A program made the position numbers and the translations under genes. Under the pieces are notes generated by a model. That model had not been told where the DNA came from and did not search any database. It saw only the letters and a program-made list of their open reading frames with translations. Shown here one piece after another: positions 1 to 64,000 of a stretch of DNA of 64,000 nucleotides. Numbering within the stretch: the stretch's first letter is position 1; the number at the start of each line of letters is the position of its first letter. Origin of the DNA: Bacteroidales bacterium. GTDB lineage: Bacteria; Bacteroidota; Bacteroidia; Bacteroidales; JAIOZK01. The stretch spans positions 62,001-126,000 of the forward strand of contig JAIOZK010000005.1 in the NCBI GenBank assembly GCA_021740625.1. Direction: 5' to 3'.

Positions 1-713
1 TCATAACTTACATCTGCCATCCAGGCTACACCTGTTTGTGTAATGGTGAAAGCATCCGGGATAAGCCTGTAAGGAGGTACATCAGTGTCATTATGTTGTG
101 TGGGAGACGCAGGATCAACTGCTGTTAATGCATTGATACCATATCCGTAGCCACCCCATGCATCGTTTGTGCTGGAAAGGGTAGGAGCGAAATAAGTATA
201 ATAAGCTGCAGCCGGATCAGTATTTCCCATGGGGTTAACAATGGCGCCCTGGGGATAGCGGCCTGCATCATCCGGATACTGGCTGCCCGGACCTGTCGGA
301 TCATAAACCTGAATGTCGTTGGTCCAGGTGCCGTCAGCGCCACCTTCCCATGAAACATCATAAGCCAAACGGCTGGTGCCGTATGATGTCGGAGGGTCAG
401 CAACCATCCTGTGTGTAAATACTACAGAATTGATGTTGTTGTCGGCCCAGAGGTAAGTCCTGGGATCGCTGTAAAAACCATAGGCATTGCCTGATGATCC
501 AATGTTAACAAATGTGAGGTCCCTGCCGTTTACCGAGTATACCTGGCTGGGCTTCTGTTCGTTTGCTGATGTTATGGGGCTCGCCTTTTCGACCACATTC
601 TCAATGATCTGGGTTTTGGGAGCATCCATACTCATCGGCTTGATCTGCTGGGATTGAGCAAAGGTAAAGGTACCGAGACTCAATGCCATAACAATGAGTA
701 AAATTCTCTTCAT
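1..713 (-). CDS. Secreted protein, N-terminal part (paralogue of the T9SS protein at 37247)
   Basis: This gene runs off the left edge; 237 codons are visible, starting at the ATG complementary to 711-713. Residues 1-19 form a signal peptide (Lys-Arg, a hydrophobic core, cleavage near TFA/QS). The rest is closely similar along its visible length to residues 1-240 of the protein at 37247-39217, sharing stretches such as TQIIENVVEK, SSGNAYGFYSDPR and RMVADPPTSYG. By that comparison the missing C-terminus probably carries Asp-box-like repeats and a T9SS sorting domain, but this cannot be seen. It is probably exported and placed on the surface or released. The function of this family is unknown to me. 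A promoter-like site lies about 50 bp upstream. Confidence 0.8.
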   Translation of the reverse strand, partial: MKRILLIVMALSLGTFTFAQSQQIKPMSMDAPKTQIIENVVEKASPITSANEQKPSQVYSVNGRDLTFVNIGSSGNAYGFYSDPRTYLWADNNINSVVFTHRMVADPPTSYGTSRLAYDVSWEGGADGTWTNDIQVYDPTGPGSQYPDDAGRYPQGAIVNPMGNTDPAAAYYTYFAPTLSSTNDAWGGYGYGINALTAVDPASPTQHNDTDVPPYRLIPDAFTITQTGVAWMADVSY

Positions 714-762
714 GACTAAAAAGTTTTAAAAGGTTAATGTTTATTTAATTATTCTATGCATG

Positions 763-796
763 CAAATATAAAATATTTGTTAAGATGGTTAACAAA
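763..796 (-). promoter_or_regulatory. Bacteroidota-type promoter for the secreted protein gene
   Basis: On the minus strand a TAnnTTTG -7 box (plus-strand CAAATATA, 763-770) is preceded by TTTG (plus-strand CAAA, 793-796) with a 22-bp spacer. Both match the known Bacteroidota consensus. The position predicts a leader of about 40 nt before the start codon at 713. Confidence 0.5.
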
Positions 797-982
797 TAAT
801 TTACATTTGGATCCAGTGTGCATAGATTAGACCGCAGAAGTCTGTCATGGTTGCTTTGCAGAAGATTTTGTTACATATATAAAATTAGTATATGTATTTC
901 AGAATGAGCAATGTAAAAACAGGCCTGTTGTTTTATTCAGTTTACGGTAGCCCTAAATCAGTATCCGGTTTTGCTATATAGG

Positions 983-2167
983 TTAATGGTTGTTATATTT
1001 GGTGTCGACCGGAATGGTTTCGTATCTTGATTGAAGATCTTTTTGTCCGAAAACGATACGGTATGTAATATGCCGTTTGGAAAAATCACCTCCAACTGCA
1101 TCGTGCAAAGCCCGCATTTTGGGATTGAAATCTCCCACCCAGGAGAGTTCGATCTCGGTATATTGTGGTCTCTTTTTCATGACCGGATGCATATGTTTGA
1201 AAATAGCGGACTCTATTCCCTTTCTCTGAAATTCCGGAACAACGCCCATTACCGTTATGCGTGTGCGACTGATTTTTTTCTGATTCTTCAGGATTAGAAA
1301 TCTGAGTTTGTTCCAAAAATTCAATTTGCCCCCGAAATATTTGAATATCTGGTTGGCATCGGGAAACATCACCAGGAAAGCAATGGGTTTACCCTCAAAA
1401 TAGGCGAACCAGATAAACTCTTCAATCAGGATTGGTTTTGCTTTTTCAAGTTGTTTGTAAAGGTCTTCCTTGTTGATGGGCGTGAAGTTTTCATGAAATT
1501 TCCAGGCTTCGTCGTAAACACTTTTGAGATCCGTGATAAACTTTTCAGCCTCGCTGTATTTGAAGTGTTTGCACTCATAACCCGGTTTTCTCAAAACCCA
1601 TTCGGCGATCTTCCAGAATCTTTCCGGAAAAGGAACCGTGAGATCGAGTTTGTTGGTGACCTGTTCAAAGTAAGGCTTAAAACCATATTCCTCGAAAAAT
1701 TCCTTGTAATAGGATGGATGATAATTCATGCCATAACTGGGGGGGGTAAAGCCTTCTACCAGCAAGCCCCAGAAATTATCATTCTCACCGAAATTGATCG
1801 GCCCGTCCATGGCCTTCATCCCTTTGTTTTCCAGCCATTTTTTACATTGATCAAACAAAAGAAAAGCCGCATCCTTGTCTCGGATGCATTCGAAAAAACC
1901 CATGCCACCGGTTGGTTGATTGTAATTGTATGCTTTCTTTTCGTTGATAAATGCTGCTACTCTTCCAACCGTCTTTCCTTGCTCGTTTTCAAGATACCAG
2001 CGGCAAGCATCACCATGGGTAAAAAACACGTTCTTATCCGGGGTAAAAACATTCTCTACCTCAATATCCAGGGGTCTGATATAGTTTTCATCACCGGTGT
2101 AGATATTATCAACAACATCAAGAAACTTCCGTGCATCTTTTTTATCTTTTACCTCAATAATTTTCAT
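983..2167 (-). CDS. GNAT-family N-acetyltransferase
   Basis: 394 aa, single gene. The C-terminal half has an acetyl-CoA-binding loop of GNAT type, VVPEFQRKGIESAI around residues 309-322, followed by a helix and the typical late strand. The N-terminal half contains DGPINFGENDNFWG (121-134) and YYKEFFEEYGF (153-163), motifs I associate with a family of large cytosolic GNAT proteins found across Bacteroidota and related to E. coli YghO. The substrate is unknown. There is no signal peptide or membrane segment. It is flanked by divergent or unrelated genes, so context does not help. A -7 box at 2194-2201 supports the chosen start. Confidence 0.72.
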   Translation of the reverse strand: MKIIEVKDKKDARKFLDVVDNIYTGDENYIRPLDIEVENVFTPDKNVFFTHGDACRWYLENEQGKTVGRVAAFINEKKAYNYNQPTGGMGFFECIRDKDAAFLLFDQCKKWLENKGMKAMDGPINFGENDNFWGLLVEGFTPPSYGMNYHPSYYKEFFEEYGFKPYFEQVTNKLDLTVPFPERFWKIAEWVLRKPGYECKHFKYSEAEKFITDLKSVYDEAWKFHENFTPINKEDLYKQLEKAKPILIEEFIWFAYFEGKPIAFLVMFPDANQIFKYFGGKLNFWNKLRFLILKNQKKISRTRITVMGVVPEFQRKGIESAIFKHMHPVMKKRPQYTEIELSWVGDFNPKMRALHDAVGGDFSKRHITYRIVFGQKDLQSRYETIPVDTKYNNH

Positions 2168-2193
2168 CTTACGAGCCTTTTATGATCGGGCTA

Positions 2194-2201
2194 CAAAAGT
2201 A
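2194..2201 (-). promoter_or_regulatory. -7 box (TAnnTTTG) for the GNAT gene
   Basis: Plus-strand CAAAAGTA reads TACTTTTG on the minus strand, an exact TAnnTTTG match 27 bp upstream of the start codon. No convincing -33 TTTG is present at the usual distance. Confidence 0.4.
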
Positions 2202-2290
2202 AATTAAATCTGAGAGATCCTTTTGCGAAAACATAAATACTTTGCCGGAGTCATTTATCAGAAATCCCCGATTCTCTCGTTATAACTGAT

Positions 2291-2298
2291 TATATTTG
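2291..2298 (+). promoter_or_regulatory. -7 box (TAnnTTTG) for the LptF/LptG gene
   Basis: TATATTTG lies 20 bp before the GTG start at 2319 and probably drives the permease/glycosyltransferase operon. No clear -33 element is seen. Confidence 0.45.
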
Positions 2299-2318
2299 CA
2301 AAAATGCATTGCTGAAAA

Positions 2319-3740
2319 GTGAAACGCCTTTACATATTTGTTATTAAATCATACCTGGGACCCCTGGTGATGACTTTCTTCATTTCACTGTTTATCCTGG
2401 TAATGCAGTTCCTGTGGAAATATGTTGACGACCTTGTCGGAAAAGGCCTGGAGTGGTACCTGGTGATCGAATTGCTGTTTTATGCTTCTTCCACCTTTGT
2501 TCCATTGGCCCTGCCACTGGCCATATTGCTCTCTTCGCTGATGACTTTCGGCAATCTCGGGGAACATTACGAGCTGGTTGCTATGAAAGCTGCAGGCATC
2601 AGCTTGTGGAAGGTCATGAAGCCCCTGATCATCCTGACCGTTTTTATTTCCATGCTGGCTTTCTACTTTTCCAACAATATATTGCCGGCTGCCAACCTGA
2701 AATTTACTTCACTGCTATATGATATCAAAAAGAAAAAACTCGCTTTCAATATCCAGGAAGGTATTTTTTACAATGGGATGGAAGGCTTTACCATTCGCAT
2801 TGGCAAGAAAGATAAAGATGGTGTAGGCATCAATGATGTGATGATCTACAATCACACAAAAAAACTTGGCAATATCGATGTAACCACTGCCAAATCAGGC
2901 AAGATGGAATCCACACCTGACGGACGATATATTATTTTTACCTTATACGATGGATACAATTACCAGGAGAAAGTTGACCAACGGGATTACAGGGTCAGGA
3001 GGCCTTTTGAGCGAACTCATTTTGAAGAGGAGGTGCGGAGATTTGACCTCCGGTCTTTCGAGTTGAACAGAACAGACGAAGACCTCTTCAGGGATCATTA
3101 CCGCATGCTGGATATTCAGCAGCTTTCACAAGCCATAGATTCTCTCGATAAAAAACACAAAAGAAAGGACAGTTCGTTCAATGCAAAGTTTGAAAACAAC
3201 TATAATTTCTACCCCAGGATTGATACGGCAACAAAAATCCCGCAGGATACCCTGAGAAAAAAGGATACCATGATTCTAAATAATTTTGATGAAGCTTCTC
3301 ATGCAAGGATTATTCAATACGCTCTCGACAATGCAAAAAGTGTTGCCAACAATATTGAATTCAACAAGAATATCCTTTTATCCGATGAAAAGCTGATCGT
3401 TAAGCACAGGATCGAATGGCATCGGAAATTCACGCTCTCCCTGGCATGCCTGGTTTTGTTCTTTATCGGGGCACCCCTGGGAGCCATCATCAGGAAAGGC
3501 GGCCTGGGACTTCCCGTGGTTGTTTCGGTTTTGTTTTTTATCCTGTTTCATATTACTTCCATCACCGGTGAAAAATATGCCAAAGAACTTGCATTGGATG
3601 TTACAACGGGTATGTGGATATCCACAGCATTTCTCTTCCCCCTGGGATTGTTTCTGACCATCAAGGCTACCTCTGATTCGCCATTGCTTGATACGGACGC
3701 CTGGCGCAAAACCATTCTAAAAATATTGGGTAAACGATGA
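2319..3740 (+). CDS. LptF/LptG-family LPS export permease
   Basis: 473 aa, YjgP/YjgQ family: an inner-membrane permease subunit of the Lpt complex that, with the LptB ATPase, extracts lipopolysaccharide toward the outer membrane. The layout is typical: three N-terminal membrane segments (about 12-32, 55-80, 100-120), a long soluble periplasmic domain (about 130-360), and three C-terminal segments (about 368-450) including the LGLPVVVSVLFF region. The domain is longer than in E. coli LptF/LptG (about 360 aa) because of an insert around 230-330, as is common in Bacteroidota. Translation starts at GTG 2319; an ATG just upstream is stopped at once. It overlaps the next gene by four bases (ATGA), implying translational coupling with the glycosyltransferases. 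Confidence 0.88.
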   Translation: MKRLYIFVIKSYLGPLVMTFFISLFILVMQFLWKYVDDLVGKGLEWYLVIELLFYASSTFVPLALPLAILLSSLMTFGNLGEHYELVAMKAAGISLWKVMKPLIILTVFISMLAFYFSNNILPAANLKFTSLLYDIKKKKLAFNIQEGIFYNGMEGFTIRIGKKDKDGVGINDVMIYNHTKKLGNIDVTTAKSGKMESTPDGRYIIFTLYDGYNYQEKVDQRDYRVRRPFERTHFEEEVRRFDLRSFELNRTDEDLFRDHYRMLDIQQLSQAIDSLDKKHKRKDSSFNAKFENNYNFYPRIDTATKIPQDTLRKKDTMILNNFDEASHARIIQYALDNAKSVANNIEFNKNILLSDEKLIVKHRIEWHRKFTLSLACLVLFFIGAPLGAIIRKGGLGLPVVVSVLFFILFHITSITGEKYAKELALDVTTGMWISTAFLFPLGLFLTIKATSDSPLLDTDAWRKTILKILGKR

Positions 3741-4930
3741 ACATCCTGATCATATGCAATAAGTCACCTTTTCCGCCCAAAGAAGGCGGCCCCATTGCCA
3801 TGAACGCCATCATACAGGGGCTGGTATCAGCAGGGCACAGGGTGAAGGTACTGGGTATCAATACCAATAAATACCATATCCCGGAAGATCAAATCCCTGT
3901 GAACTATAAAAAGCAAACGGATATTGAACTCGCCTATATCGATCTTTCCATCAAGCCGGTCGATGCCTTTCTCAATCTGTTTACGAACAAGTCATATCAT
4001 GTTCAGAGATTTATATCGAAGAACTTTGAGGAAAGACTGAAAAATATTCTGCAATCCCATACCTTTGATATCATACAGTTTGAAACCCTCTTTATAACAC
4101 CCTATCTGGATATGATACGTTCTCTTTCGGATGCAAGGATCGTACTGAGAGCCCATAACATCGAACATCTCATCTGGGAAAGGATTGCCGGGCTAACCCA
4201 TAATCCGTTGAAACGGTTCTACCTGAAACACCTGGCCCGTACCCTGAAAAATTATGAGCTTTCCGCTCTTGATCATTTTGATGGCATCGCGACCATCACA
4301 CAACAGGACAAAAGTTTTTTCGAACAGCATACCCAAATACCTGTTATTGATATTTCGTTTGGTGTTGACCTGAATAAATTTCCCTTGCCAAAAGACGATT
4401 TCGAATTTCCATCCCTTTTCCACATCGGCTCGATGAACTGGATTCCCAACATTGAAGGGATCAGATGGTTTCTGGATCATGTTTGGCTGGATATTCACAG
4501 GGAATTTCCCAAACTGAAATTTTACCTCGCAGGCAGGGAAATGCCGAAATGGCTTTACAAGGCTGCTTATCCAAATGTTGTAGTGATTGGGGAAGTGGAT
4601 GATGCCTGGGAATTCATGCAGTCAAAAGCCATTATGCTTGTTCCCCTGCTTTCGGGGAGTGGCATCAGGATCAAGATCATTGAAGGAATGGCATTGGGCA
4701 AAGCAGTCATATCTACCCGTATCGGCGCCGAGGGAATCAATTGCCGTCATGGAAGTGATATTTTACTGGCCGATGATCCCGGAGAATTCAGAGAAGCCAT
4801 CAACAAGTGTTACCGTGATATTGAATTTACGCATCAACTGGGCAAAAATGCACGCAGCGTAATCGAAAGCTTTCATAACAATGAAAAAATAATTGCATCC
4901 CTGCTTGCATTTTATCATAAAATTTTATGA
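3737..4930 (+). CDS. Glycosyltransferase, GT4-like
   Basis: 397 aa GT-B glycosyltransferase, probably using a nucleotide-sugar donor at the inner face of the membrane. The N-terminal acceptor domain begins MNILIICNKSPFPPKEGG, the glycine-rich loop of GT4 enzymes. The C-terminal donor domain has HIGSMNWIPNIEG and the E-x7-E type region GSGIRIKIIEGMALGKAV followed by TRIGAEGI. Its start overlaps the LptF/LptG stop (ATGA) and a second glycosyltransferase follows after 43 bases, so the three genes look like one operon for surface glycan or LPS. The donor and acceptor cannot be inferred. Confidence 0.85.
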   Translation: MNILIICNKSPFPPKEGGPIAMNAIIQGLVSAGHRVKVLGINTNKYHIPEDQIPVNYKKQTDIELAYIDLSIKPVDAFLNLFTNKSYHVQRFISKNFEERLKNILQSHTFDIIQFETLFITPYLDMIRSLSDARIVLRAHNIEHLIWERIAGLTHNPLKRFYLKHLARTLKNYELSALDHFDGIATITQQDKSFFEQHTQIPVIDISFGVDLNKFPLPKDDFEFPSLFHIGSMNWIPNIEGIRWFLDHVWLDIHREFPKLKFYLAGREMPKWLYKAAYPNVVVIGEVDDAWEFMQSKAIMLVPLLSGSGIRIKIIEGMALGKAVISTRIGAEGINCRHGSDILLADDPGEFREAINKCYRDIEFTHQLGKNARSVIESFHNNEKIIASLLAFYHKIL

Positions 4931-4973
4931 ATTTTGGCATTCGAAAACGATGCAAACACAGAGCGAGTCAAGG

Positions 4974-6140
4974 ATGAATCTACTGATCATACTTCCACGA
5001 ATACCGTATCCACTCGAAAAAGGCGATAAACTCCGTGCATTCAATCATGTAAAATATCTTTCCCGGAACAATGATATACACCTGGTTTGTCTGAACGACA
5101 GCAAAGTGAGCAAGCAGGATGCGTTTCAGGCAGTTCAGCCCTATGTGCAGTCAGTCCGTTTTATCGACCTTTCGCTTTTTTGCAGGATCATCAACCTGAT
5201 TCGGGCCTTTTTTTCGGGGAAACCTTTGCAGGTAGGGTATTTTTACAGCACAAGGGCGCATAAAGAGATCAAAAAGTTCATCCGGGAAAGTGCTCCTGGT
5301 CATATCTTTTGCCAACTCGTGAGAACCGCCGAATATGCCAGGTATGAAAAAATCCCGAAAACCCTGGATTACCAGGATGTGTTTTCGAAAGGAGTGGAAA
5401 GAAGGATCAAATCTTCCTCATGGTACAAAAGACCTTTTCTGAAGATGGAATATAAAAGATTGCTGGTTTATGAAAACCGGATCTTCGATTATTTCAGCAA
5501 CAAAGTTATCATTTCGAAACCTGACCGGGAACTTATTCCACATCCTGAACGGGAAAAAATTGAAGTGATCATCAATGGTGTGGATACTGATTTTTTTACA
5601 CCCATGGACTGTGAAAAAAAATACGACCTGGTATTTACCGGCAACATGGCCTATCCGCCCAATGTAAATGCTGTGGAATTTATAGCTTACCGGCTGATGC
5701 CCCTTCTCAAAAAGAGAAAACCCGGTATCAGGGTTCTGATTGCCGGAGCTACACCCGACAAACGTGTAAAAGCCGTGGCATCCGATAATATAAAAGTCAG
5801 TGGATGGGTGGATGATATTCGTGAAAGTTACGCCTCTGCCCGGATTTTTATTGCCCCCATGCAGATCGGTACCGGTCTGCAAAACAAGTTGCTGGAGGCC
5901 ATGGCCATGAAAATACCCAGCATTACCTCCCCGCTTGCAAACAAAGCTTTGGAGGCCAGGCCTGGGGAAGAGATCCTGATCGGAGAAACAGCCCAGGAAT
6001 ATGCTGATCATATATTTCACCTGCTGGAGGATGGTGATTTTGCAGAGCAAATTGCCAGCCGGGCTTATCACTTTGTTCATAACAATTATAATTGGCAATC
6101 GGCTACTGCTCCGCTGGAAAGGATCATGAAAAACACATGA
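4974..6140 (+). CDS. Glycosyltransferase, TIGR03087-like (GT4)
   Basis: 388 aa GT-B glycosyltransferase. The start is set at ATG 4974 because the GT-B fold begins directly with MNLLIILPRIPYPLEKGD; in-frame starts at 4893 and 4950 would only add a non-conserved tail, the first overlapping the upstream gene. The donor-binding half contains DLVFTGNMAYPPNVNAV, VSGWVDDIRESYASA and IGTGLQNKLLEAMAMKIP. The order and motifs recall the PEP-CTERM/EpsH-associated sugar transferase family (TIGR03087), although no exosortase genes are visible here. It probably adds a sugar in the same pathway as the preceding glycosyltransferase. Confidence 0.83.
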   Translation: MNLLIILPRIPYPLEKGDKLRAFNHVKYLSRNNDIHLVCLNDSKVSKQDAFQAVQPYVQSVRFIDLSLFCRIINLIRAFFSGKPLQVGYFYSTRAHKEIKKFIRESAPGHIFCQLVRTAEYARYEKIPKTLDYQDVFSKGVERRIKSSSWYKRPFLKMEYKRLLVYENRIFDYFSNKVIISKPDRELIPHPEREKIEVIINGVDTDFFTPMDCEKKYDLVFTGNMAYPPNVNAVEFIAYRLMPLLKKRKPGIRVLIAGATPDKRVKAVASDNIKVSGWVDDIRESYASARIFIAPMQIGTGLQNKLLEAMAMKIPSITSPLANKALEARPGEEILIGETAQEYADHIFHLLEDGDFAEQIASRAYHFVHNNYNWQSATAPLERIMKNT

Positions 6141-6199
6141 TCGCTTTGTTCGGAAGATTCTTAAATGATTATTAATTTTATAATTCAGCAAACAGCATT

Positions 6200-6673
6200 A
6201 TGATCAAAATAGATGAAAAGTTTATTGGTGATGTTTCGTTCCGGGCCAGGAAATCGGAGCGGAAAAGGATGAATCATAATTTTCATGAATTCCCGGAAGA
6301 TACCTTGCAGCGCATGCTGAATGCCATTGAGCCGGGTACTTACATACAACCCCATAAACATGAAAATCCGGATAAGCGGGAAGCATTTTTTGTTTTGCGT
6401 GGAAGAATAGCCGTAGTGGAATTTGATGATGACGGAAGGGTTGTGGATCATATTGTGCTGGATGCAAGGAAAGGAAAATATGGTGCGGAGATATCCCCGC
6501 GCACCTGGCATGTGATCATTTCCCTGGAACCCGGGTCGGTGGCCTATGAAGTTAAAGACGGTCCTTACGACCCTGAAAATGATAAAATCTTTGCTCCCTG
6601 GGCACCTGCAGAAGGAGAACCTCATGCTGAGGAATTTAACGAAAAGCTGGTCCGGGAACTGAAGCTGGGTTAA
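6200..6673 (+). CDS. WbuC-family cupin-fold protein
   Basis: 157 aa. Small cupin barrel with metal-binding residues in [20 protein letters not shown] (H-x-H and a later Glu), [16 protein letters not shown], and a late His in [15 protein letters not shown]. Members of this family (WbuC) are often encoded in O-antigen clusters; their reaction is not established to my knowledge. The location 59 bases after two glycosyltransferases agrees with a role in surface polysaccharide metabolism, as an inference. No signal peptide; cytosolic. Confidence 0.82.
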
Positions 6674-6689
6674 TGTATTTTATTTCTCA

Positions 6690-6697
6690 TACCTTTG
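6690..6697 (+). promoter_or_regulatory. -7 box (TAnnTTTG) for hisS
   Basis: TACCTTTG lies 28 bp before the hisS ATG at 6726, an exact consensus match. No -33 TTTG at the expected distance. Confidence 0.45.
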
Positions 6698-6725
6698 CAA
6701 AAACCTAATTGAAAAAATTGAGGAT

Positions 6726-8087
6726 ATGGCCAATAAACCTTCCATCCCCAAAGGTACACGCGACTTTTCACCGCAGGAGATGATGCGACGAAATTATATT
6801 TTTGATACCATCAAGGAAGTTTTTAAAAAGTATGGTTATCAGCCCATCGAAACACCTGCCATGGAAAATCTCAGTACGCTGCTTGGTAAATATGGTGATG
6901 AGGGCGACCGCTTATTGTTTAAAATTTTGAACTCAGGGGATTTCCTCAAGAAAACACGCAGTGCAGATTTTGATGATCTTTCCAGGCTTGCATTGAAAAT
7001 ATCTGAGAAAGGCTTGCGCTACGATCTTACCGTACCCTTTGCCCGTTACGTTGTTCAAAATCAGCATGACATCAGTTTCCCGTTCAAGCGCTATCAAATA
7101 CAGCCTGTTTGGCGTGCTGATAAACCGCAGAAGGGACGTTACCGCGAATTTTTTCAATGCGATGTAGACGTGATCGGGAGCCGGTCAATGTTGAATGAGG
7201 TGGAGCTGATCCAGATCATCGATGAAGTTTTTGGCAAATTAGGTGTAGCCTGTGAAATCAAACTGAACAACCGCAAGATCCTGGCGGGTATCGCAGAAGT
7301 GATCGGGGAAAAGGACAAGATCACGGAAATTACGGTTGCCATCGACAAACTGGATAAAATAGGACTTGAAAAGGTTAATCAGGAATTACAGGACAAAGGG
7401 GTAAGCAGAGAAGCCATAGAGAGATTGCAGCCCATCCTGATGCTGGAAGGACTGCTCAAGGAAAAGTTTCCCAAACTCATGGAAATTCTGAAGGATTCGG
7501 AAACAGGGATGAAAGGTTTGAATGAGCTTATGTCGGTCATGCATCATTTAAAAGACCTCAACCTGAATACCAAATGGAACCTGGATCTTACCCTGGCCCG
7601 CGGACTGGATTATTATACCGGGGCCATCATCGAAGTGGTGGCCAAAGATGTAAAGATCGGTAGTATTTGCGGAGGAGGACGCTACGATGACCTGACCGGA
7701 ATATTCGGCCTTCCGGATGTTTCCGGTGTGGGGATTTCCTTCGGGGCCGACCGCATCTATGATGTGATGATGGAAAAAGAGCTATTCCCGGAAGAAACAG
7801 AAGCCAGTACACAGGTCATGTTTGTAAATTTTGGTGATGAAGAAGCAAAATATTGTTTGCCGCTTGTTAGCCAATTGAGGGAGGCCGGCATACCGACAGA
7901 ATTGTTTCCAGATGCTGCCAAAATGAAAAAACAAATGAATTATGCCAACAAGAATAATATACCTTATGTAATACTTGTGGGTTCTGAGGAAATGAAGTCC
8001 GGTGAATTGAGTTTGAAAAATATGAAAAGCGGTGAGCAACAAAAAATATCTGCCAACTCCCTGACCGGTTTTTTTATGAATAAATGA
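6726..8087 (+). CDS. hisS: Histidyl-tRNA synthetase
   Basis: 453 aa class II aminoacyl-tRNA synthetase that charges tRNA-His. Seen in order: the N-terminal KGTRDFSP motif (9-16), motif 2 with [15 protein letters not shown], the histidine-specific signature [15 protein letters not shown], a GGGRYDDL loop, motif 3 [14 protein letters not shown], and a C-terminal anticodon-binding domain. The length is normal for the family. Its 3' end overlaps the convergent thioredoxin-like gene by 14 bases. Confidence 0.97.
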
Positions 8088-8403
8088 TACGATAAGGCCT
8101 GCTGATGGCTTCTTCGAGCTGATCCAGGGCCACGTATTTGCTGAACCGCCTGCTTTCTTTTCCCTGCACGAACAGCACAATCAGCGGATTGGCAAATACT
8201 TCGAATGCTGCATTGAGTTCCGGTTGTTGTTCAGAATTTATATAAATCATTTTTGCCTCGGGATACCTGTCCATAAGCGATTCCACTTTCGGCCTGAGTG
8301 CAAGGCATGGCTGGCATGCATCATTGTAAAAATACAGCAACAGAATATCTTTCAACCGCAAATGTTCTTTAACTTCCCCGCTTGAGCTTATAATCTCTGG
8401 CAT
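8074..8403 (-). CDS. Thioredoxin-fold protein with CQPC active site
   Basis: 109 aa, thioredoxin size, without signal peptide. The redox motif C30-Q-P-C33 sits at the start of the first long helix ([14 protein letters not shown]), and ANPLIVLF provides the conserved cis-Pro region, with Asn in place of the usual Thr before Pro. CQPC differs from the classical CGPC, so redox potential and partners may differ. The gene starts four bases after the propeller lipoprotein stop, so the two are probably co-transcribed. It is convergent with hisS, overlapping it by 14 bases. Confidence 0.8.
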
Positions 8404-8407
8404 AAGA

Positions 8408-9415
8408 CTAATTGTTCCCTATGTATTTATAAATAATGGGATCTGTTTCATTCTTAACATGGCCGACGATCCAGCCGTGATCCTCATCACTGAAGTGGAT
8501 ACTTTTCAAGGTTGATGGGATTGATACACCGTTCCGCTCCCAGTAAACGCCGCCATCGGTCGTGATGAACACATCGCTGTTATGACCACAGCACCAGGCC
8601 AGCTTGTCTGTAATATACTGTACTTCATAAAGATCAAAAATGGAAATCTCATAGGCATGGTACCAGGTTTCTCCTGCATCATTGGTGTTTACAAAGGTGC
8701 CCCTGTTTCCGACCATAAAGCCTTCGTTCTTATTTGGGAAGCTGATGCTGTTCAAAGTTTCGTTGCTCACATTGTTGCCGAACTCCCATTTTTCACCCCC
8801 ATCAAAGGTTTGAATAATGGCACCTCCGTAGCCGCATGCATAACCATTGTTAGCATCTGTAAAAAGTACATCGTTCAATCCCAGGGCATCTTCGGGCGGG
8901 AATTGCCACTGCCAGCCACCACCCAGGTGACCACCGTTTTCCGTATGCAGGATTACCGCATTGTTCTCATCATCCGTTCCCACGATCCAGCCTTGCTGGT
9001 TTTCTATGAAGTGGATACCGTTTAAATCGGCAAAGGTCGGGCTTGCCTGGTTTGTCCAGGAACTGCCTGTGTCGGCCGAGAACAATATGGTTCCGTTCTC
9101 CCCGACGATCCACATATTCTTATCATTGAAATAATGAAAATCCAACAGGTTCTCGGATTCGTATTTAAGCTGTGTCCATGTGTTTCCACTGTCGAGGCTT
9201 CTCAGGATCACGCCTGAGTCTCCAATGATCCATCCTTTTGATGGATCTGCAAAGTATACTTTGTTCAGTGAGACCTTGAGATCGGGAATTACCACTTCTT
9301 CAAAATCCGGTTCCGGGATGGGTGTGTCTGGTGGGTCATCTTCCTTACAACTACTTTGTAAAAGTAATCCGAATGAAATAATTGTGATGCCGGCAAGTAA
9401 AAAGCTTCTTTTCAT
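8408..9415 (-). CDS. Ycf48/HCF136-like seven-repeat beta-propeller lipoprotein
   Basis: 335 aa counted from the ATG at 9415; an ATG two codons upstream is also possible. A lipoprotein signal ends at Cys23 (LLLQSSC), so the protein is probably anchored in the outer membrane or on the surface. The mature part holds seven repeats of about 40 residues with the pattern GWIIGDSGVILRS...SGNTWTQ, each ending in an aromatic Trp strand, as in the Ycf48/HCF136 propeller family. In phototrophs that family assists photosystem II assembly; in Bacteroidota the role is unknown. The thioredoxin-like gene follows directly. A full -33/-7 promoter lies upstream. Confidence 0.78.
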   Translation of the reverse strand: MKRSFLLAGITIISFGLLLQSSCKEDDPPDTPIPEPDFEEVVIPDLKVSLNKVYFADPSKGWIIGDSGVILRSLDSGNTWTQLKYESENLLDFHYFNDKNMWIVGENGTILFSADTGSSWTNQASPTFADLNGIHFIENQQGWIVGTDDENNAVILHTENGGHLGGGWQWQFPPEDALGLNDVLFTDANNGYACGYGGAIIQTFDGGEKWEFGNNVSNETLNSISFPNKNEGFMVGNRGTFVNTNDAGETWYHAYEISIFDLYEVQYITDKLAWCCGHNSDVFITTDGGVYWERNGVSIPSTLKSIHFSDEDHGWIVGHVKNETDPIIYKYIGNN

Positions 9416-9447
9416 GATCAAAAAATAATAAGGTTGATAAGCTAACG

Positions 9448-9478
9448 CAAAGTTAACCGAATTAATATGAGATTCAAA
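9448..9478 (-). promoter_or_regulatory. Complete Bacteroidota-type promoter for the propeller lipoprotein operon
   Basis: The minus strand shows TTTG (plus-strand CAAA, 9475-9478), a 19-bp spacer, and TAACTTTG (plus-strand CAAAGTTA, 9448-9455). This is the best full match to TTTG-N19-TAnnTTTG in the window. Confidence 0.6.
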
Positions 9479-9537
9479 TTCGTTTCAAATTTAAAAACAT
9501 CATTGTTAATAATTTCACAAATTTCCTTATAAAATGT

Positions 9538-9545
9538 TAATTTTG
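9538..9545 (+). promoter_or_regulatory. -7 box (TAnnTTTG) upstream of the ammonia-lyase gene
   Basis: TAATTTTG matches TAnnTTTG and would start a transcript near 9551, giving a leader of about 135 nt that includes an 18-codon open frame at 9566-9622. No good -33 element is seen. Confidence 0.4.
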
Positions 9546-9565
9546 CAGAAAATAATAACGTATTT

Positions 9566-9622
9566 ATGTTTGACTGGTTACTGGACTTCAAAATAAAGAT
9601 CAACCGCACCGCACTGTTTTAA
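9566..9622 (+). other. 18-codon leader ORF ahead of the ammonia-lyase gene
   Basis: A short frame, MFDWLLDFKIKINRTALF, starts 21 bases after the -7 box and ends 64 bases before the ammonia-lyase ATG. It contains no His codon, and I see no terminator hairpin between it and the gene, so classical attenuation is unlikely. It may be a chance frame. Confidence 0.25.
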
Positions 9623-9686
9623 CACCACCTTCAGAATTTTCGTTTCATTGTTTCGTTTTATTTAAAAATTTTAAAATCAAGATATT

Positions 9687-11210
9687 ATGACTTATATTAT
9701 CAAAGGAAGTGGACTCAGAATAGAAGATGTGGTGAATGTTGCCCGCCATAATGAAAAAGTAGAGCTTGATCCAGAAGCTTTGGAAAGAATGAAGAAATGC
9801 AGGGCCATGCTGGAAGAAAAAATTCAGGCCGGTGAGATCATGTATGGTGTGAACACAGGGATTGGAGAATTTTCGGAAGTTGTGCTGAATGATGAGCAGG
9901 TCAAAGATTTTCAGAAGTACCTGATCTATAACCATGCTGCGGGAATTGGCGATCCCATGCCCATCGAATGGGTGAGGGCCGCCATGCTGGGCCGTATCAA
10001 TGTGCATGCACACGGTAACTCGGGTATGAGGCCGGTGATCACGCAAACCCTGGTCGAGATGCTCAACAAAGGTGTGACCCCCTGGGTTTGTACCAAAGGA
10101 TCGGTAGGTGCTTGCGGTGACCTGGCACCCATGTCACAGATCGCACTGCTGATGCTTGGAGAAGGAAAAGCCTATTTTGAAGGTGAATTGTATGAGGGAA
10201 AAGTGGCTTTTGAAAAAGCTGGCATTGAGGTTCCGGGTTTAAAAGCCAGGGACGGACTTGCCACCATCAATGGTTCCAATGTATTAACTGCCATGAGCGC
10301 TCTTTTCCTGTATGATGCTAACAACTGGTTGAAGCAGGCTGAGATCGCAGCAGCCATGTCGCTGGAAGCACTCAAGGCAAATATGAAACCTTATACGGAA
10401 AAGCTTCATGCAGCAAGGGGATTCAGTGGTGCTGTCAGAAGTGCGAAAGCGATCAACAAGCTGGTGAGTGGCGGAGACCTGAAAGAACAAAGAATAAAAT
10501 GCAAGGTGCAGGATGCATATTCCATGCGTTCGACACCCCAGGTGATCGGTACTGCCCATGATGCGCTGGCTTATGCCAGATCACAGGTTGAGATCGAATT
10601 GAATGGAGTAGGGGACAATCCGGTTTTCTTCCCGGATGAAAACCTGCAATTGTCTGGTGCTAACTTTCAGGGATCACCTGTCGCATTGCCCATGGATATG
10701 GCGGGAGCAGCCATTACCATGATCAGCGTGATGTCGGAAAGAAGGATGAACAGGCTGAACAATCCTGCTTTGAGTGTAGGACTGCCTGCATTTCTGACCA
10801 AAGGAGCCGGAATGTTTTCCGGTTTGATGCTGAGCCAGTATACAGCAGATATGCAAATCGTGGAACAGAGGATATTATCTGCTCCGGCTTCCATTCAGTC
10901 CATTCCGGCGGCAGCCGACCAGGAAGATTTTGTTTCCATGGGAATGAACACGGCCCTGAAAAATAACCAGATCCTCGACAATGCATACGGAGTGCTCGGC
11001 ATTGAGTTTATGGCTGCGGCACAGGCCCTTGATTTTAGGGATTATGAATTTGGCAGGGGTGTTAAGAAAGCCAGGGAAATCATCCGCAGGTACGTGGAAT
11101 TCCTGGATGTTGACAGACCTCTTTATAATGATCACAACGCGATGAAGGATCTGGTGAAACGTTGTGAGATCCTGGAAGAAGTTGAAAAGGAAGTGGGTAG
11201 TTTGGAATAA
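9687..11210 (+). CDS. hutH: Histidine ammonia-lyase (aromatic amino acid lyase) with Ala-Cys-Gly MIO triad
   Basis: 507 aa MIO-type lyase that would convert L-histidine to urocanate and ammonia, the first step of histidine degradation. Residues matching Pseudomonas HAL fall in register: Tyr53 (MYGVNTG), His83 (YNHAAG), Asn195 (TINGSN), then QDAYSMR with Tyr278 and Arg281, and a Glu in ADQEDFVSMG that favours histidine over phenylalanine or tyrosine. The cofactor-forming triad at 142-144 reads Ala-Cys-Gly (codons GCT TGC GGT) instead of Ala-Ser-Gly. No hutU, hutI or hutG is nearby, so another aromatic substrate remains possible. It is monocistronic with its own -7 box. Confidence 0.85.
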   Translation: MTYIIKGSGLRIEDVVNVARHNEKVELDPEALERMKKCRAMLEEKIQAGEIMYGVNTGIGEFSEVVLNDEQVKDFQKYLIYNHAAGIGDPMPIEWVRAAMLGRINVHAHGNSGMRPVITQTLVEMLNKGVTPWVCTKGSVGACGDLAPMSQIALLMLGEGKAYFEGELYEGKVAFEKAGIEVPGLKARDGLATINGSNVLTAMSALFLYDANNWLKQAEIAAAMSLEALKANMKPYTEKLHAARGFSGAVRSAKAINKLVSGGDLKEQRIKCKVQDAYSMRSTPQVIGTAHDALAYARSQVEIELNGVGDNPVFFPDENLQLSGANFQGSPVALPMDMAGAAITMISVMSERRMNRLNNPALSVGLPAFLTKGAGMFSGLMLSQYTADMQIVEQRILSAPASIQSIPAAADQEDFVSMGMNTALKNNQILDNAYGVLGIEFMAAAQALDFRDYEFGRGVKKAREIIRRYVEFLDVDRPLYNDHNAMKDLVKRCEILEEVEKEVGSLE

Positions 11211-11362
11211 ATGAAAAAGGATTTCTAATTGAATTGGTAGTGCTACAGCTTCGACTCCGCTGCTAAAGATACATTTGAAAAATAGTTGAATTTCTGTAAA
11301 TTAGAATCTCAATGGAGGTCTGGGATTTTGTTATTAATTTTGAAAATTGCTTAAAATAATCA

Positions 11363-11794
11363 ATGGAAGAAATACAAACACCCGAAAATCAGCAACCCAG
11401 GAAAAGACCGGAGCTTTTAACCATTTTGTGCATTCTCACTTTTATTGGAAGTGGCCTGGGCACTTTTTCAAATCTTGTGCTGAGTCTCTCTTATGAAATG
11501 ATGCAGCAGATGGCCAGCTCGGGTGAGTTGAGCTTTCCCGGCATGGATGTGTATTTCGCCGTCCCCAGGTCGTATTACGTCGGGAGTTTCTTCTTTATGC
11601 TGGGATCCCTGCTGGGAGCCATTCAAATGTGGAAATTAAGGAGAATTGGGTTTCATATCTATACGGTATCGCAAATCCTGCTGTTGGTATTACCTTCCCT
11701 GTATGCGCAAAATTTTCCTTATCCCTATCTGAATGTACTGATTACCGCTGTTTTTATCTTGCTCTATGCCATGAATCTTAAACATATGTCTTAA
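11363..11794 (+). CDS. Four-helix membrane protein of unknown function, copy 1
   Basis: 143 aa with a hydrophilic N-terminus of about 18 residues and four predicted membrane segments (about 20-42, 68-85, 96-112, 118-138). It shares the layout and the motif MWKLRRIGFHIY between helices 2 and 3 with the next gene (MWQLRRMGFYLY), so the two are tandem paralogues. I do not recognise a named family and assign no function. It lies 152 bases after the ammonia-lyase gene and nine bases before its paralogue. Confidence 0.7.
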   Translation: MEEIQTPENQQPRKRPELLTILCILTFIGSGLGTFSNLVLSLSYEMMQQMASSGELSFPGMDVYFAVPRSYYVGSFFFMLGSLLGAIQMWKLRRIGFHIYTVSQILLLVLPSLYAQNFPYPYLNVLITAVFILLYAMNLKHMS

Positions 11795-11803
11795 ATTTGG
11801 CCT

Positions 11804-12217
11804 GTGGAATCAAATGAAAAAAACCAAAAAGGTTCAGGAATGCAGGAACGTCCGTTGTTCCTGTCATTGCTTTGCATTGTTTCATTTGTGTATTATGGGC
11901 TGCTTATTTTATTGTTTGCAGGTTCCCTCCTTTTCAGGGATTATTTTTTCGATGTGATTGCAAAATTCACGGAGGCTTCATTCCCTGAGGTCACCTATTA
12001 CCTGCTAGTCTCAATAGGACTGTTGCTTTTTACAACATCTTTTATCGGGACGATCAGGATGTGGCAGCTCAGGCGAATGGGTTTTTATCTTTATCTTCTG
12101 GCAAGCATCCTGACCATGCTCCTTTTGTTCTTATTTGTAAGCCTGAGCTTGTGGTTCCTTTTCAGCAGCATTTTTATGTTGTTTTGCTTCTGGTTATACG
12201 CAAAGCGCATGCAGTAA
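11804..12217 (+). CDS. Four-helix membrane protein of unknown function, copy 2
   Basis: 137 aa counted from a GTG at 11804; an ATG at 11840 (MQERPLFLS) is an alternative that removes a 12-residue hydrophilic tail. There are four membrane segments, with MWQLRRMGFYLY between helices 2 and 3 as in the preceding paralogue. The charged loop pattern suggests both termini are cytosolic. It starts nine bases after the first copy, probably in the same transcript. Function unknown. Confidence 0.68.
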   Translation: MESNEKNQKGSGMQERPLFLSLLCIVSFVYYGLLILLFAGSLLFRDYFFDVIAKFTEASFPEVTYYLLVSIGLLLFTTSFIGTIRMWQLRRMGFYLYLLASILTMLLLFLFVSLSLWFLFSSIFMLFCFWLYAKRMQ

Positions 12218-12490
12218 TCCCGAATTAACAAGGCTTTCATAGAAGCTCCTTATTTAGATGGATTATAAATTAAACCCTAAATCCCTGAAATTAAAACTTA
12301 TAAGATGGATTTTGAGATAAATGAATGTAAATTTGTGATAAATTTGACATTAAATTTTTGTTAATTCTTAGGTATTTTTATAATTTGCGATGTCAAAACG
12401 AATGCCGGTAAATATGAGGAGTGAAAGTATTGCTGGTGTGTAGTTGAAAGTTTAAATATATAACCAAATTATTAACCAAATTTATTAATT

Positions 12491-15400
12491 ATGAGAAAGT
12501 TTACGATTTTTCTTGTACTCCTGCTATTTTGCGGGTTACAAGCAGCATTCGCACAAAAAACAATCACTGGTAAAGTTACGAGTGCAGAGGACGGAACACC
12601 TTTGATCGGTGTAACGGTCATAATTAAGGGTACAACGATCGGTACGACCACTGATATCAATGGTAAGTACTCGATTGAAGTACCGGACGACGCTGAAGCG
12701 CTTCTGTTTTCATTCGTCGGTATGGCCACCCGGGAAATTCCCATTGGTGACAAAACGGTCATAGATATTGCGTTGTCGCCAAGTGCCGTTGCTATGGAAG
12801 AGGTAGTGGTTACCGCCCTTGGTGTTACCAGGGAGGAGAAATCACTCGGTTATGCTGTGCAGGATGTTTCTGCAGAGGAGATAAACAAGGCCCGGCCTGT
12901 GAATGTGCTCAACGCATTGTCAGGTAAAGTTTCCGGTGTTCAGATCTCAAACGCCACAGGTAATATTGGAGGTTCTTCCAGGATTACGATTCGTGGTATC
13001 AGATCTGTAACCGGAGATAACCAGCCGATTTTTATTGTTGATGGAACGATCATCGACAACTCAAACTTTACTTCGGCCAACCAGGCCCGCGGCGGTGGTG
13101 GTTATGACTATGGTAACATGGCCAACGACATCAACCCCGACGATATTGAGTCTGTATCCGTGCTGAAAGGACCTGCAGCCAGTGCGCTTTACGGATCAAG
13201 GGCTGCCAATGGTGTGGTCATCATTGAAACCAAAAAAGGTAAAGCCAGGGCAGCAGCCGGGAAAAAAGGTATTGGTGTTACCATTAATACAGGTGCCTCT
13301 TTCGATATGGTTTCAATTTTGCCCAAGTATCAGAATGAATACGGCGGTGGTTATGGCTGGGATACACTCTGGTACAGCGATCATCCCGAAGCTTTTCCAG
13401 GCAGGACTTCAGGTTATTATACAATGGGTAATGATTCCTACGACCTGATGCCCAATTATGCAGTAGATGAAAGCTGGGGTGAAAAACTCAATGGACAAAT
13501 GCACAGGCCCTGGTATTCATGGCAGGAAAACAACTCCGAATGGTATGGTAAAAATGTACCCTGGGAAGCGCATGAAGATAACATCAGGGATTTTTACAAA
13601 CTTGGACAAACATGGACGAACAATATCGCCCTGACAGGAGGCTCCCAGGATGCTTATTTCAGGCTTTCTTATACCAATGTTCAACAGCATGGGGTTGCCC
13701 CGAATTCCAAAAGAGATAAAAATACGATTAACTTCAGTGGTAATACGAAATTGAGTGATCGACTGACAGCCTTTACAAATTTCAATTATATCAATACCAA
13801 AGGAGATGGTCTGGTTGGTACTGGTTATGATGGTGCCAATGTTATGAATTCCTTCAACCAATGGTTCCAACGCCAATTGGATATGGAAAAAATTCATGAT
13901 TACTGGTTAAATCCTGACGGAACACAAAACTCATGGAACAGAACAGCATGGAATAACCCATTTCCGAAATACTGGGACAATCCTTATTGGACAAGATTTA
14001 AAAACTATGGTAATGACTCACGCGACAGGATTTTCGGGAACGTTGGATTTACTTATGAGTTTACTGACTGGTTGAAACTCACAGGTCGTGTTAATAAGGA
14101 CTTTTACACAGACAGAAGGGAAGAAAGAAGGGCTGTTGGCTCCAATGAGATTTCATATTATCAAGAAGGTATCCGTCAATTGTCCGAAACGAATACGGAA
14201 TTCTTGCTGGAGTTTAATAAATATGTAACAGAAGATCTTTCAATTCAAGCATTGATAGGTGGTAACCAGATGACCCGGAAATATAACAGGAATGTCGGTT
14301 CGACCTCAGGCGGTTTGCCCATACCTGGTTTTGAAAATCTTGCCAATACAACAGATCCAATCAGTGTTGATGATTATAAAACCAAAAAGAGGATCAACAG
14401 TTTGTACGGAAGAGTTTCGCTGGGATGGAGAAGTATGATTTATGTTGACCTGACCGCTCGTAATGACTGGTCATCAACACTTCCAACTGATGAAAACTCC
14501 TATTTCTATCCTTCAGCAACAGGTAGTTTCGTATTTTCAGAATTGCCCGCGCTGAATGATGTTAGTTGGCTATCACTTGGTAAAGTTCGTTTTGCATGGG
14601 CCAAGGTGGGTAATGACACAGATCCCTACAATCTCTATAGCGTATATTCACCGAAAGAAAATTTCGGTACAAATCCCCTGTATACAGTACCTAATCAGTT
14701 GAATAATTCAGAACTGAAACCCGAGCAGACAACCTCTATTGAATTTGGTGGTAACCTGAAGTTTTTCAACAACCGTTTGGGAATTGATGCTACTTATTAC
14801 AAGTCAGAGTCAACCGAACAAATCATCCCAATCCCGATTTCAGGTTCTACAGGTTATACAAGTGCCATTATCAATGCAGGACAGATTAACAATAAAGGTA
14901 TAGAACTGTTCCTGACAGGTACTCCCGTTTTAACGAAGGACTTTTCATGGGATATTTATGTTAACTGGTCCAAAAACACAAGTGAAGTTGTTGAACTTGA
15001 TGAAGGTATCGACCAGCTAAGGCTTGTAAATGCTCCCTTCTCAGTTTCTGTGAATGCTTTTGTTGGTGAACCTTATGGAACCATCATGGGCCGTGATTAT
15101 GTATATAAAGATGGACAAAAAGTTGTTAATTCCATTGGTATGTATGAGTACTCAGAAGACGTAGTACCTCTGGGTAACATTGAACCTGACTGGATTGGCG
15201 GCATTGGCAACACATTGAGATACAAAGACCTGTCGCTGAGTTTCCTGTTTGATTTCAGAAAAGGTGGCGACCTGTTCTCTACAACCTATATGTGGGGTGT
15301 TTACAGCGGTATTCTCGAAGAATCAATTGAGAACAACATCCGCGAAGATGGCATCGTGCTGGAAGGTGTTATGGAAGATCCTGATAATCCTGGAAATTAT

Positions 15401-15721
15401 ATTCCCAATGATCAGGAAATTTCTGCTACCACCTTTGGTCTGAATCACTATTATGTTGGTGCCATGAACATGTTCAAAACTGATTTTATCAAACTGCGGG
15501 AAGTTTCTCTTACATATAGCTTTCCTGAAAAGTGGGTGAACAAAACTCCATTTGAGAACATCGCCCTCACAGTATACGGCAGGAACCTGCTTGTTTTTGC
15601 AACTGATATTGAGCACATTGATCCTGAGCATGTTATCTCAGCCAATAACATTCAGGGTATTGAAGGTGCCCAGTTACCGGCAACCAGGTCATTTGGATTT
15701 AACCTGAACGTAAATCTTTAA
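12491..15721 (+). CDS. SusC/RagA-family TonB-linked outer-membrane transporter
   Basis: 1076 aa. Residues 1-22 are a signal peptide ending AFAQ. Residues 23-112 form a carboxypeptidase-regulatory-like domain (TITGKVTSAEDGTPLIGV). A TonB-box-like MEEVVVTALG follows, then the plug domain with the SusC hallmark QPIFIVDGTIIDNSNF and VLKGPAASALYGSRAANGVV, and a C-terminal 22-strand barrel ending ATRSFGFNLNVNL. It forms the channel of a SusCD nutrient importer with the SusD-like lipoprotein encoded 42 bases downstream. No glycoside hydrolase, protease, sigma or anti-sigma gene accompanies the pair, so the substrate, glycan or peptide, is open. Confidence 0.93.
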   Translation: MRKFTIFLVLLLFCGLQAAFAQKTITGKVTSAEDGTPLIGVTVIIKGTTIGTTTDINGKYSIEVPDDAEALLFSFVGMATREIPIGDKTVIDIALSPSAVAMEEVVVTALGVTREEKSLGYAVQDVSAEEINKARPVNVLNALSGKVSGVQISNATGNIGGSSRITIRGIRSVTGDNQPIFIVDGTIIDNSNFTSANQARGGGGYDYGNMANDINPDDIESVSVLKGPAASALYGSRAANGVVIIETKKGKARAAAGKKGIGVTINTGASFDMVSILPKYQNEYGGGYGWDTLWYSDHPEAFPGRTSGYYTMGNDSYDLMPNYAVDESWGEKLNGQMHRPWYSWQENNSEWYGKNVPWEAHEDNIRDFYKLGQTWTNNIALTGGSQDAYFRLSYTNVQQHGVAPNSKRDKNTINFSGNTKLSDRLTAFTNFNYINTKGDGLVGTGYDGANVMNSFNQWFQRQLDMEKIHDYWLNPDGTQNSWNRTAWNNPFPKYWDNPYWTRFKNYGNDSRDRIFGNVGFTYEFTDWLKLTGRVNKDFYTDRREERRAVGSNEISYYQEGIRQLSETNTEFLLEFNKYVTEDLSIQALIGGNQMTRKYNRNVGSTSGGLPIPGFENLANTTDPISVDDYKTKKRINSLYGRVSLGWRSMIYVDLTARNDWSSTLPTDENSYFYPSATGSFVFSELPALNDVSWLSLGKVRFAWAKVGNDTDPYNLYSVYSPKENFGTNPLYTVPNQLNNSELKPEQTTSIEFGGNLKFFNNRLGIDATYYKSESTEQIIPIPISGSTGYTSAIINAGQINNKGIELFLTGTPVLTKDFSWDIYVNWSKNTSEVVELDEGIDQLRLVNAPFSVSVNAFVGEPYGTIMGRDYVYKDGQKVVNSIGMYEYSEDVVPLGNIEPDWIGGIGNTLRYKDLSLSFLFDFRKGGDLFSTTYMWGVYSGILEESIENNIREDGIVLEGVMEDPDNPGNYIPNDQEISATTFGLNHYYVGAMNMFKTDFIKLREVSLTYSFPEKWVNKTPFENIALTVYGRNLLVFATDIEHIDPEHVISANNIQGIEGAQLPATRSFGFNLNVNL

Positions 15722-15763
15722 GGTAGAGTCAAAATAATTTAAGAAACATAAAAATTGAAAGAA

Positions 15764-17374
15764 ATGAAAAATATACATAAAAAACTATTCGCAATTGGAT
15801 TGCTGGCACTCTTTCTTTTTGTCGGTTGTACCAAGGACTTTGAGGAGATGAACATTTCTCCGAATGACCCACCTGAGGTTCCGACCGCGTATTTGTTAAC
15901 TTCAGCTCAAAAGGGTCTCATAGCATTCATGTGGGATGAATGGTGGGCTGGACGTTTTGGGAACCTTTATTCACAATACTGGACACAAACATCCTATACC
16001 GATGAAAGTCGTTATAAATACAGAGATGGTGTGAATAATAATTATTGGATCTATTTTTATGCCGGACGTGATGCAACACCTGATGGTTCGCTGAACGGTG
16101 GTGGCTTAATGGACCTGCAACGAATCATTCAGTTGAATACGGATGAGGAAACAAAGGAAAAAATGAGCCAGTATGGTTCCAATGCCAACCAAATCGCAGT
16201 GGCCAAGATCCTGAAATCCTGGATGTATCAGATACTGACTGATACCTGGGGCTATGTTCCTTACGAACAAGCATTGCAGGGTGAAACCATTAAACAACCC
16301 GGCTATACCGCACAGGATGTTATTTATAGCGATCTCATAGTTAAACTCAACGAAGCAGTCAGTGAGATTGACGAATCAGCCAAGGGCGTTACAGGTGATA
16401 TTATCTATAAAGGCGATATGTCACTCTGGAAAAAATTCGCCAACTCCTTAAAACTTAGGATTGCAATCCGTATGTCATATGCCAATACAAGCAAAGCACA
16501 AGAAGTGATTACTGCAAGCTGGGAAGGTGCCTTTGCAAGCAATGCAGATAATGCCCATTTTGATTTTGAAGCAGGGACACCAAATAACAATCCTTTGAAT
16601 CAGAATCAGAAAGAAAGGACTGACTTTGCTGTTGCAAAACCATTGATGGATATTATGAATGAAAGAAATGACCCGCGCAGGCTTTTCTTTGCCAACTATC
16701 CTGTTAATGATTCTGGCACTTTCATTGGCTTTCCTTATGGAATGGCACAGGATGAAGCAACTCCGCTGTCAAATAATGACTTTTGTATGCCCGGGGATTG
16801 TGTTTATGCGCCAACAGCTCCTGGTATGTTGATGAATTATTCGGAAGTCTGCTTTATCATGGCAGAAGCCGCTGAAAGATTTGGTATTGGCGGTAGCGCA
16901 CAGACATGGTATGAAAACGGTATCAGAGCCAATATGGAAATGTGGAATTCATTTCTTGAGTTATCAAACCTGAATGCTTTCTATCGTCTGGACAACCCGG
17001 ATCCAAGGCCAACACCAGTTGCGATCCACGACACAACCATTACCAAGTATCTTGAAGAGCCAATGGTAGCCTGGGGTTCTGCTGATGCTCTCGAATTGAT
17101 CGGAACTCAAAAATACCTTGCACTCTATCCCCAGGGATTACAGGCATGGTTTGAGTATACCCGTACGGGTTATCCGAACACATTGTTGCTGCCGGGTGAA
17201 ACTGTTGAAGAATATAACTATACATTTTCACCGCTGATTGCAATCGATCATATTCCTTACAGAATGGAATATCCGAGTGAAGAACAAACCCTGAATGGAA
17301 CATCTTACCAGGCTGCAGTTGCTGCACAGGGTGCAGACAATATGAGCACAAAGCTCTGGTGGGATAAGAAATAA
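15764..17374 (+). CDS. SusD/RagB-family nutrient-binding lipoprotein (SusD-like_2 type)
   Basis: 536 aa. The start is placed at ATG 15764 (MKNIHKKLF) because a TTG three codons upstream would only extend the signal peptide. The lipobox LFLFVGC puts the lipidated Cys at 22, followed by the family-typical TKDFEEMNISPNDP. The body is alpha-helical with TPR-like segments and contains WKKFANSLKLRIAIRM and SEVCFIMAEAAERFG, typical of SusD proteins of the SusD-like_2 group. It acts as the surface lid that captures substrate for the SusC channel encoded immediately upstream. A bidirectional terminator follows. Confidence 0.9.
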   Translation: MKNIHKKLFAIGLLALFLFVGCTKDFEEMNISPNDPPEVPTAYLLTSAQKGLIAFMWDEWWAGRFGNLYSQYWTQTSYTDESRYKYRDGVNNNYWIYFYAGRDATPDGSLNGGGLMDLQRIIQLNTDEETKEKMSQYGSNANQIAVAKILKSWMYQILTDTWGYVPYEQALQGETIKQPGYTAQDVIYSDLIVKLNEAVSEIDESAKGVTGDIIYKGDMSLWKKFANSLKLRIAIRMSYANTSKAQEVITASWEGAFASNADNAHFDFEAGTPNNNPLNQNQKERTDFAVAKPLMDIMNERNDPRRLFFANYPVNDSGTFIGFPYGMAQDEATPLSNNDFCMPGDCVYAPTAPGMLMNYSEVCFIMAEAAERFGIGGSAQTWYENGIRANMEMWNSFLELSNLNAFYRLDNPDPRPTPVAIHDTTITKYLEEPMVAWGSADALELIGTQKYLALYPQGLQAWFEYTRTGYPNTLLLPGETVEEYNYTFSPLIAIDHIPYRMEYPSEEQTLNGTSYQAAVAAQGADNMSTKLWWDKK

Positions 17375-17396
17375 AATCGAAACTTTTTTATAATTG

Positions 17397-17431
17397 AAAA
17401 AGGCTGCCGGATCATCTGGCAGCCTTTTTTT
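17397..17431. terminator. Bidirectional rho-independent terminator between susD and the M23 gene
   Basis: The stem AAAAAGGCTGCC (17397-17408) pairs with GGCAGCCTTTTT (17418-17429) across a nine-base loop, followed by T. It has an A-run on one side and a T-run on the other, so it can serve both converging genes, and it overlaps the last codons of the M23 gene. Confidence 0.85.
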
Positions 17432-18680
17432 GGTGCAATGGAATTTCATTTAACCGGGCTTTCATCTCATCTGTTAATATATCGTACCTTTCCATGTGTG
17501 CTGAATCAACCGGTTTTGTGGGTGGGGATTTAACTTTCAAGGGGTTGATGGGCTGGCCATTCCGGTAAAACCTGAAATCAAGATGGGGGCCTGTTGCCAG
17601 CCCCGAGCTGCCTACGTAACCGATCACATCTCCCTGTTTTACTTTAATACCTTTCTTAATCCCTTTTCCATAAGCCGACAAATGCATATAAACAGTGGTA
17701 TAGGTTCCATTATGCCTGATCTTTACGGCCCTTCCTCCCTGCTTCGTCCAGCCTGCCATGATCACTGTACCCTCACCTACAGCATGAACGGGTGTGCCGT
17801 GATCTGCTGCGTAATCCACTCCGGTATGCGGGCGGTATATCTTTAATACCGGATGAAACCTGTTGTATGAAAAACCCGAACTGATCCTTCTGAAACGCAA
17901 AGGGGCTTTCAGAAAAGTCCTGCGCATGCTGCCGGCATTGTCATCAAAATAATCGCCAACAGAATCCTGAACAAAATAAAATGCAAAATGATCTTCACCC
18001 ATATGATTGAACTGTGCTGCCAGTATCCTGCCCAGCCCGATGCGTTGATCATTGACATAACGATCTTCGTAAATCACCTTGTAAAAATCACCCTTTTGTA
18101 TGCCAAAGAAATCGATGGTCCAGGCAAAGATCTCTGATAATTCATTGGCCAGGTTGGGATCGGTCTCACTGTCGATCATTGCATTCCACAGGGAAGTTTC
18201 TATTCTCCCGGAAGCTTTCATCGTCTTTCGTTTTTCTCTTTTACTGCCCCGGATCAGCTTCACAGTATCTCTCAGATCGTATAGTAGGTAATTCACAGGA
18301 TCCTCTTCATAGGCAAAGAAAAGCGGTTTGTGCAGGGAGTCTCTGGTTTTGATCAGTGAATAAACATTGCCCCGCCTGATTTTGCGGACATTAAAAACTG
18401 GTCTGGAGACCCGCACAAGTTCGTCGATTTTTTCATAGGGAACACCATTCCGTGTCAGAATATCTGCAAGGAATTCGTTGCGGCCCACCCGGTCTTTGAA
18501 AATATCCAGTGTATCCAGGATGAGTCCGTACTCAGTATATAAATCAAGCTCCGGTACTTCAATTATTTCATTGTTTTTATATGGTCTGTAAGCATCCCTG
18601 TTTGCGGGTGCTAATATCCATAGAAATAGAACCGTGGAAACAACCAGGATAAAAATCTCAATTCCTCTACTATTCCGCAT
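17412..18680 (-). CDS. M23-family (LytM/Gly-Gly) metallopeptidase, membrane-anchored
   Basis: 422 aa. One N-terminal membrane anchor (about 8-24) is followed by a periplasmic region with a LysM/OapA-like segment and a C-terminal M23 domain (about 285-385). The first zinc motif HTGVDYAADHG (H-x3-D) is intact. The usual second motif H-x-H is replaced by H-L-D (ATGPHLDFRFY), so Asp takes the place of one zinc ligand. Related Bacteroidota proteins may share this, in which case it is a clade variant. The protein probably cuts peptidoglycan cross-links, or regulates another hydrolase if inactive. It converges with susD and shares its terminator. Confidence 0.85.
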   Translation of the reverse strand: MRNSRGIEIFILVVSTVLFLWILAPANRDAYRPYKNNEIIEVPELDLYTEYGLILDTLDIFKDRVGRNEFLADILTRNGVPYEKIDELVRVSRPVFNVRKIRRGNVYSLIKTRDSLHKPLFFAYEEDPVNYLLYDLRDTVKLIRGSKREKRKTMKASGRIETSLWNAMIDSETDPNLANELSEIFAWTIDFFGIQKGDFYKVIYEDRYVNDQRIGLGRILAAQFNHMGEDHFAFYFVQDSVGDYFDDNAGSMRRTFLKAPLRFRRISSGFSYNRFHPVLKIYRPHTGVDYAADHGTPVHAVGEGTVIMAGWTKQGGRAVKIRHNGTYTTVYMHLSAYGKGIKKGIKVKQGDVIGYVGSSGLATGPHLDFRFYRNGQPINPLKVKSPPTKPVDSAHMERYDILTDEMKARLNEIPLHQKKAAR

Positions 18681-18766
18681 GATATAGAATTATTAAAGGC
18701 AAACGCAGTATGCTTGATTTAAGTTTGCAAAGAAAGGGAAAAAGACACCAGCAGATACTGCAAAAT

Positions 18767-19348
18767 TTAACTTGCTTTTTCTGCTACTGCAAGTCCTGCT
18801 CTGAAAGCATTCAGGTTCAGTTCGATCATTTCTTTTCCTTTTGTTTTGAAAATACTTCTGATCGCATTTTCCAGTTTTTCAATTGCAAGTTCCAGGAAAG
18901 GTGCTGCTGCTCCCAGCACCACAATATTGGTTGCCCTGACACTTCCGAGGTCTTTGGCCATTTTATCTGCATCCAGGGCTACGTGTCTTGGAAGGGATTT
19001 GATTTTTTCCAGAACCTTTTCAATATCAGGATAATTGGGGATATTCACATGGGGTGCTGTATTGGTGATCAACCATCCCTCCCTCTTCAGCATGGGTAAA
19101 TATCGCAGCGATTCCATGGGTTCAACGGAAATGATCAGGTCAGCCTGTCCCTGCGGGATAAGGTCTGAAGCGATTTTTTCATCGGAGATTCTCAAATGGG
19201 ATTGTACGTCTCCACCCCTTTGGCTCATACCATGTACTTCGGCCTGCTTTAAATGCATACCATTGGCAATGGCTGCTGTACCAATTGTTGCCGCAATGGA
19301 CAGTATTCCCTGTCCCCCAACGCCTGCTAAAATGATATCTTTTTTCAT
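18767..19348 (-). CDS. iorB: Indolepyruvate:ferredoxin oxidoreductase, beta subunit
   Basis: 193 aa counted from ATG 19348 (MKKDIILAGVGGQGIL); a longer in-frame version reaches back into iorA and is rejected. The GVGGQG motif and EVHGMSQRGG mark the gamma-type domain of 2-oxoacid:ferredoxin oxidoreductases. With IorA it oxidatively decarboxylates aryl pyruvates (indolepyruvate, phenylpyruvate) to aryl-acetyl-CoA, reducing ferredoxin. It follows iorA by 13 bases and is clearly co-transcribed with it. Confidence 0.9.
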   Translation of the reverse strand: MKKDIILAGVGGQGILSIAATIGTAAIANGMHLKQAEVHGMSQRGGDVQSHLRISDEKIASDLIPQGQADLIISVEPMESLRYLPMLKREGWLITNTAPHVNIPNYPDIEKVLEKIKSLPRHVALDADKMAKDLGSVRATNIVVLGAAAPFLELAIEKLENAIRSIFKTKGKEMIELNLNAFRAGLAVAEKAS

Positions 19349-19361
19349 CTTGCGATAGTTT

Positions 19362-20981
19362 TTAACTGATGTTCGCTGTTTTGGCTTTGTGTTTCGCACG
19401 CATCCTGCGATTGAGCGTCTGTATGCATTCCCTCCGGGGAATGATAACCGAAACACCATTGTATTTCAGCTCTTCCTGAATGGCTTTCACGTTCTCGTCA
19501 TGCTGCTTCCGCAGAGGTTTCAGCACTTTGATGTGCTCTTCTTCCACACCCACGCCCATGCATATCTGCTCGATGCGACCAAGTGCTGATGACTTTTGCC
19601 CTCCCGTCATACCAACGGTTGAATTGTCGAGAATGAGAATGGTAATGGGTGTTTTGTTGTTTACCGCGTCCAGCAGTCCGGTAATTCCGGAATGCGTGAA
19701 TGTGGAATCCCCGATGGCTGCAACCGAGGGTACCAGGCCTGCTTCTGCTGCACCAATGGCCATGGTAATGGATGCGCCCATATCCACACAAGTATTGATG
19801 GCCTCCAGCGGTTCGAGTGCGCTGAGTGTATAACAACCGATGTCGGAAAACACCCTGCCTTTGGAATATCCTGAAAGAGCTTCGTTCAAAGCCATGAAAG
19901 CGTCGTGGTGTGAACAACCCTTGCATAATTTGGGAGGACGGGGTGCAACGAAATCCGGAATTTCCAGCCCTTCTTCATGCTGGAATCCCAGTGACCTGCC
20001 TACGATGTTGGGGTTTAACTCGCCATCTCTGGGGAGACTGCCATCCAGCCGGCCCCTGATCTTTTTGCCTTTGTTCAGAACGCCTTTGATCGATTCTTCA
20101 ATGATGGGATATCCGTCTTCAAGAATGAGCAATTCATCGCAGCTTTCATAAAGCTGATCGACCATTTTCAACGGCAGGGGGTACTGACCGACTTTTAATA
20201 CCGGATGAGGAACTTTCCTGTCAGGATAATTCTCCATCAGGTAATTATGGGAAATGCCACATGCAACAATACCAAGCTTTTTATCATCAGCATCAAAATA
20301 TTGATTAAAACCTGCATGTGCCGATTCCTGCTCAAATTCAGTTTGTTTGCTGAGAAGTTCTTTGTATTGTTTCCTGGCGATGACCGGCAGTAATACGAAT
20401 TGCCTCAGGTTGGAGGGTAATTTCAGTTTGTTTTGTTCTTTGCTTTCTTTCCGCACGACACCCGAACGCGAATGAGCAAGTCTGGTAGTGATCCTCAGCA
20501 GTACTGGAGTGCCCAGCTTTTCTGAAAGATCAAATCCATACCTGACCATGTCATAAGCTTCCTGCTGAGTGGAAGGTTCCAGTATCGGGATGAGGGCAAA
20601 CTTCCCGTAAAAGCGGGAGTCCTGTTCATTCTGGGAGGAATGCATGGAAGGATCATCAGCAGCAACAATGATCAAACCACCGTTTGCACCGGTAATGGCT
20701 GAATTGATAAAGCCATCGGCAGCTACATTTAGCCCGACATGTTTCATGCATACCATGGCCCTTTTGCCGGCATACGACATGCCCAGGGCTGATTCCATAG
20801 CCGTTTTCTCATTTGCTGACCAGGAAGAGCGGATTCCCTTTTCAGCGGCTTCTTTTGATTTTTGAACGTATTCGGTTATTTCTGTGGAAGGTGTTCCCGG
20901 ATAGGCATATATGCCTGATATCCCTGCATCAATAGCGCCCTGTGCCAATGCTTCGTCACCTAACAGTAGTTGTTTTTGCAT
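19362..20981 (-). CDS. iorA: Indolepyruvate:ferredoxin oxidoreductase, alpha subunit (no ferredoxin domain)
   Basis: 539 aa. The N-terminal pyrimidine-binding half begins LLLGDEALAQGAIDAGISG and includes AYPGTPSTEITEY; the TPP-binding half has KLCKGCSHHDAF, GDSTFTHSGITGLLDAV and DNSTVGMTGGQ. Archaeal and many bacterial IorA proteins are longer and end in a ferredoxin-like domain with two 4Fe-4S clusters. This one ends at CIQTLNRRMRAKHKAK without the Cys-rich motifs, so a separate ferredoxin must pass electrons. It is first in the iorAB operon, with a -7 box at 21024-21031. Confidence 0.9.
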   Translation of the reverse strand: MQKQLLLGDEALAQGAIDAGISGIYAYPGTPSTEITEYVQKSKEAAEKGIRSSWSANEKTAMESALGMSYAGKRAMVCMKHVGLNVAADGFINSAITGANGGLIIVAADDPSMHSSQNEQDSRFYGKFALIPILEPSTQQEAYDMVRYGFDLSEKLGTPVLLRITTRLAHSRSGVVRKESKEQNKLKLPSNLRQFVLLPVIARKQYKELLSKQTEFEQESAHAGFNQYFDADDKKLGIVACGISHNYLMENYPDRKVPHPVLKVGQYPLPLKMVDQLYESCDELLILEDGYPIIEESIKGVLNKGKKIRGRLDGSLPRDGELNPNIVGRSLGFQHEEGLEIPDFVAPRPPKLCKGCSHHDAFMALNEALSGYSKGRVFSDIGCYTLSALEPLEAINTCVDMGASITMAIGAAEAGLVPSVAAIGDSTFTHSGITGLLDAVNNKTPITILILDNSTVGMTGGQKSSALGRIEQICMGVGVEEEHIKVLKPLRKQHDENVKAIQEELKYNGVSVIIPRRECIQTLNRRMRAKHKAKTANIS

Positions 20982-21023
20982 TTCAATCGAGTTTGAAATA
21001 ATTAGATAAGCTTGATTTCAATG

Positions 21024-21031
21024 CAAAGCTA
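21024..21031 (-). promoter_or_regulatory. -7 box (TAnnTTTG) for iorAB
   Basis: Plus-strand CAAAGCTA reads TAGCTTTG on the minus strand, 42 bp upstream of the iorA start. No -33 TTTG at the expected spacing. Confidence 0.4.
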
Positions 21032-21128
21032 AGGAAAATAAGTAATTTGGGTGCATGAATTCTTTAACTAAATTGCTTCTAAATAAAACCGGCGCTTCGG
21101 CTTATTTGTTGTAATTTAGCGACTTTAT

Positions 21129-21707
21129 ATGAATTTTCTTGCACACTTGTATCTTTCCCCGCAAAATGAAAAGATCATGCTGGGTAATTTTTTCGCGGAT
21201 GCTGTTAAAGGGAAAGCCTTCAATAAGTTTGAGGCCGACATCCGGCGGGGAATCATTTTACACAGGAATATTGATGATTATACCGATCATCATCCTGTGT
21301 TTGTGCGGAGTGCCAAACTTTTGCAGCCCAACTACAGAAAATATTCAAAAGTGATCGTGGATATATATTATGATCACTTTCTTGCCAGATACTGGAATGA
21401 CTATTCTGAAAGGGATATTACCGATTTCGTCCTTTACGTTTACCGCTTGCTGGCCAGAAATTATTCATTACTTCCCGCAAGATCCAGGCGGATACTTCCC
21501 TTTATGATCGCCCAGAACTGGCTGGCCGGATATGCAAACCTGAAAGACATGGAAAGAGTTTTCAGGGGGATGTCCAGAAGGACAGGTTATAAGTCGGGTA
21601 TGGAATATGCAGTTGTCGACCTGAAAAAGCATTATGACTTCTTTCTCAATGATTTCAGGGAGTTCTTCCCCGAGTTGATCAGATTTGTGAAGCATCTGAA
21701 GTATTAA
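21129..21707 (+). CDS. ACP phosphodiesterase-like protein (AcpH/DUF479)
   Basis: 192 aa. It begins MNFLAHLYLSPQNEKIMLGNFFADAVKG, matching the start of AcpH, and has the HD-like metal residues in RRGIILHRNIDDYTDHHPVF plus YYDHFLARYW. The family includes E. coli AcpH, which removes 4'-phosphopantetheine from holo-acyl-carrier protein; whether this protein does the same is inferred from family only. Cytosolic, no membrane segments. The histidine kinase gene follows but has its own promoter-like site. Confidence 0.82.
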   Translation: MNFLAHLYLSPQNEKIMLGNFFADAVKGKAFNKFEADIRRGIILHRNIDDYTDHHPVFVRSAKLLQPNYRKYSKVIVDIYYDHFLARYWNDYSERDITDFVLYVYRLLARNYSLLPARSRRILPFMIAQNWLAGYANLKDMERVFRGMSRRTGYKSGMEYAVVDLKKHYDFFLNDFREFFPELIRFVKHLKY

Positions 21708-21715
21708 TATATTTG
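21708..21715 (+). promoter_or_regulatory. -7 box (TAnnTTTG) that fixes the kinase start
   Basis: TATATTTG is placed so that transcription would begin near 21722. This is downstream of the TTG at 21713 and just upstream of ATG 21737, so it favours the ATG as the kinase start. Confidence 0.45.
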
Positions 21716-21736
21716 TATCAACAAGCTGTATGCGAA

Positions 21737-22966
21737 ATGAATGAAATCCTACAATTGCTGAAGAAGGCTGAAATGTTTTCCGCCATGCGGGATGAAGTGC
21801 TTGAGAAACTTTCGAAGGTGGTCATCAGGTCAAAAGTGAAAGCGGGTGTCAATATCATCAAAAAGAGTACGAAAGGAAAATCCATGTATATCATCGCCGA
21901 AGGGACGGTGAGGGTGCATGATGGCAACCATGTACTGACCCGTTTGAAGGAAGGGGATGTATTCGGGGAATATGCCCTCCTGGATGAAGAAAAGCGTTCC
22001 GCTTCCGTTACTGCCGATACCACAACCTTAACTTATCAATTGCAGCAGGAGGATTTCTATCAGCTCATGTCCTCAAATACAAACTTTTTGAATGGTGTAC
22101 TGAAGGTGCTAATCAAAAGGTTGCGCGAGCGGAACGAACTGGAGGAAAAACTGGCCAGAAGCTACAAAAAGATACACAAACAGAAACTGGAAATCGAGGA
22201 ACAACACGAAAACATCAAGGAGCAAAAACAACAACTTGAACAACATAATTTCGATCTGCTTAAGTTGAATGAGGAGAAAAACCAGATCATGAGCGTGGTA
22301 ATCCATGGTTTGAAGAATCCATTGACCAGCAGTTTGTGCATGGCCGACATGCTGAGCAGGAAAGAAACGGAGGAGAAGGAACAGGAGAAGGAACAAATCG
22401 AGCTGATCTGCAAATCGTTGCGCAGGATGAACTCCATGATCAACCAGATGCTTGATATCAATACCATTGAATCCAAGAAGATCAGGCTGAACTTTGAAAA
22501 GATATATATTTCGCAAGTGGTCAGGGATGTGGTGAAGAATTTTAAACCTTTTATCGATCAGAAAAAACTGCAGGTTGAATTAAAACTCCAGGCAATATCT
22601 GCAAAACTGAATGAGGTATATTTATTCCAGATCATCGACAATTTGGTTTCCAATGCCGTGAATTATTCACCGGAAGGAGGAGGAATAAGGATTTCACTGT
22701 TTGAAGAAGGGCCGTATGCGCGGCTGGAAATTGTGGATGAGGGACCCGGTATACCTTCCGATCAGCTTGAAAAGATTTTTCATAAATATCACCGCCAGAG
22801 CACTAAACTGATCGATACCAATGAACAGAGTGGCCTGGGTCTGGCGATCGTGAAGAAATACGTTGAGGCCATGAAGGGTGAGGTTTGGTGCGAAAGTGAA
22901 GAAGGCAAGGGAGCCAGATTCATCGTCAGGTTCAGGCAGTTCATAGAAACACCCGATCACGCATAA
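21737..22966 (+). CDS. Soluble histidine kinase with N-terminal cyclic-nucleotide-binding domain
   Basis: 409 aa counted from ATG 21737. Residues 10-125 form a cNMP-binding domain with a phosphate-binding cassette FGEYALLDEEKRSASV, including the Glu and Arg that contact cAMP or cGMP in CRP-type proteins. A charged coiled coil (about 130-185) leads to the phospho-acceptor helix with His190 (VVIHGLKNPLT), then the ATPase domain with Asn in DNLVSNAVNY, VDEGPGIP and SGLGLAIVKKYVEAM. There is no membrane segment, so the kinase senses a cytosolic signal. No response regulator is adjacent. Its last ten bases overlap the convergent yjbQ gene. Confidence 0.88.
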   Translation: MNEILQLLKKAEMFSAMRDEVLEKLSKVVIRSKVKAGVNIIKKSTKGKSMYIIAEGTVRVHDGNHVLTRLKEGDVFGEYALLDEEKRSASVTADTTTLTYQLQQEDFYQLMSSNTNFLNGVLKVLIKRLRERNELEEKLARSYKKIHKQKLEIEEQHENIKEQKQQLEQHNFDLLKLNEEKNQIMSVVIHGLKNPLTSSLCMADMLSRKETEEKEQEKEQIELICKSLRRMNSMINQMLDINTIESKKIRLNFEKIYISQVVRDVVKNFKPFIDQKKLQVELKLQAISAKLNEVYLFQIIDNLVSNAVNYSPEGGGIRISLFEEGPYARLEIVDEGPGIPSDQLEKIFHKYHRQSTKLIDTNEQSGLGLAIVKKYVEAMKGEVWCESEEGKGARFIVRFRQFIETPDHA

Positions 22967-23367
22967 ATTGTTGCCACAAATTTTCTGCTTCCCCCATGCT
23001 TCCTGAATTCACATAGATAAATACCCTGCCATGTCCCCAGGTTTAATCTTCCATTGCTGATGGGAATGCTGACAGAATAATCCATCAGGCTTGTTTTGAT
23101 GTGAGCTGGCATGTCATCAGGTCCTTCTGCAGTATGAGTATAATCCGGGTCATTTTCTGGTACGATCTTGTTCAGAATTGTTTCAAAATCATCCCGCACC
23201 GAAGGATCTGCATTTTCGTTGATGGTAAGCGCTGCCGAGGTATGTTTGATGAATAGATGCAAAATGCCCTGATCGGGAAGCTCTCCAATCCTCTCCAGGA
23301 TCAGATCATCCACCAGGTGAAAACCCCTTGGAAAAGAAGGCAGGCTGATTTCCATCTGCTTGATCAT
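22957..23367 (-). CDS. yjbQ: YjbQ-family protein (secondary thiamine-phosphate synthase enzyme family)
   Basis: 136 aa, the usual length of the UPF0047/YjbQ family. It shows HLFIKHTSAALTINENADPSV, the central DYTHTAEGPDDMPAHIK block with clustered His and Asp, and WQGIYLCEFRKHG near the end. Family members have weak thiamine-phosphate synthase activity, but their physiological role is unsettled. It follows the citrate synthase gene by 30 bases on the same strand and overlaps the kinase 3' end by ten bases. Confidence 0.88.
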   Translation of the reverse strand: MIKQMEISLPSFPRGFHLVDDLILERIGELPDQGILHLFIKHTSAALTINENADPSVRDDFETILNKIVPENDPDYTHTAEGPDDMPAHIKTSLMDYSVSIPISNGRLNLGTWQGIYLCEFRKHGGSRKFVATIYA

Positions 23368-23397
23368 AAAAAATGTCGGTTTTAGTTCTTTCCTGTT

Positions 23398-24726
23398 TTA
23401 ACTTGTTCTTTTTGCTCCGAGTCTTTTGATCCCGGCAATATCTTCCAGCATATCCGTTGTGATGGATTTTGGTCTTTCCAGCGGATAAAGCAGGGCCCTG
23501 TCCCAGATCACATTGGCCGAAATTCCGATGGCTCTGCCAATACCGAACAATACAGTATAAAAATCATATTCGCGCACACCATAATGCCACTGGATAACTC
23601 CAGATTGTGCATCAACATTGGGCCAGGGATTTTTTGCATGTCCGTGTTCCTTGAGTATGGGAGGAACCACCTTGTAGAGAATGTCAACATATTTGAAAAT
23701 GGGATCCTCTTTGAGATGATTCAGGCTGAATTCGCGCTGCAACAAATAGCGCGGGTCTGTCTTGCGCAACACGGCATGCCCGAAACCCGGAATGATCTGC
23801 CCGCTGTTGAGCGTATCCCAGACAAATTGTTTCATTTCGTCTTCTGTGGGTGTTTCGCCTCCCATTTTGTCCATGAGGTCATGCAGCCAGCGTAAAACCT
23901 CCTGGTTGGCAAGCCCGTGCAAAGGACCGGCAAGCCCATTGATCATGGCAGAGATCGAGAGGTAAATATCCGAGAGGGAACTGGCGACCAGATGACCGGT
24001 ATGTGCGCTTACATTCCCGCTTTCATGGTCGCTGTGCAGGATGAAGTGCATCCTGGATACATCATCATAGGGTTTGTTTTTTCCCATCATGAAAGCAAAA
24101 TTGCCACCCATGTCAAGGTTGGGGTTCGATTGTATTCGCTTTCCATCACGGTATAGCTTGGCGTATATATAAGTAGCGATTTCTGGTAATTTGGCAAGCA
24201 GGTTCATGGAATCCTCATACGTCGGTTCCCAAAAATCCATCTTGTTGATGCCCGCATCGTACTTTTTGCTAAAAAAGGATTCACGGTGCATGGTCAGTAT
24301 GGCAGACGAAAAAATGGTCATGGGATGACTGCAACAGGGAAATGCATCGATTACTTCATACACATACCTGGGCAGGATACGCCTTCTCGAAAATTCATCA
24401 ACCAGATCGGCCACCTGGTTTTCGGTTGGCATGTCACCGGTTAGCAAAAGATAAAACAATCCTTCCACATAAGGGATTTCAGCGTTTTTGGGTTTGGGAA
24501 GTTTTTCAAAGACTTCCTTCAGGGTATATCCCCTGTAGCGGATACCCTCATTGGGATCAAGATAAGAGATGTCTGTTACCAGGCATTTCAAACCCCGCAT
24601 GCCGCCGAGTATTTTTCCAATGGTTACCTGGTCAACGACAACATCCTTGTATTTGGCGTTGAGCTTATCAGTCCTTTTTCTTTGTTCCTGAATTTTTTCG
24701 TAGAGCGTTTCTTTTAAACTTGCCAT
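23398..24726 (-). CDS. gltA: Citrate synthase (eukaryotic-type subgroup)
   Basis: 442 aa; condenses oxaloacetate with acetyl-CoA to citrate. The N-terminus (LKETLYEKIQEQRKR) and the block VTDISYLDPNEGIRYRGYTL match the mitochondrial-like type of the enzyme. Catalytic regions are visible: NGLAGPLHGLANQEVLRWL (His), GFGHAVLRKTDPR (His and Arg) and the late Asp region NVDAQSGVIQWHYG. It lies 53 bases downstream of isocitrate dehydrogenase on the same strand, so the pair supplies the oxidative branch from acetyl-CoA to 2-oxoglutarate. The aconitase gene is not in this window. Confidence 0.95.
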   Translation of the reverse strand: MASLKETLYEKIQEQRKRTDKLNAKYKDVVVDQVTIGKILGGMRGLKCLVTDISYLDPNEGIRYRGYTLKEVFEKLPKPKNAEIPYVEGLFYLLLTGDMPTENQVADLVDEFSRRRILPRYVYEVIDAFPCCSHPMTIFSSAILTMHRESFFSKKYDAGINKMDFWEPTYEDSMNLLAKLPEIATYIYAKLYRDGKRIQSNPNLDMGGNFAFMMGKNKPYDDVSRMHFILHSDHESGNVSAHTGHLVASSLSDIYLSISAMINGLAGPLHGLANQEVLRWLHDLMDKMGGETPTEDEMKQFVWDTLNSGQIIPGFGHAVLRKTDPRYLLQREFSLNHLKEDPIFKYVDILYKVVPPILKEHGHAKNPWPNVDAQSGVIQWHYGVREYDFYTVLFGIGRAIGISANVIWDRALLYPLERPKSITTDMLEDIAGIKRLGAKRTS

Positions 24727-24779
24727 GTATTTGATTTAATAGATATTTCAATAAGATTCCTTTAAAGATATAAAAAAAT

Positions 24780-26147
24780 TTACATATTTTCTATGATGGC
24801 TGATGCAAATTCGGAGCACTTCAGCAATTCTGCATCTTCCATCAACCTGTGGTAATCGTAGGTAACTTTTTTGCGGGCGATGGTTTTTTCTATCCCATCC
24901 CAGATCATATCGTGGGCTTCCTGCCACCCCATGTATTTAAACATCATGCTTCCTGAAAGGATGACTGAACTTGGATTCACCTTGTCGAGCCCTGCATATT
25001 TGGGCGCTGTTCCATGGGTGGCCTCAAAAATGGCGTGACCGCTCTCATAGTTGATGTTGGCCCCCGGTGCTGTTCCGATTCCACCGATCTGTGCTGCAAG
25101 GGCATCTGAAAGATAATCCCCGTTCAGGTTCATGGTAGCGATCACATCAAATTCGCTGGCCCTGGTCAGTACTTGTTGCAAGGCAATATCCGCAATAGCA
25201 TCTTTGATCAGGAGTTTTTCTTTCCACTGTCCTTTGCCATGCGTGGACATCAGTTTCAGCGCTTCCTCAACTTCTGTATTGATGTCTTGTTTCTGCGATT
25301 GCGTCATCATATGATAACCCGGTTCAATTTTTCCGGCATTCTCTTCCGTGCTCAGGCCGGGATTGCGGTCTTTGTTGTCGATGATCCAGCTTTCGCGTTC
25401 GGTAATAACTTCTGACCTGAATTCTTCTTTGGCCAGTTCGTATCCCCAGTTTTTGAATGCACCTTCGGTAAACTTCATGATATTTCCTTTGTGTACAAGG
25501 GTTACCGACTTCCTTTTTTCCAGGAGTGCGTAGTTAATAGCCGCCCTTACAAGTCTTTTGGAGCCTTCCTCCGAAATGGGTTTGATTCCGATACCCGAAG
25601 TTTCCGGGAAACGGATTTTTCTGACATCCATTTCATTTTCAAGAAAGTCAATCATTTTCCTGACACCATCCGAGCCTTTCTTCCATTCAATCCCTGCATA
25701 AATATCTTCTGTGTTTTCACGAAAGATTACCATATCAACATTTTCTGGTTTTTTGACCGGTGAAGGCGTACCCGTGATATACTTGACGGGACGCAGGCAA
25801 ACATAAAGATCGAGGTTTTGCCTCAAGGCCACATTCAGGGATCTGATCCCACCGCCCACCGGTGTAGTCAGTGGTCCTTTGATTCCAACCAGATATTCCC
25901 GGAAAGTATCCAGTGTTTTGGCCGGCAGCCATTCACCTGTTTTGTTAAAGGCATTTTCTCCGGCCAGCGTTTCCAGCCAGTGAATCTTTCGCTTGCCATT
26001 GTATGCCTTTTCGACGGCTGCATCAAACACGCGCCTGGATGCCCGCCATATATCCGGACCTGTTCCGTCACCTTCAATAAAAGGAATCATGGGTTGATCC
26101 GGTACCAAGAGCTTTCCTTCTTTTTTTATTATTTTTTGTCCTTCCAT
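24780..26147 (-). CDS. icd: NADP-dependent isocitrate dehydrogenase
   Basis: 455 aa; oxidatively decarboxylates isocitrate to 2-oxoglutarate. It follows the E. coli Icd pattern: [14 protein letters not shown] at the N-terminus, [13 protein letters not shown] with the substrate-binding Ser that AceK phosphorylates in E. coli, [12 protein letters not shown], and [15 protein letters not shown], whose Lys-Tyr pair marks NADP specificity. It is the first gene of an icd-gltA-yjbQ run. A near-consensus -7 box (CAAAGATT) lies at about 26194, one base off the motif. Confidence 0.96.
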
Positions 26148-26311
26148 GTGAAAAATTTTCTATGTTAATTTTTTTTGGGAGCATAAAAGTACAAAGATTT
26201 AACATATCAAGATATATTCATCTGTTAAAATTGTGTTATTTGTATTTTTATCTAAATACTGAAAAGGGTTTATTTACAACAATTTCAGAGAGAAATTGTT
26301 TAGGTTAGTGC

Positions 26312-26719
26312 ATGGGAAAAATGGATAAAGCAGTTATTTTTATTGATGGTTATTGCAATCTTTGTAACGGACTGCTCAGGAAAGTCTTAAAGGCGGATAA
26401 AAGGAACATTTTCAGATTTTCTTCCATCCAGGGAGAAACCTATCATGAACTGGCAAAGCGGGAAAAAGTTCCAAGGAATATGGATACAGTCGTTCTTTAC
26501 GACGAAGGCAGGGTATTCCTAAAAAGTAAAGCAGTTTTTGAGATTGCTTCCAGGCTGGGAGGCCTCTACAAAATATTGCTTGTTTTCAGGGTATTGCCAA
26601 AAGCACTCAATGATAATCTTTATGACCTGGTGGCCCGATTGCGATACCGTGTATTCGGCAAAAGAAATCATTGTGAATTGCAGGCGGGTCCGGCACTGCG
26701 GGATAAATTCCTGGATTGA
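26312..26719 (+). CDS. DCC-family thiol-disulfide oxidoreductase (DUF393)
   Basis: 135 aa. The family signature D-G-x-C-x-x-C appears as IDGYCNLCNG at residues 12-21, followed by FRFSSIQGE and a C-terminal basic region with RLRYRVFGKR. Family members have a predicted thioredoxin-like fold; their substrates are unknown. An ATG three codons in (MDKAVIF) is an alternative start. It stands alone, ahead of the pspC gene by 73 bases. Confidence 0.85.
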   Translation: MGKMDKAVIFIDGYCNLCNGLLRKVLKADKRNIFRFSSIQGETYHELAKREKVPRNMDTVVLYDEGRVFLKSKAVFEIASRLGGLYKILLVFRVLPKALNDNLYDLVARLRYRVFGKRNHCELQAGPALRDKFLD

Positions 26720-26762
26720 CAATACACTTTTTCAACTTTTATTATTTAAGGTGTTTTTATCT

Positions 26763-26770
26763 TATCTTTG
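26763..26770 (+). promoter_or_regulatory. -7 box (TAnnTTTG) for the pspC operon
   Basis: TATCTTTG lies 22 bp upstream of the ATG at 26793, an exact match. It would serve the PspC, LiaF-like and possibly DnaJ-like genes. Confidence 0.45.
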
Positions 26771-26792
26771 TTAGAAATCAAATCTTGAGTTT

Positions 26793-27323
26793 ATGGAAGA
26801 AAGACGAGGTTTATACAGAAGTCGCACCGACTCTGTGATTGGTGGTATTGCAGGTGGCATTGCCAATTACCTGAATACCGATCCCACCATAATTCGCATC
26901 CTGTTTGTATTGCTGGCGATATTCGGGGGTGGGGGTGTTTTGATCTATATTATCCTTTGGATCGCCGTTCCGATAGAACCGGCCTATTCATATCATAATA
27001 TGCAGCAGGATCAAAAAGATGGTGCGAAAGCAAAACAAAATACAACTGCCTGGGATCGGGATAAAAACTCAACAGTTTTCCCGAAAAAACAAGACGGCAG
27101 TCTTATTGCCGGTTTGGCTCTGATCGCGGTAGGCGTGATTTTTCTGGTCGACCGTTTTGTGCCGCGCATTGATTTTGAAGATCTCTGGCCAATCATTTTG
27201 CTGGTGGCCGGGATTGCCCTGATCAGGATCAGTTATACAAGCAAAAAAGACAAAGGTTATTCAGGGACTGAAAACGAACAGACTGAAAGCCGGCAGGAAG
27301 ATCAACAAAGTGATAACAAATAA
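26793..27323 (+). CDS. PspC-domain membrane protein
   Basis: 176 aa. Residues 5-58 are a PspC domain (RSRTDSVIGGIAGGIANYL, then the glycine-rich GGGGVLIYIILWIAVP membrane helix). A second hydrophobic pair at about 105-150 (LIAGLALIAVGVIFLVDRF, DLWPIILLVAGIALI) resembles the LiaI/DUF5668 module of the next gene. PspC proteins sense or respond to inner-membrane stress. The gene is followed after 15 bases by a LiaF-like gene, so the pair looks like an envelope-stress unit. Confidence 0.87.
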   Translation: MEERRGLYRSRTDSVIGGIAGGIANYLNTDPTIIRILFVLLAIFGGGGVLIYIILWIAVPIEPAYSYHNMQQDQKDGAKAKQNTTAWDRDKNSTVFPKKQDGSLIAGLALIAVGVIFLVDRFVPRIDFEDLWPIILLVAGIALIRISYTSKKDKGYSGTENEQTESRQEDQQSDNK

Positions 27324-27338
27324 CAAAAAAGCATTAAA

Positions 27339-28316
27339 ATGAAATTCAGCAATCTTTTCTGGGGTTTGGTCCTGATCCTTCTGGGCATTTTATTCATATT
27401 GAAAAACCTCGACCTGGTCTTTTTCGACTGGCGTATTTTCTGGGAGCTATGGCCACTTTTGCTGGTGCTCTGGGGTATTGCAGTTTTACCCATGAAAAAT
27501 ATTATTAAGATCATTCTGTCTTTTGTGGTCATTCTGATCACTGTACTGATTATCTCCAGAAGTTCAGGAGAATATCGTTGGGACAACTGGCATTATAGAG
27601 ACAGGGGCGATCACTACGGTTGGGAGTTCAGGCATGATGATGAAAATGATGAGCCAGCAGAAGCCGAAGACCAGGAAAGGATCACCGAAAAGGATTCCAA
27701 ATACCAGGAATTCTTCGAACCTTTTGATGAGAGTATACAGGAAGCCAGCATAAAGCTGGAGGCTGCCATTGGTGATTTTGAACTGAAAGAAAGCACAGCG
27801 GAACTGATGGAGTTTAGTAAAGAAGGAAATCTTGGGCCCTACAAAATAATCAGTCGTACAAGGGGAAATAAAAGATACCTCGAGCTTGATTTGGAAAAGA
27901 ACATTTTCCGCGGTTCAGGTTTCAAAAATAAAACAAGGCTTAAGCTTAACGAAAATCCTGTTTGGGAAATCGAAGTAGGTGCGGGAGCAGCAGATATCAA
28001 GATGGATCTCAGACCTTTTAAGGTTAGGAATTTTGAGATCGATGGCGGAGCTTCCTCTGTTGAAATCATCATCGGTGAGCAATACGAAGAAGTAAAAATG
28101 AACATTGAGGCTGCTGCTTCCAGCATCAATATTAAGATCCCTGAAAATATGGGTTGTTACATTGATGTGGAAACTTTCCTTTCCAGCAGGTCTTTCAAAG
28201 GTTTTGATGAAACAGAGGATGGAAATTACAGGACAAAAAATTACCAAGAGGCCGAGAACAAGCTTATTATCAACCTGAATGCTGCCATTGCTGATTTCAG
28301 GATCAGCAAGTACTGA
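27339..28316 (+). CDS. LiaF-like protein (DUF5668 membrane domain plus toastrack-like domain)
   Basis: 325 aa. Residues 1-75 hold three to four short membrane helices starting FWGLVLILLGILFILKNLDL, as in LiaI/LiaF proteins. A charged linker rich in Glu/Asp/Lys (about 95-125) leads to a beta-rich C-terminal half with the repeated pattern GAGAADIKMDL, GGASSVEIIIGE and EAAASSINIKIPE, typical of the adhesin-like toastrack fold. LiaF in Firmicutes inhibits a cell-envelope kinase; here no kinase is adjacent. Probably co-transcribed with pspC (15-base gap). Confidence 0.78.
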   Translation: MKFSNLFWGLVLILLGILFILKNLDLVFFDWRIFWELWPLLLVLWGIAVLPMKNIIKIILSFVVILITVLIISRSSGEYRWDNWHYRDRGDHYGWEFRHDDENDEPAEAEDQERITEKDSKYQEFFEPFDESIQEASIKLEAAIGDFELKESTAELMEFSKEGNLGPYKIISRTRGNKRYLELDLEKNIFRGSGFKNKTRLKLNENPVWEIEVGAGAADIKMDLRPFKVRNFEIDGGASSVEIIIGEQYEEVKMNIEAAASSINIKIPENMGCYIDVETFLSSRSFKGFDETEDGNYRTKNYQEAENKLIINLNAAIADFRISKY

Positions 28317-28379
28317 TAATGACTGACAAATCTGCCTCCCGAACCGCATGGTATATATTTTGTAAAGCAAATCCCCGGT

Positions 28380-29351
28380 ATGGAATATAAAGATTATTAC
28401 AAATCATTGGGTGTATCGAAGAAGGCCTCTCAGGAGGAAATTAAGAAGGCTTACCGGAAGCTGGCACTGAAATACCACCCCGATCGAAATCCCAACAACA
28501 AGAAGGCTGAAGAAAGGTTCAAAGAAGTTGCCGAGGCTTACGAGGTACTGAAGGACCCTGAAAAGCGAAAACGTTATGATGAACTGGGCGCCAACTGGAA
28601 ACAGTATGAAAGGGCTGGTGCTGATGCCGGTGCCTGGAATGGCTTCGGCCAGGGTGGTGGATTTAATTACAGGAACTATGGTGGCCGGCAGCGTGGAACC
28701 GGACAGGCAGGTGGTTTCGGATTTGAAGATTTCTTCGGTGGTGGAGGTGGCTTCTCCGATTTCTTTGAAAGGTTTTTCGGTGGATTCGGACAGGAAAGAC
28801 CAGGTCAACAACATTACCAGAGGAGCCGTGCTTCGGCCGGAAGAGATTATGAAGCCATGCTGGATGTAAGTATGCATGAAGTTTTGAAAGGTACTTCCCG
28901 CATGCTGAACATCGAAGGGAAAAAGATCAGAATCAACATCAAACCCGGTGTGAAAGACGGGCAGGTATTGCGCTTGAAAGGAAAAGGGGGACAAGGGGCC
29001 CATGGCGGTCCGGCCGGGAATATTTATCTGAAGGTGAATATCAAAAACATGACGGATCTTCAGCGCAAGGGCAATGATCTTTATATCAATCAGCCGGTCA
29101 GTTTTTATGATGCACTTTTCGGAGGAAAAATTGATATCAAAACCCTCGATGGAAACGTAAGCATCAAAATTCCAAAGAACACAAGAGGTGGAAAAACATT
29201 CAGGTTAAAGGGAAAAGGACTGCCTCAGTATTCTGACAACAGGATCAAAGGGGACCTCTATGTTAAAATCAGCATCGATATTCCTGAAAATATGAAGGAA
29301 GAAGAAATAGACCTGCTTGACAAAGCCGCCCGCATTCATGGGAAAAAGTAA
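28380..29351 (+). CDS. J-domain co-chaperone, CbpA-like (type II DnaJ)
   Basis: 323 aa. The J domain (4-70) has the HPD motif in [14 protein letters not shown] Gly/Phe-rich linker (about 80-145) repeats [16 protein letters not shown]. Two C-terminal substrate-binding domains follow ([38 protein letters not shown]). The zinc-finger Cys motifs of classical DnaJ are absent, so it is a CbpA-type partner of DnaK. It lies 63 bases after the LiaF-like gene and may be part of the same stress transcript. Confidence 0.92.
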
Positions 29352-29495
29352 CTTGTAACCGTCATATTACCGTTAACTGATCGAAAAGAACCGATTGTCA
29401 AAAAAATCCTCACTGCTGTTAATACATTTCATATTTTGCAAATGATTTACACCGCATCTGCTTTGTAAAAAGATAATTGGGAAAAATTTATTCTA

Positions 29496-29503
29496 TACAT
29501 TTG
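29496..29503 (+). promoter_or_regulatory. -7 box (TAnnTTTG) for the TonB-dependent receptor
   Basis: TACATTTG lies 27 bp upstream of the ATG at 29531. A TTG at 29477-29479 (16-bp spacer) could be the -33 element. Confidence 0.45.
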
Positions 29504-29530
29504 CAAAATTATTGATTCAAAAAAACTCAA

Positions 29531-31855
29531 ATGATCTTCCGATTAAGAAAATTCACATCGCTGCTTATTTTCTTTTTGCTTGCAGCAAATTATATCACTG
29601 CCCAGACCGGCTCATTGCGTGGTTTTGTTTACGAAAAAGAAACCGGTGAACCCGTGATTTTTACCAATGTTGTGCTTGAAAATACTTCCTTTGGATCAGC
29701 AACAGATGTAAACGGTTATTATGTGATCACAAAAATACCCACCGGGAACTATACCATTCGTGTTACCAATCTTGGCTATGATACACTTCGCTTACCGGTT
29801 GTGGTGCAGGAAGATCAGATCATCGATAAAAACCTTTTCCTGAGCAAGGCATCATATACCCTGGAAATGGTCGACATCACCGCTGACAAGCAGGAGATGC
29901 GGACAGAAACACGCACATCGGTGATTAAGATTACCCCCAAAGAAATAGGACAGATCCCTTCCGTTGGTGGTCAGGCCGACCTGGCGCAGTACCTGCAAGT
30001 ACTCCCGGGTGTGATCTTTACAGGAGATCAGGGTGGACAACTTTACATACGTGGAGGTTCTCCGATACAGAATAAAGTGCTGCTGGATGGAATGGTGATT
30101 TATAATCCCTTTCACTCCATCGGATTGTTTTCTGTTTTCGACACAGAGATCCTCAGAAATGTGGAAGTGCATACGGGAGGATTTGGTGCCGAATACGGAG
30201 GCAGGATTTCCTCTGTTATGGACCTGAGTACCCGGGATGGTAACAAAAAACACCTCTCTGGCAGGATCGGTGCCAGCACCTTTGGTGCCAATGTGATGCT
30301 TGAAGGACCCATTAAAAAACAGGAGGAAGGGGAAGTGAGCAGTTCTTCTTTTATACTTTCATTTAAAAATTCATACCTGGAACAAAGCTCTGAAATCTTT
30401 TACAAAGATGTCGATAGTACAGGATTGCCCTTTAACTATACCGATATTTACGGCAAGGTATCCATCAATGCCAACAATGGCAGCAAAGTGAATTTATTCG
30501 GGTTTAACTTTGATGACCAGGTGAATGATTATAATTCGCTTGATTTTGCCTGGAATGCAACAGGTGGTGGTGCCAACATTATTATTATTCCGGGCCGTTC
30601 ACCTGTTTTGCTGGAAGGAAGTGTGGCTTACTCCAATTATGAGATGACACTTTCGGATGCAACTTCCAAACCCCGCACAAGCCGGATCAATGGCTTTAAT
30701 ATGGATCTTGGTTTTACGTACTTCATCGGCAAGAATGAAATCAAATACGGGATTGAATTGCTTGGCTTTAAGACTGATTATAACTTTACCAGCAACAATA
30801 ATGTAACGGTTGAGCAGGTCGAGAATACCACCGAACTGGGAGCTTTTGTTAAATACAAATACAATAGCGGCAAACTCATTCTTGAGCCCAGTTTCAGGTT
30901 GCAGTGGTATGCCAGTCTCTCGAATGTTTCACCCGAACCCAGGTTTGCCATGAAGTATAATGCAAGTGATCGTTTTCGCCTGAAATTCGCTGGAGGCTTG
31001 TACTCCCAGAACCTGATCAGCGCACGCTCCGACCGGGATGTGGTGAACCTGTTTTACGGCTTTCTGTCAGGACCCGACAATTTGCCCAAAAAATTTGACG
31101 GGGAGGAGGTTACGCACAAGCTGCAAAAATCAGAACACATCATCCTGGGATTTGAGTATGATATATTTTCCAATGCCACCATCAACCTGGAGGGATATTT
31201 CAAGAACTTCTCACAACTCACCAACCTCAACAGGAACAAGATATTTGAAGAGAATACGCATCCAGATGAGCCGGATTTGCTCAAAAAGGATTTTATCATT
31301 GAGCAGGGAGATGCCGAAGGTATTGATTTTACTTTCAGCTATGAAAAAAACCGTTACAGACTCTGGGCAGTTTATTCCTTTGCCTTTGTAAACCGGTATT
31401 ATGAAAACCTGGAAGGCGATTTGGTTCAGTATTATCCGCATTACGACAGAAGGCATAATGTAAACCTGCTGGGCTCACTGATACTGGGAGAAAAATACGA
31501 CTGGGAATTGAACCTGAGATGGAATTTCGGAACGGGCTTCCCCTTCACAAAAACAGCAGGTTATTATGAAATGCTTCAGTTTGATGAAGGAATCAATTCG
31601 GATTTTCTTTCCGAAAACGGGGAGTTGGGTGTGATTTATGGTGAACTGAACAAAGGCCGTTTGCCAACCTATCACAGGCTTGATTTTTCAGTCAAGAAGA
31701 CTTTCCTGATCGGAGCCCGTTCGCAACTTGAGGCCAATTTCAGTATTACAAACGTTTACAACCGGTCCAACATATTTTATGTCGACCGCTACACCAACAA
31801 GGAAGTTTACCAGTTGCCCCTGATGCCCAGTTTTGGATTGAATTTTAAATTTTAG
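29531..31855 (+). CDS. TonB-dependent receptor with carboxypeptidase-like N-domain
   Basis: 774 aa outer-membrane receptor. A signal peptide (1-24, ending ITAQ) is followed by a carboxypeptidase-regulatory-like domain (SLRGFVYEKETGEPV), a plug domain with QLYIRGGSPIQNKVLLDG and VHTGGFGAEYGGRISSV, and a beta barrel ending in PSFGLNFKF. It is shorter than SusC proteins and has no SusD partner, so it probably imports a small ligand such as a siderophore, cofactor or metal complex, or acts as a signal receptor. Its last four bases overlap the convergent response-regulator gene. Confidence 0.9.
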   Translation: MIFRLRKFTSLLIFFLLAANYITAQTGSLRGFVYEKETGEPVIFTNVVLENTSFGSATDVNGYYVITKIPTGNYTIRVTNLGYDTLRLPVVVQEDQIIDKNLFLSKASYTLEMVDITADKQEMRTETRTSVIKITPKEIGQIPSVGGQADLAQYLQVLPGVIFTGDQGGQLYIRGGSPIQNKVLLDGMVIYNPFHSIGLFSVFDTEILRNVEVHTGGFGAEYGGRISSVMDLSTRDGNKKHLSGRIGASTFGANVMLEGPIKKQEEGEVSSSSFILSFKNSYLEQSSEIFYKDVDSTGLPFNYTDIYGKVSINANNGSKVNLFGFNFDDQVNDYNSLDFAWNATGGGANIIIIPGRSPVLLEGSVAYSNYEMTLSDATSKPRTSRINGFNMDLGFTYFIGKNEIKYGIELLGFKTDYNFTSNNNVTVEQVENTTELGAFVKYKYNSGKLILEPSFRLQWYASLSNVSPEPRFAMKYNASDRFRLKFAGGLYSQNLISARSDRDVVNLFYGFLSGPDNLPKKFDGEEVTHKLQKSEHIILGFEYDIFSNATINLEGYFKNFSQLTNLNRNKIFEENTHPDEPDLLKKDFIIEQGDAEGIDFTFSYEKNRYRLWAVYSFAFVNRYYENLEGDLVQYYPHYDRRHNVNLLGSLILGEKYDWELNLRWNFGTGFPFTKTAGYYEMLQFDEGINSDFLSENGELGVIYGELNKGRLPTYHRLDFSVKKTFLIGARSQLEANFSITNVYNRSNIFYVDRYTNKEVYQLPLMPSFGLNFKF

Positions 31856-32562
31856 GATTTCTTAATTTCTAGTTTAAAACCCATGCCATGCACGTTGGTA
31901 ATTGAGATTCGCGGATCTTCTTTGAGGTATTTGCGTAGTTTGGCAATGAATACATCCATGCTGCGCCCGATAAAATAATCGTTCTCACCCCAGATTGTTT
32001 TGAGTGCCAATTCTCTTTGCAGGAGGTTGTTTTTATGCAAACACAGTAATTTTAGCAAGCCGGCTTCTTTCCTGGTCAGTGTCCTGTTTTGATCCCCGAT
32101 TTGCAGGGACATGTTCCTGTAATCAAAACTGTAATCCCCGATGTCGTAAACTTCGTTCTCATCACCAATATTATCCAGAAGGTTTGCCTGTGTCCTTTTT
32201 AGGATTGCTTTGATTCGCAGGCTCAACTCTTCTGTACTGAAGGGTTTTGTGATATAGTCATCAGCACCCGACTGGAATCCTTTGATGCGGTCTTCTTTCA
32301 ATGATTTGGCAGTAAGAAAAATGATCGGGATCTGGTTGTTTGATTTCCTGATCTCTTCTGCAAGCGTGAAACCGTCCTTTTTGGGCATCATCACATCCAG
32401 GATGCAAAGATCGATGTTCTTGGTTTTAAAGGCCCGGTACCCCTCTGCTCCGTCCACTGCGAGTAAGATTTCATAATCCATCATTTCCAAATAATCCTGA
32501 AGAACCATGCTGAGGTTTGGATCGTCTTCAACGAGCAATATTCTAATCTTGTTATTCTTCAT
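31852..32562 (-). CDS. OmpR/PhoB-family response regulator
   Basis: 236 aa. Receiver domain 1-125 with the acidic pocket VEDD (11-14), phospho-acceptor Asp56 (CILDVMMPKKDG), a conserved Thr/Ser region IIFLTAKS and Lys in ITKPFSTEEL. A winged-helix DNA-binding domain follows (about 140-234) with SMDVFIAKLRKYL and ITNVHGMGFKL. It is encoded downstream of, and overlaps by 11 bases, the sensor kinase gene, so the two are translationally coupled and form one two-component system. Confidence 0.95.
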   Translation of the reverse strand: MKNNKIRILLVEDDPNLSMVLQDYLEMMDYEILLAVDGAEGYRAFKTKNIDLCILDVMMPKKDGFTLAEEIRKSNNQIPIIFLTAKSLKEDRIKGFQSGADDYITKPFSTEELSLRIKAILKRTQANLLDNIGDENEVYDIGDYSFDYRNMSLQIGDQNRTLTRKEAGLLKLLCLHKNNLLQRELALKTIWGENDYFIGRSMDVFIAKLRKYLKEDPRISITNVHGMGFKLEIKKS

Positions 32563-33853
32563 GGGTTATATTCTTTTTATTGCTTCTTGGCAAAAATAAC
32601 TCAAAACGGCTTCCCTTGCCCAGCTCACTGTGAATTTTAATTGATCCTTCGTGGGCTTCGACCATGGTTTTTACATAATATAACCCCAATCCAAAACCTT
32701 TTACATCATGCAAATTACCGGTTGGTACCCGGTATAATTTTTTAAAGACCTGCTTTTGATTCTCAGGGCTGATGCCAATGCCATTGTCTTCAACAAATAT
32801 TTTTACACCATCCCTGAAATCCTCGGTGCTAATGATTATTTTGGGATTTTCGGGAGTGTATTTATTGGCATTGTCAATGAGATTGGCAATAATACTGGAG
32901 AAATGTACCTTGTCTGCAACGATGATATGGTCTTTAGCATTGGGTTTAAACAAAACCTTACCTCCCCGTTTTGATACCACGAGATTAAAATTAGCAACAA
33001 TTTTTGAAATAACCTTGTGAATGTCCAGTTCTTTTTTCCTGATCTTTGCTTCACCCTTGTCCAGAATCGCAATCTGAAGCACTCTTTCGACCTGGTTCTG
33101 CAAACGGGTGTTTTCATCGAAAATAACATGGGCATATTTTTTTGTTTTTTCTGAGGACTTGAAAACAAAGGGTTTCAGTAACATTTCGCTGGCCAGCGAA
33201 ATGGTTGATATGGGGGTTTTGAATTCATGGGTCATGTTGTTCACAAAGTCGGATTTCATCTCCGAGAGTTTTTTCTGCCTGATAAAAGAATATATGGTGA
33301 AGCTGAAAGTAAAGATTACCACGACAAGGAACAGGGCAGAAAGGATCACCCATACGATCATCTGGCTTAAGATCATACTTTTCTGGTAAGGGAAATAAAC
33401 TACCAGCCAGTATTCTCCTGGTCTGTAAAGGGCTTTCAGAGAAACCTTGTGTTTGCTCCTGAGCAATTCCGGTTCGTATTCAGCATATTTTCCCATAACA
33501 AAACGGTCGTTCAGGTAATTGATCACAGCGTACTCATAGTCGCGATTTATCTTCATGCATCCCATTTCTTCCTGCATCAGCGAATCCAGAAATGAAAAAT
33601 TGATGAGGTCGCGGATATTTGTTTTTTCGATGATGCATTCCGGTCCGAATTCCTGGATCTGGCGGATGGTACTGTCGTTGTGATAATCGAGTAATTGATT
33701 GGCAACGCTTTTCAGGGCCATGCGCACACTTGCATTGAACTGCTCATCCTTCAGGTCAACTGCTTTCTTTACCCAGTAAAGCTGTGTAAAAACGATGCCC
33801 AGCAATGAGATTGTAGTAATAGTGATTATCAGATTTATATGCCTTTTTTTCAC
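32552..33853 (-). CDS. Membrane sensor histidine kinase
   Basis: 433 aa counted from a GTG. Two membrane segments (about 7-28 and 163-190) bracket a periplasmic sensor domain of about 130 residues that shows no PAS or Cache motif I can recognise. The dimerisation helix carries His209 (NNMTHEFKTPIST), and the ATPase domain has NLIDNANKYTP, VEDNGIGIS and GFGLGLYYVKTMVEAH. It phosphorylates the response regulator encoded immediately downstream. A small secreted Lys/Cys-rich protein is encoded divergently 145 bases away and could be a target or an input of this system. Confidence 0.93.
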   Translation of the reverse strand: MKKRHINLIITITTISLLGIVFTQLYWVKKAVDLKDEQFNASVRMALKSVANQLLDYHNDSTIRQIQEFGPECIIEKTNIRDLINFSFLDSLMQEEMGCMKINRDYEYAVINYLNDRFVMGKYAEYEPELLRSKHKVSLKALYRPGEYWLVVYFPYQKSMILSQMIVWVILSALFLVVVIFTFSFTIYSFIRQKKLSEMKSDFVNNMTHEFKTPISTISLASEMLLKPFVFKSSEKTKKYAHVIFDENTRLQNQVERVLQIAILDKGEAKIRKKELDIHKVISKIVANFNLVVSKRGGKVLFKPNAKDHIIVADKVHFSSIIANLIDNANKYTPENPKIIISTEDFRDGVKIFVEDNGIGISPENQKQVFKKLYRVPTGNLHDVKGFGLGLYYVKTMVEAHEGSIKIHSELGKGSRFELFLPRSNKKNITHEE

Positions 33854-33951
33854 ACTTCAAAATTACAATTTAAACAGAACCTGGAAATTTCATTAACATA
33901 TCCTTAACAGATTTTAACAAGCGATTAACAGCATATGCCTTTATTACGATC

Positions 33952-33959
33952 TATATTTG
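33952..33959 (+). promoter_or_regulatory. -7 box (TAnnTTTG) for the small secreted protein
   Basis: TATATTTG lies 39 bp upstream of the ATG at 33999, within the divergent gap between the kinase and this gene. Confidence 0.45.
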
Positions 33960-33998
33960 CTGAAGCTAAGCATTTAAAAACATTCAAAACACAAAAAC

Positions 33999-34292
33999 AT
34001 GAAAAAACTAATTTTTGGAATCAGCCTCGCAGCATTCTTACTTTTTGGAGTAGCAAGTGTAAACACGGTTGTAGCAGCACAGAGTGATATCGAAGTAGTA
34101 AGCTTCGACAAGGAGCCGGATGGCAAAGATAAGAAAGATGCCAAGAAATCTGAAAAGAAGAAGGAAGCAAGCAAGGATTGTAAAACAGCAAGCAAAGATT
34201 GTGCTCCCAAAAAAGGAGATTGCAAAACAAAGTCTGACTGCAAAGACAAAAAAACAACTTGCTGTTCAAAATCACATCCTGATAAAAGATAA
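33999..34292 (+). CDS. Small secreted Lys/Cys-rich protein of unknown function
   Basis: 97 aa. A classical signal peptide (1-27, cleavage after VVAA/QS) leaves a mature chain of about 70 residues. Residues 28-55 are acidic then Lys-rich. Residues 60-89 hold Cys at 61, 68, 75, 81, 88 and 89; the first four are each preceded by Asp (DC), and the spacing is seven, seven, six and seven residues. About 30 percent of the mature chain is Lys. The pattern suggests a periplasmic metal-binding or multiply disulfide-bonded peptide, but I recognise no family. It has its own -7 box and a downstream hairpin, and is divergent from a two-component system. Confidence 0.7.
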   Translation: MKKLIFGISLAAFLLFGVASVNTVVAAQSDIEVVSFDKEPDGKDKKDAKKSEKKKEASKDCKTASKDCAPKKGDCKTKSDCKDKKTTCCSKSHPDKR

Positions 34293-34321
34293 ATATTTTC
34301 ATCTTGTTAATTTGGTTTGGT

Positions 34322-34358
34322 GAAGGCCCTTTCGGAGAGATCCGGGGGGCTTTTTTAT
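34322..34358 (+). terminator. Probable terminator after the small secreted protein
   Basis: A GGCCC...GGGGC stem with an inner CGGA/TCCG hairpin is followed by a run of seven T. The stem is imperfect, but the position 30 bases after the stop codon fits. Confidence 0.55.
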
Positions 34359-34359
34359 T

Positions 34360-34387
34360 ATCCGCCGCAGCTTTAGCGAAGGCGGAT
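34360..34387. repeat. Short palindromic element (ATCCGCC...GGCGGAT), copy 1
   Basis: ATCCGCC (34360-34366) and GGCGGAT (34381-34387) are inverted and separated by 14 bases. A second element with the same arms occurs at 61510-61537, so this is a dispersed REP-like repeat. Confidence 0.5.
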
Positions 34388-34432
34388 ATTGGGTGTTAAC
34401 ATGCTGCCGAAGTTTTAATATAAGATGACACT

Positions 34433-34618
34433 ACTGTCCGGGTAAAAGCCCAGAGACTCCTCGCTTTCGCTCGGAGTGACAGTTTTTCAAGTATTTGGGA
34501 AGGGAGAGGGGATACACTGGCGGCTTTGCCGCCAGTGTATCCCCTCTCCCTTCAGATATCCCAAATTACCAGTCATGCCGAGCGAAGGCGAGGGATCTCC
34601 ATAAATTACCCGGACACT
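34433..34618. repeat. 186-bp imperfect inverted repeat with perfect 26-bp inner arms
   Basis: The inner arms 34499-34524 and 34528-34553 are perfectly complementary around a three-base TTT loop. Outward, 34493-34500 pairs with 34559-34566, the CGCTTTCGCTCGG block near 34461-34473 pairs imperfectly with CCGAGCGAAGGCG near 34578-34590, and 34433-34445 pairs with 34606-34618 with one mismatch. All share one centre at about 34526. It contains no plausible gene. It may be a miniature mobile element or the template of a long hairpin RNA. Confidence 0.75.
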
Positions 34619-34634
34619 AATGATAAGATGATAA

Positions 34635-34704
34635 TTGATCCTTAATTCTTGATCCTTGATCCTTGATCCTGGATGCAAGCCCTATCCGGTATCAGGCATC
34701 CAGC
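34635..34704. repeat. TTGATCC tandem repeats and CTGGATGC palindrome
   Basis: Three perfect tandem copies of TTGATCC occupy 34649-34669, with a fourth copy at 34635-34641. The adjoining CTGGATGC (34669-34676) and GCATCCAG (34696-34703) form an inverted pair. No coding potential is seen here. Confidence 0.6.
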
Positions 34705-34744
34705 ATCAAGGATACAGAACCCCGTATCCGGTTCACAATTTTCT

Positions 34745-34752
34745 TAACTTTG
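34745..34752 (+). promoter_or_regulatory. -7 box (TAnnTTTG) ahead of a 38-codon frame
   Basis: TAACTTTG sits 14 bp upstream of the ATG at 34767. It suggests the short frame that follows keeps a promoter although it looks truncated. Confidence 0.35.
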
Positions 34753-34766
34753 TTAAAATCTTTATT

Positions 34767-34883
34767 ATGGATGCTACTTCTCATAAAGAAAAGAAAATCA
34801 TTGAGAATACGGCAAAAACATGCCCCGTAGTCAGGAGTCTGCATCCTGATCTCAAACAAACTTTGATATTTAACTTTCTTTAA
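34767..34883 (+). pseudogene. 38-residue OsmC-like C-terminal fragment
   Basis: The frame encodes MDATSHKEKKIIENT, then AKTCPVVRSLHPDLKQTL and a short hydrophobic end. The TCPVxxSLHPDLKQ stretch resembles the C-terminal helix and last strand of OsmC/YhfA-family peroxide-related proteins, where the Cys is catalytic. The N-terminal two thirds of such a protein are absent, yet a -7 box and ATG precede the frame. I read it as a deletion remnant; a stand-alone microprotein is possible. It neighbours a repeat cluster that could have mediated the deletion. The OsmC match rests on recalled motifs only. Confidence 0.4.
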
Positions 34884-34951
34884 TGATGGGGTGCATATCC
34901 CGTGAAAAGCTTTTCTGCCTAATTGGGAGTTTGGAGCGATCTCCACTTTAG

Positions 34952-35614
34952 TTATTGATTCATAATACTGACTATCCTACTATAATTTAGTGGGTTGAAA
35001 TCTTCGAAAATATGATCTGTATATTGGATGATCTTTTCCTTTTCGGAAGGATTGACCACGATAACCCTCATCCCGGCTTTATGAGCTGCTTCAACTCCCG
35101 GGGGCGAATCTTCGAATACCAGACACCTTTCAGCTTCAACTCCTAAGTCTGCCGCAGTTTTCAGGAATATCTCGGGATGCGGCTTGCTCCGGGAAATTTC
35201 GGAAGAGTTTGTTGTTGTAAGGAAAAAATCCTCGATTGCAAGTTGTTCCAGTGTGAATTTCAAATTTGCCTCCGTGGCCGAAGTGGCAACTGCCAGTTTG
35301 ATCTCATTCTCTTTGAGTTCGTGCAGAAGATCCAACAATCCCTGTTGTGGGCTCAGCATATCACCGAAATGATCCCGGTAGGTTTTTTCCTTTTCTTCCG
35401 TAAACTTCGTTTTTTCTTCATCCGACAGATCACGGTCGAAAACAATGCTCATGATCTCCTTGCTTGTCCTGCCAAAAAGTTTTTTATGATATTCCTCTGC
35501 GGTTATTTCAATCCCATGTTTTTCAAGAAATTTGATCCAGGCTTTTTTGTGGTATTCAGCATTATCGAGCAGGGTTCCATCCATGTCGAAAATAACGGCA
35601 AACGCTTTCTTCAT
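34952..35614 (-). CDS. HAD-family hydrolase, beta-phosphoglucomutase/phosphatase-like
   Basis: 220 aa counted from ATG 35614 (MKKAFAVIFDMDGTLLD); a longer in-frame version would overlap dtd and is rejected. HAD motif I is FDMDGTLLDN with two catalytic Asp, a helical cap domain follows (about 20-85), motif II is in LAVATSATEAN, and motif III/IV is SKPHPEIFLKTA...VFEDSPPGVEAA. The cap type and sequence match the beta-phosphoglucomutase-like subfamily, which mostly acts on sugar phosphates. The exact substrate cannot be told. It follows dtd after 31 bases and is probably co-transcribed. Confidence 0.85.
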   Translation of the reverse strand: MKKAFAVIFDMDGTLLDNAEYHKKAWIKFLEKHGIEITAEEYHKKLFGRTSKEIMSIVFDRDLSDEEKTKFTEEKEKTYRDHFGDMLSPQQGLLDLLHELKENEIKLAVATSATEANLKFTLEQLAIEDFFLTTTNSSEISRSKPHPEIFLKTAADLGVEAERCLVFEDSPPGVEAAHKAGMRVIVVNPSEKEKIIQYTDHIFEDFNPLNYSRIVSIMNQ

Positions 35615-35645
35615 AGTTTTTATTTTGGGAATGCTTTTGCAATAT

Positions 35646-36098
35646 CTATTCCTTCTTTTTACTGTCGATGATGATGGTAACAGGCCCCTCATTCACCAAT
35701 CTGATTTTCATCATGGCTCCAAACTCCCCGGTTTGAACTTCTTTGCCCAATTCCTTCTCAAGCTGCCCGACGAATTTTTCATACATGGGAACAGCAAAAT
35801 CAGGTTTTGCCGCTTTAATATAGGAAGGCCGGTTGCCTTTCCTGGTGCTGGCATGAAGGGTAAACTGGCTAACAACCAGCATCTCTCCCTCAACATCCTT
35901 CACACTGAGGTTCATGACGCCGTTTTCGTCATCAAAGATGCGCAGCCTGGAAATTTTTCCACACAACCAATCGATGTCTTCATGGGTATCGCTGTCTTCA
36001 ATGCCCAGCAAAACCAGCAAACCCTGGTGGATACCGCTGTTTATCCTGCCGTCAATTTCTACCGATGCTTCGGAAACCTTTTGAATTACAACACGCAT
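35646..36098 (-). CDS. dtd: D-aminoacyl-tRNA deacylase
   Basis: 150 aa, full length for the family. It hydrolyses D-amino acids wrongly attached to tRNA and so protects translation. The two active-site motifs are present: SQFTLHAS (family SQFTL) and NEGPVTIIID (family GPVT). The N-terminus MRVVIQKVSEASVEIDG is canonical. Promoter -7 box at 36125-36132. It is the first gene of a two-gene unit with the HAD hydrolase. Confidence 0.95.
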   Translation of the reverse strand: MRVVIQKVSEASVEIDGRINSGIHQGLLVLLGIEDSDTHEDIDWLCGKISRLRIFDDENGVMNLSVKDVEGEMLVVSQFTLHASTRKGNRPSYIKAAKPDFAVPMYEKFVGQLEKELGKEVQTGEFGAMMKIRLVNEGPVTIIIDSKKKE

Positions 36099-36124
36099 TT
36101 CTTTTTCTGTATTTACATTCTATG

Positions 36125-36132
36125 CAAAATTA
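36125..36132 (-). promoter_or_regulatory. -7 box (TAnnTTTG) for dtd
   Basis: Plus-strand CAAAATTA reads TAATTTTG on the minus strand, 26 bp upstream of the dtd start. Confidence 0.45.
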
Positions 36133-36141
36133 GGAAATTCG

Positions 36142-36149
36142 TAGCTTTG
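36142..36149 (+). promoter_or_regulatory. -7 box (TAnnTTTG) on the pdxJ side
   Basis: TAGCTTTG is an exact match, but it would give pdxJ a leader of about 205 nt that contains two palindromes, so assignment to pdxJ is uncertain. Confidence 0.3.
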
Positions 36150-36199
36150 CCTTAAGGAGTTATGAATTTTGAGTTTTGAGTTTAAATTATGAATAGTCA

Positions 36200-36269
36200 G
36201 GGTCACACTGAGAAGCGGAGTCGAAGTGTGATGGCCCAGTTTTCGATTTTCTGCCTGCCTGCAGGCAGG
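36200..36269. repeat. Hairpin TCACACT/AGTGTGA and 16-bp perfect palindrome in the pdxJ leader
   Basis: TCACACT (36203-36209) pairs with AGTGTGA (36225-36231) around GAGAAGCGGAGTCGA. A second element, CCTGCCTGCAGGCAGG (36254-36269), is a perfect 16-bp palindrome. Such GAAGCGGAGTCGAAG hairpins occur as dispersed intergenic repeats in Bacteroidota. The region also separates the dtd and pdxJ promoters. Confidence 0.5.
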
Positions 36270-36360
36270 TCGTTCAGACTGACAGCCAATGACTTACAAA
36301 CTCAAACCGCACAGCAAGTTAATAAACCAATATACCAATACATCAATCAATCAGAATCAC

Positions 36361-37083
36361 ATGTCAACAACAAAACTAAGTGTCAACATCAACAAGATCG
36401 CCACCATACGCAACGCCCGTGGGGGCAATATCCCGGATGTATTGAAAGCTGCAATCGATTGCGAACGTTATGGAGCGCAGGGAATCACCGTGCATCCCAG
36501 ACCTGATGAAAGACACATTAAATATTCAGATGTCAGGGCCATCAAGCCAGAAATCGATGTCGAATTCAATATAGAAGGATATCCGAACAAGAAATTCATA
36601 GACCTGATACTGGAAGTGAAGCCGGCCCAGGTAACCCTGGTTCCGGATCCTCCCGGTGCCCTCACGTCGAATGCCGGCTGGGATACCATCAAGCATGCTG
36701 GTTTCCTGAAAGAAGTTGTTGGAGCATTTCAGAAAGCAGGCATACGCACCTCCATCTTTATTGAAACCGATGCCAGCATGATTGAAAATGCTGCAGAAAC
36801 CGGAACAGACAGGGTTGAGCTGTATACAGAATCTTATGCCGACAATTTTTCTAAAAACCGGGGAAAGGCTATCGCTCCTTTTATTCAGGCTGCAGCAGTT
36901 GCCAATAGTGTAGGACTGGGATTGAATGCTGGTCATGATCTTAACCTGGAAAATTTAAAATATTTTGCACAAAACATCCCGGGCCTGCTGGAAGTTTCCA
37001 TTGGTCATGCGTTGATCAGCGATGCGCTTTACTACGGTCTTGAAAATACAATCCAATTGTATTTAAGGGAATTGCGTACATGA
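36361..37083 (+). CDS. pdxJ: Pyridoxine 5'-phosphate synthase
   Basis: 240 aa counted from ATG 36361 ([22 protein letters not shown]); a 24-codon upstream extension is low-complexity and not conserved. PdxJ joins 3-amino-2-oxopropyl phosphate with 1-deoxyxylulose 5-phosphate in the DXP-dependent vitamin B6 pathway. It shows the TIM-barrel motifs [25 protein letters not shown] with the catalytic Glu, [12 protein letters not shown], and GLNAGHDLN with the catalytic His. No other pdx gene is nearby. Confidence 0.95.
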
Positions 37084-37200
37084 GCACTCCTGGTAAGAAA
37101 GTATTTTGGAATCAGCGGTCGCGGAGCAGAGCTGGAGATTGATTGGCATCCGCAGCAGAATTGATGAAGTTTTATTGTAAAATCAATCAAAATATTTTAT

Positions 37201-37208
37201 TATATTTG
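37201..37208 (+). promoter_or_regulatory. -7 box (TAnnTTTG) for the T9SS protein gene
   Basis: TATATTTG lies 38 bp upstream of the start at 37247. A TTG at 37175-37177 (23-bp spacer) could be the -33 element. The same -7 sequence and a similar leader length precede the paralogue at the left edge. Confidence 0.5.
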
Positions 37209-37246
37209 TGTTGTTAAGAAAACACTAGTATTAATTAAAACTTTGT

Positions 37247-39217
37247 ATGATTATGAAAAAACTTTTACTAATTGGCATTGCACTGTGCATCGGAAGCATG
37301 ACGTATGCGCAGAGCGTCAAAATCGAACCGATGAGTGCGGATGCTCCGAAAACACAGATCATTGAGAATGTAGTAGAAAAGAGCAGCCCGATCACAGCGG
37401 CCAAAAAGCACAATCCAAGCCAGGTGTACAATGTAAATGGAAGAGCGCTTACCTTCGTCAACATTGGTTCATCGGGAAATGCCTATGGTTTTTACAGTGA
37501 TCCCAGGACTTACCTCTGGGCAGACGATCACATTAATTCGGTTACCTTTGCTCACAGGATGGTTGCAGATCCACCAACCTCATATGGTAACAGCCGTACT
37601 GCTTATGACGTATCATGGGAAGGTGGTGCTGATGGAACCTGGACAAACGATATTCATGTTTATGAACCCACAGGTCCCGGCAGCCAGTATCCGGATGATG
37701 CAGGCCGTTATCCACAGGGTGCCATCCTAAATCCTATGGGCAATACAGACCCGAATGCAGCATATTTTGTATTTTTCAATGCATTGCTCTCGAACACAAA
37801 CGACGCATGGGGAGGCTACGGTTACGGACATAATCCCTTGACCACAGTGGATCCGCCCAGTCCAACACAGAATATCGACAATGAGGTGCCTCCTTACCGT
37901 TTGATTCCGGATGCCTTCACAACCACACAAACAGGCGTGGCCTGGATGGCAGACGTGAATTATGATGTACCCACTGACACCTATCAGGGAGAATATATTT
38001 TCTACAAAGGAGAATACGAAGAAGCCAGCGATAATGTCAACTGGACATGGGAGACCATGGACGTCCTGGATGAAGGTGAAGGGATAAACGATTCCAAGAT
38101 CGCTTTTGATCCTTCCGGACAGATTGGTTATCTCTGTGTGATGAGTGAGTCGGCCAGCGACCCTGTGCCTTTCACCAATTATCATCCCATACTTTATGAA
38201 ACAACCGATGGTGGTGAAACCTGGTCGGATGAACCCATCCATTGTCAATTTGGTGGACCCGACGGTATTGAAGAAATCAAATACTATCTCCCGGATGAAA
38301 TCCTGGATGCTATCTTTGGTGCCGGTGCATGGGATCGTGAGAGTGTTGCCTACAACATGGGATACCATACAGGTATGGCCGTAGATTATCTGGGCAATGT
38401 ACATCTCACCGGATTGATTACTCCCGGTTCCGATGATGGCTGGTACCCGAATCCTGATGTGATGGGTACTTTCCATGTATGGTATAACAGGGATACAGAA
38501 GAATGGGATGCCAAACTGCTCTACATGAACCGTACTTTCGACGGTGATATGGGCGGTATTCCCATGTACAACAGGCCTTATGTTGCTACCGATATGGACG
38601 GCCGCTTTGTATTCTTCTCATGGATTGATACAGACCAGGAAGGTATTGAGGAAAATGTAAGCCCTGATATCTACATGGTGTCTTATGACATGCACGCTGC
38701 TGAAAATAACTGGAGTGAGGTATATAACGTAACTTCTTTTACCCAGGCCATGTGGACAGCATACTGGGGAAGCCAGTCACACTATGTATTCGAAGAATAT
38801 ATCAATGAGGATACAGAAATCGAATTTACCATACCACTGGTATACGAAGAAGCTGACCCCAACGATCCGGCAGCAGAAGTTACTTTCTGGTATATCGATG
38901 GATGGACACTGACATTCCCCAACTACTGGCTTGGTGTTGAGGAAGGACAGGAATCACTCATTGCAAGTGTTGAGCAAAATTATCCCAACCCCTTCAGTAC
39001 AACTACCAGGATTGATGTAAATCTGGAAGATGCTTCCAGCCTCAGTCTTGAAGTTGTGAACCTGATCGGTCAGAAAGTAATGGAACTCAACAAAGGACAG
39101 GTAGAAGCCGGTACACACAGCTTTGATATCAGTGCGGAAAACCTTGAAAGAGGTGTTTATTTCTACACGGTTAAAGCCGGTGAAAACACTGTAAGCAAGA
39201 AAATGATCGTTGAATAA
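37247..39217 (+). CDS. Large secreted protein with T9SS type A sorting domain
   Basis: 656 aa (MIMKKLLLIG; an ATG two codons in is equally possible). A signal peptide ends near TYAQ (about 22). A long beta-rich region follows with an Asp-box-like TTDGGETWSDEP at about 320-331 and another block near DNVNWTWETM, suggesting a propeller. Residues 575-656 form a T9SS C-terminal domain: VEQNYPNPFSTTTRI, then VEAGTHSFDIS and GVYFYTVKAGENTVSKKMIV. The protein is therefore exported by Sec and then through type IX secretion to the surface. It is a close paralogue of the truncated gene at 1-713. The ligand or enzymatic role is unknown; I see no catalytic motif. A strong terminator follows. Confidence 0.85.
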   Translation: MIMKKLLLIGIALCIGSMTYAQSVKIEPMSADAPKTQIIENVVEKSSPITAAKKHNPSQVYNVNGRALTFVNIGSSGNAYGFYSDPRTYLWADDHINSVTFAHRMVADPPTSYGNSRTAYDVSWEGGADGTWTNDIHVYEPTGPGSQYPDDAGRYPQGAILNPMGNTDPNAAYFVFFNALLSNTNDAWGGYGYGHNPLTTVDPPSPTQNIDNEVPPYRLIPDAFTTTQTGVAWMADVNYDVPTDTYQGEYIFYKGEYEEASDNVNWTWETMDVLDEGEGINDSKIAFDPSGQIGYLCVMSESASDPVPFTNYHPILYETTDGGETWSDEPIHCQFGGPDGIEEIKYYLPDEILDAIFGAGAWDRESVAYNMGYHTGMAVDYLGNVHLTGLITPGSDDGWYPNPDVMGTFHVWYNRDTEEWDAKLLYMNRTFDGDMGGIPMYNRPYVATDMDGRFVFFSWIDTDQEGIEENVSPDIYMVSYDMHAAENNWSEVYNVTSFTQAMWTAYWGSQSHYVFEEYINEDTEIEFTIPLVYEEADPNDPAAEVTFWYIDGWTLTFPNYWLGVEEGQESLIASVEQNYPNPFSTTTRIDVNLEDASSLSLEVVNLIGQKVMELNKGQVEAGTHSFDISAENLERGVYFYTVKAGENTVSKKMIVE

Positions 39218-39240
39218 TTATTTAATCAACCAGATAGGCG

Positions 39241-39275
39241 AAAAACCTCTTCCTTCACGGGAAGAGGTTTTTTAT
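39241..39275 (+). terminator. Rho-independent terminator after the T9SS protein gene
   Basis: CCTCTTCC (39246-39253) pairs with GGAAGAGG (39260-39267) around a six-base loop, flanked by an A-run upstream and six T downstream, 24 bases after the stop codon. Confidence 0.85.
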
Positions 39276-39331
39276 TTGAGAATTATTCCATATCTTTAGA
39301 AATGATGATTGGATAATACATACCTCACTGC

Positions 39332-40147
39332 ATGATACATAAAAGAATATTAATCAGCGGTTCAACCGATGGCATCGGGAAGCAAACAGCATTGGAACTT
39401 GCCCTGAGCGGTCAGGAAGTGATCATTCATGGAAGAGATCCGGAAAAGGTAAGGCAAACCACCCAGGAGATTTCCAAAAAAGTAGACAATGGTTTGGTTG
39501 ACGGTTTGACGGCTGACTTTAAATCCCTGGACCAGGTCAGAAAAATGGTTGATGAGCTATATGGAAAGTACGATTATCTTGATGTGTTGATCAACAATGC
39601 TGGTATTTATATGAACAATTATGAACTTTCGGAGGATGGTTACGAAATGACTTTTGCCGTGAATCACCTTGCAACATTTATGCTGAGCCTGAAGTTGCTT
39701 CAGCTTGTCAAACGATCCTACAAGGGCAGGATCATTACCGTTGCTTCTGCAGCCCACGAAAGTAGTACATCCTTAGACTTTAAGCAACTTCAGCACAGGG
39801 CAGAATACAATGCTTACGATGCTTATGCACAGTCAAAGCTCTGCAATGTTTTATTTTGTTACGAACTACACGAGAAACTGAAGAATACTCCCATTACATC
39901 CAATTGCCTTCATCCGGGTGTGATCAATACAAAATTGCTTCACCAGGCATTCAGCATCAATGGTAATGCAACAGAAGAAGGGGCAAGCACTTCTATTTAC
40001 CTGGCTACTGCACCGGAACTTGAGAATATTTCAGGCAAGTATTTCGTACAAAAAAAAATCAAGAGGTCTTCCCGGTATTCCTACGATCTGGAAATGAGAA
40101 AAAAACTCTGGGAGGTCTCGGAAAAGCTCAGCAATACTCCCTATTAA
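39332..40147 (+). CDS. Short-chain dehydrogenase/reductase, retinol-dehydrogenase-like
   Basis: 271 aa NAD(P)-dependent oxidoreductase. The Rossmann loop reads ISGSTDGIGKQTA near the N-terminus (Ser replaces the usual Thr). NNAGIYMNNYELS, the catalytic Ser in VASAAHES, and YAQSKLCN (Y-x3-K) complete the SDR set, and LHPGVINTKLL follows. The closest pattern is the RDH/WW-domain oxidoreductase group, which acts on lipid-like carbonyls; the substrate here is unknown. Stand-alone, cytosolic. Confidence 0.87.
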   Translation: MIHKRILISGSTDGIGKQTALELALSGQEVIIHGRDPEKVRQTTQEISKKVDNGLVDGLTADFKSLDQVRKMVDELYGKYDYLDVLINNAGIYMNNYELSEDGYEMTFAVNHLATFMLSLKLLQLVKRSYKGRIITVASAAHESSTSLDFKQLQHRAEYNAYDAYAQSKLCNVLFCYELHEKLKNTPITSNCLHPGVINTKLLHQAFSINGNATEEGASTSIYLATAPELENISGKYFVQKKIKRSSRYSYDLEMRKKLWEVSEKLSNTPY

Positions 40148-40205
40148 GCTAACGACATCTGGATTTTTTTTGATAATTTCGTGGCTTAATTTAAAATAGC
40201 CGTGT

Positions 40206-41990
40206 ATGAAAAATTATATATTATCACTCTTTATTCTGATTCTCTGTTCAACAAGCATTTATGCGCAAAATCAGAGGGCGCCTGAAATCACTGCGGTTGA
40301 ATTGAAAGATCATGTTGTATATCTTGCATCGGATGATTTGCAGGGAAGAAAAGCTGGCACCGAATTCTCGGAGCAGGCTGCATCTTATATCAGGGATCAG
40401 TTTGAGAATGCAGGCCTGGAGTTATTGGGCGATCAGGGCTTTCAAACCTATGACCTGGTGATTGATGTAAAGGCAGGCAAAAACAATGCTCTTTCTTCCG
40501 GGAACAGAAGTTTTGAGTTTGAAAAGGATTTTATGCCATATCCCTTTAGCAGGAATGAAAGCGTGGAGGCGGAAGTTGTGTTTGCAGGATATGGTTTTAA
40601 CATCAATCAGGAAGATCTTGAATGGAATGATTACAAAGACATTGATGTAAAAGGTAAATGGGTTTTGATACTGAAAGGAGATCCCGAGGCGGATCAGGAT
40701 GAAAGCAGATTTATCAATTTCTCCGGAATTCGAAACAAGGTGTTGACTGCCAAAGATCAGGGGGCTGCCGGTGTGCTGGTTGTTGCAGGACCTGCATTCG
40801 ATGAAGAGGACAAACTAATCAATCTGTATTATGATAAAACGCAGGGCAATGCGGGATTGCCGGTAATCAATATCAAACGTGAAGTTGCAAATTTACTGTT
40901 GTCAGAATCAGGCGAGAATATCGCAATCCTTGAGAAAAGCATCAATGAAGATGTGAAGCCTCATTCATTGGCATTGAATACCGCTGTTCATGCCACCACT
41001 GATCTGATTCTGAATAAAGTAAAAGATCGGAATGTGGTAGCCATGCTTCCGGGAAGTGATCCCGTTTTGGAAAAGCGGTACATCCTTATCGGAGCACATT
41101 ACGATCATCTGGGCATGGGAGGGCAGGGCTCCGGATCTCGCATGCTGGATACGATCGCCATTCACAATGGAGCTGATGATAATGCTTCCGGAGTGAGTGG
41201 AATTATTGAAATGGCTGAAAAGTTCTCTTTTGCAGGAAACCTGAAAAGAAGCCTGGTGGTAATTGCATTTGGCGCCGAGGAAATGGGCCTGATAGGATCA
41301 AAATACTTTACTGCTCATCCCCTCATAGATCTGAAGAAAGTGGATGCCATGGTTAATTTCGACATGATCGGGAGGTTTGACATGGATGAAAGATCCCTTT
41401 CAGTGTCCGGAACCGGTACTGCAAAAGAATCAGAAGCCATGCTGGATCAACTGAAAGAGGAATTTGAATTAAGCCTTTCTTATTCACCCGAGGGTTACGG
41501 CCCTTCGGATCATGCTGCATTTTATGCTGAGAACATACCCGTCTTTTTTATCAGCACGGGGGCGCATGAAGATTATCACACACCTCGCGATGATTATGAG
41601 CTTCTGAATTTCCCGGGACAAAAAGTTGTATCAGATTTTTCATATGCATTGATTCATCATCTGTTAAACATGGAAAAACCACTAAGCTTCCAGGAAGCCG
41701 GTCCCAAAAGGAAAGTAGGCTACAGGAATAAGCTGAAGGTAACTTTCGGCATTATGCCGGATTTTACTTCAGATTCAAACGACGGACTGGGTGTTGGCGG
41801 TGTTACCAAAGGCAAGCCTGCAGATATTGCCGGCATGAAAAAAGGGGATGTAATTGTGGCCATCAACGGGAAAAGTGTTGGCAATATTTATGATTACATG
41901 AACCGTTTGAAAAAGCTTGAAGCGGGGCAAGTGGTTACGGTGGATGTGATGCGTGATGGTAAAAAGAAAGTGCTGATCCTGCAATTATAA
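40206..41990 (+). CDS. M28-family aminopeptidase with PA and PDZ domains
   Basis: 594 aa. Signal peptide 1-20 (ending IYAQ). A PA-like insert (about 110-260) precedes the M28 catalytic part with zinc ligands in IGAHYDHLGMGG, NGADDNASGVSGI, the catalytic Glu-Glu in AFGAEEMGLIGSK, MVNFDMIGR and a late His in TGAHEDYHTPRDD. The C-terminus (about 510-594) is a PDZ-like domain (GDVIVAINGKSVGNIYDYM). It probably acts in the periplasm or outside the cell on peptides. The GtrA gene follows after 23 bases. Confidence 0.9.
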   Translation: MKNYILSLFILILCSTSIYAQNQRAPEITAVELKDHVVYLASDDLQGRKAGTEFSEQAASYIRDQFENAGLELLGDQGFQTYDLVIDVKAGKNNALSSGNRSFEFEKDFMPYPFSRNESVEAEVVFAGYGFNINQEDLEWNDYKDIDVKGKWVLILKGDPEADQDESRFINFSGIRNKVLTAKDQGAAGVLVVAGPAFDEEDKLINLYYDKTQGNAGLPVINIKREVANLLLSESGENIAILEKSINEDVKPHSLALNTAVHATTDLILNKVKDRNVVAMLPGSDPVLEKRYILIGAHYDHLGMGGQGSGSRMLDTIAIHNGADDNASGVSGIIEMAEKFSFAGNLKRSLVVIAFGAEEMGLIGSKYFTAHPLIDLKKVDAMVNFDMIGRFDMDERSLSVSGTGTAKESEAMLDQLKEEFELSLSYSPEGYGPSDHAAFYAENIPVFFISTGAHEDYHTPRDDYELLNFPGQKVVSDFSYALIHHLLNMEKPLSFQEAGPKRKVGYRNKLKVTFGIMPDFTSDSNDGLGVGGVTKGKPADIAGMKKGDVIVAINGKSVGNIYDYMNRLKKLEAGQVVTVDVMRDGKKKVLILQL

Positions 41991-42013
41991 GGTAATTTCA
42001 TCAATCGCTTGTA

Positions 42014-42409
42014 ATGACAGAAATACTGACAGAAGAATTCTTTTATAAATTTTTAAAATTTGGCCTGGTAGGCTTCTCAGGCCTTTTTGTTGATTATGGA
42101 TTTACTTTTGTCTGCAAGGAATGGCTGAAAATCCAGAAATTTATTTCCAATTCCATTGGCTTCACCATGGCCGCAACTTCAAATTATGTTCTTAACAGGA
42201 TCTGGACTTTTAAAAGCACCAATCCCGATATTGCGGTAGAGTATACCGAATTCCTGATCATCTCCCTGATCGGCCTGGGGATCAATAATTTTATTCTCTG
42301 GCTGATCCTCAAGAAATTCAGGATCAATTTTTACCTTGCCAAGTTATTTGCCATTGCGGTGGTCACCATCTGGAATTTCCTGGCCAATGCACTTTTTACC
42401 TTTCGCTAA
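42014..42409 (+). CDS. GtrA-family membrane protein
   Basis: 131 aa with four membrane helices. The N-terminal FLKFGLVGFSGLFVDYGFTF and the SNYVLNRIWTFKS motif are typical of GtrA/DPMS1-like proteins, which help move lipid-linked sugars or scaffold glycosyltransferases in the inner membrane. No glycosyltransferase is adjacent. It converges with the chaN-like gene with a seven-base gap. Confidence 0.87.
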   Translation: MTEILTEEFFYKFLKFGLVGFSGLFVDYGFTFVCKEWLKIQKFISNSIGFTMAATSNYVLNRIWTFKSTNPDIAVEYTEFLIISLIGLGINNFILWLILKKFRINFYLAKLFAIAVVTIWNFLANALFTFR

Positions 42410-42416
42410 AACAGGA

Positions 42417-43289
42417 TCAATAGGTTTTGGTCATTTCTACTGGGATTGCCAGGATAAAATCCGCGGTATTTTCATGTTCGCTTTGCAGGCTATCGATTTG
42501 GGCCTGCTCAACACTGTTGATGGTCAGAATGTTTAAATCGGGATTCGCTTTTTTTAAATACCACACAATTCCTTCAAAGTTCTTGGAATGATAAGTGCCA
42601 TTGAAATGAATGAAGATCTTGCCACTTTCCCAGTTTTCCAGGATGAAATAAGACATGGTAGCATCCTTGATTGCTTGTGCTTTTGGCAGCTTGTCGCTGG
42701 CATGTCCCATTCCGCCCATCATATCCAACATGCTTTTGTAACCTTCTAATTCCGGATCATAGAGAACCGGCAGTGGGGCGATATAGGATTTTGCCTTTTG
42801 CGAAAGGCTGTCGAGGGCTTCAAAGCCACCTGTATGGACAACAGAAGCATAACGCCGGGGAATATTGGTGGCGATGAAATCTATTTTATTTGCTTTGGCG
42901 AAATCGATGATGGGTTTGTAATCGGTTTTATAATTGGGCCAGATTTTGGCTTCCTTCTCAAAATTTCTTTCCTTGATGACACCTGACAAATATTCGTCCA
43001 GGATCAACTGATCATCTGCTTCGAACATTTCTGCACCCAGTATGATATTGTTGCTGTCATTTTCCGTAAAAACATCCCGGATCAACTCCAGTTGAAGCCA
43101 GTGACAGATCGGGTTGTTGTGCATCTCTCCGAAAAGTATAATATCGGCATTACGTGCCACTTTCAATACTTTGCCATATTTTGTTTTCTTTCCATTTGAT
43201 TTGTAAAACTGATAGGCAGGCTTATCGGATTTAAAAGCAGTTGAAAAAATAAATACTGCGGAAGCAAAAAGGATCAATCTGTATTTCAT
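42417..43289 (-). CDS. ChaN-family heme-binding-like protein
   Basis: 290 aa with a signal peptide (1-19). PF04187 motifs: ADIILFGEMHNNPICHWLQ (Glu-x-His typical of the family), GAEMFEADDQLILDEYLSG, and a late HFNGTYHSKNFEG. The family founder ChaN binds two cofacial hemes; some members are surface lipoproteins in iron uptake. I see no lipobox Cys, so this copy is probably periplasmic. It is the last gene of a nine-gene minus-strand run, two bases after the thioesterase gene. Confidence 0.82.
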   Translation of the reverse strand: MKYRLILFASAVFIFSTAFKSDKPAYQFYKSNGKKTKYGKVLKVARNADIILFGEMHNNPICHWLQLELIRDVFTENDSNNIILGAEMFEADDQLILDEYLSGVIKERNFEKEAKIWPNYKTDYKPIIDFAKANKIDFIATNIPRRYASVVHTGGFEALDSLSQKAKSYIAPLPVLYDPELEGYKSMLDMMGGMGHASDKLPKAQAIKDATMSYFILENWESGKIFIHFNGTYHSKNFEGIVWYLKKANPDLNILTINSVEQAQIDSLQSEHENTADFILAIPVEMTKTY

Positions 43290-43291
43290 TT

Positions 43292-43693
43292 CTAGTAATT
43301 TTTGTATTTATCTCTTATTTTTTTCTCGATGGGGATGGCATTCCCATCCTTGTCAATCCTGACAAATGTCATTCTTGTTGAACATACCATGTCTTCCTCA
43401 TGTTTCTGAAAATCGAAGCGCCTTGCTTCGAGATACAGGGATATGGAAGTGGTGCCAAGCCGGTCAATTTTTCCATAAATCCGAATATGTTCATTGGCCT
43501 TTACCGGTTGCTTAAAAACCACTTCATCGATCTTCAGGGTGATCATACTGGGTGTACAGCATTTGACGCTGGCCATGGTACCTCCGGCCTCATCTATCCA
43601 GCTCAGCATGGTGCCTCCGAAAAGATTGTTGTAAATACCAATATCACTGACTTTACATATTTTGGTTGCGATCAATTCCATGCTCATCATCAA
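43292..43693 (-). CDS. Acyl-CoA thioesterase, hotdog fold (YciA-like)
   Basis: 133 aa single hotdog domain. The motif NNLFGGTMLSWIDEAGGTMAS contains the catalytic Asp/Glu of the YciA/BACH group, and ITLKIDEVVFKQPVKANEHI and the TRMTFVRIDKDGN strand follow. It hydrolyses acyl-CoA to free acid and CoA; chain-length preference is unknown. Several ATG codons cluster at the start, so the exact start is uncertain by up to four codons. Tightly packed between cdd (five bases) and the chaN-like gene (two bases). Confidence 0.85.
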   Translation of the reverse strand: MMMSMELIATKICKVSDIGIYNNLFGGTMLSWIDEAGGTMASVKCCTPSMITLKIDEVVFKQPVKANEHIRIYGKIDRLGTTSISLYLEARRFDFQKHEEDMVCSTRMTFVRIDKDGNAIPIEKKIRDKYKNY

Positions 43694-43698
43694 TGGTT

Positions 43699-44196
43699 TT
43701 AATAATTTTTGAGTTCCTCTGCCCTGAAAAGAAATGGCAACAATTGCTCAATTCCTTCCAGCATGATTATTTCGTTTTCATCAGCGGATAAAATGATTCT
43801 GATGGGAGTGCCCTGTTTGATTTCGTATTCGGCGATTGCCTGCCTGCATGCACCACAGGGACTGATGGGATTTTTTATTGTAAACTTATCGGCTTTTGCC
43901 GCAATGGCAATAGTTTTAATTTTGCTGCCCGGTTCATTGGCATGAGCATAATAGATGGCAATTCTTTCGGCACACATTCCCGATGGAAAAGCGACATTTT
44001 CCTGGTTATTGGCCTTGAATATTTTTCCGTTTTCAAGCAGGAGTGCAGCACCCACACGATAGCCTGAATAAGGGGCGTAAGCTTTGGAGATTACCTGCCT
44101 GGCTTCTTGCAGGAGATCTTTGTCGGCCTTCTCAAGTTCTTCGGACGACTGATATATCTTATATGTTATGGTTTTTCTGTGCTCTTTCATTTGCAA
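43699..44196 (-). CDS. cdd: Cytidine deaminase
   Basis: 165 aa zinc enzyme that deaminates cytidine and deoxycytidine in pyrimidine salvage. Zinc motifs are SGMCAERIAIYYA (C-A-E) and PISPCGACRQAIAEYE (PCxxC). YAPYSGYRVGAALLLENG is the usual substrate-binding start. The homotetrameric 130-residue form is extended here by about 30 N-terminal residues. ATG 44196 or 44190 may be used. Confidence 0.93.
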   Translation of the reverse strand: MQMKEHRKTITYKIYQSSEELEKADKDLLQEARQVISKAYAPYSGYRVGAALLLENGKIFKANNQENVAFPSGMCAERIAIYYAHANEPGSKIKTIAIAAKADKFTIKNPISPCGACRQAIAEYEIKQGTPIRIILSADENEIIMLEGIEQLLPFLFRAEELKNY

Positions 44197-44245
44197 TTAC
44201 TTCTTTGGCTAAAATACGAATATTGGCAGTAATGCATACAGGAGC

Positions 44246-45895
44246 TTATTCTTTTTTACGAGCAAACAGCAGGAAGGAATTAAAAAATGCAAATAGCGTT
44301 ACCCCGGCCTGGGTTTCGATGGTATCTTCCGTAAGCATACTCAGGGCAATCGTCATGAAGAAAACAAAATAAAAGTAGTCTGAAAACTTCCGTTCACGAA
44401 TGGGGGGATAAAAAAGTGTGAAAAGGAACCATGCAAATCCGAAAACACCGAATGCAATAAATATGGAAAGGTATTGATTGTGGGATCTCCACCTGTTTTT
44501 TTGTGAAAGGGGTGAATTGGTTTTATTGTAGTATTCTTCAAAAACCTTGTTCAAATCACCTGTGCCTACACCTGCTAACAGGTTTTCCTCAATGAGCGAA
44601 AGGGAAGCTTTCCAGTATTCTATCCTTTGCAATACGGAGCTTCCATTCGGATCATCCGCATATCGGTAATTGTGATAACCGATCATGATCTTGCTGATCC
44701 TGGTTTTTAAACTTGGGTTGTTGAGGTAATTTACGTTGGCGATTCCTCTCTCTATGGCTTTTATTTCATCCTCCGTAAGGCTTTCCACACCTTCTTTGTC
44801 TTTGCGCAAATCCATGGAAGTGAGAAAACGAATCAGGGTTACCCGCAGTTCCTGGCCTTTTTTATCGGTTCCCTCGTAAGAAAGTTTACTTCTTTTGTTC
44901 CATGCTTTTTTCAGCTCGCTTGGGGCAAGATACAAACCGCAATACTTACCGTCTTCAATGCCCATATAAACCGTATCATGATAATACTTGTTTCCGGATT
45001 TTGTGAACATGTCCAGTTCCTCAAAGTTTACTTTTTCTACCTGGTTAAAATCCCTGATGGTATTGTAAGTATACAGAATAACGAAAGCCGGAAGCCCGAT
45101 GACCAGCAAGATCATCAGCAGTTTGGGTACAAGTTTTTTTTGTTTGATCACCAGGTATACAAGGATCAGGGTTCCTGTTCCCAGGATAATGATCAGGCCG
45201 ATGCCTGACTCCAGCAGGTAAAGAAAATAAATGAGCCATGCTGTGCTTAGAAAAAGCAAGGCTCTTGTCATGAGGTTTAGATTGTGTTTTCTGAATGCAA
45301 AATAAGCAGAGGTGAAGACAGCCAGGCAAATGTTCAGACTGAAACGGATTGGAGAAATGAAAACGGATATTCCACGGATGTCGGTAAATTCACTTTGCAG
45401 GAGCTCCCAGGTGCTGAAGAAAGTGCCGATCATTACTGCCAGCAGGTGAAAAATCATTACCTGGTGAAACCTTTTTGTTTCAAGGGGTGGCATGCTGCAG
45501 ATGATCAGTGGCAGGGCGAGCAATGGCAATTTAATGCGGAGATCTTTCATGGCATAGGCAAAATCGCTGGTGTGGAGCAAGCCAGCGACATGCAATAAAA
45601 ACAGGGAAGCCAGCACGAGGGCTGCTTTATTTTTAAGAAATATCCTGAATTTTTGCAGGAAGTTTCTGCTGGTAAGATCTCCCATATACATCAGAAACCA
45701 TATGATCCCCTTCGGACCTTTTTTTTGGAAATGATCAAATACGGTTTTGAAGGAAAACCCGGCCCATATCCACAATCCAAGCAGGGTGAATTGCATAACA
45801 CTCATGGCAAATCGCGATAGGGGCAGGCTTGCAGCCATGAGGATTAATGCCACGAAGTAAGCATCCCTGTGAAATTGTCTGCTGTATATATACAT
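44246..45895 (-). CDS. O-antigen ligase/polymerase family membrane protein (Wzy_C)
   Basis: 549 aa with about eleven to twelve membrane helices. A large soluble loop of roughly 190 residues (about 255-445) precedes the C-terminal helices. It contains SLSLIEENLLAGVGTGDLNKVFEEYY and RWRSHNQYLSIFIAFG, the hallmark region of WaaL/Wzy_C proteins with the Arg and His needed for catalysis. It would join O-polysaccharide to lipid A core or polymerise glycan in the periplasm, matching the LPS genes at 2.3-6.7 kb. It lies 40 bases after the S41 protease gene. Confidence 0.85.
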   Translation of the reverse strand: MYIYSRQFHRDAYFVALILMAASLPLSRFAMSVMQFTLLGLWIWAGFSFKTVFDHFQKKGPKGIIWFLMYMGDLTSRNFLQKFRIFLKNKAALVLASLFLLHVAGLLHTSDFAYAMKDLRIKLPLLALPLIICSMPPLETKRFHQVMIFHLLAVMIGTFFSTWELLQSEFTDIRGISVFISPIRFSLNICLAVFTSAYFAFRKHNLNLMTRALLFLSTAWLIYFLYLLESGIGLIIILGTGTLILVYLVIKQKKLVPKLLMILLVIGLPAFVILYTYNTIRDFNQVEKVNFEELDMFTKSGNKYYHDTVYMGIEDGKYCGLYLAPSELKKAWNKRSKLSYEGTDKKGQELRVTLIRFLTSMDLRKDKEGVESLTEDEIKAIERGIANVNYLNNPSLKTRISKIMIGYHNYRYADDPNGSSVLQRIEYWKASLSLIEENLLAGVGTGDLNKVFEEYYNKTNSPLSQKNRWRSHNQYLSIFIAFGVFGFAWFLFTLFYPPIRERKFSDYFYFVFFMTIALSMLTEDTIETQAGVTLFAFFNSFLLFARKKE

Positions 45896-45935
45896 TTGCC
45901 CCTGGTAAAATTAGTATTCACTGCAAAACTGCAAA

Positions 45936-47600
45936 CTACTTTTTCATGGTTATGTCAGGATTGCTGAGAATTTCCTTATATCTTTCTTCATCCGTGAGTA
46001 AATCAATGGCCGCCTTGATTTCAGGGTCCTCCTGTATAGAAGCCATGATTTTACCTTTTTGATAATAATACCTGCTGGCGATCTCTACTTTGAGCAATTC
46101 TTTTATTTCATCCTGAAACTTTTGCAGGTCTTCGCTTTTGTCATGTTTTATCTTTTCAACAAGGGCCTCATATTCTTCCGCGATGGCATCAAAATACTTT
46201 TCTTCACGGGCTGATTTTTTCAAATCTCTCAGGGCTTTTTCGCTATCAGTAGTATAATCGTATTGTTTATCGGAAATATAATCCCTGAAGTCAGTATAAA
46301 TTTCATCTGTGATCACGAAATCATCAGCGGGGGGTATGCTGTCGTGCTCCAGTGCGAATTTTGTTGCATAATCGAAAATCAGGTGGTTCACATAGAGACT
46401 TAAGGCAATATTACTCAGTTTTTGTTTTTCGAGTACGATATCAGGTTTGATCCCGCGCCCGTCTTTCACTTTCCTGTTGTTTTTTGTTTTATAGACGTGG
46501 ATAAGCGAATCGGGTATTTTAACGGAATGTCCGTTCTCATCTTTGTTTGAATAATCGATCGACTGAATGCAGCGACCGCTTGGGATATAGTATTTGGCCA
46601 CTGTAATCTTGGCCTTGGCATTGTAGCTGAGCGGTACGACATTCTGCACCAATCCTTTTCCATATGTTTGTTGTCCGATAATTACTCCGCGATCCAGATC
46701 CTGCATGGAACCTGATAAAATTTCCGAAGCCGAAGCACTTGTGCCGTTTACCAGGACTGCAATGGGTATCTCTGTATCCAGGGGCTGGAACTGTGTTTTA
46801 TAAACTTTGTTCTTATCCTTAAGCTTCCCTTTGGTACTCACGACCAGTTCACCTTTGTCGATAAAAAGATTTGCAATATTTACGGATTCATTCAGCAATC
46901 CGCCTCCATTTCCGCGCAAATCGATGATCAGGCCGTGGAGTTTATGATCTTTCCGGAGTTCGACGAAAGCTGTTTTAAATTCCTTCCAGGCGTTCTGTGT
47001 AAAACTGGTCAGTTTGATATACCCAATGCCATGATCTAGCATTCCTGAATAGCTGACATTATCAATCTTAATATTTTCACGGGTTAGTTCAACTTCGAAA
47101 GGTTCTTCAAGGCCGGTCCTTTCGATCAGCAGGCTTAGTTTGGAGCCCGGTTGACCTTTTAGGATGTTGCTTACATCTTCAGTATTTTTTCCTTCCGCAG
47201 ACTCACCATTGATCTCCAGGATCTTGTCTCCGGCCATCAATCCGGCTTTTTGTGCCGGAAATCCTTCGTAAGGTTCGGAGATGATCACATACTTATCTTT
47301 CATTTGTATCAGCGAACCGATCCCGCCATATTTGCCCGTTGTCATAAATTTATAGTCTTCAACCTGTGATTCGGGAATATAATTGGTGTAGGGATCCAGC
47401 GACTCAAGCATGGCTTCAATGCCGGTAGTCATGAGTTCTCCTGCCTGGATTTCATCCACATAGTTGGTGTTCAGTTCTTTGTATAAAGTTGTGAGAATTT
47501 CTATGTTTTTTGCAATTTCAAAATTATTATCCTGCGTGAATACCGAGAAAGGCATCAGCATCAGCAAGGCAAGTAAAATTGTTGTCAGTTGTTTTTTCAT
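45936..47600 (-). CDS. S41-family C-terminal processing peptidase
   Basis: 554 aa. A signal peptide (1-22, ending VFTQ) leads to an N-terminal helical segment, a PDZ domain (about 90-165, KYGGIGSLIQ, AGLMAGDKILEINGE) and a Ser/Lys catalytic domain with LVNGTSASASEILSG (nucleophile Ser) and GQQTYGKGLVQ (catalytic Lys). Such proteases trim periplasmic or peptidoglycan-associated proteins. The C-terminal 150 residues are charged and helical. It follows yidD by 22 bases. Confidence 0.93.
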   Translation of the reverse strand: MKKQLTTILLALLMLMPFSVFTQDNNFEIAKNIEILTTLYKELNTNYVDEIQAGELMTTGIEAMLESLDPYTNYIPESQVEDYKFMTTGKYGGIGSLIQMKDKYVIISEPYEGFPAQKAGLMAGDKILEINGESAEGKNTEDVSNILKGQPGSKLSLLIERTGLEEPFEVELTRENIKIDNVSYSGMLDHGIGYIKLTSFTQNAWKEFKTAFVELRKDHKLHGLIIDLRGNGGGLLNESVNIANLFIDKGELVVSTKGKLKDKNKVYKTQFQPLDTEIPIAVLVNGTSASASEILSGSMQDLDRGVIIGQQTYGKGLVQNVVPLSYNAKAKITVAKYYIPSGRCIQSIDYSNKDENGHSVKIPDSLIHVYKTKNNRKVKDGRGIKPDIVLEKQKLSNIALSLYVNHLIFDYATKFALEHDSIPPADDFVITDEIYTDFRDYISDKQYDYTTDSEKALRDLKKSAREEKYFDAIAEEYEALVEKIKHDKSEDLQKFQDEIKELLKVEIASRYYYQKGKIMASIQEDPEIKAAIDLLTDEERYKEILSNPDITMKK

Positions 47601-47622
47601 ATCAATTTATTGTTTTATCGAT

Positions 47623-47844
47623 TCATGGTACGGGGTCATATCCTGATCCTCCCCAGGGATGGCAGCGTGAAAACCTTTTCAGCGAAAGCCAGCCACCTTT
47701 GAAAGGGCCGTGTTTTTTGATTGCCTCCACTCCGTAGGTTGAGCATGTGGGCGTATACCTGCATGAAGGAGGAAAGAAAGGTGAAATGGCCCCCTGGTAA
47801 AATCTGATCAGCAATATGAGTAACTTAGCCAGAATTTTTTTCAT
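47623..47844 (-). CDS. yidD: Membrane protein insertion efficiency factor YidD
   Basis: 73 aa. The motifs [21 protein letters not shown] and [18 protein letters not shown] are diagnostic. YidD is a small amphipathic helper of the YidC insertase at the inner membrane. It overlaps rnpA by 20 bases, the conserved rnpA-yidD order, though yidC does not follow here. Confidence 0.95.
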
Positions 47845-48217
47845 TATCTTCTATTAAACGATGCATCAAGTCAATTATTTTTTTTTCCATTTCTTTAAAA
47901 GAAGACATTTCTTTTCCCAGGTAAAGAATTCCCAGTGCACAATATTGATCGGTTTTTTCAAGGGATTCGATCATATTATTTTTATTTCTCCTGTAGGCTT
48001 CCCTAATCCTTCTTTTTGTTTTATTCCGGTCGGTTGCTTTTTTCAGTCCTCTGCGGGAAGCACCGATCAAAACTTTCGCCCTGGCTTGCAGGGGTTCTTC
48101 CGTGAAATACCATATGATCTTCAGCGGGTAAATAACAGAGGATTTCCCCCTTTGAAACAAAAATTCAATTTGTTTCTTGCTCTTTAATTTTTCGTCTTTG
48201 TTAAAGGATTGTTTCAA
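47825..48217 (-). CDS. rnpA: Ribonuclease P protein component
   Basis: 130 aa basic protein that assists the RNase P RNA in trimming tRNA 5' leaders. Seen: [14 protein letters not shown] near the start, [29 protein letters not shown], the RNR-like conserved basic helix, and [17 protein letters not shown]. It overlaps yidD downstream. rpmH, which precedes rnpA in many bacteria, is replaced here by hemD and a DUF4271 gene. Confidence 0.94.
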
Positions 48218-48269
48218 CCTTTATATTGTTAAAAATCAGCAATTGGAAAGACCAAGATACAAAAGAATG

Positions 48270-49043
48270 TTATTTCTTTTTTGATTCCTTCTGTATAAAT
48301 TCTTCAATGGCCATGGTCATTGAAGGAGCTGTCTTTGTCGGCGCTTTGATATTTAGTTTGAGCCCTGCATCTGCAACCGCTTTCGAGGTAGTTGGCCCAA
48401 ATGCAGCAATCAGGGTGTCGTTTTGCTTGTATTTGGGAAAATTCTTGACCAGTGATTTTACTCCGCTCGGACTGAAGAATATCAGCATATCATACTGGTC
48501 TATCTTCAGTTGTGAAAGATTGCTGGCAATGGTCCTGTACATAATCGCCTTGTTGTGATCGATCTTGTTTTCTGTGAGAAGTTTTGACAAACTGGCTTTG
48601 TGTATATCCGAGCAGGGCAGCAGGTATTTCTCGTCCTTGTGTTTTTTGATGATATCCACCAGTTCGCTGAAAGTCTGTTTACCATGAAAGATCTTTCTTT
48701 TCCTGTATTGAACATACTTTTGCAAATAAAAAGCAGTGGCTTCTGAAATACAAAAATACTTCAGGGTGTCAGGAACCTCAACCCTGAGTTCATTGCACAT
48801 TCTGAAGAAATGATCAACAGCATTTCGGCTGGTAAAAATAATGGCAGAATGATCCAGGATATTGATCTTGCTTTTTCTGAATTCCTTGGATGTAACACCT
48901 TCAACTTTGATAAATTTATGGAAATCTATGTTCAGATTATACTTTTCTGCCAGGGATCCGTAAGGGGACTTTGCGAGATCGGCAGGCTGAGGTTGTGATA
49001 CAAGTATATTTTTTAGATTTAGCTTTTTCGCTTTCCTGTGCAC
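48270..49043 (-). CDS. hemD: Uroporphyrinogen-III synthase
   Basis: 257 aa counted from a GTG; no ATG is available before the conserved start KNILVSQPQPADLAKSPYG. HemD closes and inverts ring D of hydroxymethylbilane in tetrapyrrole synthesis. The two-domain pattern is visible through DHSAIIFTSRNAVDHFF, YFCISEATAFYLQKY, DMLIFFSPSGVKSLVKNF and LIAAFGPTTSKAVADAGL. HemD proteins are poorly conserved, but these SR/TS motifs are typical. It lies 22 bases after the DUF4271 gene and 52 before rnpA. Confidence 0.88.
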   Translation of the reverse strand: MHRKAKKLNLKNILVSQPQPADLAKSPYGSLAEKYNLNIDFHKFIKVEGVTSKEFRKSKINILDHSAIIFTSRNAVDHFFRMCNELRVEVPDTLKYFCISEATAFYLQKYVQYRKRKIFHGKQTFSELVDIIKKHKDEKYLLPCSDIHKASLSKLLTENKIDHNKAIMYRTIASNLSQLKIDQYDMLIFFSPSGVKSLVKNFPKYKQNDTLIAAFGPTTSKAVADAGLKLNIKAPTKTAPSMTMAIEEFIQKESKKK

Positions 49044-49065
49044 TGTGAATCCTTTTTTTGTGTTA

Positions 49066-49878
49066 TTAATTGGCTTCCAAAATTATCTTTGTCAAGACAA
49101 TAACCGGTAAAATTTCAAAAGTGCAAAGATATAAAAATAAATGCAATTTAGAAAAGTTACTTTCCTGCATGCCTACACTCAACCCCCTGATAATCCATAA
49201 AAAGAACAAAACTATCCAGAGAATGATGCCGACATAAATGAAGATTTTTTTATCAAGATAGATCATCAGTATGATAACAGGAATCAGCATCAGGCCGAAT
49301 ATGCTGAAAAATATGAGCATGTTGTTGTTGTATTCCCTGGATGAATCTGTCGTGTTCATCAGGTAACCGCTGAAGTTCACCGCGATTGCTTTGATTACCC
49401 ACAGTGCTGAGAGGCTCATAAGGATCATGGCAAAGCCTTCGAATCCTTCGGCAAGGAAATTATCCAGGTGATAAAATCCCAGCACATATTGAACAAAAAG
49501 GGAGATTGTACTCAGCGCAATGAACTGCAATATAAGAGCATACCATTTCTTAAATAAACTCCCTTCTTTTAGCAGTTGGTTTGCCTGGCTTTTACTCATT
49601 ACCGAAAGAAAGAACTGCCCGACTCTGTTAAAATTCAGGTACTGTACCATTGTATATATCAGCAAAATGCCAAGCAATAGAATATTGATCCATGCTTGTG
49701 GCTCCTGTTTTATGATTTCAAAATTCTTATTCTGATCTATTTTAACCGGTATGTGTGCTGTTACGGGTTCTGAATTTTTAGGGTTGATGCTGTCAGAAAT
49801 TGCCAGGGTATCGTTCACAAATCCACCCTGATTTTCCCAGGGTACGCTGATCTTTTGTTGAAACTCTTTTTTCAGCAT
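49066..49878 (-). CDS. DUF4271 membrane protein
   Basis: 270 aa counted from ATG 49878 (MLKKEFQQKI), chosen because a -7 box at 49899-49906 lies downstream of the other candidate start at 49917. There are seven predicted membrane helices after a soluble N-terminal 65 residues, including NRVGQFFLSVMSKSQANQLLKEG and the C-terminal LHLFLYLCTFEILPVIVL. This is a Bacteroidota-specific family often found next to hemD; its role is unknown. It heads the nine-gene minus-strand run. Confidence 0.82.
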   Translation of the reverse strand: MLKKEFQQKISVPWENQGGFVNDTLAISDSINPKNSEPVTAHIPVKIDQNKNFEIIKQEPQAWINILLLGILLIYTMVQYLNFNRVGQFFLSVMSKSQANQLLKEGSLFKKWYALILQFIALSTISLFVQYVLGFYHLDNFLAEGFEGFAMILMSLSALWVIKAIAVNFSGYLMNTTDSSREYNNNMLIFFSIFGLMLIPVIILMIYLDKKIFIYVGIILWIVLFFLWIIRGLSVGMQESNFSKLHLFLYLCTFEILPVIVLTKIILEAN

Positions 49879-49898
49879 GGGAATGTGATTATTTATAT

Positions 49899-49906
49899 CA
49901 AATATA
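49899..49906 (-). promoter_or_regulatory. -7 box (TAnnTTTG) for the DUF4271-hemD operon
   Basis: Plus-strand CAAATATA reads TATATTTG on the minus strand, 20 bp upstream of ATG 49878. A second match (CAAAAGTA, 49915-49922) lies just upstream. Confidence 0.45.
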
Positions 49907-49954
49907 TTTAAGGGCAAAAGTAGTGAATATTCGGGCCCGAAAGCCTTATATCAT

Positions 49955-49962
49955 TATATTTG
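49955..49962 (+). promoter_or_regulatory. -7 box (TAnnTTTG) for adk
   Basis: TATATTTG lies 41 bp upstream of the adk ATG, in the divergent gap shared with the DUF4271 gene. Confidence 0.45.
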
Positions 49963-50003
49963 TATGTAGTACGTAATTCATGTATCACTAAAAATATTCC
50001 GGT

Positions 50004-50579
50004 ATGTTCAACATCATTATTTTCGGTCCTCCAGGCTCGGGCAAAGGCACTCAATCTGCCCGGATTGCAGAAAAGTTCAATGTAAAGCATATTTCAACAG
50101 GTGACATACTGCGGGCGGAAGTAAAACAGAAATCAGAACTGGGCAGGCAGGCTCAAACCCTGATGGAAAAGGGAGAGCTGGTTCCTGATGATCTGCTGAT
50201 TAAAATCCTGCATTCATCCATTGAGAAAAACAAAGATGCAGCCGGATTTATCTTTGATGGTTTCCCCAGGACGATCGTGCAGGCAGAAGCGCTTGATGAT
50301 TTGATGAAAGAACTGGAGGAAACCATTGATGTGGTTGTTTCACTGGATGTTCCCGATAATGAGGTTGTTGACCGCTTGCTTAAAAGGGCAGAGATAGAAG
50401 GCAGGAAAGATGATAACAAAGAAACCATCCGGAACAGGCTGAATGTATACAAGGAGCAAACAGCCCCTCTGCTGGCATATTACATGAAACAGGGGAAATT
50501 AGAAAGCATAAACGGGGTGGGTTCAATTGATAAGATCTTTGAGGATGTTGTATCTACCCTTGAAAAATATCTGAGCTGA
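50004..50579 (+). CDS. adk: Adenylate kinase
   Basis: 191 aa, short-lid type; interconverts ATP and AMP with two ADP. The P-loop is GPPGSGKGTQSARIAEKF, the AMP-binding region KHISTGDILRAEVKQ, and FDGFPRTIVQAEALD and RAEIEGRKDDNKETIRNRL give the lid and Arg motifs. The lid lacks the zinc Cys of the long form. It converges with the next gene with a two-base gap. Confidence 0.95.
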   Translation: MFNIIIFGPPGSGKGTQSARIAEKFNVKHISTGDILRAEVKQKSELGRQAQTLMEKGELVPDDLLIKILHSSIEKNKDAAGFIFDGFPRTIVQAEALDDLMKELEETIDVVVSLDVPDNEVVDRLLKRAEIEGRKDDNKETIRNRLNVYKEQTAPLLAYYMKQGKLESINGVGSIDKIFEDVVSTLEKYLS

Positions 50580-50581
50580 GA

Positions 50582-51109
50582 TCAGTCAGCGACTTCCTTA
50601 TTTAATGAATGCATGATCTTTCTGGCTCTGGATTGAAAAGCAGTGGCTGACTCATCAAATTGAAGTTCAATGATGCTTTTTAAAACCGGCTTGAGCTCCG
50701 GGATCATCCGGGAAGCCTGGTATATCAATTCCATGCTCAGGACTTTATGCGCTATATCGGATTTCGGATCTTCCAGCAAATGGAAACAGGCATCAATCAT
50801 AATCCCCAGCGTTCTCTCTGAAAGCTTTTCCAGTTTGCCACTGTACAAATTGAGAAAATTCCGTATGGCCGAGGCATTATTCAGAGATGGAAATCTGCGG
50901 GCAATATCTTCCAGATGAGCCTGTATCAGTTCAGGTGCTTCTTTGCCACAAAGCCAAACCACCCTGGAAGCCCGCATGGCCATCAGGTGGTTTTCAGAAA
51001 AGCTCAATGCGATCATCGGTGGCAAATAGCCGGGATTGTCCCGGACAAACGCAACAGCCAGATCGGCAGTTCTCCTTGAAGTATCCGGTAAAAGATCTTC
51101 AATTTTCAA
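50582..51109 (-). CDS. All-helical repeat protein of unknown function (HEAT-like)
   Basis: 175 aa, predicted entirely alpha-helical with repeats of about 35 residues (PPMIALSFSENHLMAMRASRV, FPSLNNASAIRNFLNLYSG, KSDIAHKVLSMELIYQAS) that resemble HEAT/adaptin repeats. There is no signal peptide. I do not recognise a named family. It starts 14 bases after the acyl-CoA synthetase/GNAT gene on the same strand, so it is probably co-transcribed and may be a partner. Confidence 0.7.
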   Translation of the reverse strand: MKIEDLLPDTSRRTADLAVAFVRDNPGYLPPMIALSFSENHLMAMRASRVVWLCGKEAPELIQAHLEDIARRFPSLNNASAIRNFLNLYSGKLEKLSERTLGIMIDACFHLLEDPKSDIAHKVLSMELIYQASRMIPELKPVLKSIIELQFDESATAFQSRARKIMHSLNKEVAD

Positions 51110-51123
51110 AAGAGTGATGTCTT

Positions 51124-53826
51124 TTAGCTTTGGCTATCAGCCAGTTCCAGTTCTTTTTCAACTTCCACAGAACCATCCGTGTTAAAATGTACCTTAAAAT
51201 CCAGTTTCTTGAATACATTGATCATGGGTTTGTTATCTGTGGTGGTTTGCGCCACGATCTTTTTCAGGTTCCAGATCTTGGCAATTTCAAGGCAGTATTC
51301 CGTTAAGATCGTGCCAAGGTCTCTTTGCTGCCAACGGTCTGTAATCAGTACAGCATATTCTACTGTTTCATGATCGGGATCGGCTATCAGGCGACCCACG
51401 CCGATCAGTCTTTTTCGTCCTTCTTCCATAACCTCGGCAACAATGGCTATTTCTCTTGCATAATCGATGAAGCAGAACTGTGTGGCAATTTCATGTGAAT
51501 CATAATGGAAGTTATACCTGAATCGGCTGTATATGGACTCTTTCGAGCAACTGCCCAGCAGATCAAGCCACTTGGGCTCATCCTCAGGTTTGATGGGTCT
51601 CAGCAATATTTCTGTGCCATCCGAAAGTTTACCTTCTTTCACGTATTTTTCGGGATAAGGATGGATCAGCAGGTGTGAATACTCCGGCAGGTCCTTTCCG
51701 ACAAGTTCCTGGTCGATCACGATGCGGGCGTCAAGTGCCACAGCATCATTCTTGGTGACAATGATGGGATTGATATCAAGTTCTTCGATCTCCGGATAAT
51801 CGGCTGCCAGGTAAGACATCCGTATCATGACTTCGATGATTTTTTCAATATTTTTGCGTTCGCTGCCCCGATAACCTCTGAGCAGAGGATAAATTTTGAG
51901 CGACTTGAGCATTCTGTGTGCCAGTTTCTCATTCAGGGGAGGAAATCCGAGGGTGGTATCGTGGAATAACTCCGCCTGTGTACCGCCCATGCCAACCAGT
52001 AGCACGGTGCCGAAAACAGGATCTTTTTTGATTCCGAGAATCAGCTCAACCGCATCTTTGGTATCGATCATGGGTTGAATGGTAACTCCTTCAATCTTTG
52101 CTTCGGGCATTTCTTTTTTAACATGAATTATCATGCTTTTATATTTTGCCCGGATCATTTCCTCATTTTCAATATTCAAAGCCACCCCGTCAACATCTGA
52201 TTTATGTGTTATGTCGGGAGATTGAATCTTCATGACTACTGGGAAACCAATCTTTTTGGATAGCTTAACAGCTTCTTCTTCATCCTTTGCCAGTTGGGGT
52301 TCGGTGGATTTAATGCCATAACCTTTCAGCAATTCCTTGGAGTGATCTTCTGAAAGGATATTCTCTTTCGGGAAGATGTTTTCCAGGAATTTTGAACGCA
52401 TTTCCTTTCTGTCGTAGTGAAAGGAAACAGGCACGTCCTCAGGAGTTTCAAAAAGGGCTTCCAGGTTTTTTGCGTATACAACCAGGGTCATAAAGGCCCG
52501 GATTGCCTGTTCGGGGGTTTCATAAACGGCAATACCGGAATTGTTAAAGATATTGATTCCGTCGCGCATACTTTTTCCGCCGAGCCAGGCAGCCATGATG
52601 GGTTTGGTCGTATTTTCAGATAGCTTTGCAATCTCTACTGCGGTATTTGTGGGATCGGTCATTGCCTGCGGAGTGAGGATGACCAGTACGGCATCCACCC
52701 CATGGTCCTCCAGGACAATTTTTGTTGCTTCTGTAAATCTTGAAGGCGTTGCATCTCCCAGCACATCTACCGGGTTGCCGTGCGACCAGTAGGGGGGAAG
52801 CAGTTCATTGAGCCTTTGCAGGGTTTCATCAGAAAGCTGACAAAGCTGGCCGTCAAGAGAGATCAGAGCGTCGGTTGCCATAACACCCGGACCACCCGCG
52901 TTGGTAACAATGGCGAGGCGAGATCCTTTTGGGATCCTTTTTCTTCCAACCATGTCGGTAAAATCGAAAATGTCACCGATGTCGAATACCCTGGCAATAC
53001 CGGCTCTTCTGAAAACAGCATTGTAGATGAAATCTTCTGATGCCATGGCACCGGTATGCGAAGCGGCTGCTTTAGCTGATTCAGGGAATCTGCCTGCCTT
53101 GTAAACGATAATGGGTTTTTTCCGGGCGAAAGCACGCGCGGCAGTCATAAAAGAACGTGCTTCGGAAATGGATTCAACATACAGCACAATGGATTTTGTA
53201 TTGGGATCCTGTCCGAAATAATCCAACAAATCACCAAAATTGACATCCATGCTGTTCCCGATTGATACAAAATAACTGAAGCCGATGTTTTCTTCAAGAG
53301 CCCAGTCCAAAACAGAAGTACAAAGGGCTCCCGATTGACTGATAAAGGCAACATGACCGGATTTGGGCATGCTGGCAGCAAAGCTGATGTTCATATTGAA
53401 ACCCGGTACGATCACACCAAGGCAGTTGGGTCCAATAATCCGCATATCGGGAAAATTGTCTTTTTCTTTCTTTACCTGATCCTCGAGTTTTTTCCCTTCT
53501 GGTCCAATCTCCTTAAAACCTGCCGACATGATAATGATGCCGGTGATGCCTGCTTCTCCGCATTCCCTGATCAACTGAGGAACCTGGTTGGCCCCGGTTG
53601 CAATCACGGCCAGGTCTGGTGTTTTGGGGAGGCTTTTTACGTCCGGATAACATTGTATTCCCAAAACAGCTTCATGTTTCGGGTTTACCGGATAAACGAC
53701 ACCTTTAAAACCTCCTCCTACAAGATTGCTTAATGTGATACCACCAACACTTTTGGGATCATTCTTAACCCCAATCAATGCTATTCTTTGTGGTCTGAAT
53801 ATGCTGCTTAGTTTTCTTATGCCCAT
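51124..53826 (-). CDS. ADP-forming acyl-CoA synthetase fused to GNAT acetyltransferase (Pat/YfiQ-like architecture)
   Basis: 900 aa. Residues 1-460 are the CoA-binding and ligase alpha part, with IGPNCLGVIVPG, FISQSGALCTSVLDW and the phospho-histidine motif ASHTGAMASED (His257). Residues 480-700 are an ATP-grasp beta part with SPDITHKSDVDGVAL (second catalytic His) and LLVGMGGTQAELF. Residues 730-890 are a GNAT domain (LRPIKPEDEPKWLDLL, RWQQRDLGTILTEYC). This order matches Salmonella Pat/E. coli YfiQ, which acetylates acetyl-CoA synthetase. Both catalytic His are present, so it could also make ATP from acetyl-CoA. The acs gene lies 2 kb upstream on the same strand. Confidence 0.88.
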   Translation of the reverse strand: MGIRKLSSIFRPQRIALIGVKNDPKSVGGITLSNLVGGGFKGVVYPVNPKHEAVLGIQCYPDVKSLPKTPDLAVIATGANQVPQLIRECGEAGITGIIIMSAGFKEIGPEGKKLEDQVKKEKDNFPDMRIIGPNCLGVIVPGFNMNISFAASMPKSGHVAFISQSGALCTSVLDWALEENIGFSYFVSIGNSMDVNFGDLLDYFGQDPNTKSIVLYVESISEARSFMTAARAFARKKPIIVYKAGRFPESAKAAASHTGAMASEDFIYNAVFRRAGIARVFDIGDIFDFTDMVGRKRIPKGSRLAIVTNAGGPGVMATDALISLDGQLCQLSDETLQRLNELLPPYWSHGNPVDVLGDATPSRFTEATKIVLEDHGVDAVLVILTPQAMTDPTNTAVEIAKLSENTTKPIMAAWLGGKSMRDGINIFNNSGIAVYETPEQAIRAFMTLVVYAKNLEALFETPEDVPVSFHYDRKEMRSKFLENIFPKENILSEDHSKELLKGYGIKSTEPQLAKDEEEAVKLSKKIGFPVVMKIQSPDITHKSDVDGVALNIENEEMIRAKYKSMIIHVKKEMPEAKIEGVTIQPMIDTKDAVELILGIKKDPVFGTVLLVGMGGTQAELFHDTTLGFPPLNEKLAHRMLKSLKIYPLLRGYRGSERKNIEKIIEVMIRMSYLAADYPEIEELDINPIIVTKNDAVALDARIVIDQELVGKDLPEYSHLLIHPYPEKYVKEGKLSDGTEILLRPIKPEDEPKWLDLLGSCSKESIYSRFRYNFHYDSHEIATQFCFIDYAREIAIVAEVMEEGRKRLIGVGRLIADPDHETVEYAVLITDRWQQRDLGTILTEYCLEIAKIWNLKKIVAQTTTDNKPMINVFKKLDFKVHFNTDGSVEVEKELELADSQS

Positions 53827-53889
53827 GATTGATTTATTTGTAATTGATATAGCACATCAATTTGAATGCTATAAGTGTTAATTAATTAA

Positions 53890-53897
53890 CAAATTTA
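53890..53897 (-). promoter_or_regulatory. -7 box (TAnnTTTG) for the synthetase/GNAT gene
   Basis: Plus-strand CAAATTTA reads TAAATTTG on the minus strand, 63 bp upstream of the start. A TTG (plus-strand CAA, 53920-53922) lies at a 22-bp spacing. Confidence 0.4.
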
Positions 53898-53970
53898 CAA
53901 AACATCGTTGTATTATTTTCAATCAGAAGACAAATAAAATAAATTTGCATCCCTTTGCTATGCTCTGGGG

Positions 53971-54378
53971 TGGTTGGTAATAGATGCAAATCCGTGAACA
54001 ATTATTGTTCTGTTCTCACGGATCATCCGTAAGCTGAGGGCATAGTTCCCTCCCGAGGTGAAGGGCTTGATCGTTACCATGGTGGGCATCAGTGTTGTTA
54101 AACTATCCGCAACGAATCTTGTGGGAATTGATGCAACCGACCATGTTAGTGAATGGAAAGAAATTCTTACCGGCATCATTACGCTTGTTGTCATAATTGG
54201 TCTGAATGCATGGAGCAAAGGAAAACTGAAACTTTTCTGTGTTTTGCTGGGGATGCTTTTGGGATATGGTCTTTTATACGGGATCGGCATCATGCGGCAT
54301 ATTCAACATAATCATATTGTCCAGATTAGTTCGGCAAAGAGAATACAGCATATTTCCTTTATTAAGTATCAGCATTAA
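53971..54378 (+). pseudogene. Remnant of an NCS2-family (xanthine/uracil) permease
   Basis: From GTG 54058 an open frame encodes KGLIVTMVGISVVKL, then TGIITLVVIIGLNAWSKGKL and LLGMLLGYGLLYGIGI. This matches the middle helices of NCS2 nucleobase transporters. Reading the same frame upstream gives TIIVLFSRIIRKLRA, a TAG stop (54043-54045), then FPPEV, which continues the family motif FPPxVTG; a TGA (53995-53997) also interrupts it. The N-terminal third and the C-terminal half, with the substrate-binding motifs, are missing. I call it a decayed fragment; the boundaries are approximate. Opposite-strand frames here are not credible. Confidence 0.6.
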
Positions 54379-54476
54379 AAAAAGTGCATACAGTATACTA
54401 TCTGTAAGAAAGCAACTGCATACACTTTTAGTTCCTTACGAATTTTTCAGGCCATTTTGACCTTTACATACACGGG

Positions 54477-55733
54477 TTAATCCTTTTTAGCTGGTTTAAC
54501 CATGGCAGTTAGTACGGTTCCCACCAGAACGGCAACACCTGTAATGGTAAAGGCCAGAGCAAAGTTGCCGACATCACCAAGTGCTCCTCCCAGGATAGGA
54601 CCAAGGATACCGCCAACACCATAGGCCAGGAAAATGAAGGGATAATTCTGTCCCACGTTTTTGGCCCCAAAAGTATCGGCTGTGATGGTGGGGAACAATG
54701 CAAAATTACCGCCGAAATTGAATCCGATCAGGGTTGCACCTACATAGAGCCAGATTTCGTGTCCTGCCATGAAATTAAACAAAATGACCAGGACTCCCTG
54801 TGTTGCTGTCATGAGCAGGATCGATGTTTTCCTGCCAAGTTTGTCGCTCATGATCCCCCATAAAATTCGTCCCAGTCCGTTGGCCAGGCTAAAAAATACC
54901 GCCATGGCCGTACCTGCTATAGCGCTTGCTTCGGCAAATCCAAGGCCCTGTTCCTGCAATGCTTCGATCGGGTATAGTTTCATAAGACCGATCGACATCA
55001 AACCTGCACCGGCACTGAATACGAAAGTCAGGAATATCAGATAGAACTGTGGTGTACGCAACATTTCATTGCTGGTAAAGTCAATTGTGCCAACTGCTTT
55101 TTTCTGTTCATCTTTCACTTCGGGAGGCACATATCCTTTGGGTTTCCATCCTTGCGGCGGGAAGATCATCCAAATGCCGCCAATGATCACCATGGCTCCG
55201 AAAGCAAGACCATAGATCCAGAAAGTGGTTCCGAGTCCTAAATTCTGTATCAGGTGACCCCAGGCACCGGCTAATTTAACCCAGAGCAATGCACCGAATC
55301 CAAAGCCGGCAACCGCCAGACCTGTGATCATCCCTTTCTTGTCGGGGAACCATTGCATGCCCACGGCGATGGGCACTACGTAAGCGAATCCGATACCGGC
55401 TCCACCAATCAGACCGATCAGGATGACCAGGGCCCAGAAACTGGTTCCACCAATTAATCCCGCAAGAAAATATCCCAGGCCGAGTACGATACCTCCAATG
55501 ATGGCAAGGTTTCGGGGTCCCCATGATTTAAGTTTTTTCCCTGCAAAAACCATAAAAACCGCAAAAGATGCCAGTCCAACTGCGAATACAACCTGTGTTT
55601 CGGTACGTGTCCAGCCTGCATCTGCCAGGCTGGGTGTAAATACTGACCAGGCATAGATTGCGCCCAGGGCTAATTGTATGAGAATTGCACCCAGCACAAC
55701 AAAGCCCCGGCTCATAACTTTTTTATCTTCCAT
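54477..55733 (-). CDS. MFS transporter, oxalate/formate antiporter (OFA) family
   Basis: 418 aa with twelve membrane helices. The start LGAILIQLALGAIYAWSVFTPSL is the OFA signature. IGGAGIGFAYVVPIAVGMQWFPDKKGMITGLAVAGFG and AFGAKNVGQNYPFIFLAYGVGG, shown here only in part, are also typical, and about 35 charged residues form the central loop (PPEVKDEQKKAVG). Members exchange small carboxylates such as oxalate, formate, lactate or pyruvate. Placement directly downstream of acs suggests acetate or another short monocarboxylate, as inference. A terminator separates the two genes. Confidence 0.88.
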   Translation of the reverse strand: MEDKKVMSRGFVVLGAILIQLALGAIYAWSVFTPSLADAGWTRTETQVVFAVGLASFAVFMVFAGKKLKSWGPRNLAIIGGIVLGLGYFLAGLIGGTSFWALVILIGLIGGAGIGFAYVVPIAVGMQWFPDKKGMITGLAVAGFGFGALLWVKLAGAWGHLIQNLGLGTTFWIYGLAFGAMVIIGGIWMIFPPQGWKPKGYVPPEVKDEQKKAVGTIDFTSNEMLRTPQFYLIFLTFVFSAGAGLMSIGLMKLYPIEALQEQGLGFAEASAIAGTAMAVFFSLANGLGRILWGIMSDKLGRKTSILLMTATQGVLVILFNFMAGHEIWLYVGATLIGFNFGGNFALFPTITADTFGAKNVGQNYPFIFLAYGVGGILGPILGGALGDVGNFALAFTITGVAVLVGTVLTAMVKPAKKD

Positions 55734-55768
55734 AGTAAAATCTTTTAATTTGGTTCTGGTAAAAATTG

Positions 55769-55804
55769 AAAAAGCAATCCGGCAACTTTCCGGATTGCTT
55801 TTTG
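55769..55804 (-). terminator. Rho-independent terminator between acs and the MFS gene
   Basis: AAAAAGCAATCCGG (55769-55782) pairs with CCGGATTGCTTTTT around a seven-base loop. On the minus strand it is followed by a T-run, 15 bases after the acs stop codon. Confidence 0.8.
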
Positions 55805-55818
55805 ATTAAAATGAATGA

Positions 55819-57738
55819 TTAGCGTTTTACTTCCACTTTTGCACCGCTGATGATGTCTTCAACAACACCCGGGTCAAGCAATGTGGATGTATCGCCAAGT
55901 TTTGTAGCGTCACCTTCACCGATCTTACGCAAAATCCGGCGCATGATCTTTCCAGAACGCGTTTTGGGCAATCCGCTTACCAGTTGAATTAAATCCGGTT
56001 TGGCAATAGGCCCGATGATTTTGGTCACTGTATCGCGGATATCTTTTTCAATGGTTGCTCTTTCATTATCAGAAAGCTCTTCACAGGTTACATAAGCATA
56101 AATGCCCTGTCCTTTGATCTCGTGCGGGAATCCAACCACTGCACTTTCATTAACCTTGGGATGCTGGTTGATGGCGTCTTCAACTTCAGCAGTGCCGATG
56201 CGGTGACCTGAAACATTGATCACATCATCCACACGTCCCATGATCCTGTAATAGCCTTCTTCATCTCTTTTGGCACCGTCTCCGGTGAAATAGAGATTTT
56301 TGTAAGTTGAGAAATAGGTCAGGCGGCATCTTTCATGATCGCCCCAGGTAGAGCGAAGCATGCCCGGCCAGGGGAATTTGATGCACAAGTTGCCTTCCAC
56401 GCCATTGCCTTTCAGCTCGTTTCCTTCGTTGTCGACCAGGATGGGCTGAATCCCCGGCAAGGGTAAGGTTGCATAGGAAGGTTTTGTAGGTGTGATACCG
56501 GCAAGAGGTGTAATCATGATACCACCGGTTTCTGTTTGCCACCATGTATCGACAATGGGGCATTTTCCTTTTCCTACGATATCGTGATACCATCTCCAGG
56601 CTTCTTCATTGATGGGTTCACCCACCGTACCCAGCACCTTGAGGGAACTCAGGTCGTGGCTGGTGACGAATTCATTGCCCTGGGCGATCAAAGCACGAAT
56701 GGCAGTAGGCGCAGTATAGAATTGATTCACCTTGTATTTGTCAACAATATCCCAGAAACGTCCTGCGTCCGGCCAGGTGGGAACACCTTCAAACATGATG
56801 GAGGTAGCACCGGCCAGCAGGGGTCCGTATACTATGTATGAGTGGCCTGTTACCCAGCCAATATCGGCTGTGCACCAGTAAATGTCACCTTCTTTATACT
56901 GGAATACATTTTTAAAGGTATATTCGGCAAATACCATATATCCGGCGGTCGTGTGCAGAACACCTTTGGGTTTACCAGTAGAACCGGATGTATAAAGGAT
57001 GAAAAGTGTATCTTCAGCATCCATAATTTCTGGTTCACAATTGGAATCAACTCCTTCAATGAAGTCATGCCACCAGATATCCATACCTTCTTTCATGTCG
57101 ACCTGGGTACCTGTCCTTTTTAATACCACTGTGGTTTTAACAGATGTACAATCCACCAAAGCCTCGTCCACGATCGCCTTCAGTCCAATATTTTTGGTGC
57201 CGCGGTAAGCTCCGTCTGATGTGATTACCATGACACATTCCGAATCGTTGATGCGGTCGGCCAGCGACTGGGCTGAAAAACCTGCAAATACGATGGAATG
57301 AATGGCCCCAATTCTTGCGCAAGCCAGCATGGAAATGGCCAATTCAGGAACCATAGGAAGGTAGATCGCAACACGGTCACCTTTTTTAACACCTTGTTTT
57401 TTCAATGCATTGGCAAATTGCGAAACTTTCTCATATAATTCGCCATATGTCAGCTTTACGGTGTCTTCCTTCGGATCGTTAGGTTCCCAGATAATGGCAA
57501 CCTGATCTTTTCTTTCTTTCAGGTTTCTTTCGAAAATATTTTCGGTAACGTTTAATTTACCGTTTACAAACCAGTTTACATCCGGGTCCTTAAAATTCCA
57601 ATCCAGTACTTTGTCCCATTTCTTATGCCAAATGTAATCTTCGGCAATGTTGCCCCAAAAACCTTCCGGGTCGGTCACACTTTCATTATACTTTTGCAAG
57701 TATTCGACCAGGCTCGTGATTTGATTCTTCATATTCAA
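55819..57738 (-). CDS. acs: Acetyl-CoA synthetase (AMP-forming)
   Basis: 639 aa (MNMKNQ; the Met at codon 3 is an alternative start). It activates acetate with ATP and CoA to acetyl-CoA. Motifs: ILYTSGSTGKPKGVLHT (AMP-binding P-loop), DTWWQTETGGIMITP, YFTGDGAKRDEEGYY, GRVDDVINVSGHRIGTAEVE, and LPKTRSGKIMRRILRK near the end. The Lys in SGK (about residue 597) is the one reversibly acetylated by Pat-type acetyltransferases in enteric bacteria, and a Pat-like fusion is encoded 2 kb away. Normal length. Confidence 0.96.
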   Translation of the reverse strand: MNMKNQITSLVEYLQKYNESVTDPEGFWGNIAEDYIWHKKWDKVLDWNFKDPDVNWFVNGKLNVTENIFERNLKERKDQVAIIWEPNDPKEDTVKLTYGELYEKVSQFANALKKQGVKKGDRVAIYLPMVPELAISMLACARIGAIHSIVFAGFSAQSLADRINDSECVMVITSDGAYRGTKNIGLKAIVDEALVDCTSVKTTVVLKRTGTQVDMKEGMDIWWHDFIEGVDSNCEPEIMDAEDTLFILYTSGSTGKPKGVLHTTAGYMVFAEYTFKNVFQYKEGDIYWCTADIGWVTGHSYIVYGPLLAGATSIMFEGVPTWPDAGRFWDIVDKYKVNQFYTAPTAIRALIAQGNEFVTSHDLSSLKVLGTVGEPINEEAWRWYHDIVGKGKCPIVDTWWQTETGGIMITPLAGITPTKPSYATLPLPGIQPILVDNEGNELKGNGVEGNLCIKFPWPGMLRSTWGDHERCRLTYFSTYKNLYFTGDGAKRDEEGYYRIMGRVDDVINVSGHRIGTAEVEDAINQHPKVNESAVVGFPHEIKGQGIYAYVTCEELSDNERATIEKDIRDTVTKIIGPIAKPDLIQLVSGLPKTRSGKIMRRILRKIGEGDATKLGDTSTLLDPGVVEDIISGAKVEVKR

Positions 57739-57880
57739 TCTGTTTTTATAAAATTTTGGTTAGTAAATAAGAATTAATTTTTCATTCTATAAATTAAACT
57801 GTTAAATTGTTAATAATTTAACAACTGTATTTAAAAAATATATGTTTTTCTGTTTTTTGCCGGTTAAATTCTTCGAATCC

Positions 57881-57888
57881 CAAAGATA
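57881..57888 (-). promoter_or_regulatory. -7 box (TAnnTTTG) candidate for acs
   Basis: Plus-strand CAAAGATA reads TATCTTTG on the minus strand, about 143 bp upstream of acs. It implies a long AT-rich leader; no other good candidate is closer. Confidence 0.3.
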
Positions 57889-57962
57889 AATTTTTTTTCA
57901 ATGTAGCCGTTTTTAAGGGGATATTTAGAACAATTACAAATATCTCCGACATCGATATTGAG

Positions 57963-57970
57963 TAACTTTG
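57963..57970 (+). promoter_or_regulatory. -7 box (TAnnTTTG) for the 3-hydroxyacyl-CoA dehydrogenase gene
   Basis: TAACTTTG lies 63 bp upstream of ATG 58034, in the 295-bp gap divergent from acs. Apart from the two -7 boxes I see nothing else in that gap. Confidence 0.4.
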
Positions 57971-58033
57971 TAAATTGAAATTTCATTCGTATTTTTAATC
58001 TGATTGAATTATCATAAATGTTTTGAAAACCTT

Positions 58034-59005
58034 ATGAAAAAAGAGCGCTTAGAAGATTTTAGCCTGGGAGGTGATGCTACAAAAAAATCCGGTGTTTTTA
58101 AACTGGGCATTGTAGGATGTGGCACAATGGGCCAGGAAATTGCAATGACAGCCAGTTCAAGGGGAATTGAAGTGGTTTTTATCGATGTCTCCGACGAGAG
58201 GATACAAACAGTCATGAATTCCATCGAATCACAACTACAAGAGAAAATTAATCATTGGGGGATGACATCATCCGATATGAAATCTATCTTGTCGAGGATT
58301 CATGGATATGTTGGTTACGAAGTATTGCGCGAATGCCGGATGGTGATTGAAGCCGTTATGTCGAAAAAAAATAACAGCAGCCTGCCTTTGCGACACGAAA
58401 TATTTGAAAAGATAGAGAATGTGGTGGACCGGGAAACAGTAATTGCCTCCAATGCTTCCACGAAAGTGATCGATGATCTTTCTGTGGTTCTTGAACATCC
58501 CGAGAGAGCCATTGGCATGCATTTTCTCAGCCCGGTGATGGATGTTGAAGTGATTGAAATTAACCGAAGCTGGAAAACATCGGATGATGCTTTTAAGACG
58601 GTTGTGCAGTTAGCAAAAATGATGAATAAGCAGATCATCCATGTAAACGGGACTCCGGGCAATGTGAGTACACGGATCATCATTCCGATGATCAATGAAG
58701 CCTGCCAGCTTCTGATGGAAGGGGTTAGTACCGTGAAGGAAATCGATGAATGTATGCAATTTGGCTTTGGGATGCAACTCGGGCCTTTTGCCCTGGCTGA
58801 TAAAATTGGCCTGGACAAACTGATCAAATGGATGGAAGGCCTGTTCAACGAATATGGCAACATGATATATAAACCCTCTCCAATTTTAAAACGCCTTGTT
58901 CGGGCAGGTTTTGTAGGCATGCATGCTGGTGAAGGTTTTTATATTTATGAAAATGGCGAAAGAAAAGAAAAACAAGGGAGCATATACAGCCTGGGGAAAG
59001 ATTAG
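58034..59005 (+). CDS. 3-hydroxyacyl-CoA dehydrogenase (3-hydroxybutyryl-CoA dehydrogenase-like)
   Basis: 323 aa counted from ATG 58034 (MKKERLEDFSLGG); a TTG ten codons earlier is less likely. The NAD-binding loop is LGIVGCGTMGQEIAM, followed by ASNASTKVIDDLS, the catalytic region GMHFLSPVMDVEVIEI, and the C-terminal dimer domain with GFGMQLGPFALADKIGLD and AGFVGMHAGEGFYIY. It oxidises 3-hydroxyacyl-CoA to 3-ketoacyl-CoA or works in reverse in butyrate formation. The N-terminal 25 residues exceed the usual start. The acetate kinase gene follows after 174 bases. Confidence 0.88.
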   Translation: MKKERLEDFSLGGDATKKSGVFKLGIVGCGTMGQEIAMTASSRGIEVVFIDVSDERIQTVMNSIESQLQEKINHWGMTSSDMKSILSRIHGYVGYEVLRECRMVIEAVMSKKNNSSLPLRHEIFEKIENVVDRETVIASNASTKVIDDLSVVLEHPERAIGMHFLSPVMDVEVIEINRSWKTSDDAFKTVVQLAKMMNKQIIHVNGTPGNVSTRIIIPMINEACQLLMEGVSTVKEIDECMQFGFGMQLGPFALADKIGLDKLIKWMEGLFNEYGNMIYKPSPILKRLVRAGFVGMHAGEGFYIYENGERKEKQGSIYSLGKD

Positions 59006-59018
59006 TTTTGAATTTTGA

Positions 59019-59036
59019 TCCCGAAAGTTTTCGGGA
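59019..59036 (+). terminator. Stem-loop after the dehydrogenase gene
   Basis: TCCCGAAA (59019-59026) and TTTCGGGA (59029-59036) form a perfect eight-bp stem with a two-base loop, 13 bases after the stop codon. The following T-run is short, so termination is plausible but not certain. Confidence 0.45.
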
Positions 59037-59068
59037 GAGTTTTGAAGTTTGAGTAATGGTTTATAACA

Positions 59069-59118
59069 ATTGAGCAATCGAACAATTGAGCATTCGAGAA
59101 TTCGAGCAATCGAGCAAT
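59069..59118. repeat. GAGCAATC/ATTCGAG short tandem repeats
   Basis: Degenerate units of 8-10 bases (TTGAGCAATCGAA, TTGAGCATTCGAG, TTCGAGCAATCGAG) follow one another over 50 bases. There are no spacers of CRISPR type. It is probably a simple-sequence repeat in the acetate kinase leader. Confidence 0.5.
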
Positions 59119-59179
59119 AGCTTATCTCAGGATTGATTGAAAGACATTAATACGTTCATTTTAGCAAATAGATTAGATT

Positions 59180-60376
59180 ATGAAAATACTCGTACTGAAT
59201 TGCGGCAGTTCATCCATCAAATATCAGTTGTTTAATATTGAGAAGGAAGAATTGCTTGCAAAGGGATTGGTTGAAAAAGTCGGTTTAAACGGATCGGCAT
59301 TGAAAAACAAAAGAAACGATGGTGATGAGGTTAGGTTGGAAGGAGAGATCCTGGATCATCAGCAAGGGATCGAATACATCCTGGGTGTTTTGACCAGTGA
59401 AGAACATGGAAGTTTAAAATCATTGGAGGAAATCGATGCGGTCGGGCATCGTGTGGTACACGGGGGTGAAAAGTTTAACTCTAGTGTTTTGATCACCGAC
59501 GAAGTGATCAAAAAAATGGAAGAGTGCATAGATCTGGCTCCCTTGCACAATCCGCCCAACCTCAAAGGTATTTATTCAATGAAAAGGCTTCTTCCAGATG
59601 TTCCGCAGGCAGGTGTGTTCGACACCGCTTTCCACCAGAGCATGCCTGAGTACTCCTACATGTACGCCATTCCATATTCCCTTTATAAAAAGTATGGATT
59701 GAGGCGGTATGGCTTCCATGGGACAAGCCACAGATATGTTTCGAAAAGGGCATGTGCGATGCTGGATGTGAATTATGAAGATCAGAAGATCATTACATGT
59801 CACCTGGGAAACGGTTCATCCATTGCGGCGATCAAGAACGGCAAATCCCTGGATACATCCATGGGACTTACTCCCGTGGAAGGCCTGATGATGGGTACAC
59901 GCACTGGCGACCTGGACCTGGGTGTTTTGCTGTATATCATGGAAAAAGAAGAAATCGGAACCGGAACAGCCAATAAGTTGATCAACAAGCATAGCGGAGT
60001 GCTGGGAGTTTCAGGTGTTTCTTCAGATATGCGGGAGATTGAAAATGCTGCTGCCGAAGGTAATGAGAGAGCAAAACTTTCGCTGAATATGTTCCACTAC
60101 CGCATTAGGAAATATATTGGCGCTTATGCTGCCGCCATGGGAGGCGTGGATATCCTGGTTTTTACAGGCGGGATCGGGGAAAACGGGCAGGAAACCCGCG
60201 AAGCCATTATGAGAGATTTTGAATACCTGGGCTTGACATTCGATCAGAAAAAGAACCATTGTTCAAGGGGCAAAGAAGAAATTCTGAGCACTGGGGATTC
60301 AAAAGTTAAAGCGCTGGTTGTCCCCACAAATGAAGAGCTGGTAATTGCCAGGGATACTTTTGAGATTGTTCGGTGA
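59180..60376 (+). CDS. ackA: Acetate kinase
   Basis: 398 aa, full length. It interconverts acetyl phosphate and ADP with acetate and ATP. Family motifs: LNCGSSSIKYQLFN at the start, GHRVVHGGEKF, VFDTAFHQSMP, RRYGFHGTSHRYVS, CHLGNGSSIAAI, GLMMGTRTGDLDLG and FTGGIGENG. No phosphotransacetylase gene is adjacent in this window, which is unusual because ackA and pta often sit together. A terminator lies downstream. Confidence 0.96.
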   Translation: MKILVLNCGSSSIKYQLFNIEKEELLAKGLVEKVGLNGSALKNKRNDGDEVRLEGEILDHQQGIEYILGVLTSEEHGSLKSLEEIDAVGHRVVHGGEKFNSSVLITDEVIKKMEECIDLAPLHNPPNLKGIYSMKRLLPDVPQAGVFDTAFHQSMPEYSYMYAIPYSLYKKYGLRRYGFHGTSHRYVSKRACAMLDVNYEDQKIITCHLGNGSSIAAIKNGKSLDTSMGLTPVEGLMMGTRTGDLDLGVLLYIMEKEEIGTGTANKLINKHSGVLGVSGVSSDMREIENAAAEGNERAKLSLNMFHYRIRKYIGAYAAAMGGVDILVFTGGIGENGQETREAIMRDFEYLGLTFDQKKNHCSRGKEEILSTGDSKVKALVVPTNEELVIARDTFEIVR

Positions 60377-60553
60377 TGGGAGACGATAGACAGAAGACGA
60401 AAGTAGGTTAAATGGATGGTAACTTCGATCTGGTATTCTGTGTAATTGTCATTTTTTGGATAATTTAAACCTGACGGGTTTACATATACATTTTACTCCT
60501 ATACCCTTATACCTTTATACCCCTGAACCCAAAACCTCATCCTCTTAAAAAAT

Positions 60554-60588
60554 AAAAGCCGGATCATTGAGCAATGACCCGGCTTTTA
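60554..60588. terminator. Bidirectional terminator between ackA and yebC
   Basis: AAAAGCCGG (60554-60562) pairs with CCGGCTTTT (60579-60587), and an inner TCATTG/CAATGA stem continues the hairpin. A and T runs on both sides allow use by both converging genes. Confidence 0.8.
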
Positions 60589-60609
60589 TAATCTTTCGGC
60601 TAAATTATC

Positions 60610-61356
60610 TCATTCCATTTCCGCCATCATCTCATCCGTAATCTCAAGATTATGATAAACATTCTGGACATCATCGTCATCTTCAAATGTTTCAATGACC
60701 TTGAGGATTTTCTGGGCTGATTCTTTATCCAGACTGATCCTTTCATGTGGTATCCTTTCCAGTTTCTGACTTTCGGGTTCAATCTTCATCTCTTCCAGTT
60801 TTTTTTGCATATTGCCGAAATCTTCCATGGAAGTTGTCACCGTGATGAAACCATCATCTTCCTCGAAATCTTCGGCACCGGCATCGATCATTTCCAATTC
60901 GAATTCTTCCTTATCTTCGATCAGGGAAGCGGGGATGATAAAGATCCCTTTGCGGTCGAAAAGAAAGTTGAGGGAACCATTCTTGCTCAGGTTGCCATCG
61001 TACTTATTAAAAATAGATCGCACGCTGCTGACTGTCCTTTGTGTATTGTCTGTGGTGCATTCGAGGTATACGGCGATGCCATGTGAAAGGTAACCTTCGT
61101 ATGTGACCTCTTCGAAAGCCGATGCATCCTTGTCTTTTCCTTTGTTGATGGCTCTTTCGATATTGTCTTTGGGCATGCTGGCACCCTTTGCGTTCGCAAT
61201 GGCCAGTCGTAGCCTGGGATTGGCTTCCGGATCGTAACCGCCTTCTTTCACGGCTACTGTTATTTCTTTGATGATCTTCGAAAAGATCTTGGAGCGCTTT
61301 GCATCCTTTGCGCCCTTCTTATGTTTGATGGTTGACCATTTATTGTGACCGGACAT
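60610..61356 (-). CDS. yebC: YebC/PmpR-family protein
   Basis: 248 aa, full length. Typical start SGHNKWSTIKHKKGAKDAKR, then NPRLRLAIANAKGASMPKDNIERAI, VYLECTTDNTQRTVSSVRSIF and GSLNFLFDRKGIF. The family was first annotated as DNA-binding transcriptional regulators; recent work links YebC proteins to ribosome function at polyproline stretches. A -7 box at 61401-61408 supports the start. Confidence 0.94.
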   Translation of the reverse strand: MSGHNKWSTIKHKKGAKDAKRSKIFSKIIKEITVAVKEGGYDPEANPRLRLAIANAKGASMPKDNIERAINKGKDKDASAFEEVTYEGYLSHGIAVYLECTTDNTQRTVSSVRSIFNKYDGNLSKNGSLNFLFDRKGIFIIPASLIEDKEEFELEMIDAGAEDFEEDDGFITVTTSMEDFGNMQKKLEEMKIEPESQKLERIPHERISLDKESAQKILKVIETFEDDDDVQNVYHNLEITDEMMAEME

Positions 61357-61400
61357 ATCTATAAATATTTGCTTGGATTTTGTTCTTTTTCAAAGAGTAG

Positions 61401-61408
61401 CAAAATTA
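61401..61408 (-). promoter_or_regulatory. -7 box (TAnnTTTG) for yebC
   Basis: Plus-strand CAAAATTA reads TAATTTTG on the minus strand, 44 bp upstream of the yebC start. Confidence 0.45.
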
Positions 61409-61509
61409 ACAAAAAAACAAGAAATTTATTGCAGGAAAGGGGATTATGCAGATATAAAATTGCATTTATATCAGAACTTCTTCTGTAAGTAAAATCAATT
61501 ATGCCTCCA

Positions 61510-61537
61510 ATCCGCCTTCATCAAAACTTCGGCGGAT
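61510..61537. repeat. Short palindromic element (ATCCGCC...GGCGGAT), copy 2
   Basis: ATCCGCC (61510-61516) and GGCGGAT (61531-61537) are inverted with a 14-base centre, the same arms and spacing as at 34360-34387. Confidence 0.5.
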
Positions 61538-61543
61538 AAATAG

Positions 61544-61576
61544 AAAAAAGCTCCACGGAAATTCCATGAAGCTTTT
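61544..61576 (-). terminator. Terminator after the GIN-domain gene
   Basis: A 15-bp stem with two mismatches (AAAAGCTCCACGGAA against TTCCATGAAGCTTTT) lies 20 bases after the stop on the minus strand and is followed there by a T-run. Confidence 0.6.
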
Positions 61577-61596
61577 ACCCTGGGGTAATGTGGAAA

Positions 61597-63201
61597 TTAC
61601 AACCCGACAAGAGTTAAACCTACCGAGAACGGGTACAACTCCGGTCCCTTTCCTTCTTTGAACAGGGTGGTGATGGAATAGGTGCCGAATAGATTTACCC
61701 AGCCCCAGCCAATGCGCACGGTAGCATCAGCTTTGAAAGGGTTCAGGTGAAAATCATCCCTGACCTTTGATTTTTTTGTGCCGGGCGACTGGAATTTAAT
61801 ACCGGGAACGGGAACTTTATTTCCTGTTTCCGGATCTACTTCCAGCCATGTGTATTCTTTATTGGTTTCATTGTAATATTGTTTGGTATGTGATGCAAAG
61901 CGCAATCCGAATACCATTCCGGCAGCAATGTGAAAACTATTGACCTTTCTTTTGGCATTGGTCTGGAATTCCAGCAGGAGCGGAACTTCAACATAATTTA
62001 CAACCAGCTTGCTTTTTTTCATGGAAATACCATCATTGAAATAGCCTTTAATAGAGGAAGAGTCAGGCACCAGGCTTACATTATCATCAAAACGGTAATT
62101 GTTGATCTCCCAGCCAAGCCCTGTAACAAGCCCCCATTTCTGGTTCCGGCACAAATTCAGGTTCTGTTCAAAGATATTGATCCCAACCTTGATGGACTTT
62201 GTCATGTTGAGGTCAAGGTATTCAAATTCAGGTCCGTAGTTCATGGTATTGTCAGGCGTCAGGAACCCATTCACACCCAGGTCGAAACCGGCCCAGTGTC
62301 CGTTGAATTTGGGTTTCTTTTTGTGCTTTTTGTAAACTACATTACCGTCATCATCCACTATGATCTTGTGGTTTCCGAAAATGATCTCCGTTGTATCTCC
62401 CTTTTCATCTACGGTAATATTCATGCTTTCGTAGCTGAACCTTTCCTTGTCTTCATTCCATTCGGACTTTACTTTTATTTCCGGATCGGTTTTCACAATT
62501 ACAGCATCCGCATCATGTTTCCTTATCGTTTGCGGGCTGCCTTCGTAGCGTACATCTGCGGCTCCAGATTCATTGATGTCAAGCTCCTCTGTGGCTGCAA
62601 CCATCACACTGGAAGCTCCACTGGCTTCTGCATAGGCACTCTTTACCTTCATGTTCCTGGAGTTGACATCTGTTGCACCGCTCGCGTTAATATATAATTC
62701 TTCGGCTTGACCTTTCAGGTCAACTTCGGAGGCGCCTGATGCGTTCACTTCAATTTCCTCGGTGATCAGGTTGAGTTTGAGTTCGGATGCACCGCTGGCA
62801 GTAATTTCAATTTCATCCTGCCGAAAAGCTTCTGGGATTTTGACCTCTGCAGCACCGTGAACGTTCATTTCAGTGAGAGAAGGCATCTCGATGTACACAT
62901 TCAGTTCGGTGAAGTTTTTGATCCCTTTAGACTTAATATGAAGTTTGTCATCAAGCAGTTCTAACCGCATATTGTCATGCAGGTTTTCATCCGTTTCGAT
63001 GATCACCTTAAAATTTTCTGCTTGTTTTATGATCACTTCAAAAGCACCCCCAACCTCGATTTCATCAAATCCGGCAAAATTGTAATGCTTTTCAATCACA
63101 TTCTTGTTTCCTTTTTCATTCTGGGCTTGCAGGTGCATGCATGGAAGTGTCATCAGCACCATCATGAAGATTCCAAAAATAATTGTTTGATTTCTTTTCA
63201 T
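61597..63201 (-). CDS. GIN-domain (DUF2807) adhesin-like protein with C-terminal outer-membrane barrel
   Basis: 534 aa. Signal peptide 1-27 (ending LQAQ). Residues 35-230 are a GIN/DUF2807 beta-helix (FDEIEVGGAFEVIIKQ) with a ladder of Ser-Gly-Ala turns: HGAAEV at 115, ASGASE at 135, NASGASE at 153, NASGATD at 172, ASGASS at 193 and ESGAAD at 211, about one every 19 residues. A linker follows, then residues 290-534 form a small outer-membrane barrel starting WAGFDLGVNGF. So the beta-helix may be anchored by its own barrel. Its role is unknown. It lies downstream of a membrane-anchored protein gene with a gap of 68 bases. Confidence 0.8.
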   Translation of the reverse strand: MKRNQTIIFGIFMMVLMTLPCMHLQAQNEKGNKNVIEKHYNFAGFDEIEVGGAFEVIIKQAENFKVIIETDENLHDNMRLELLDDKLHIKSKGIKNFTELNVYIEMPSLTEMNVHGAAEVKIPEAFRQDEIEITASGASELKLNLITEEIEVNASGASEVDLKGQAEELYINASGATDVNSRNMKVKSAYAEASGASSVMVAATEELDINESGAADVRYEGSPQTIRKHDADAVIVKTDPEIKVKSEWNEDKERFSYESMNITVDEKGDTTEIIFGNHKIIVDDDGNVVYKKHKKKPKFNGHWAGFDLGVNGFLTPDNTMNYGPEFEYLDLNMTKSIKVGINIFEQNLNLCRNQKWGLVTGLGWEINNYRFDDNVSLVPDSSSIKGYFNDGISMKKSKLVVNYVEVPLLLEFQTNAKRKVNSFHIAAGMVFGLRFASHTKQYYNETNKEYTWLEVDPETGNKVPVPGIKFQSPGTKKSKVRDDFHLNPFKADATVRIGWGWVNLFGTYSITTLFKEGKGPELYPFSVGLTLVGL

Positions 63202-63269
63202 GATTAAATTGTTTTTTTGTTCGACATTTTGATCCTAGGACGGGAAGCTGTAAAAGAAAGTTACAGGTC

Positions 63270-64000
63270 TTATTTGAGTTTTCTGTAGTATTCGATATTA
63301 TCGCCCAGCAGTGCAAAACCAACGAGCTCTCCTTTGCTGTTGTAATGCTTGTAAAGTTTAACATCGCGATCGGCAAGTGTGTTGTAGCTTTCAATGCCTG
63401 CTTCGGCGATATTCCAGAGATCGATATCTTCAGGAGCTCTCTCATAAATCTCATCGACTCTGTTGCTGAAAACAGAGAAAAGTCCATTTACTGCATTTCC
63501 GAGAATTTTTCCGATAAGGCTTCTGTCTTTGCTCTCAAGGCCTGCATAGTACTCTTCTGTGTGAAGTTCATAAATATTAATATCAGAAAAGCGCTGGAAT
63601 ACAAAGATCGGATAGTGGCTTTCTGCCTGTTCTGAAATGATTTTACCACTACCGCTGGTTGATGTAAGCTTATTGAATGCAAGTTCTTCGCGTGAATATT
63701 CCAATGGTATGCTGGGTTTATCAATGATATTTCTGCTATTTATCTCATTGGCAGCAATAGTAACGGAATTGTTCTCAACTTGAATTATTTTATGAGGCAA
63801 CATGAAAGCAAGGCTGTTTTTTTGCCGCACTTCCTCAGGGATCGTATCATTATTGAAGAGGGAGAAAATCCCGAACAACAATACAAGTGAGGCAGCGACA
63901 GCGCTGCTGTAATAAATGAGATTCCTCCGCATTGCAGGGGGCTTTTTGAGTTTCTTTTTATCCCTATAGATGATATGAGCGGGAGTTGCCAGCGTGGCTT
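63270..64000 (-). CDS. Membrane-anchored protein, C-terminal part (anti-sigma-like arrangement)
   Basis: The frame is open to the right edge; 22 codons upstream of the internal Met at 63932 are still coding, so the true start lies outside the window. The visible part has a short Lys-rich cytosolic stretch (DKKKLKKPPAMRRN), one membrane helix (YYSSAVAASLVLLFGIFSLF) and about 190 extracytoplasmic residues ending EYYRKLK. The layout of a cytosolic N-terminus, single helix and outer domain upstream of a GIN protein is that of Bacteroidota anti-sigma or membrane regulators, but the N-terminal domain that would show this is not visible. Confidence 0.6.
   Translation of the reverse strand, partial: ATLATPAHIIYRDKKKLKKPPAMRRNLIYYSSAVAASLVLLFGIFSLFNNDTIPEEVRQKNSLAFMLPHKIIQVENNSVTIAANEINSRNIIDKPSIPLEYSREELAFNKLTSTSGSGKIISEQAESHYPIFVFQRFSDINIYELHTEEYYAGLESKDRSLIGKILGNAVNGLFSVFSNRVDEIYERAPEDIDLWNIAEAGIESYNTLADRDVKLYKHYNSKGELVGFALLGDNIEYYRKLK

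Follow-up and report, generated by a model that had tools for sequence, protein, structure and literature searches.

A recurrent and very probably functional MIO triad variant, Ala-Cys-Gly, in a widespread histidine ammonia-lyase-like subfamily

The electrophilic methylidene-imidazolone (MIO) cofactor of the histidine ammonia-lyase (HAL) family arises from an Ala-Ser-Gly triad, through cyclisation and loss of water from the serine. What, then, is the meaning of a lyase gene that has cysteine at the serine position? Such a gene lies in the window, the stretch of 64,000 nucleotides from a Bacteroidales genome that was analysed here. The Ala-Ser-Gly triad is called strictly conserved in PMC3903478, and PMC11432326 describes it for HAL together with a Ser/His selectivity dyad. 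A study of how MIO enzymes evolved (PMC9002059) uses none of the terms ASG, Ala-Ser-Gly, tripeptide or cysteine in its main text, and a literature search that had most subscription journals outside its scope brought up no naturally occurring MIO enzyme with Ala-Cys-Gly. Here we present evidence that the cysteine triad is real and recurrent and, as far as sequence comparison can tell, a very probably functional variant. The gene and its diagnostic codons are as follows.

9687 to 11210, plus strand: histidine ammonia-lyase-like gene (PF00221), 507 amino acids, open reading frame from the ATG at 9687
9843 to 9845, plus strand: codon of Tyr53, the catalytic Tyr (Tyr in 209 of the 210 subfamily rows with a residue there)
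9933 to 9935, plus strand: codon of His83, histidine-type pocket (His in 212 of 212 subfamily rows)
10110 to 10118, plus strand: Ala142-Cys143-Gly144 (GCT TGC GGT), in frame, aligned with the triad that forms MIO, Cys replacing Ser
10269 to 10271, plus strand: codon of Asn195 (Asn in 210 of 210 subfamily rows)
10518 to 10529, plus strand: codons of Tyr278 to Arg281, the catalytic Tyr/Arg pair (Tyr in 204 of 205 and Arg in 204 of 204 subfamily rows)
10923 to 10925, plus strand: codon of Glu413 (Glu in 201 of 201 subfamily rows)

A preliminary description of this DNA had reported Ala-Cys-Gly at residues 142 to 144, with TGC encoding Cys143, and the frame from the ATG at 9687 bears this out; the range given there, 10107 to 10118, includes the triad but starts one codon early, 10107 to 10109 encoding Gly141. 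The subfamily profile aligns the triad with the Ala-Ser-Gly of Pseudomonas putida HAL (1gkm). Tyr278-Arg281 aligns with YSLR of the same enzyme, and Glu413 with its QED motif, the Glu of which we take to be Glu414.

Profile searches place the protein firmly among the aromatic amino acid lyases (PF00221, 536.2 bits against a gathering score of 27.3, residues 10-467) and, more narrowly, within the NCBIfam histidine ammonia-lyase subfamily PRK09367 (532.1 bits, cut-off 524). It falls below the cut-off of the hutH equivalog TIGR01225 (508.2 against 539.15 bits), a model that all 47 members of set A1 match (matches, not scores against the cut-off), and far below that of the flexirubin tyrosine ammonia-lyase FlxA (NF053541, 323.6 against 700 bits). 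All of the HAL catalytic and pocket residues are present (Tyr53, His83, Asn195, the Tyr/Arg pair, Phe and Glu); the protein reads Ala-Cys-Gly where MIO enzymes are expected to have Ala-Ser-Gly, and Asn-His in place of the Ser-His selectivity dyad.

Structural comparison was consistent with these assignments. In an AlphaFold model built with 47 subfamily sequences (mean pLDDT 89.9), the nearest solved fold was P. putida HAL (1gkj, TM 0.93, 32% identity). The P. putida HutH entries 1b8f and 1gkm, likewise similar in fold (TM 0.93), have in common with the window protein Tyr53, His83, Asn195, the Gln, the Tyr/Arg pair, the Phe and the Glu, as well as the triad flanks GSVG-A-x-G-DLAP; at 32-33% identity, the window protein differs by Cys for Ser in the triad and by Asn82, Met149, Gln151, Gln328 and Phe415. 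The best sequence match among solved structures was the HAL of Thermoplasma acidophilum (PDB 7tqr, E 8e-97, 36% identity, fold TM 0.90), whose triad appears in the chain as one modified residue X, the precursor residues not being displayed.

How far the cysteine extends beyond this gene was addressed by protein searches. Among 247 genomes of the window's order, 190 had a lyase match and 83 of these, the window's genome included, carried a closely related gene (73-90% identity, not counting the window's own copy); the next matches listed were at most 38% identical. A search of 395 genomes of the phylum listed 32 further members at 65-79% identity to the window protein, all of them outside the window's class and none in other orders of that class. 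Triads were read in 110 of these 115 similarity-found members (81 of 83 and 29 of 32): residue 143 was Cys in 73, Ser in 37 and nothing else. In addition, one named genome collection was scanned with a degenerate motif pattern admitting Cys, Ser, Thr, Arg and Trp. At least 115 stretches matched, at least 104 of them at 50% identity or more to the window protein (Cys in 69 and Ser in 35 of the matches listed) and spread under at least 26 named phyla, archaeal bins included, although nearly all scan records are MAGs and binning errors may have misplaced some. More distant lyases accounted for 11 of the matches listed (10 Ser and one Cys, L209). Altogether, the 214 subfamily rows read, window included, comprise 142 Cys and 72 Ser, the latter encoded by 40 TCN and 32 AGY codons; removal of duplicates between samples leaves 136 Cys in 207 rows. 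Judged by its sequences, then, the subfamily is a distinct PF00221 group found in many bacterial phyla and in some archaeal MAGs.

In two bins named archaea (L168 and L191) the copies share 80% and 82% identity with the window protein, the result of recent transfer or misbinning. A candidate member on a viral contig (L111) was a single pattern match with no open reading frame of 150 or more amino acids on that strand, and was rejected as a chance match. In plasmids, 858 records had a match, all below 60% identity and the best-ranked at 43%, so that no close subfamily member was found there.

Residues other than 143 define this subfamily, as the alignment indicates, and it contains both Cys and Ser at the triad. 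Against 79 other lyases (L320 was left out because it was misread in the alignment), the subfamily departs at six positions among the active-site neighbours. Of 212 subfamily rows, 198 have Asn at position 82 and 14 have Ser, which is the residue of 77 of the 79 others. Met occupies position 149 throughout the subfamily (214 of 214), as Leu does in all 79 others; at position 151, Gln (207 of 214) stands against His (72 of 79), and at 328, Gln (204 of 204) against His (79 of 79). Position 330 is Ser or Thr in 200 of 204 rows and Gln or Glu in all 79 others, and position 415 is Phe in 201 of 201 and His in 77 of 79, respectively. The Met149 signature is partly built in, because the degenerate scan pattern requires it; the 110 members that came from protein similarity show it without any such requirement. 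Common to both groups are Tyr53, His83, Asn195, Gln275, Tyr278, Arg281, Phe327 and Glu413, and across the 214 rows the triad neighbours and catalytic residues are invariant or almost so. The earlier statement that all other HAL residues are kept thus holds for Tyr53, His83, Asn195, Tyr278/Arg281 and Glu413 but not for Asn82, Met149, Gln151, Gln328, Ser/Thr330 and Phe415, which differ from the other lyases.

Outside the subfamily the picture is different. The 80 other PF00221 lyases of the phylum that were read, 34-42% identical to the window protein, have the same motifs but lack Cys in the triad, with 62 Ala-Ser-Gly, 18 Ser-Ser-Gly and no Cys. A motif search of the sequence flanking subfamily genes turned up another lyase in 15 of 81 order loci, with Ala-Ser-Gly in 15 of 15; this set, all from one phylum, overlaps the 80 by at least one, in G211. 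The possibility raised in the preliminary description, that many classical HALs carry Cys with nothing unusual about them, is therefore not what these lyases of the same phylum suggest. One exception comes from further afield: L209, at a contig end in an Oscillospiraceae bin, has Ala-Cys-Gly together with the classical HAL motifs QEDHVSM and NFHGEP, and since it is only 36% identical to the window protein and lies outside the subfamily, Cys may have an independent origin elsewhere. A second lyase type (L296-L314), 36-42% identical to the window protein, occurs within the phylum but not in genomes of the window's class, its triads being Ser-Ser-Gly rather than Ala-Ser-Gly in 18 of 19, some with Gln instead of Pro following the triad. 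In G636, G265 and G570 the subfamily gene has a lyase of about 40% identity next to it.

If the cysteine marked a lineage, as had been proposed, its carriers should group together in a tree. With residue 143 masked, a tree of 81 rows from the order sample (48 Cys, 33 Ser) gave at least 13 Cys/Ser changes (12 without the outgroup), where shuffled labels gave 25.9; its well-supported branches alone force one change. A single clade of the 48 Cys rows was rejected (AU p 0.0066), as was a single clade of the 33 Ser rows (AU p 0.0063). A wider tree of 178 of the then 183 subfamily rows, from which five short rows were dropped and the last 31 rows are absent, gave at least 30 changes, at least 10 of them forced by well-supported branches. 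Both trees were built quickly, have SH-aLRT as their sole branch support and contain some long branches. The most similar Cys and Ser members, L055 (TGT) and L061 (AGT), are 91% identical. These trees indicate that Cys and Ser are recurrently exchanged within the subfamily across many phyla, and the idea that the Cys triad defines a lineage has to be given up. Nothing else was seen to switch strongly with the cysteine: the best alignment column reached a Cramer's V of 0.39, uncorrected for kinship, and there was no tie between Cys and a second lyase in the genome (Fisher p 0.82).

Codon usage at residue 143 bears on the direction of these exchanges. In the 183-row set, the rows of which are related, AGY codons encode 27 of 62 serines at residue 143; over six columns in which Ser never varies, the figure is 77 of 1071. 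By parsimony a Cys ancestor is preferred, 39 steps against 41. In likelihood fits, allowing AGY and TCN to interchange directly, at the cost of two extra rates, gained 8.3 log units; the root state is then Cys at 0.78 and AGY at 0.22, while the stepwise model gives 0.47 and 0.53. Cys as an obligate bridge between the two Ser codon families, which was also considered, is not favoured by these fits. It is possible, though in our view rather doubtful, that Cys-type MIO is a widespread and ancient alternative formed via H2S loss, with Cys ancestral, Ser re-evolved many times, and maturation coupled to sulfur chemistry.

What the enzyme does is suggested by the genomes in which it occurs. In the window's genome this gene is the only PF00221 match; hutU is present (433 bits, cut-off 375), and hutI adjoins ftcD, both over cut-off. 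More broadly, hutI was over cut-off in 29 of the 30 subfamily genomes tested, out of 83. Over the 247 order genomes, urocanase was found in 33 of the 35 whose sole lyase match is the subfamily gene, in 45 of 48 with the subfamily gene and another lyase match, in 95 of the 107 whose lyases all lie outside the subfamily, and in 3 of the 57 without a lyase match. Divided by triad, the sole-lyase genomes with urocanase are 18 of 19 for Cys (the window's genome among them), 13 of 14 for Ser and 2 of 2 with the triad unread, so that the Cys form very likely supplies urocanate. Because hutU, hutI and ftcD accompany the sole PF00221 match and urocanase is so unevenly distributed (33 of 35 against 3 of 57), the window gene is most likely the histidine ammonia-lyase of the hut pathway, its MIO being derived from Ala-Cys-Gly with release of H2S; we put the probability of this reading at about 0.77.

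Several observations count against it. The score below the TIGR01225 cut-off and the Asn-His dyad are two of these, as are the two genomes that have the subfamily gene as sole lyase match and no urocanase match. In the window the lyase gene is not beside hut genes, and no hut gene besides lyases was recognised among the recurring neighbours of subfamily loci (Pfam names were available for the window only, and 14 loci lay outside the clustering). Further, 48 of the 83 subfamily genomes in the order carry another lyase match, and the two lyases may therefore divide substrates or conditions. These last genomes also speak for an alternative in which the subfamily acts on another imidazole substrate, such as a methylated or thiol histidine, its link to urocanase being indirect. 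The subfamily-specific Asn82, Gln151, Gln328 and Phe415 beside the active-site motifs fit such a role, as does the presence of the Treponema denticola ergothionase (PDB 6s7j, TM 0.92, 30% identity) among the nearest folds. We nevertheless consider this unlikely: His83 and Glu413 are invariant in the subfamily rows read, urocanase accompanies the gene in those 33 of 35 genomes, and the window genome's own urocanase passes hutU and falls far short of both thiourocanate hydratase cut-offs (357 against 880 and 310 against 930 bits).

For the preferred reading, a histidine ammonia-lyase with MIO derived from cysteine, the most likely route is that Ala-Cys-Gly cyclises autocatalytically as usual, the nitrogen of Gly144 attacking the carbonyl of Ala142 with loss of water. 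Elimination of the Cys side chain would then release H2S, in place of the water released from Ser, and the electrophilic ring that results would be the same methylidene-imidazolone; the mature enzyme would remove ammonia from histidine to yield urocanate. Substrate, MIO formation and H2S loss are what we infer for the window enzyme. Residue 143 is Cys or Ser in 110 of 110 similarity-found members, which is what the need for a beta-leaving group would predict, while a dead triad should drift to other residues. Rough dN/dS estimates, with dS near saturation in most pairs, were 0.022-0.104 in seven of eight Cys pairs (undefined in one) and 0.036-0.062 in four Ser pairs; a working MIO from Cys fits this low dN/dS, the restriction to Cys or Ser and the conserved pocket. 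The S143C mutant of P. putida HAL, as the preliminary description also says, reportedly remains active (Langer et al. 1994). The suggestion made there that a natural Cys could work is supported, the lyase being otherwise intact and very probably functional.

Alternatively, Cys members might not form a normal MIO, the cysteine staying a thiol or making a sulfur-containing ring variant with altered chemistry. Chemically, the thiol of Cys should be more nucleophilic than the hydroxyl of Ser and leaves as a different group, and the literature searched yielded no cofactor data and no assay, mass or crystal data for any natural Cys member, which also counts against the HAL reading. We regard this as very unlikely, since the two residues have replaced each other many times, no other column changes strongly in step with them, and urocanase accompanies both forms to a like extent, which suggests the same product. 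That the cysteine is a sequencing or assembly error or belongs to a decaying gene, a worry that the 52 contigs of the assembly might prompt, is refuted for practical purposes by the recurrence of this Cys in another genome of the genus (L003/L032, 90% identity), its presence in 142 of 214 subfamily rows, the open frames and the low dN/dS; because relatives in many phyla have swapped Cys and Ser repeatedly, it looks natural and working.

A large clade in which nature uses either Cys or Ser offers ready-made matched pairs for testing the role of the leaving group in maturation. For annotation, a motif that insists on Ser would overlook Cys-type enzymes or misclassify them.

A link between the Cys triad and oxygen sensitivity, also proposed earlier, found no backing: heme-copper oxidase, a weak proxy, was present in 27 of the 48 genomes with Cys and in 21 of the 32 with Ser (80 of the 81, G211 being left out; Fisher p 0.49). 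A pairing test for oxygen use on the tree had one supported pair only, too few to be of use.

Finally, the lyase gene has a recurrent upstream neighbour.

6726 to 8087, plus strand: histidyl-tRNA synthetase gene (PF13393), 1.6 kb upstream of the lyase

A gene of the histidyl-tRNA synthetase cluster lies upstream on the same strand as the lyase in 34 of the 71 order loci with enough upstream sequence. The 37 gaps measured between the two genes were below 0.6 kb in 20 cases and 1.3-4 kb in 17. This pairing, an association only, shows no tie to Cys (22 of 46 Cys loci, 12 of 25 Ser loci). In the window, thioredoxin-like and YCF48-like genes on the other strand lie between the two. The lyase gene is followed there by two small hydrophobic open reading frames without a Pfam match (11363-11794 and 11804-12217); a cluster of similar small open reading frames follows the lyase in 31 loci, the membership of the two in the window being judged by eye.
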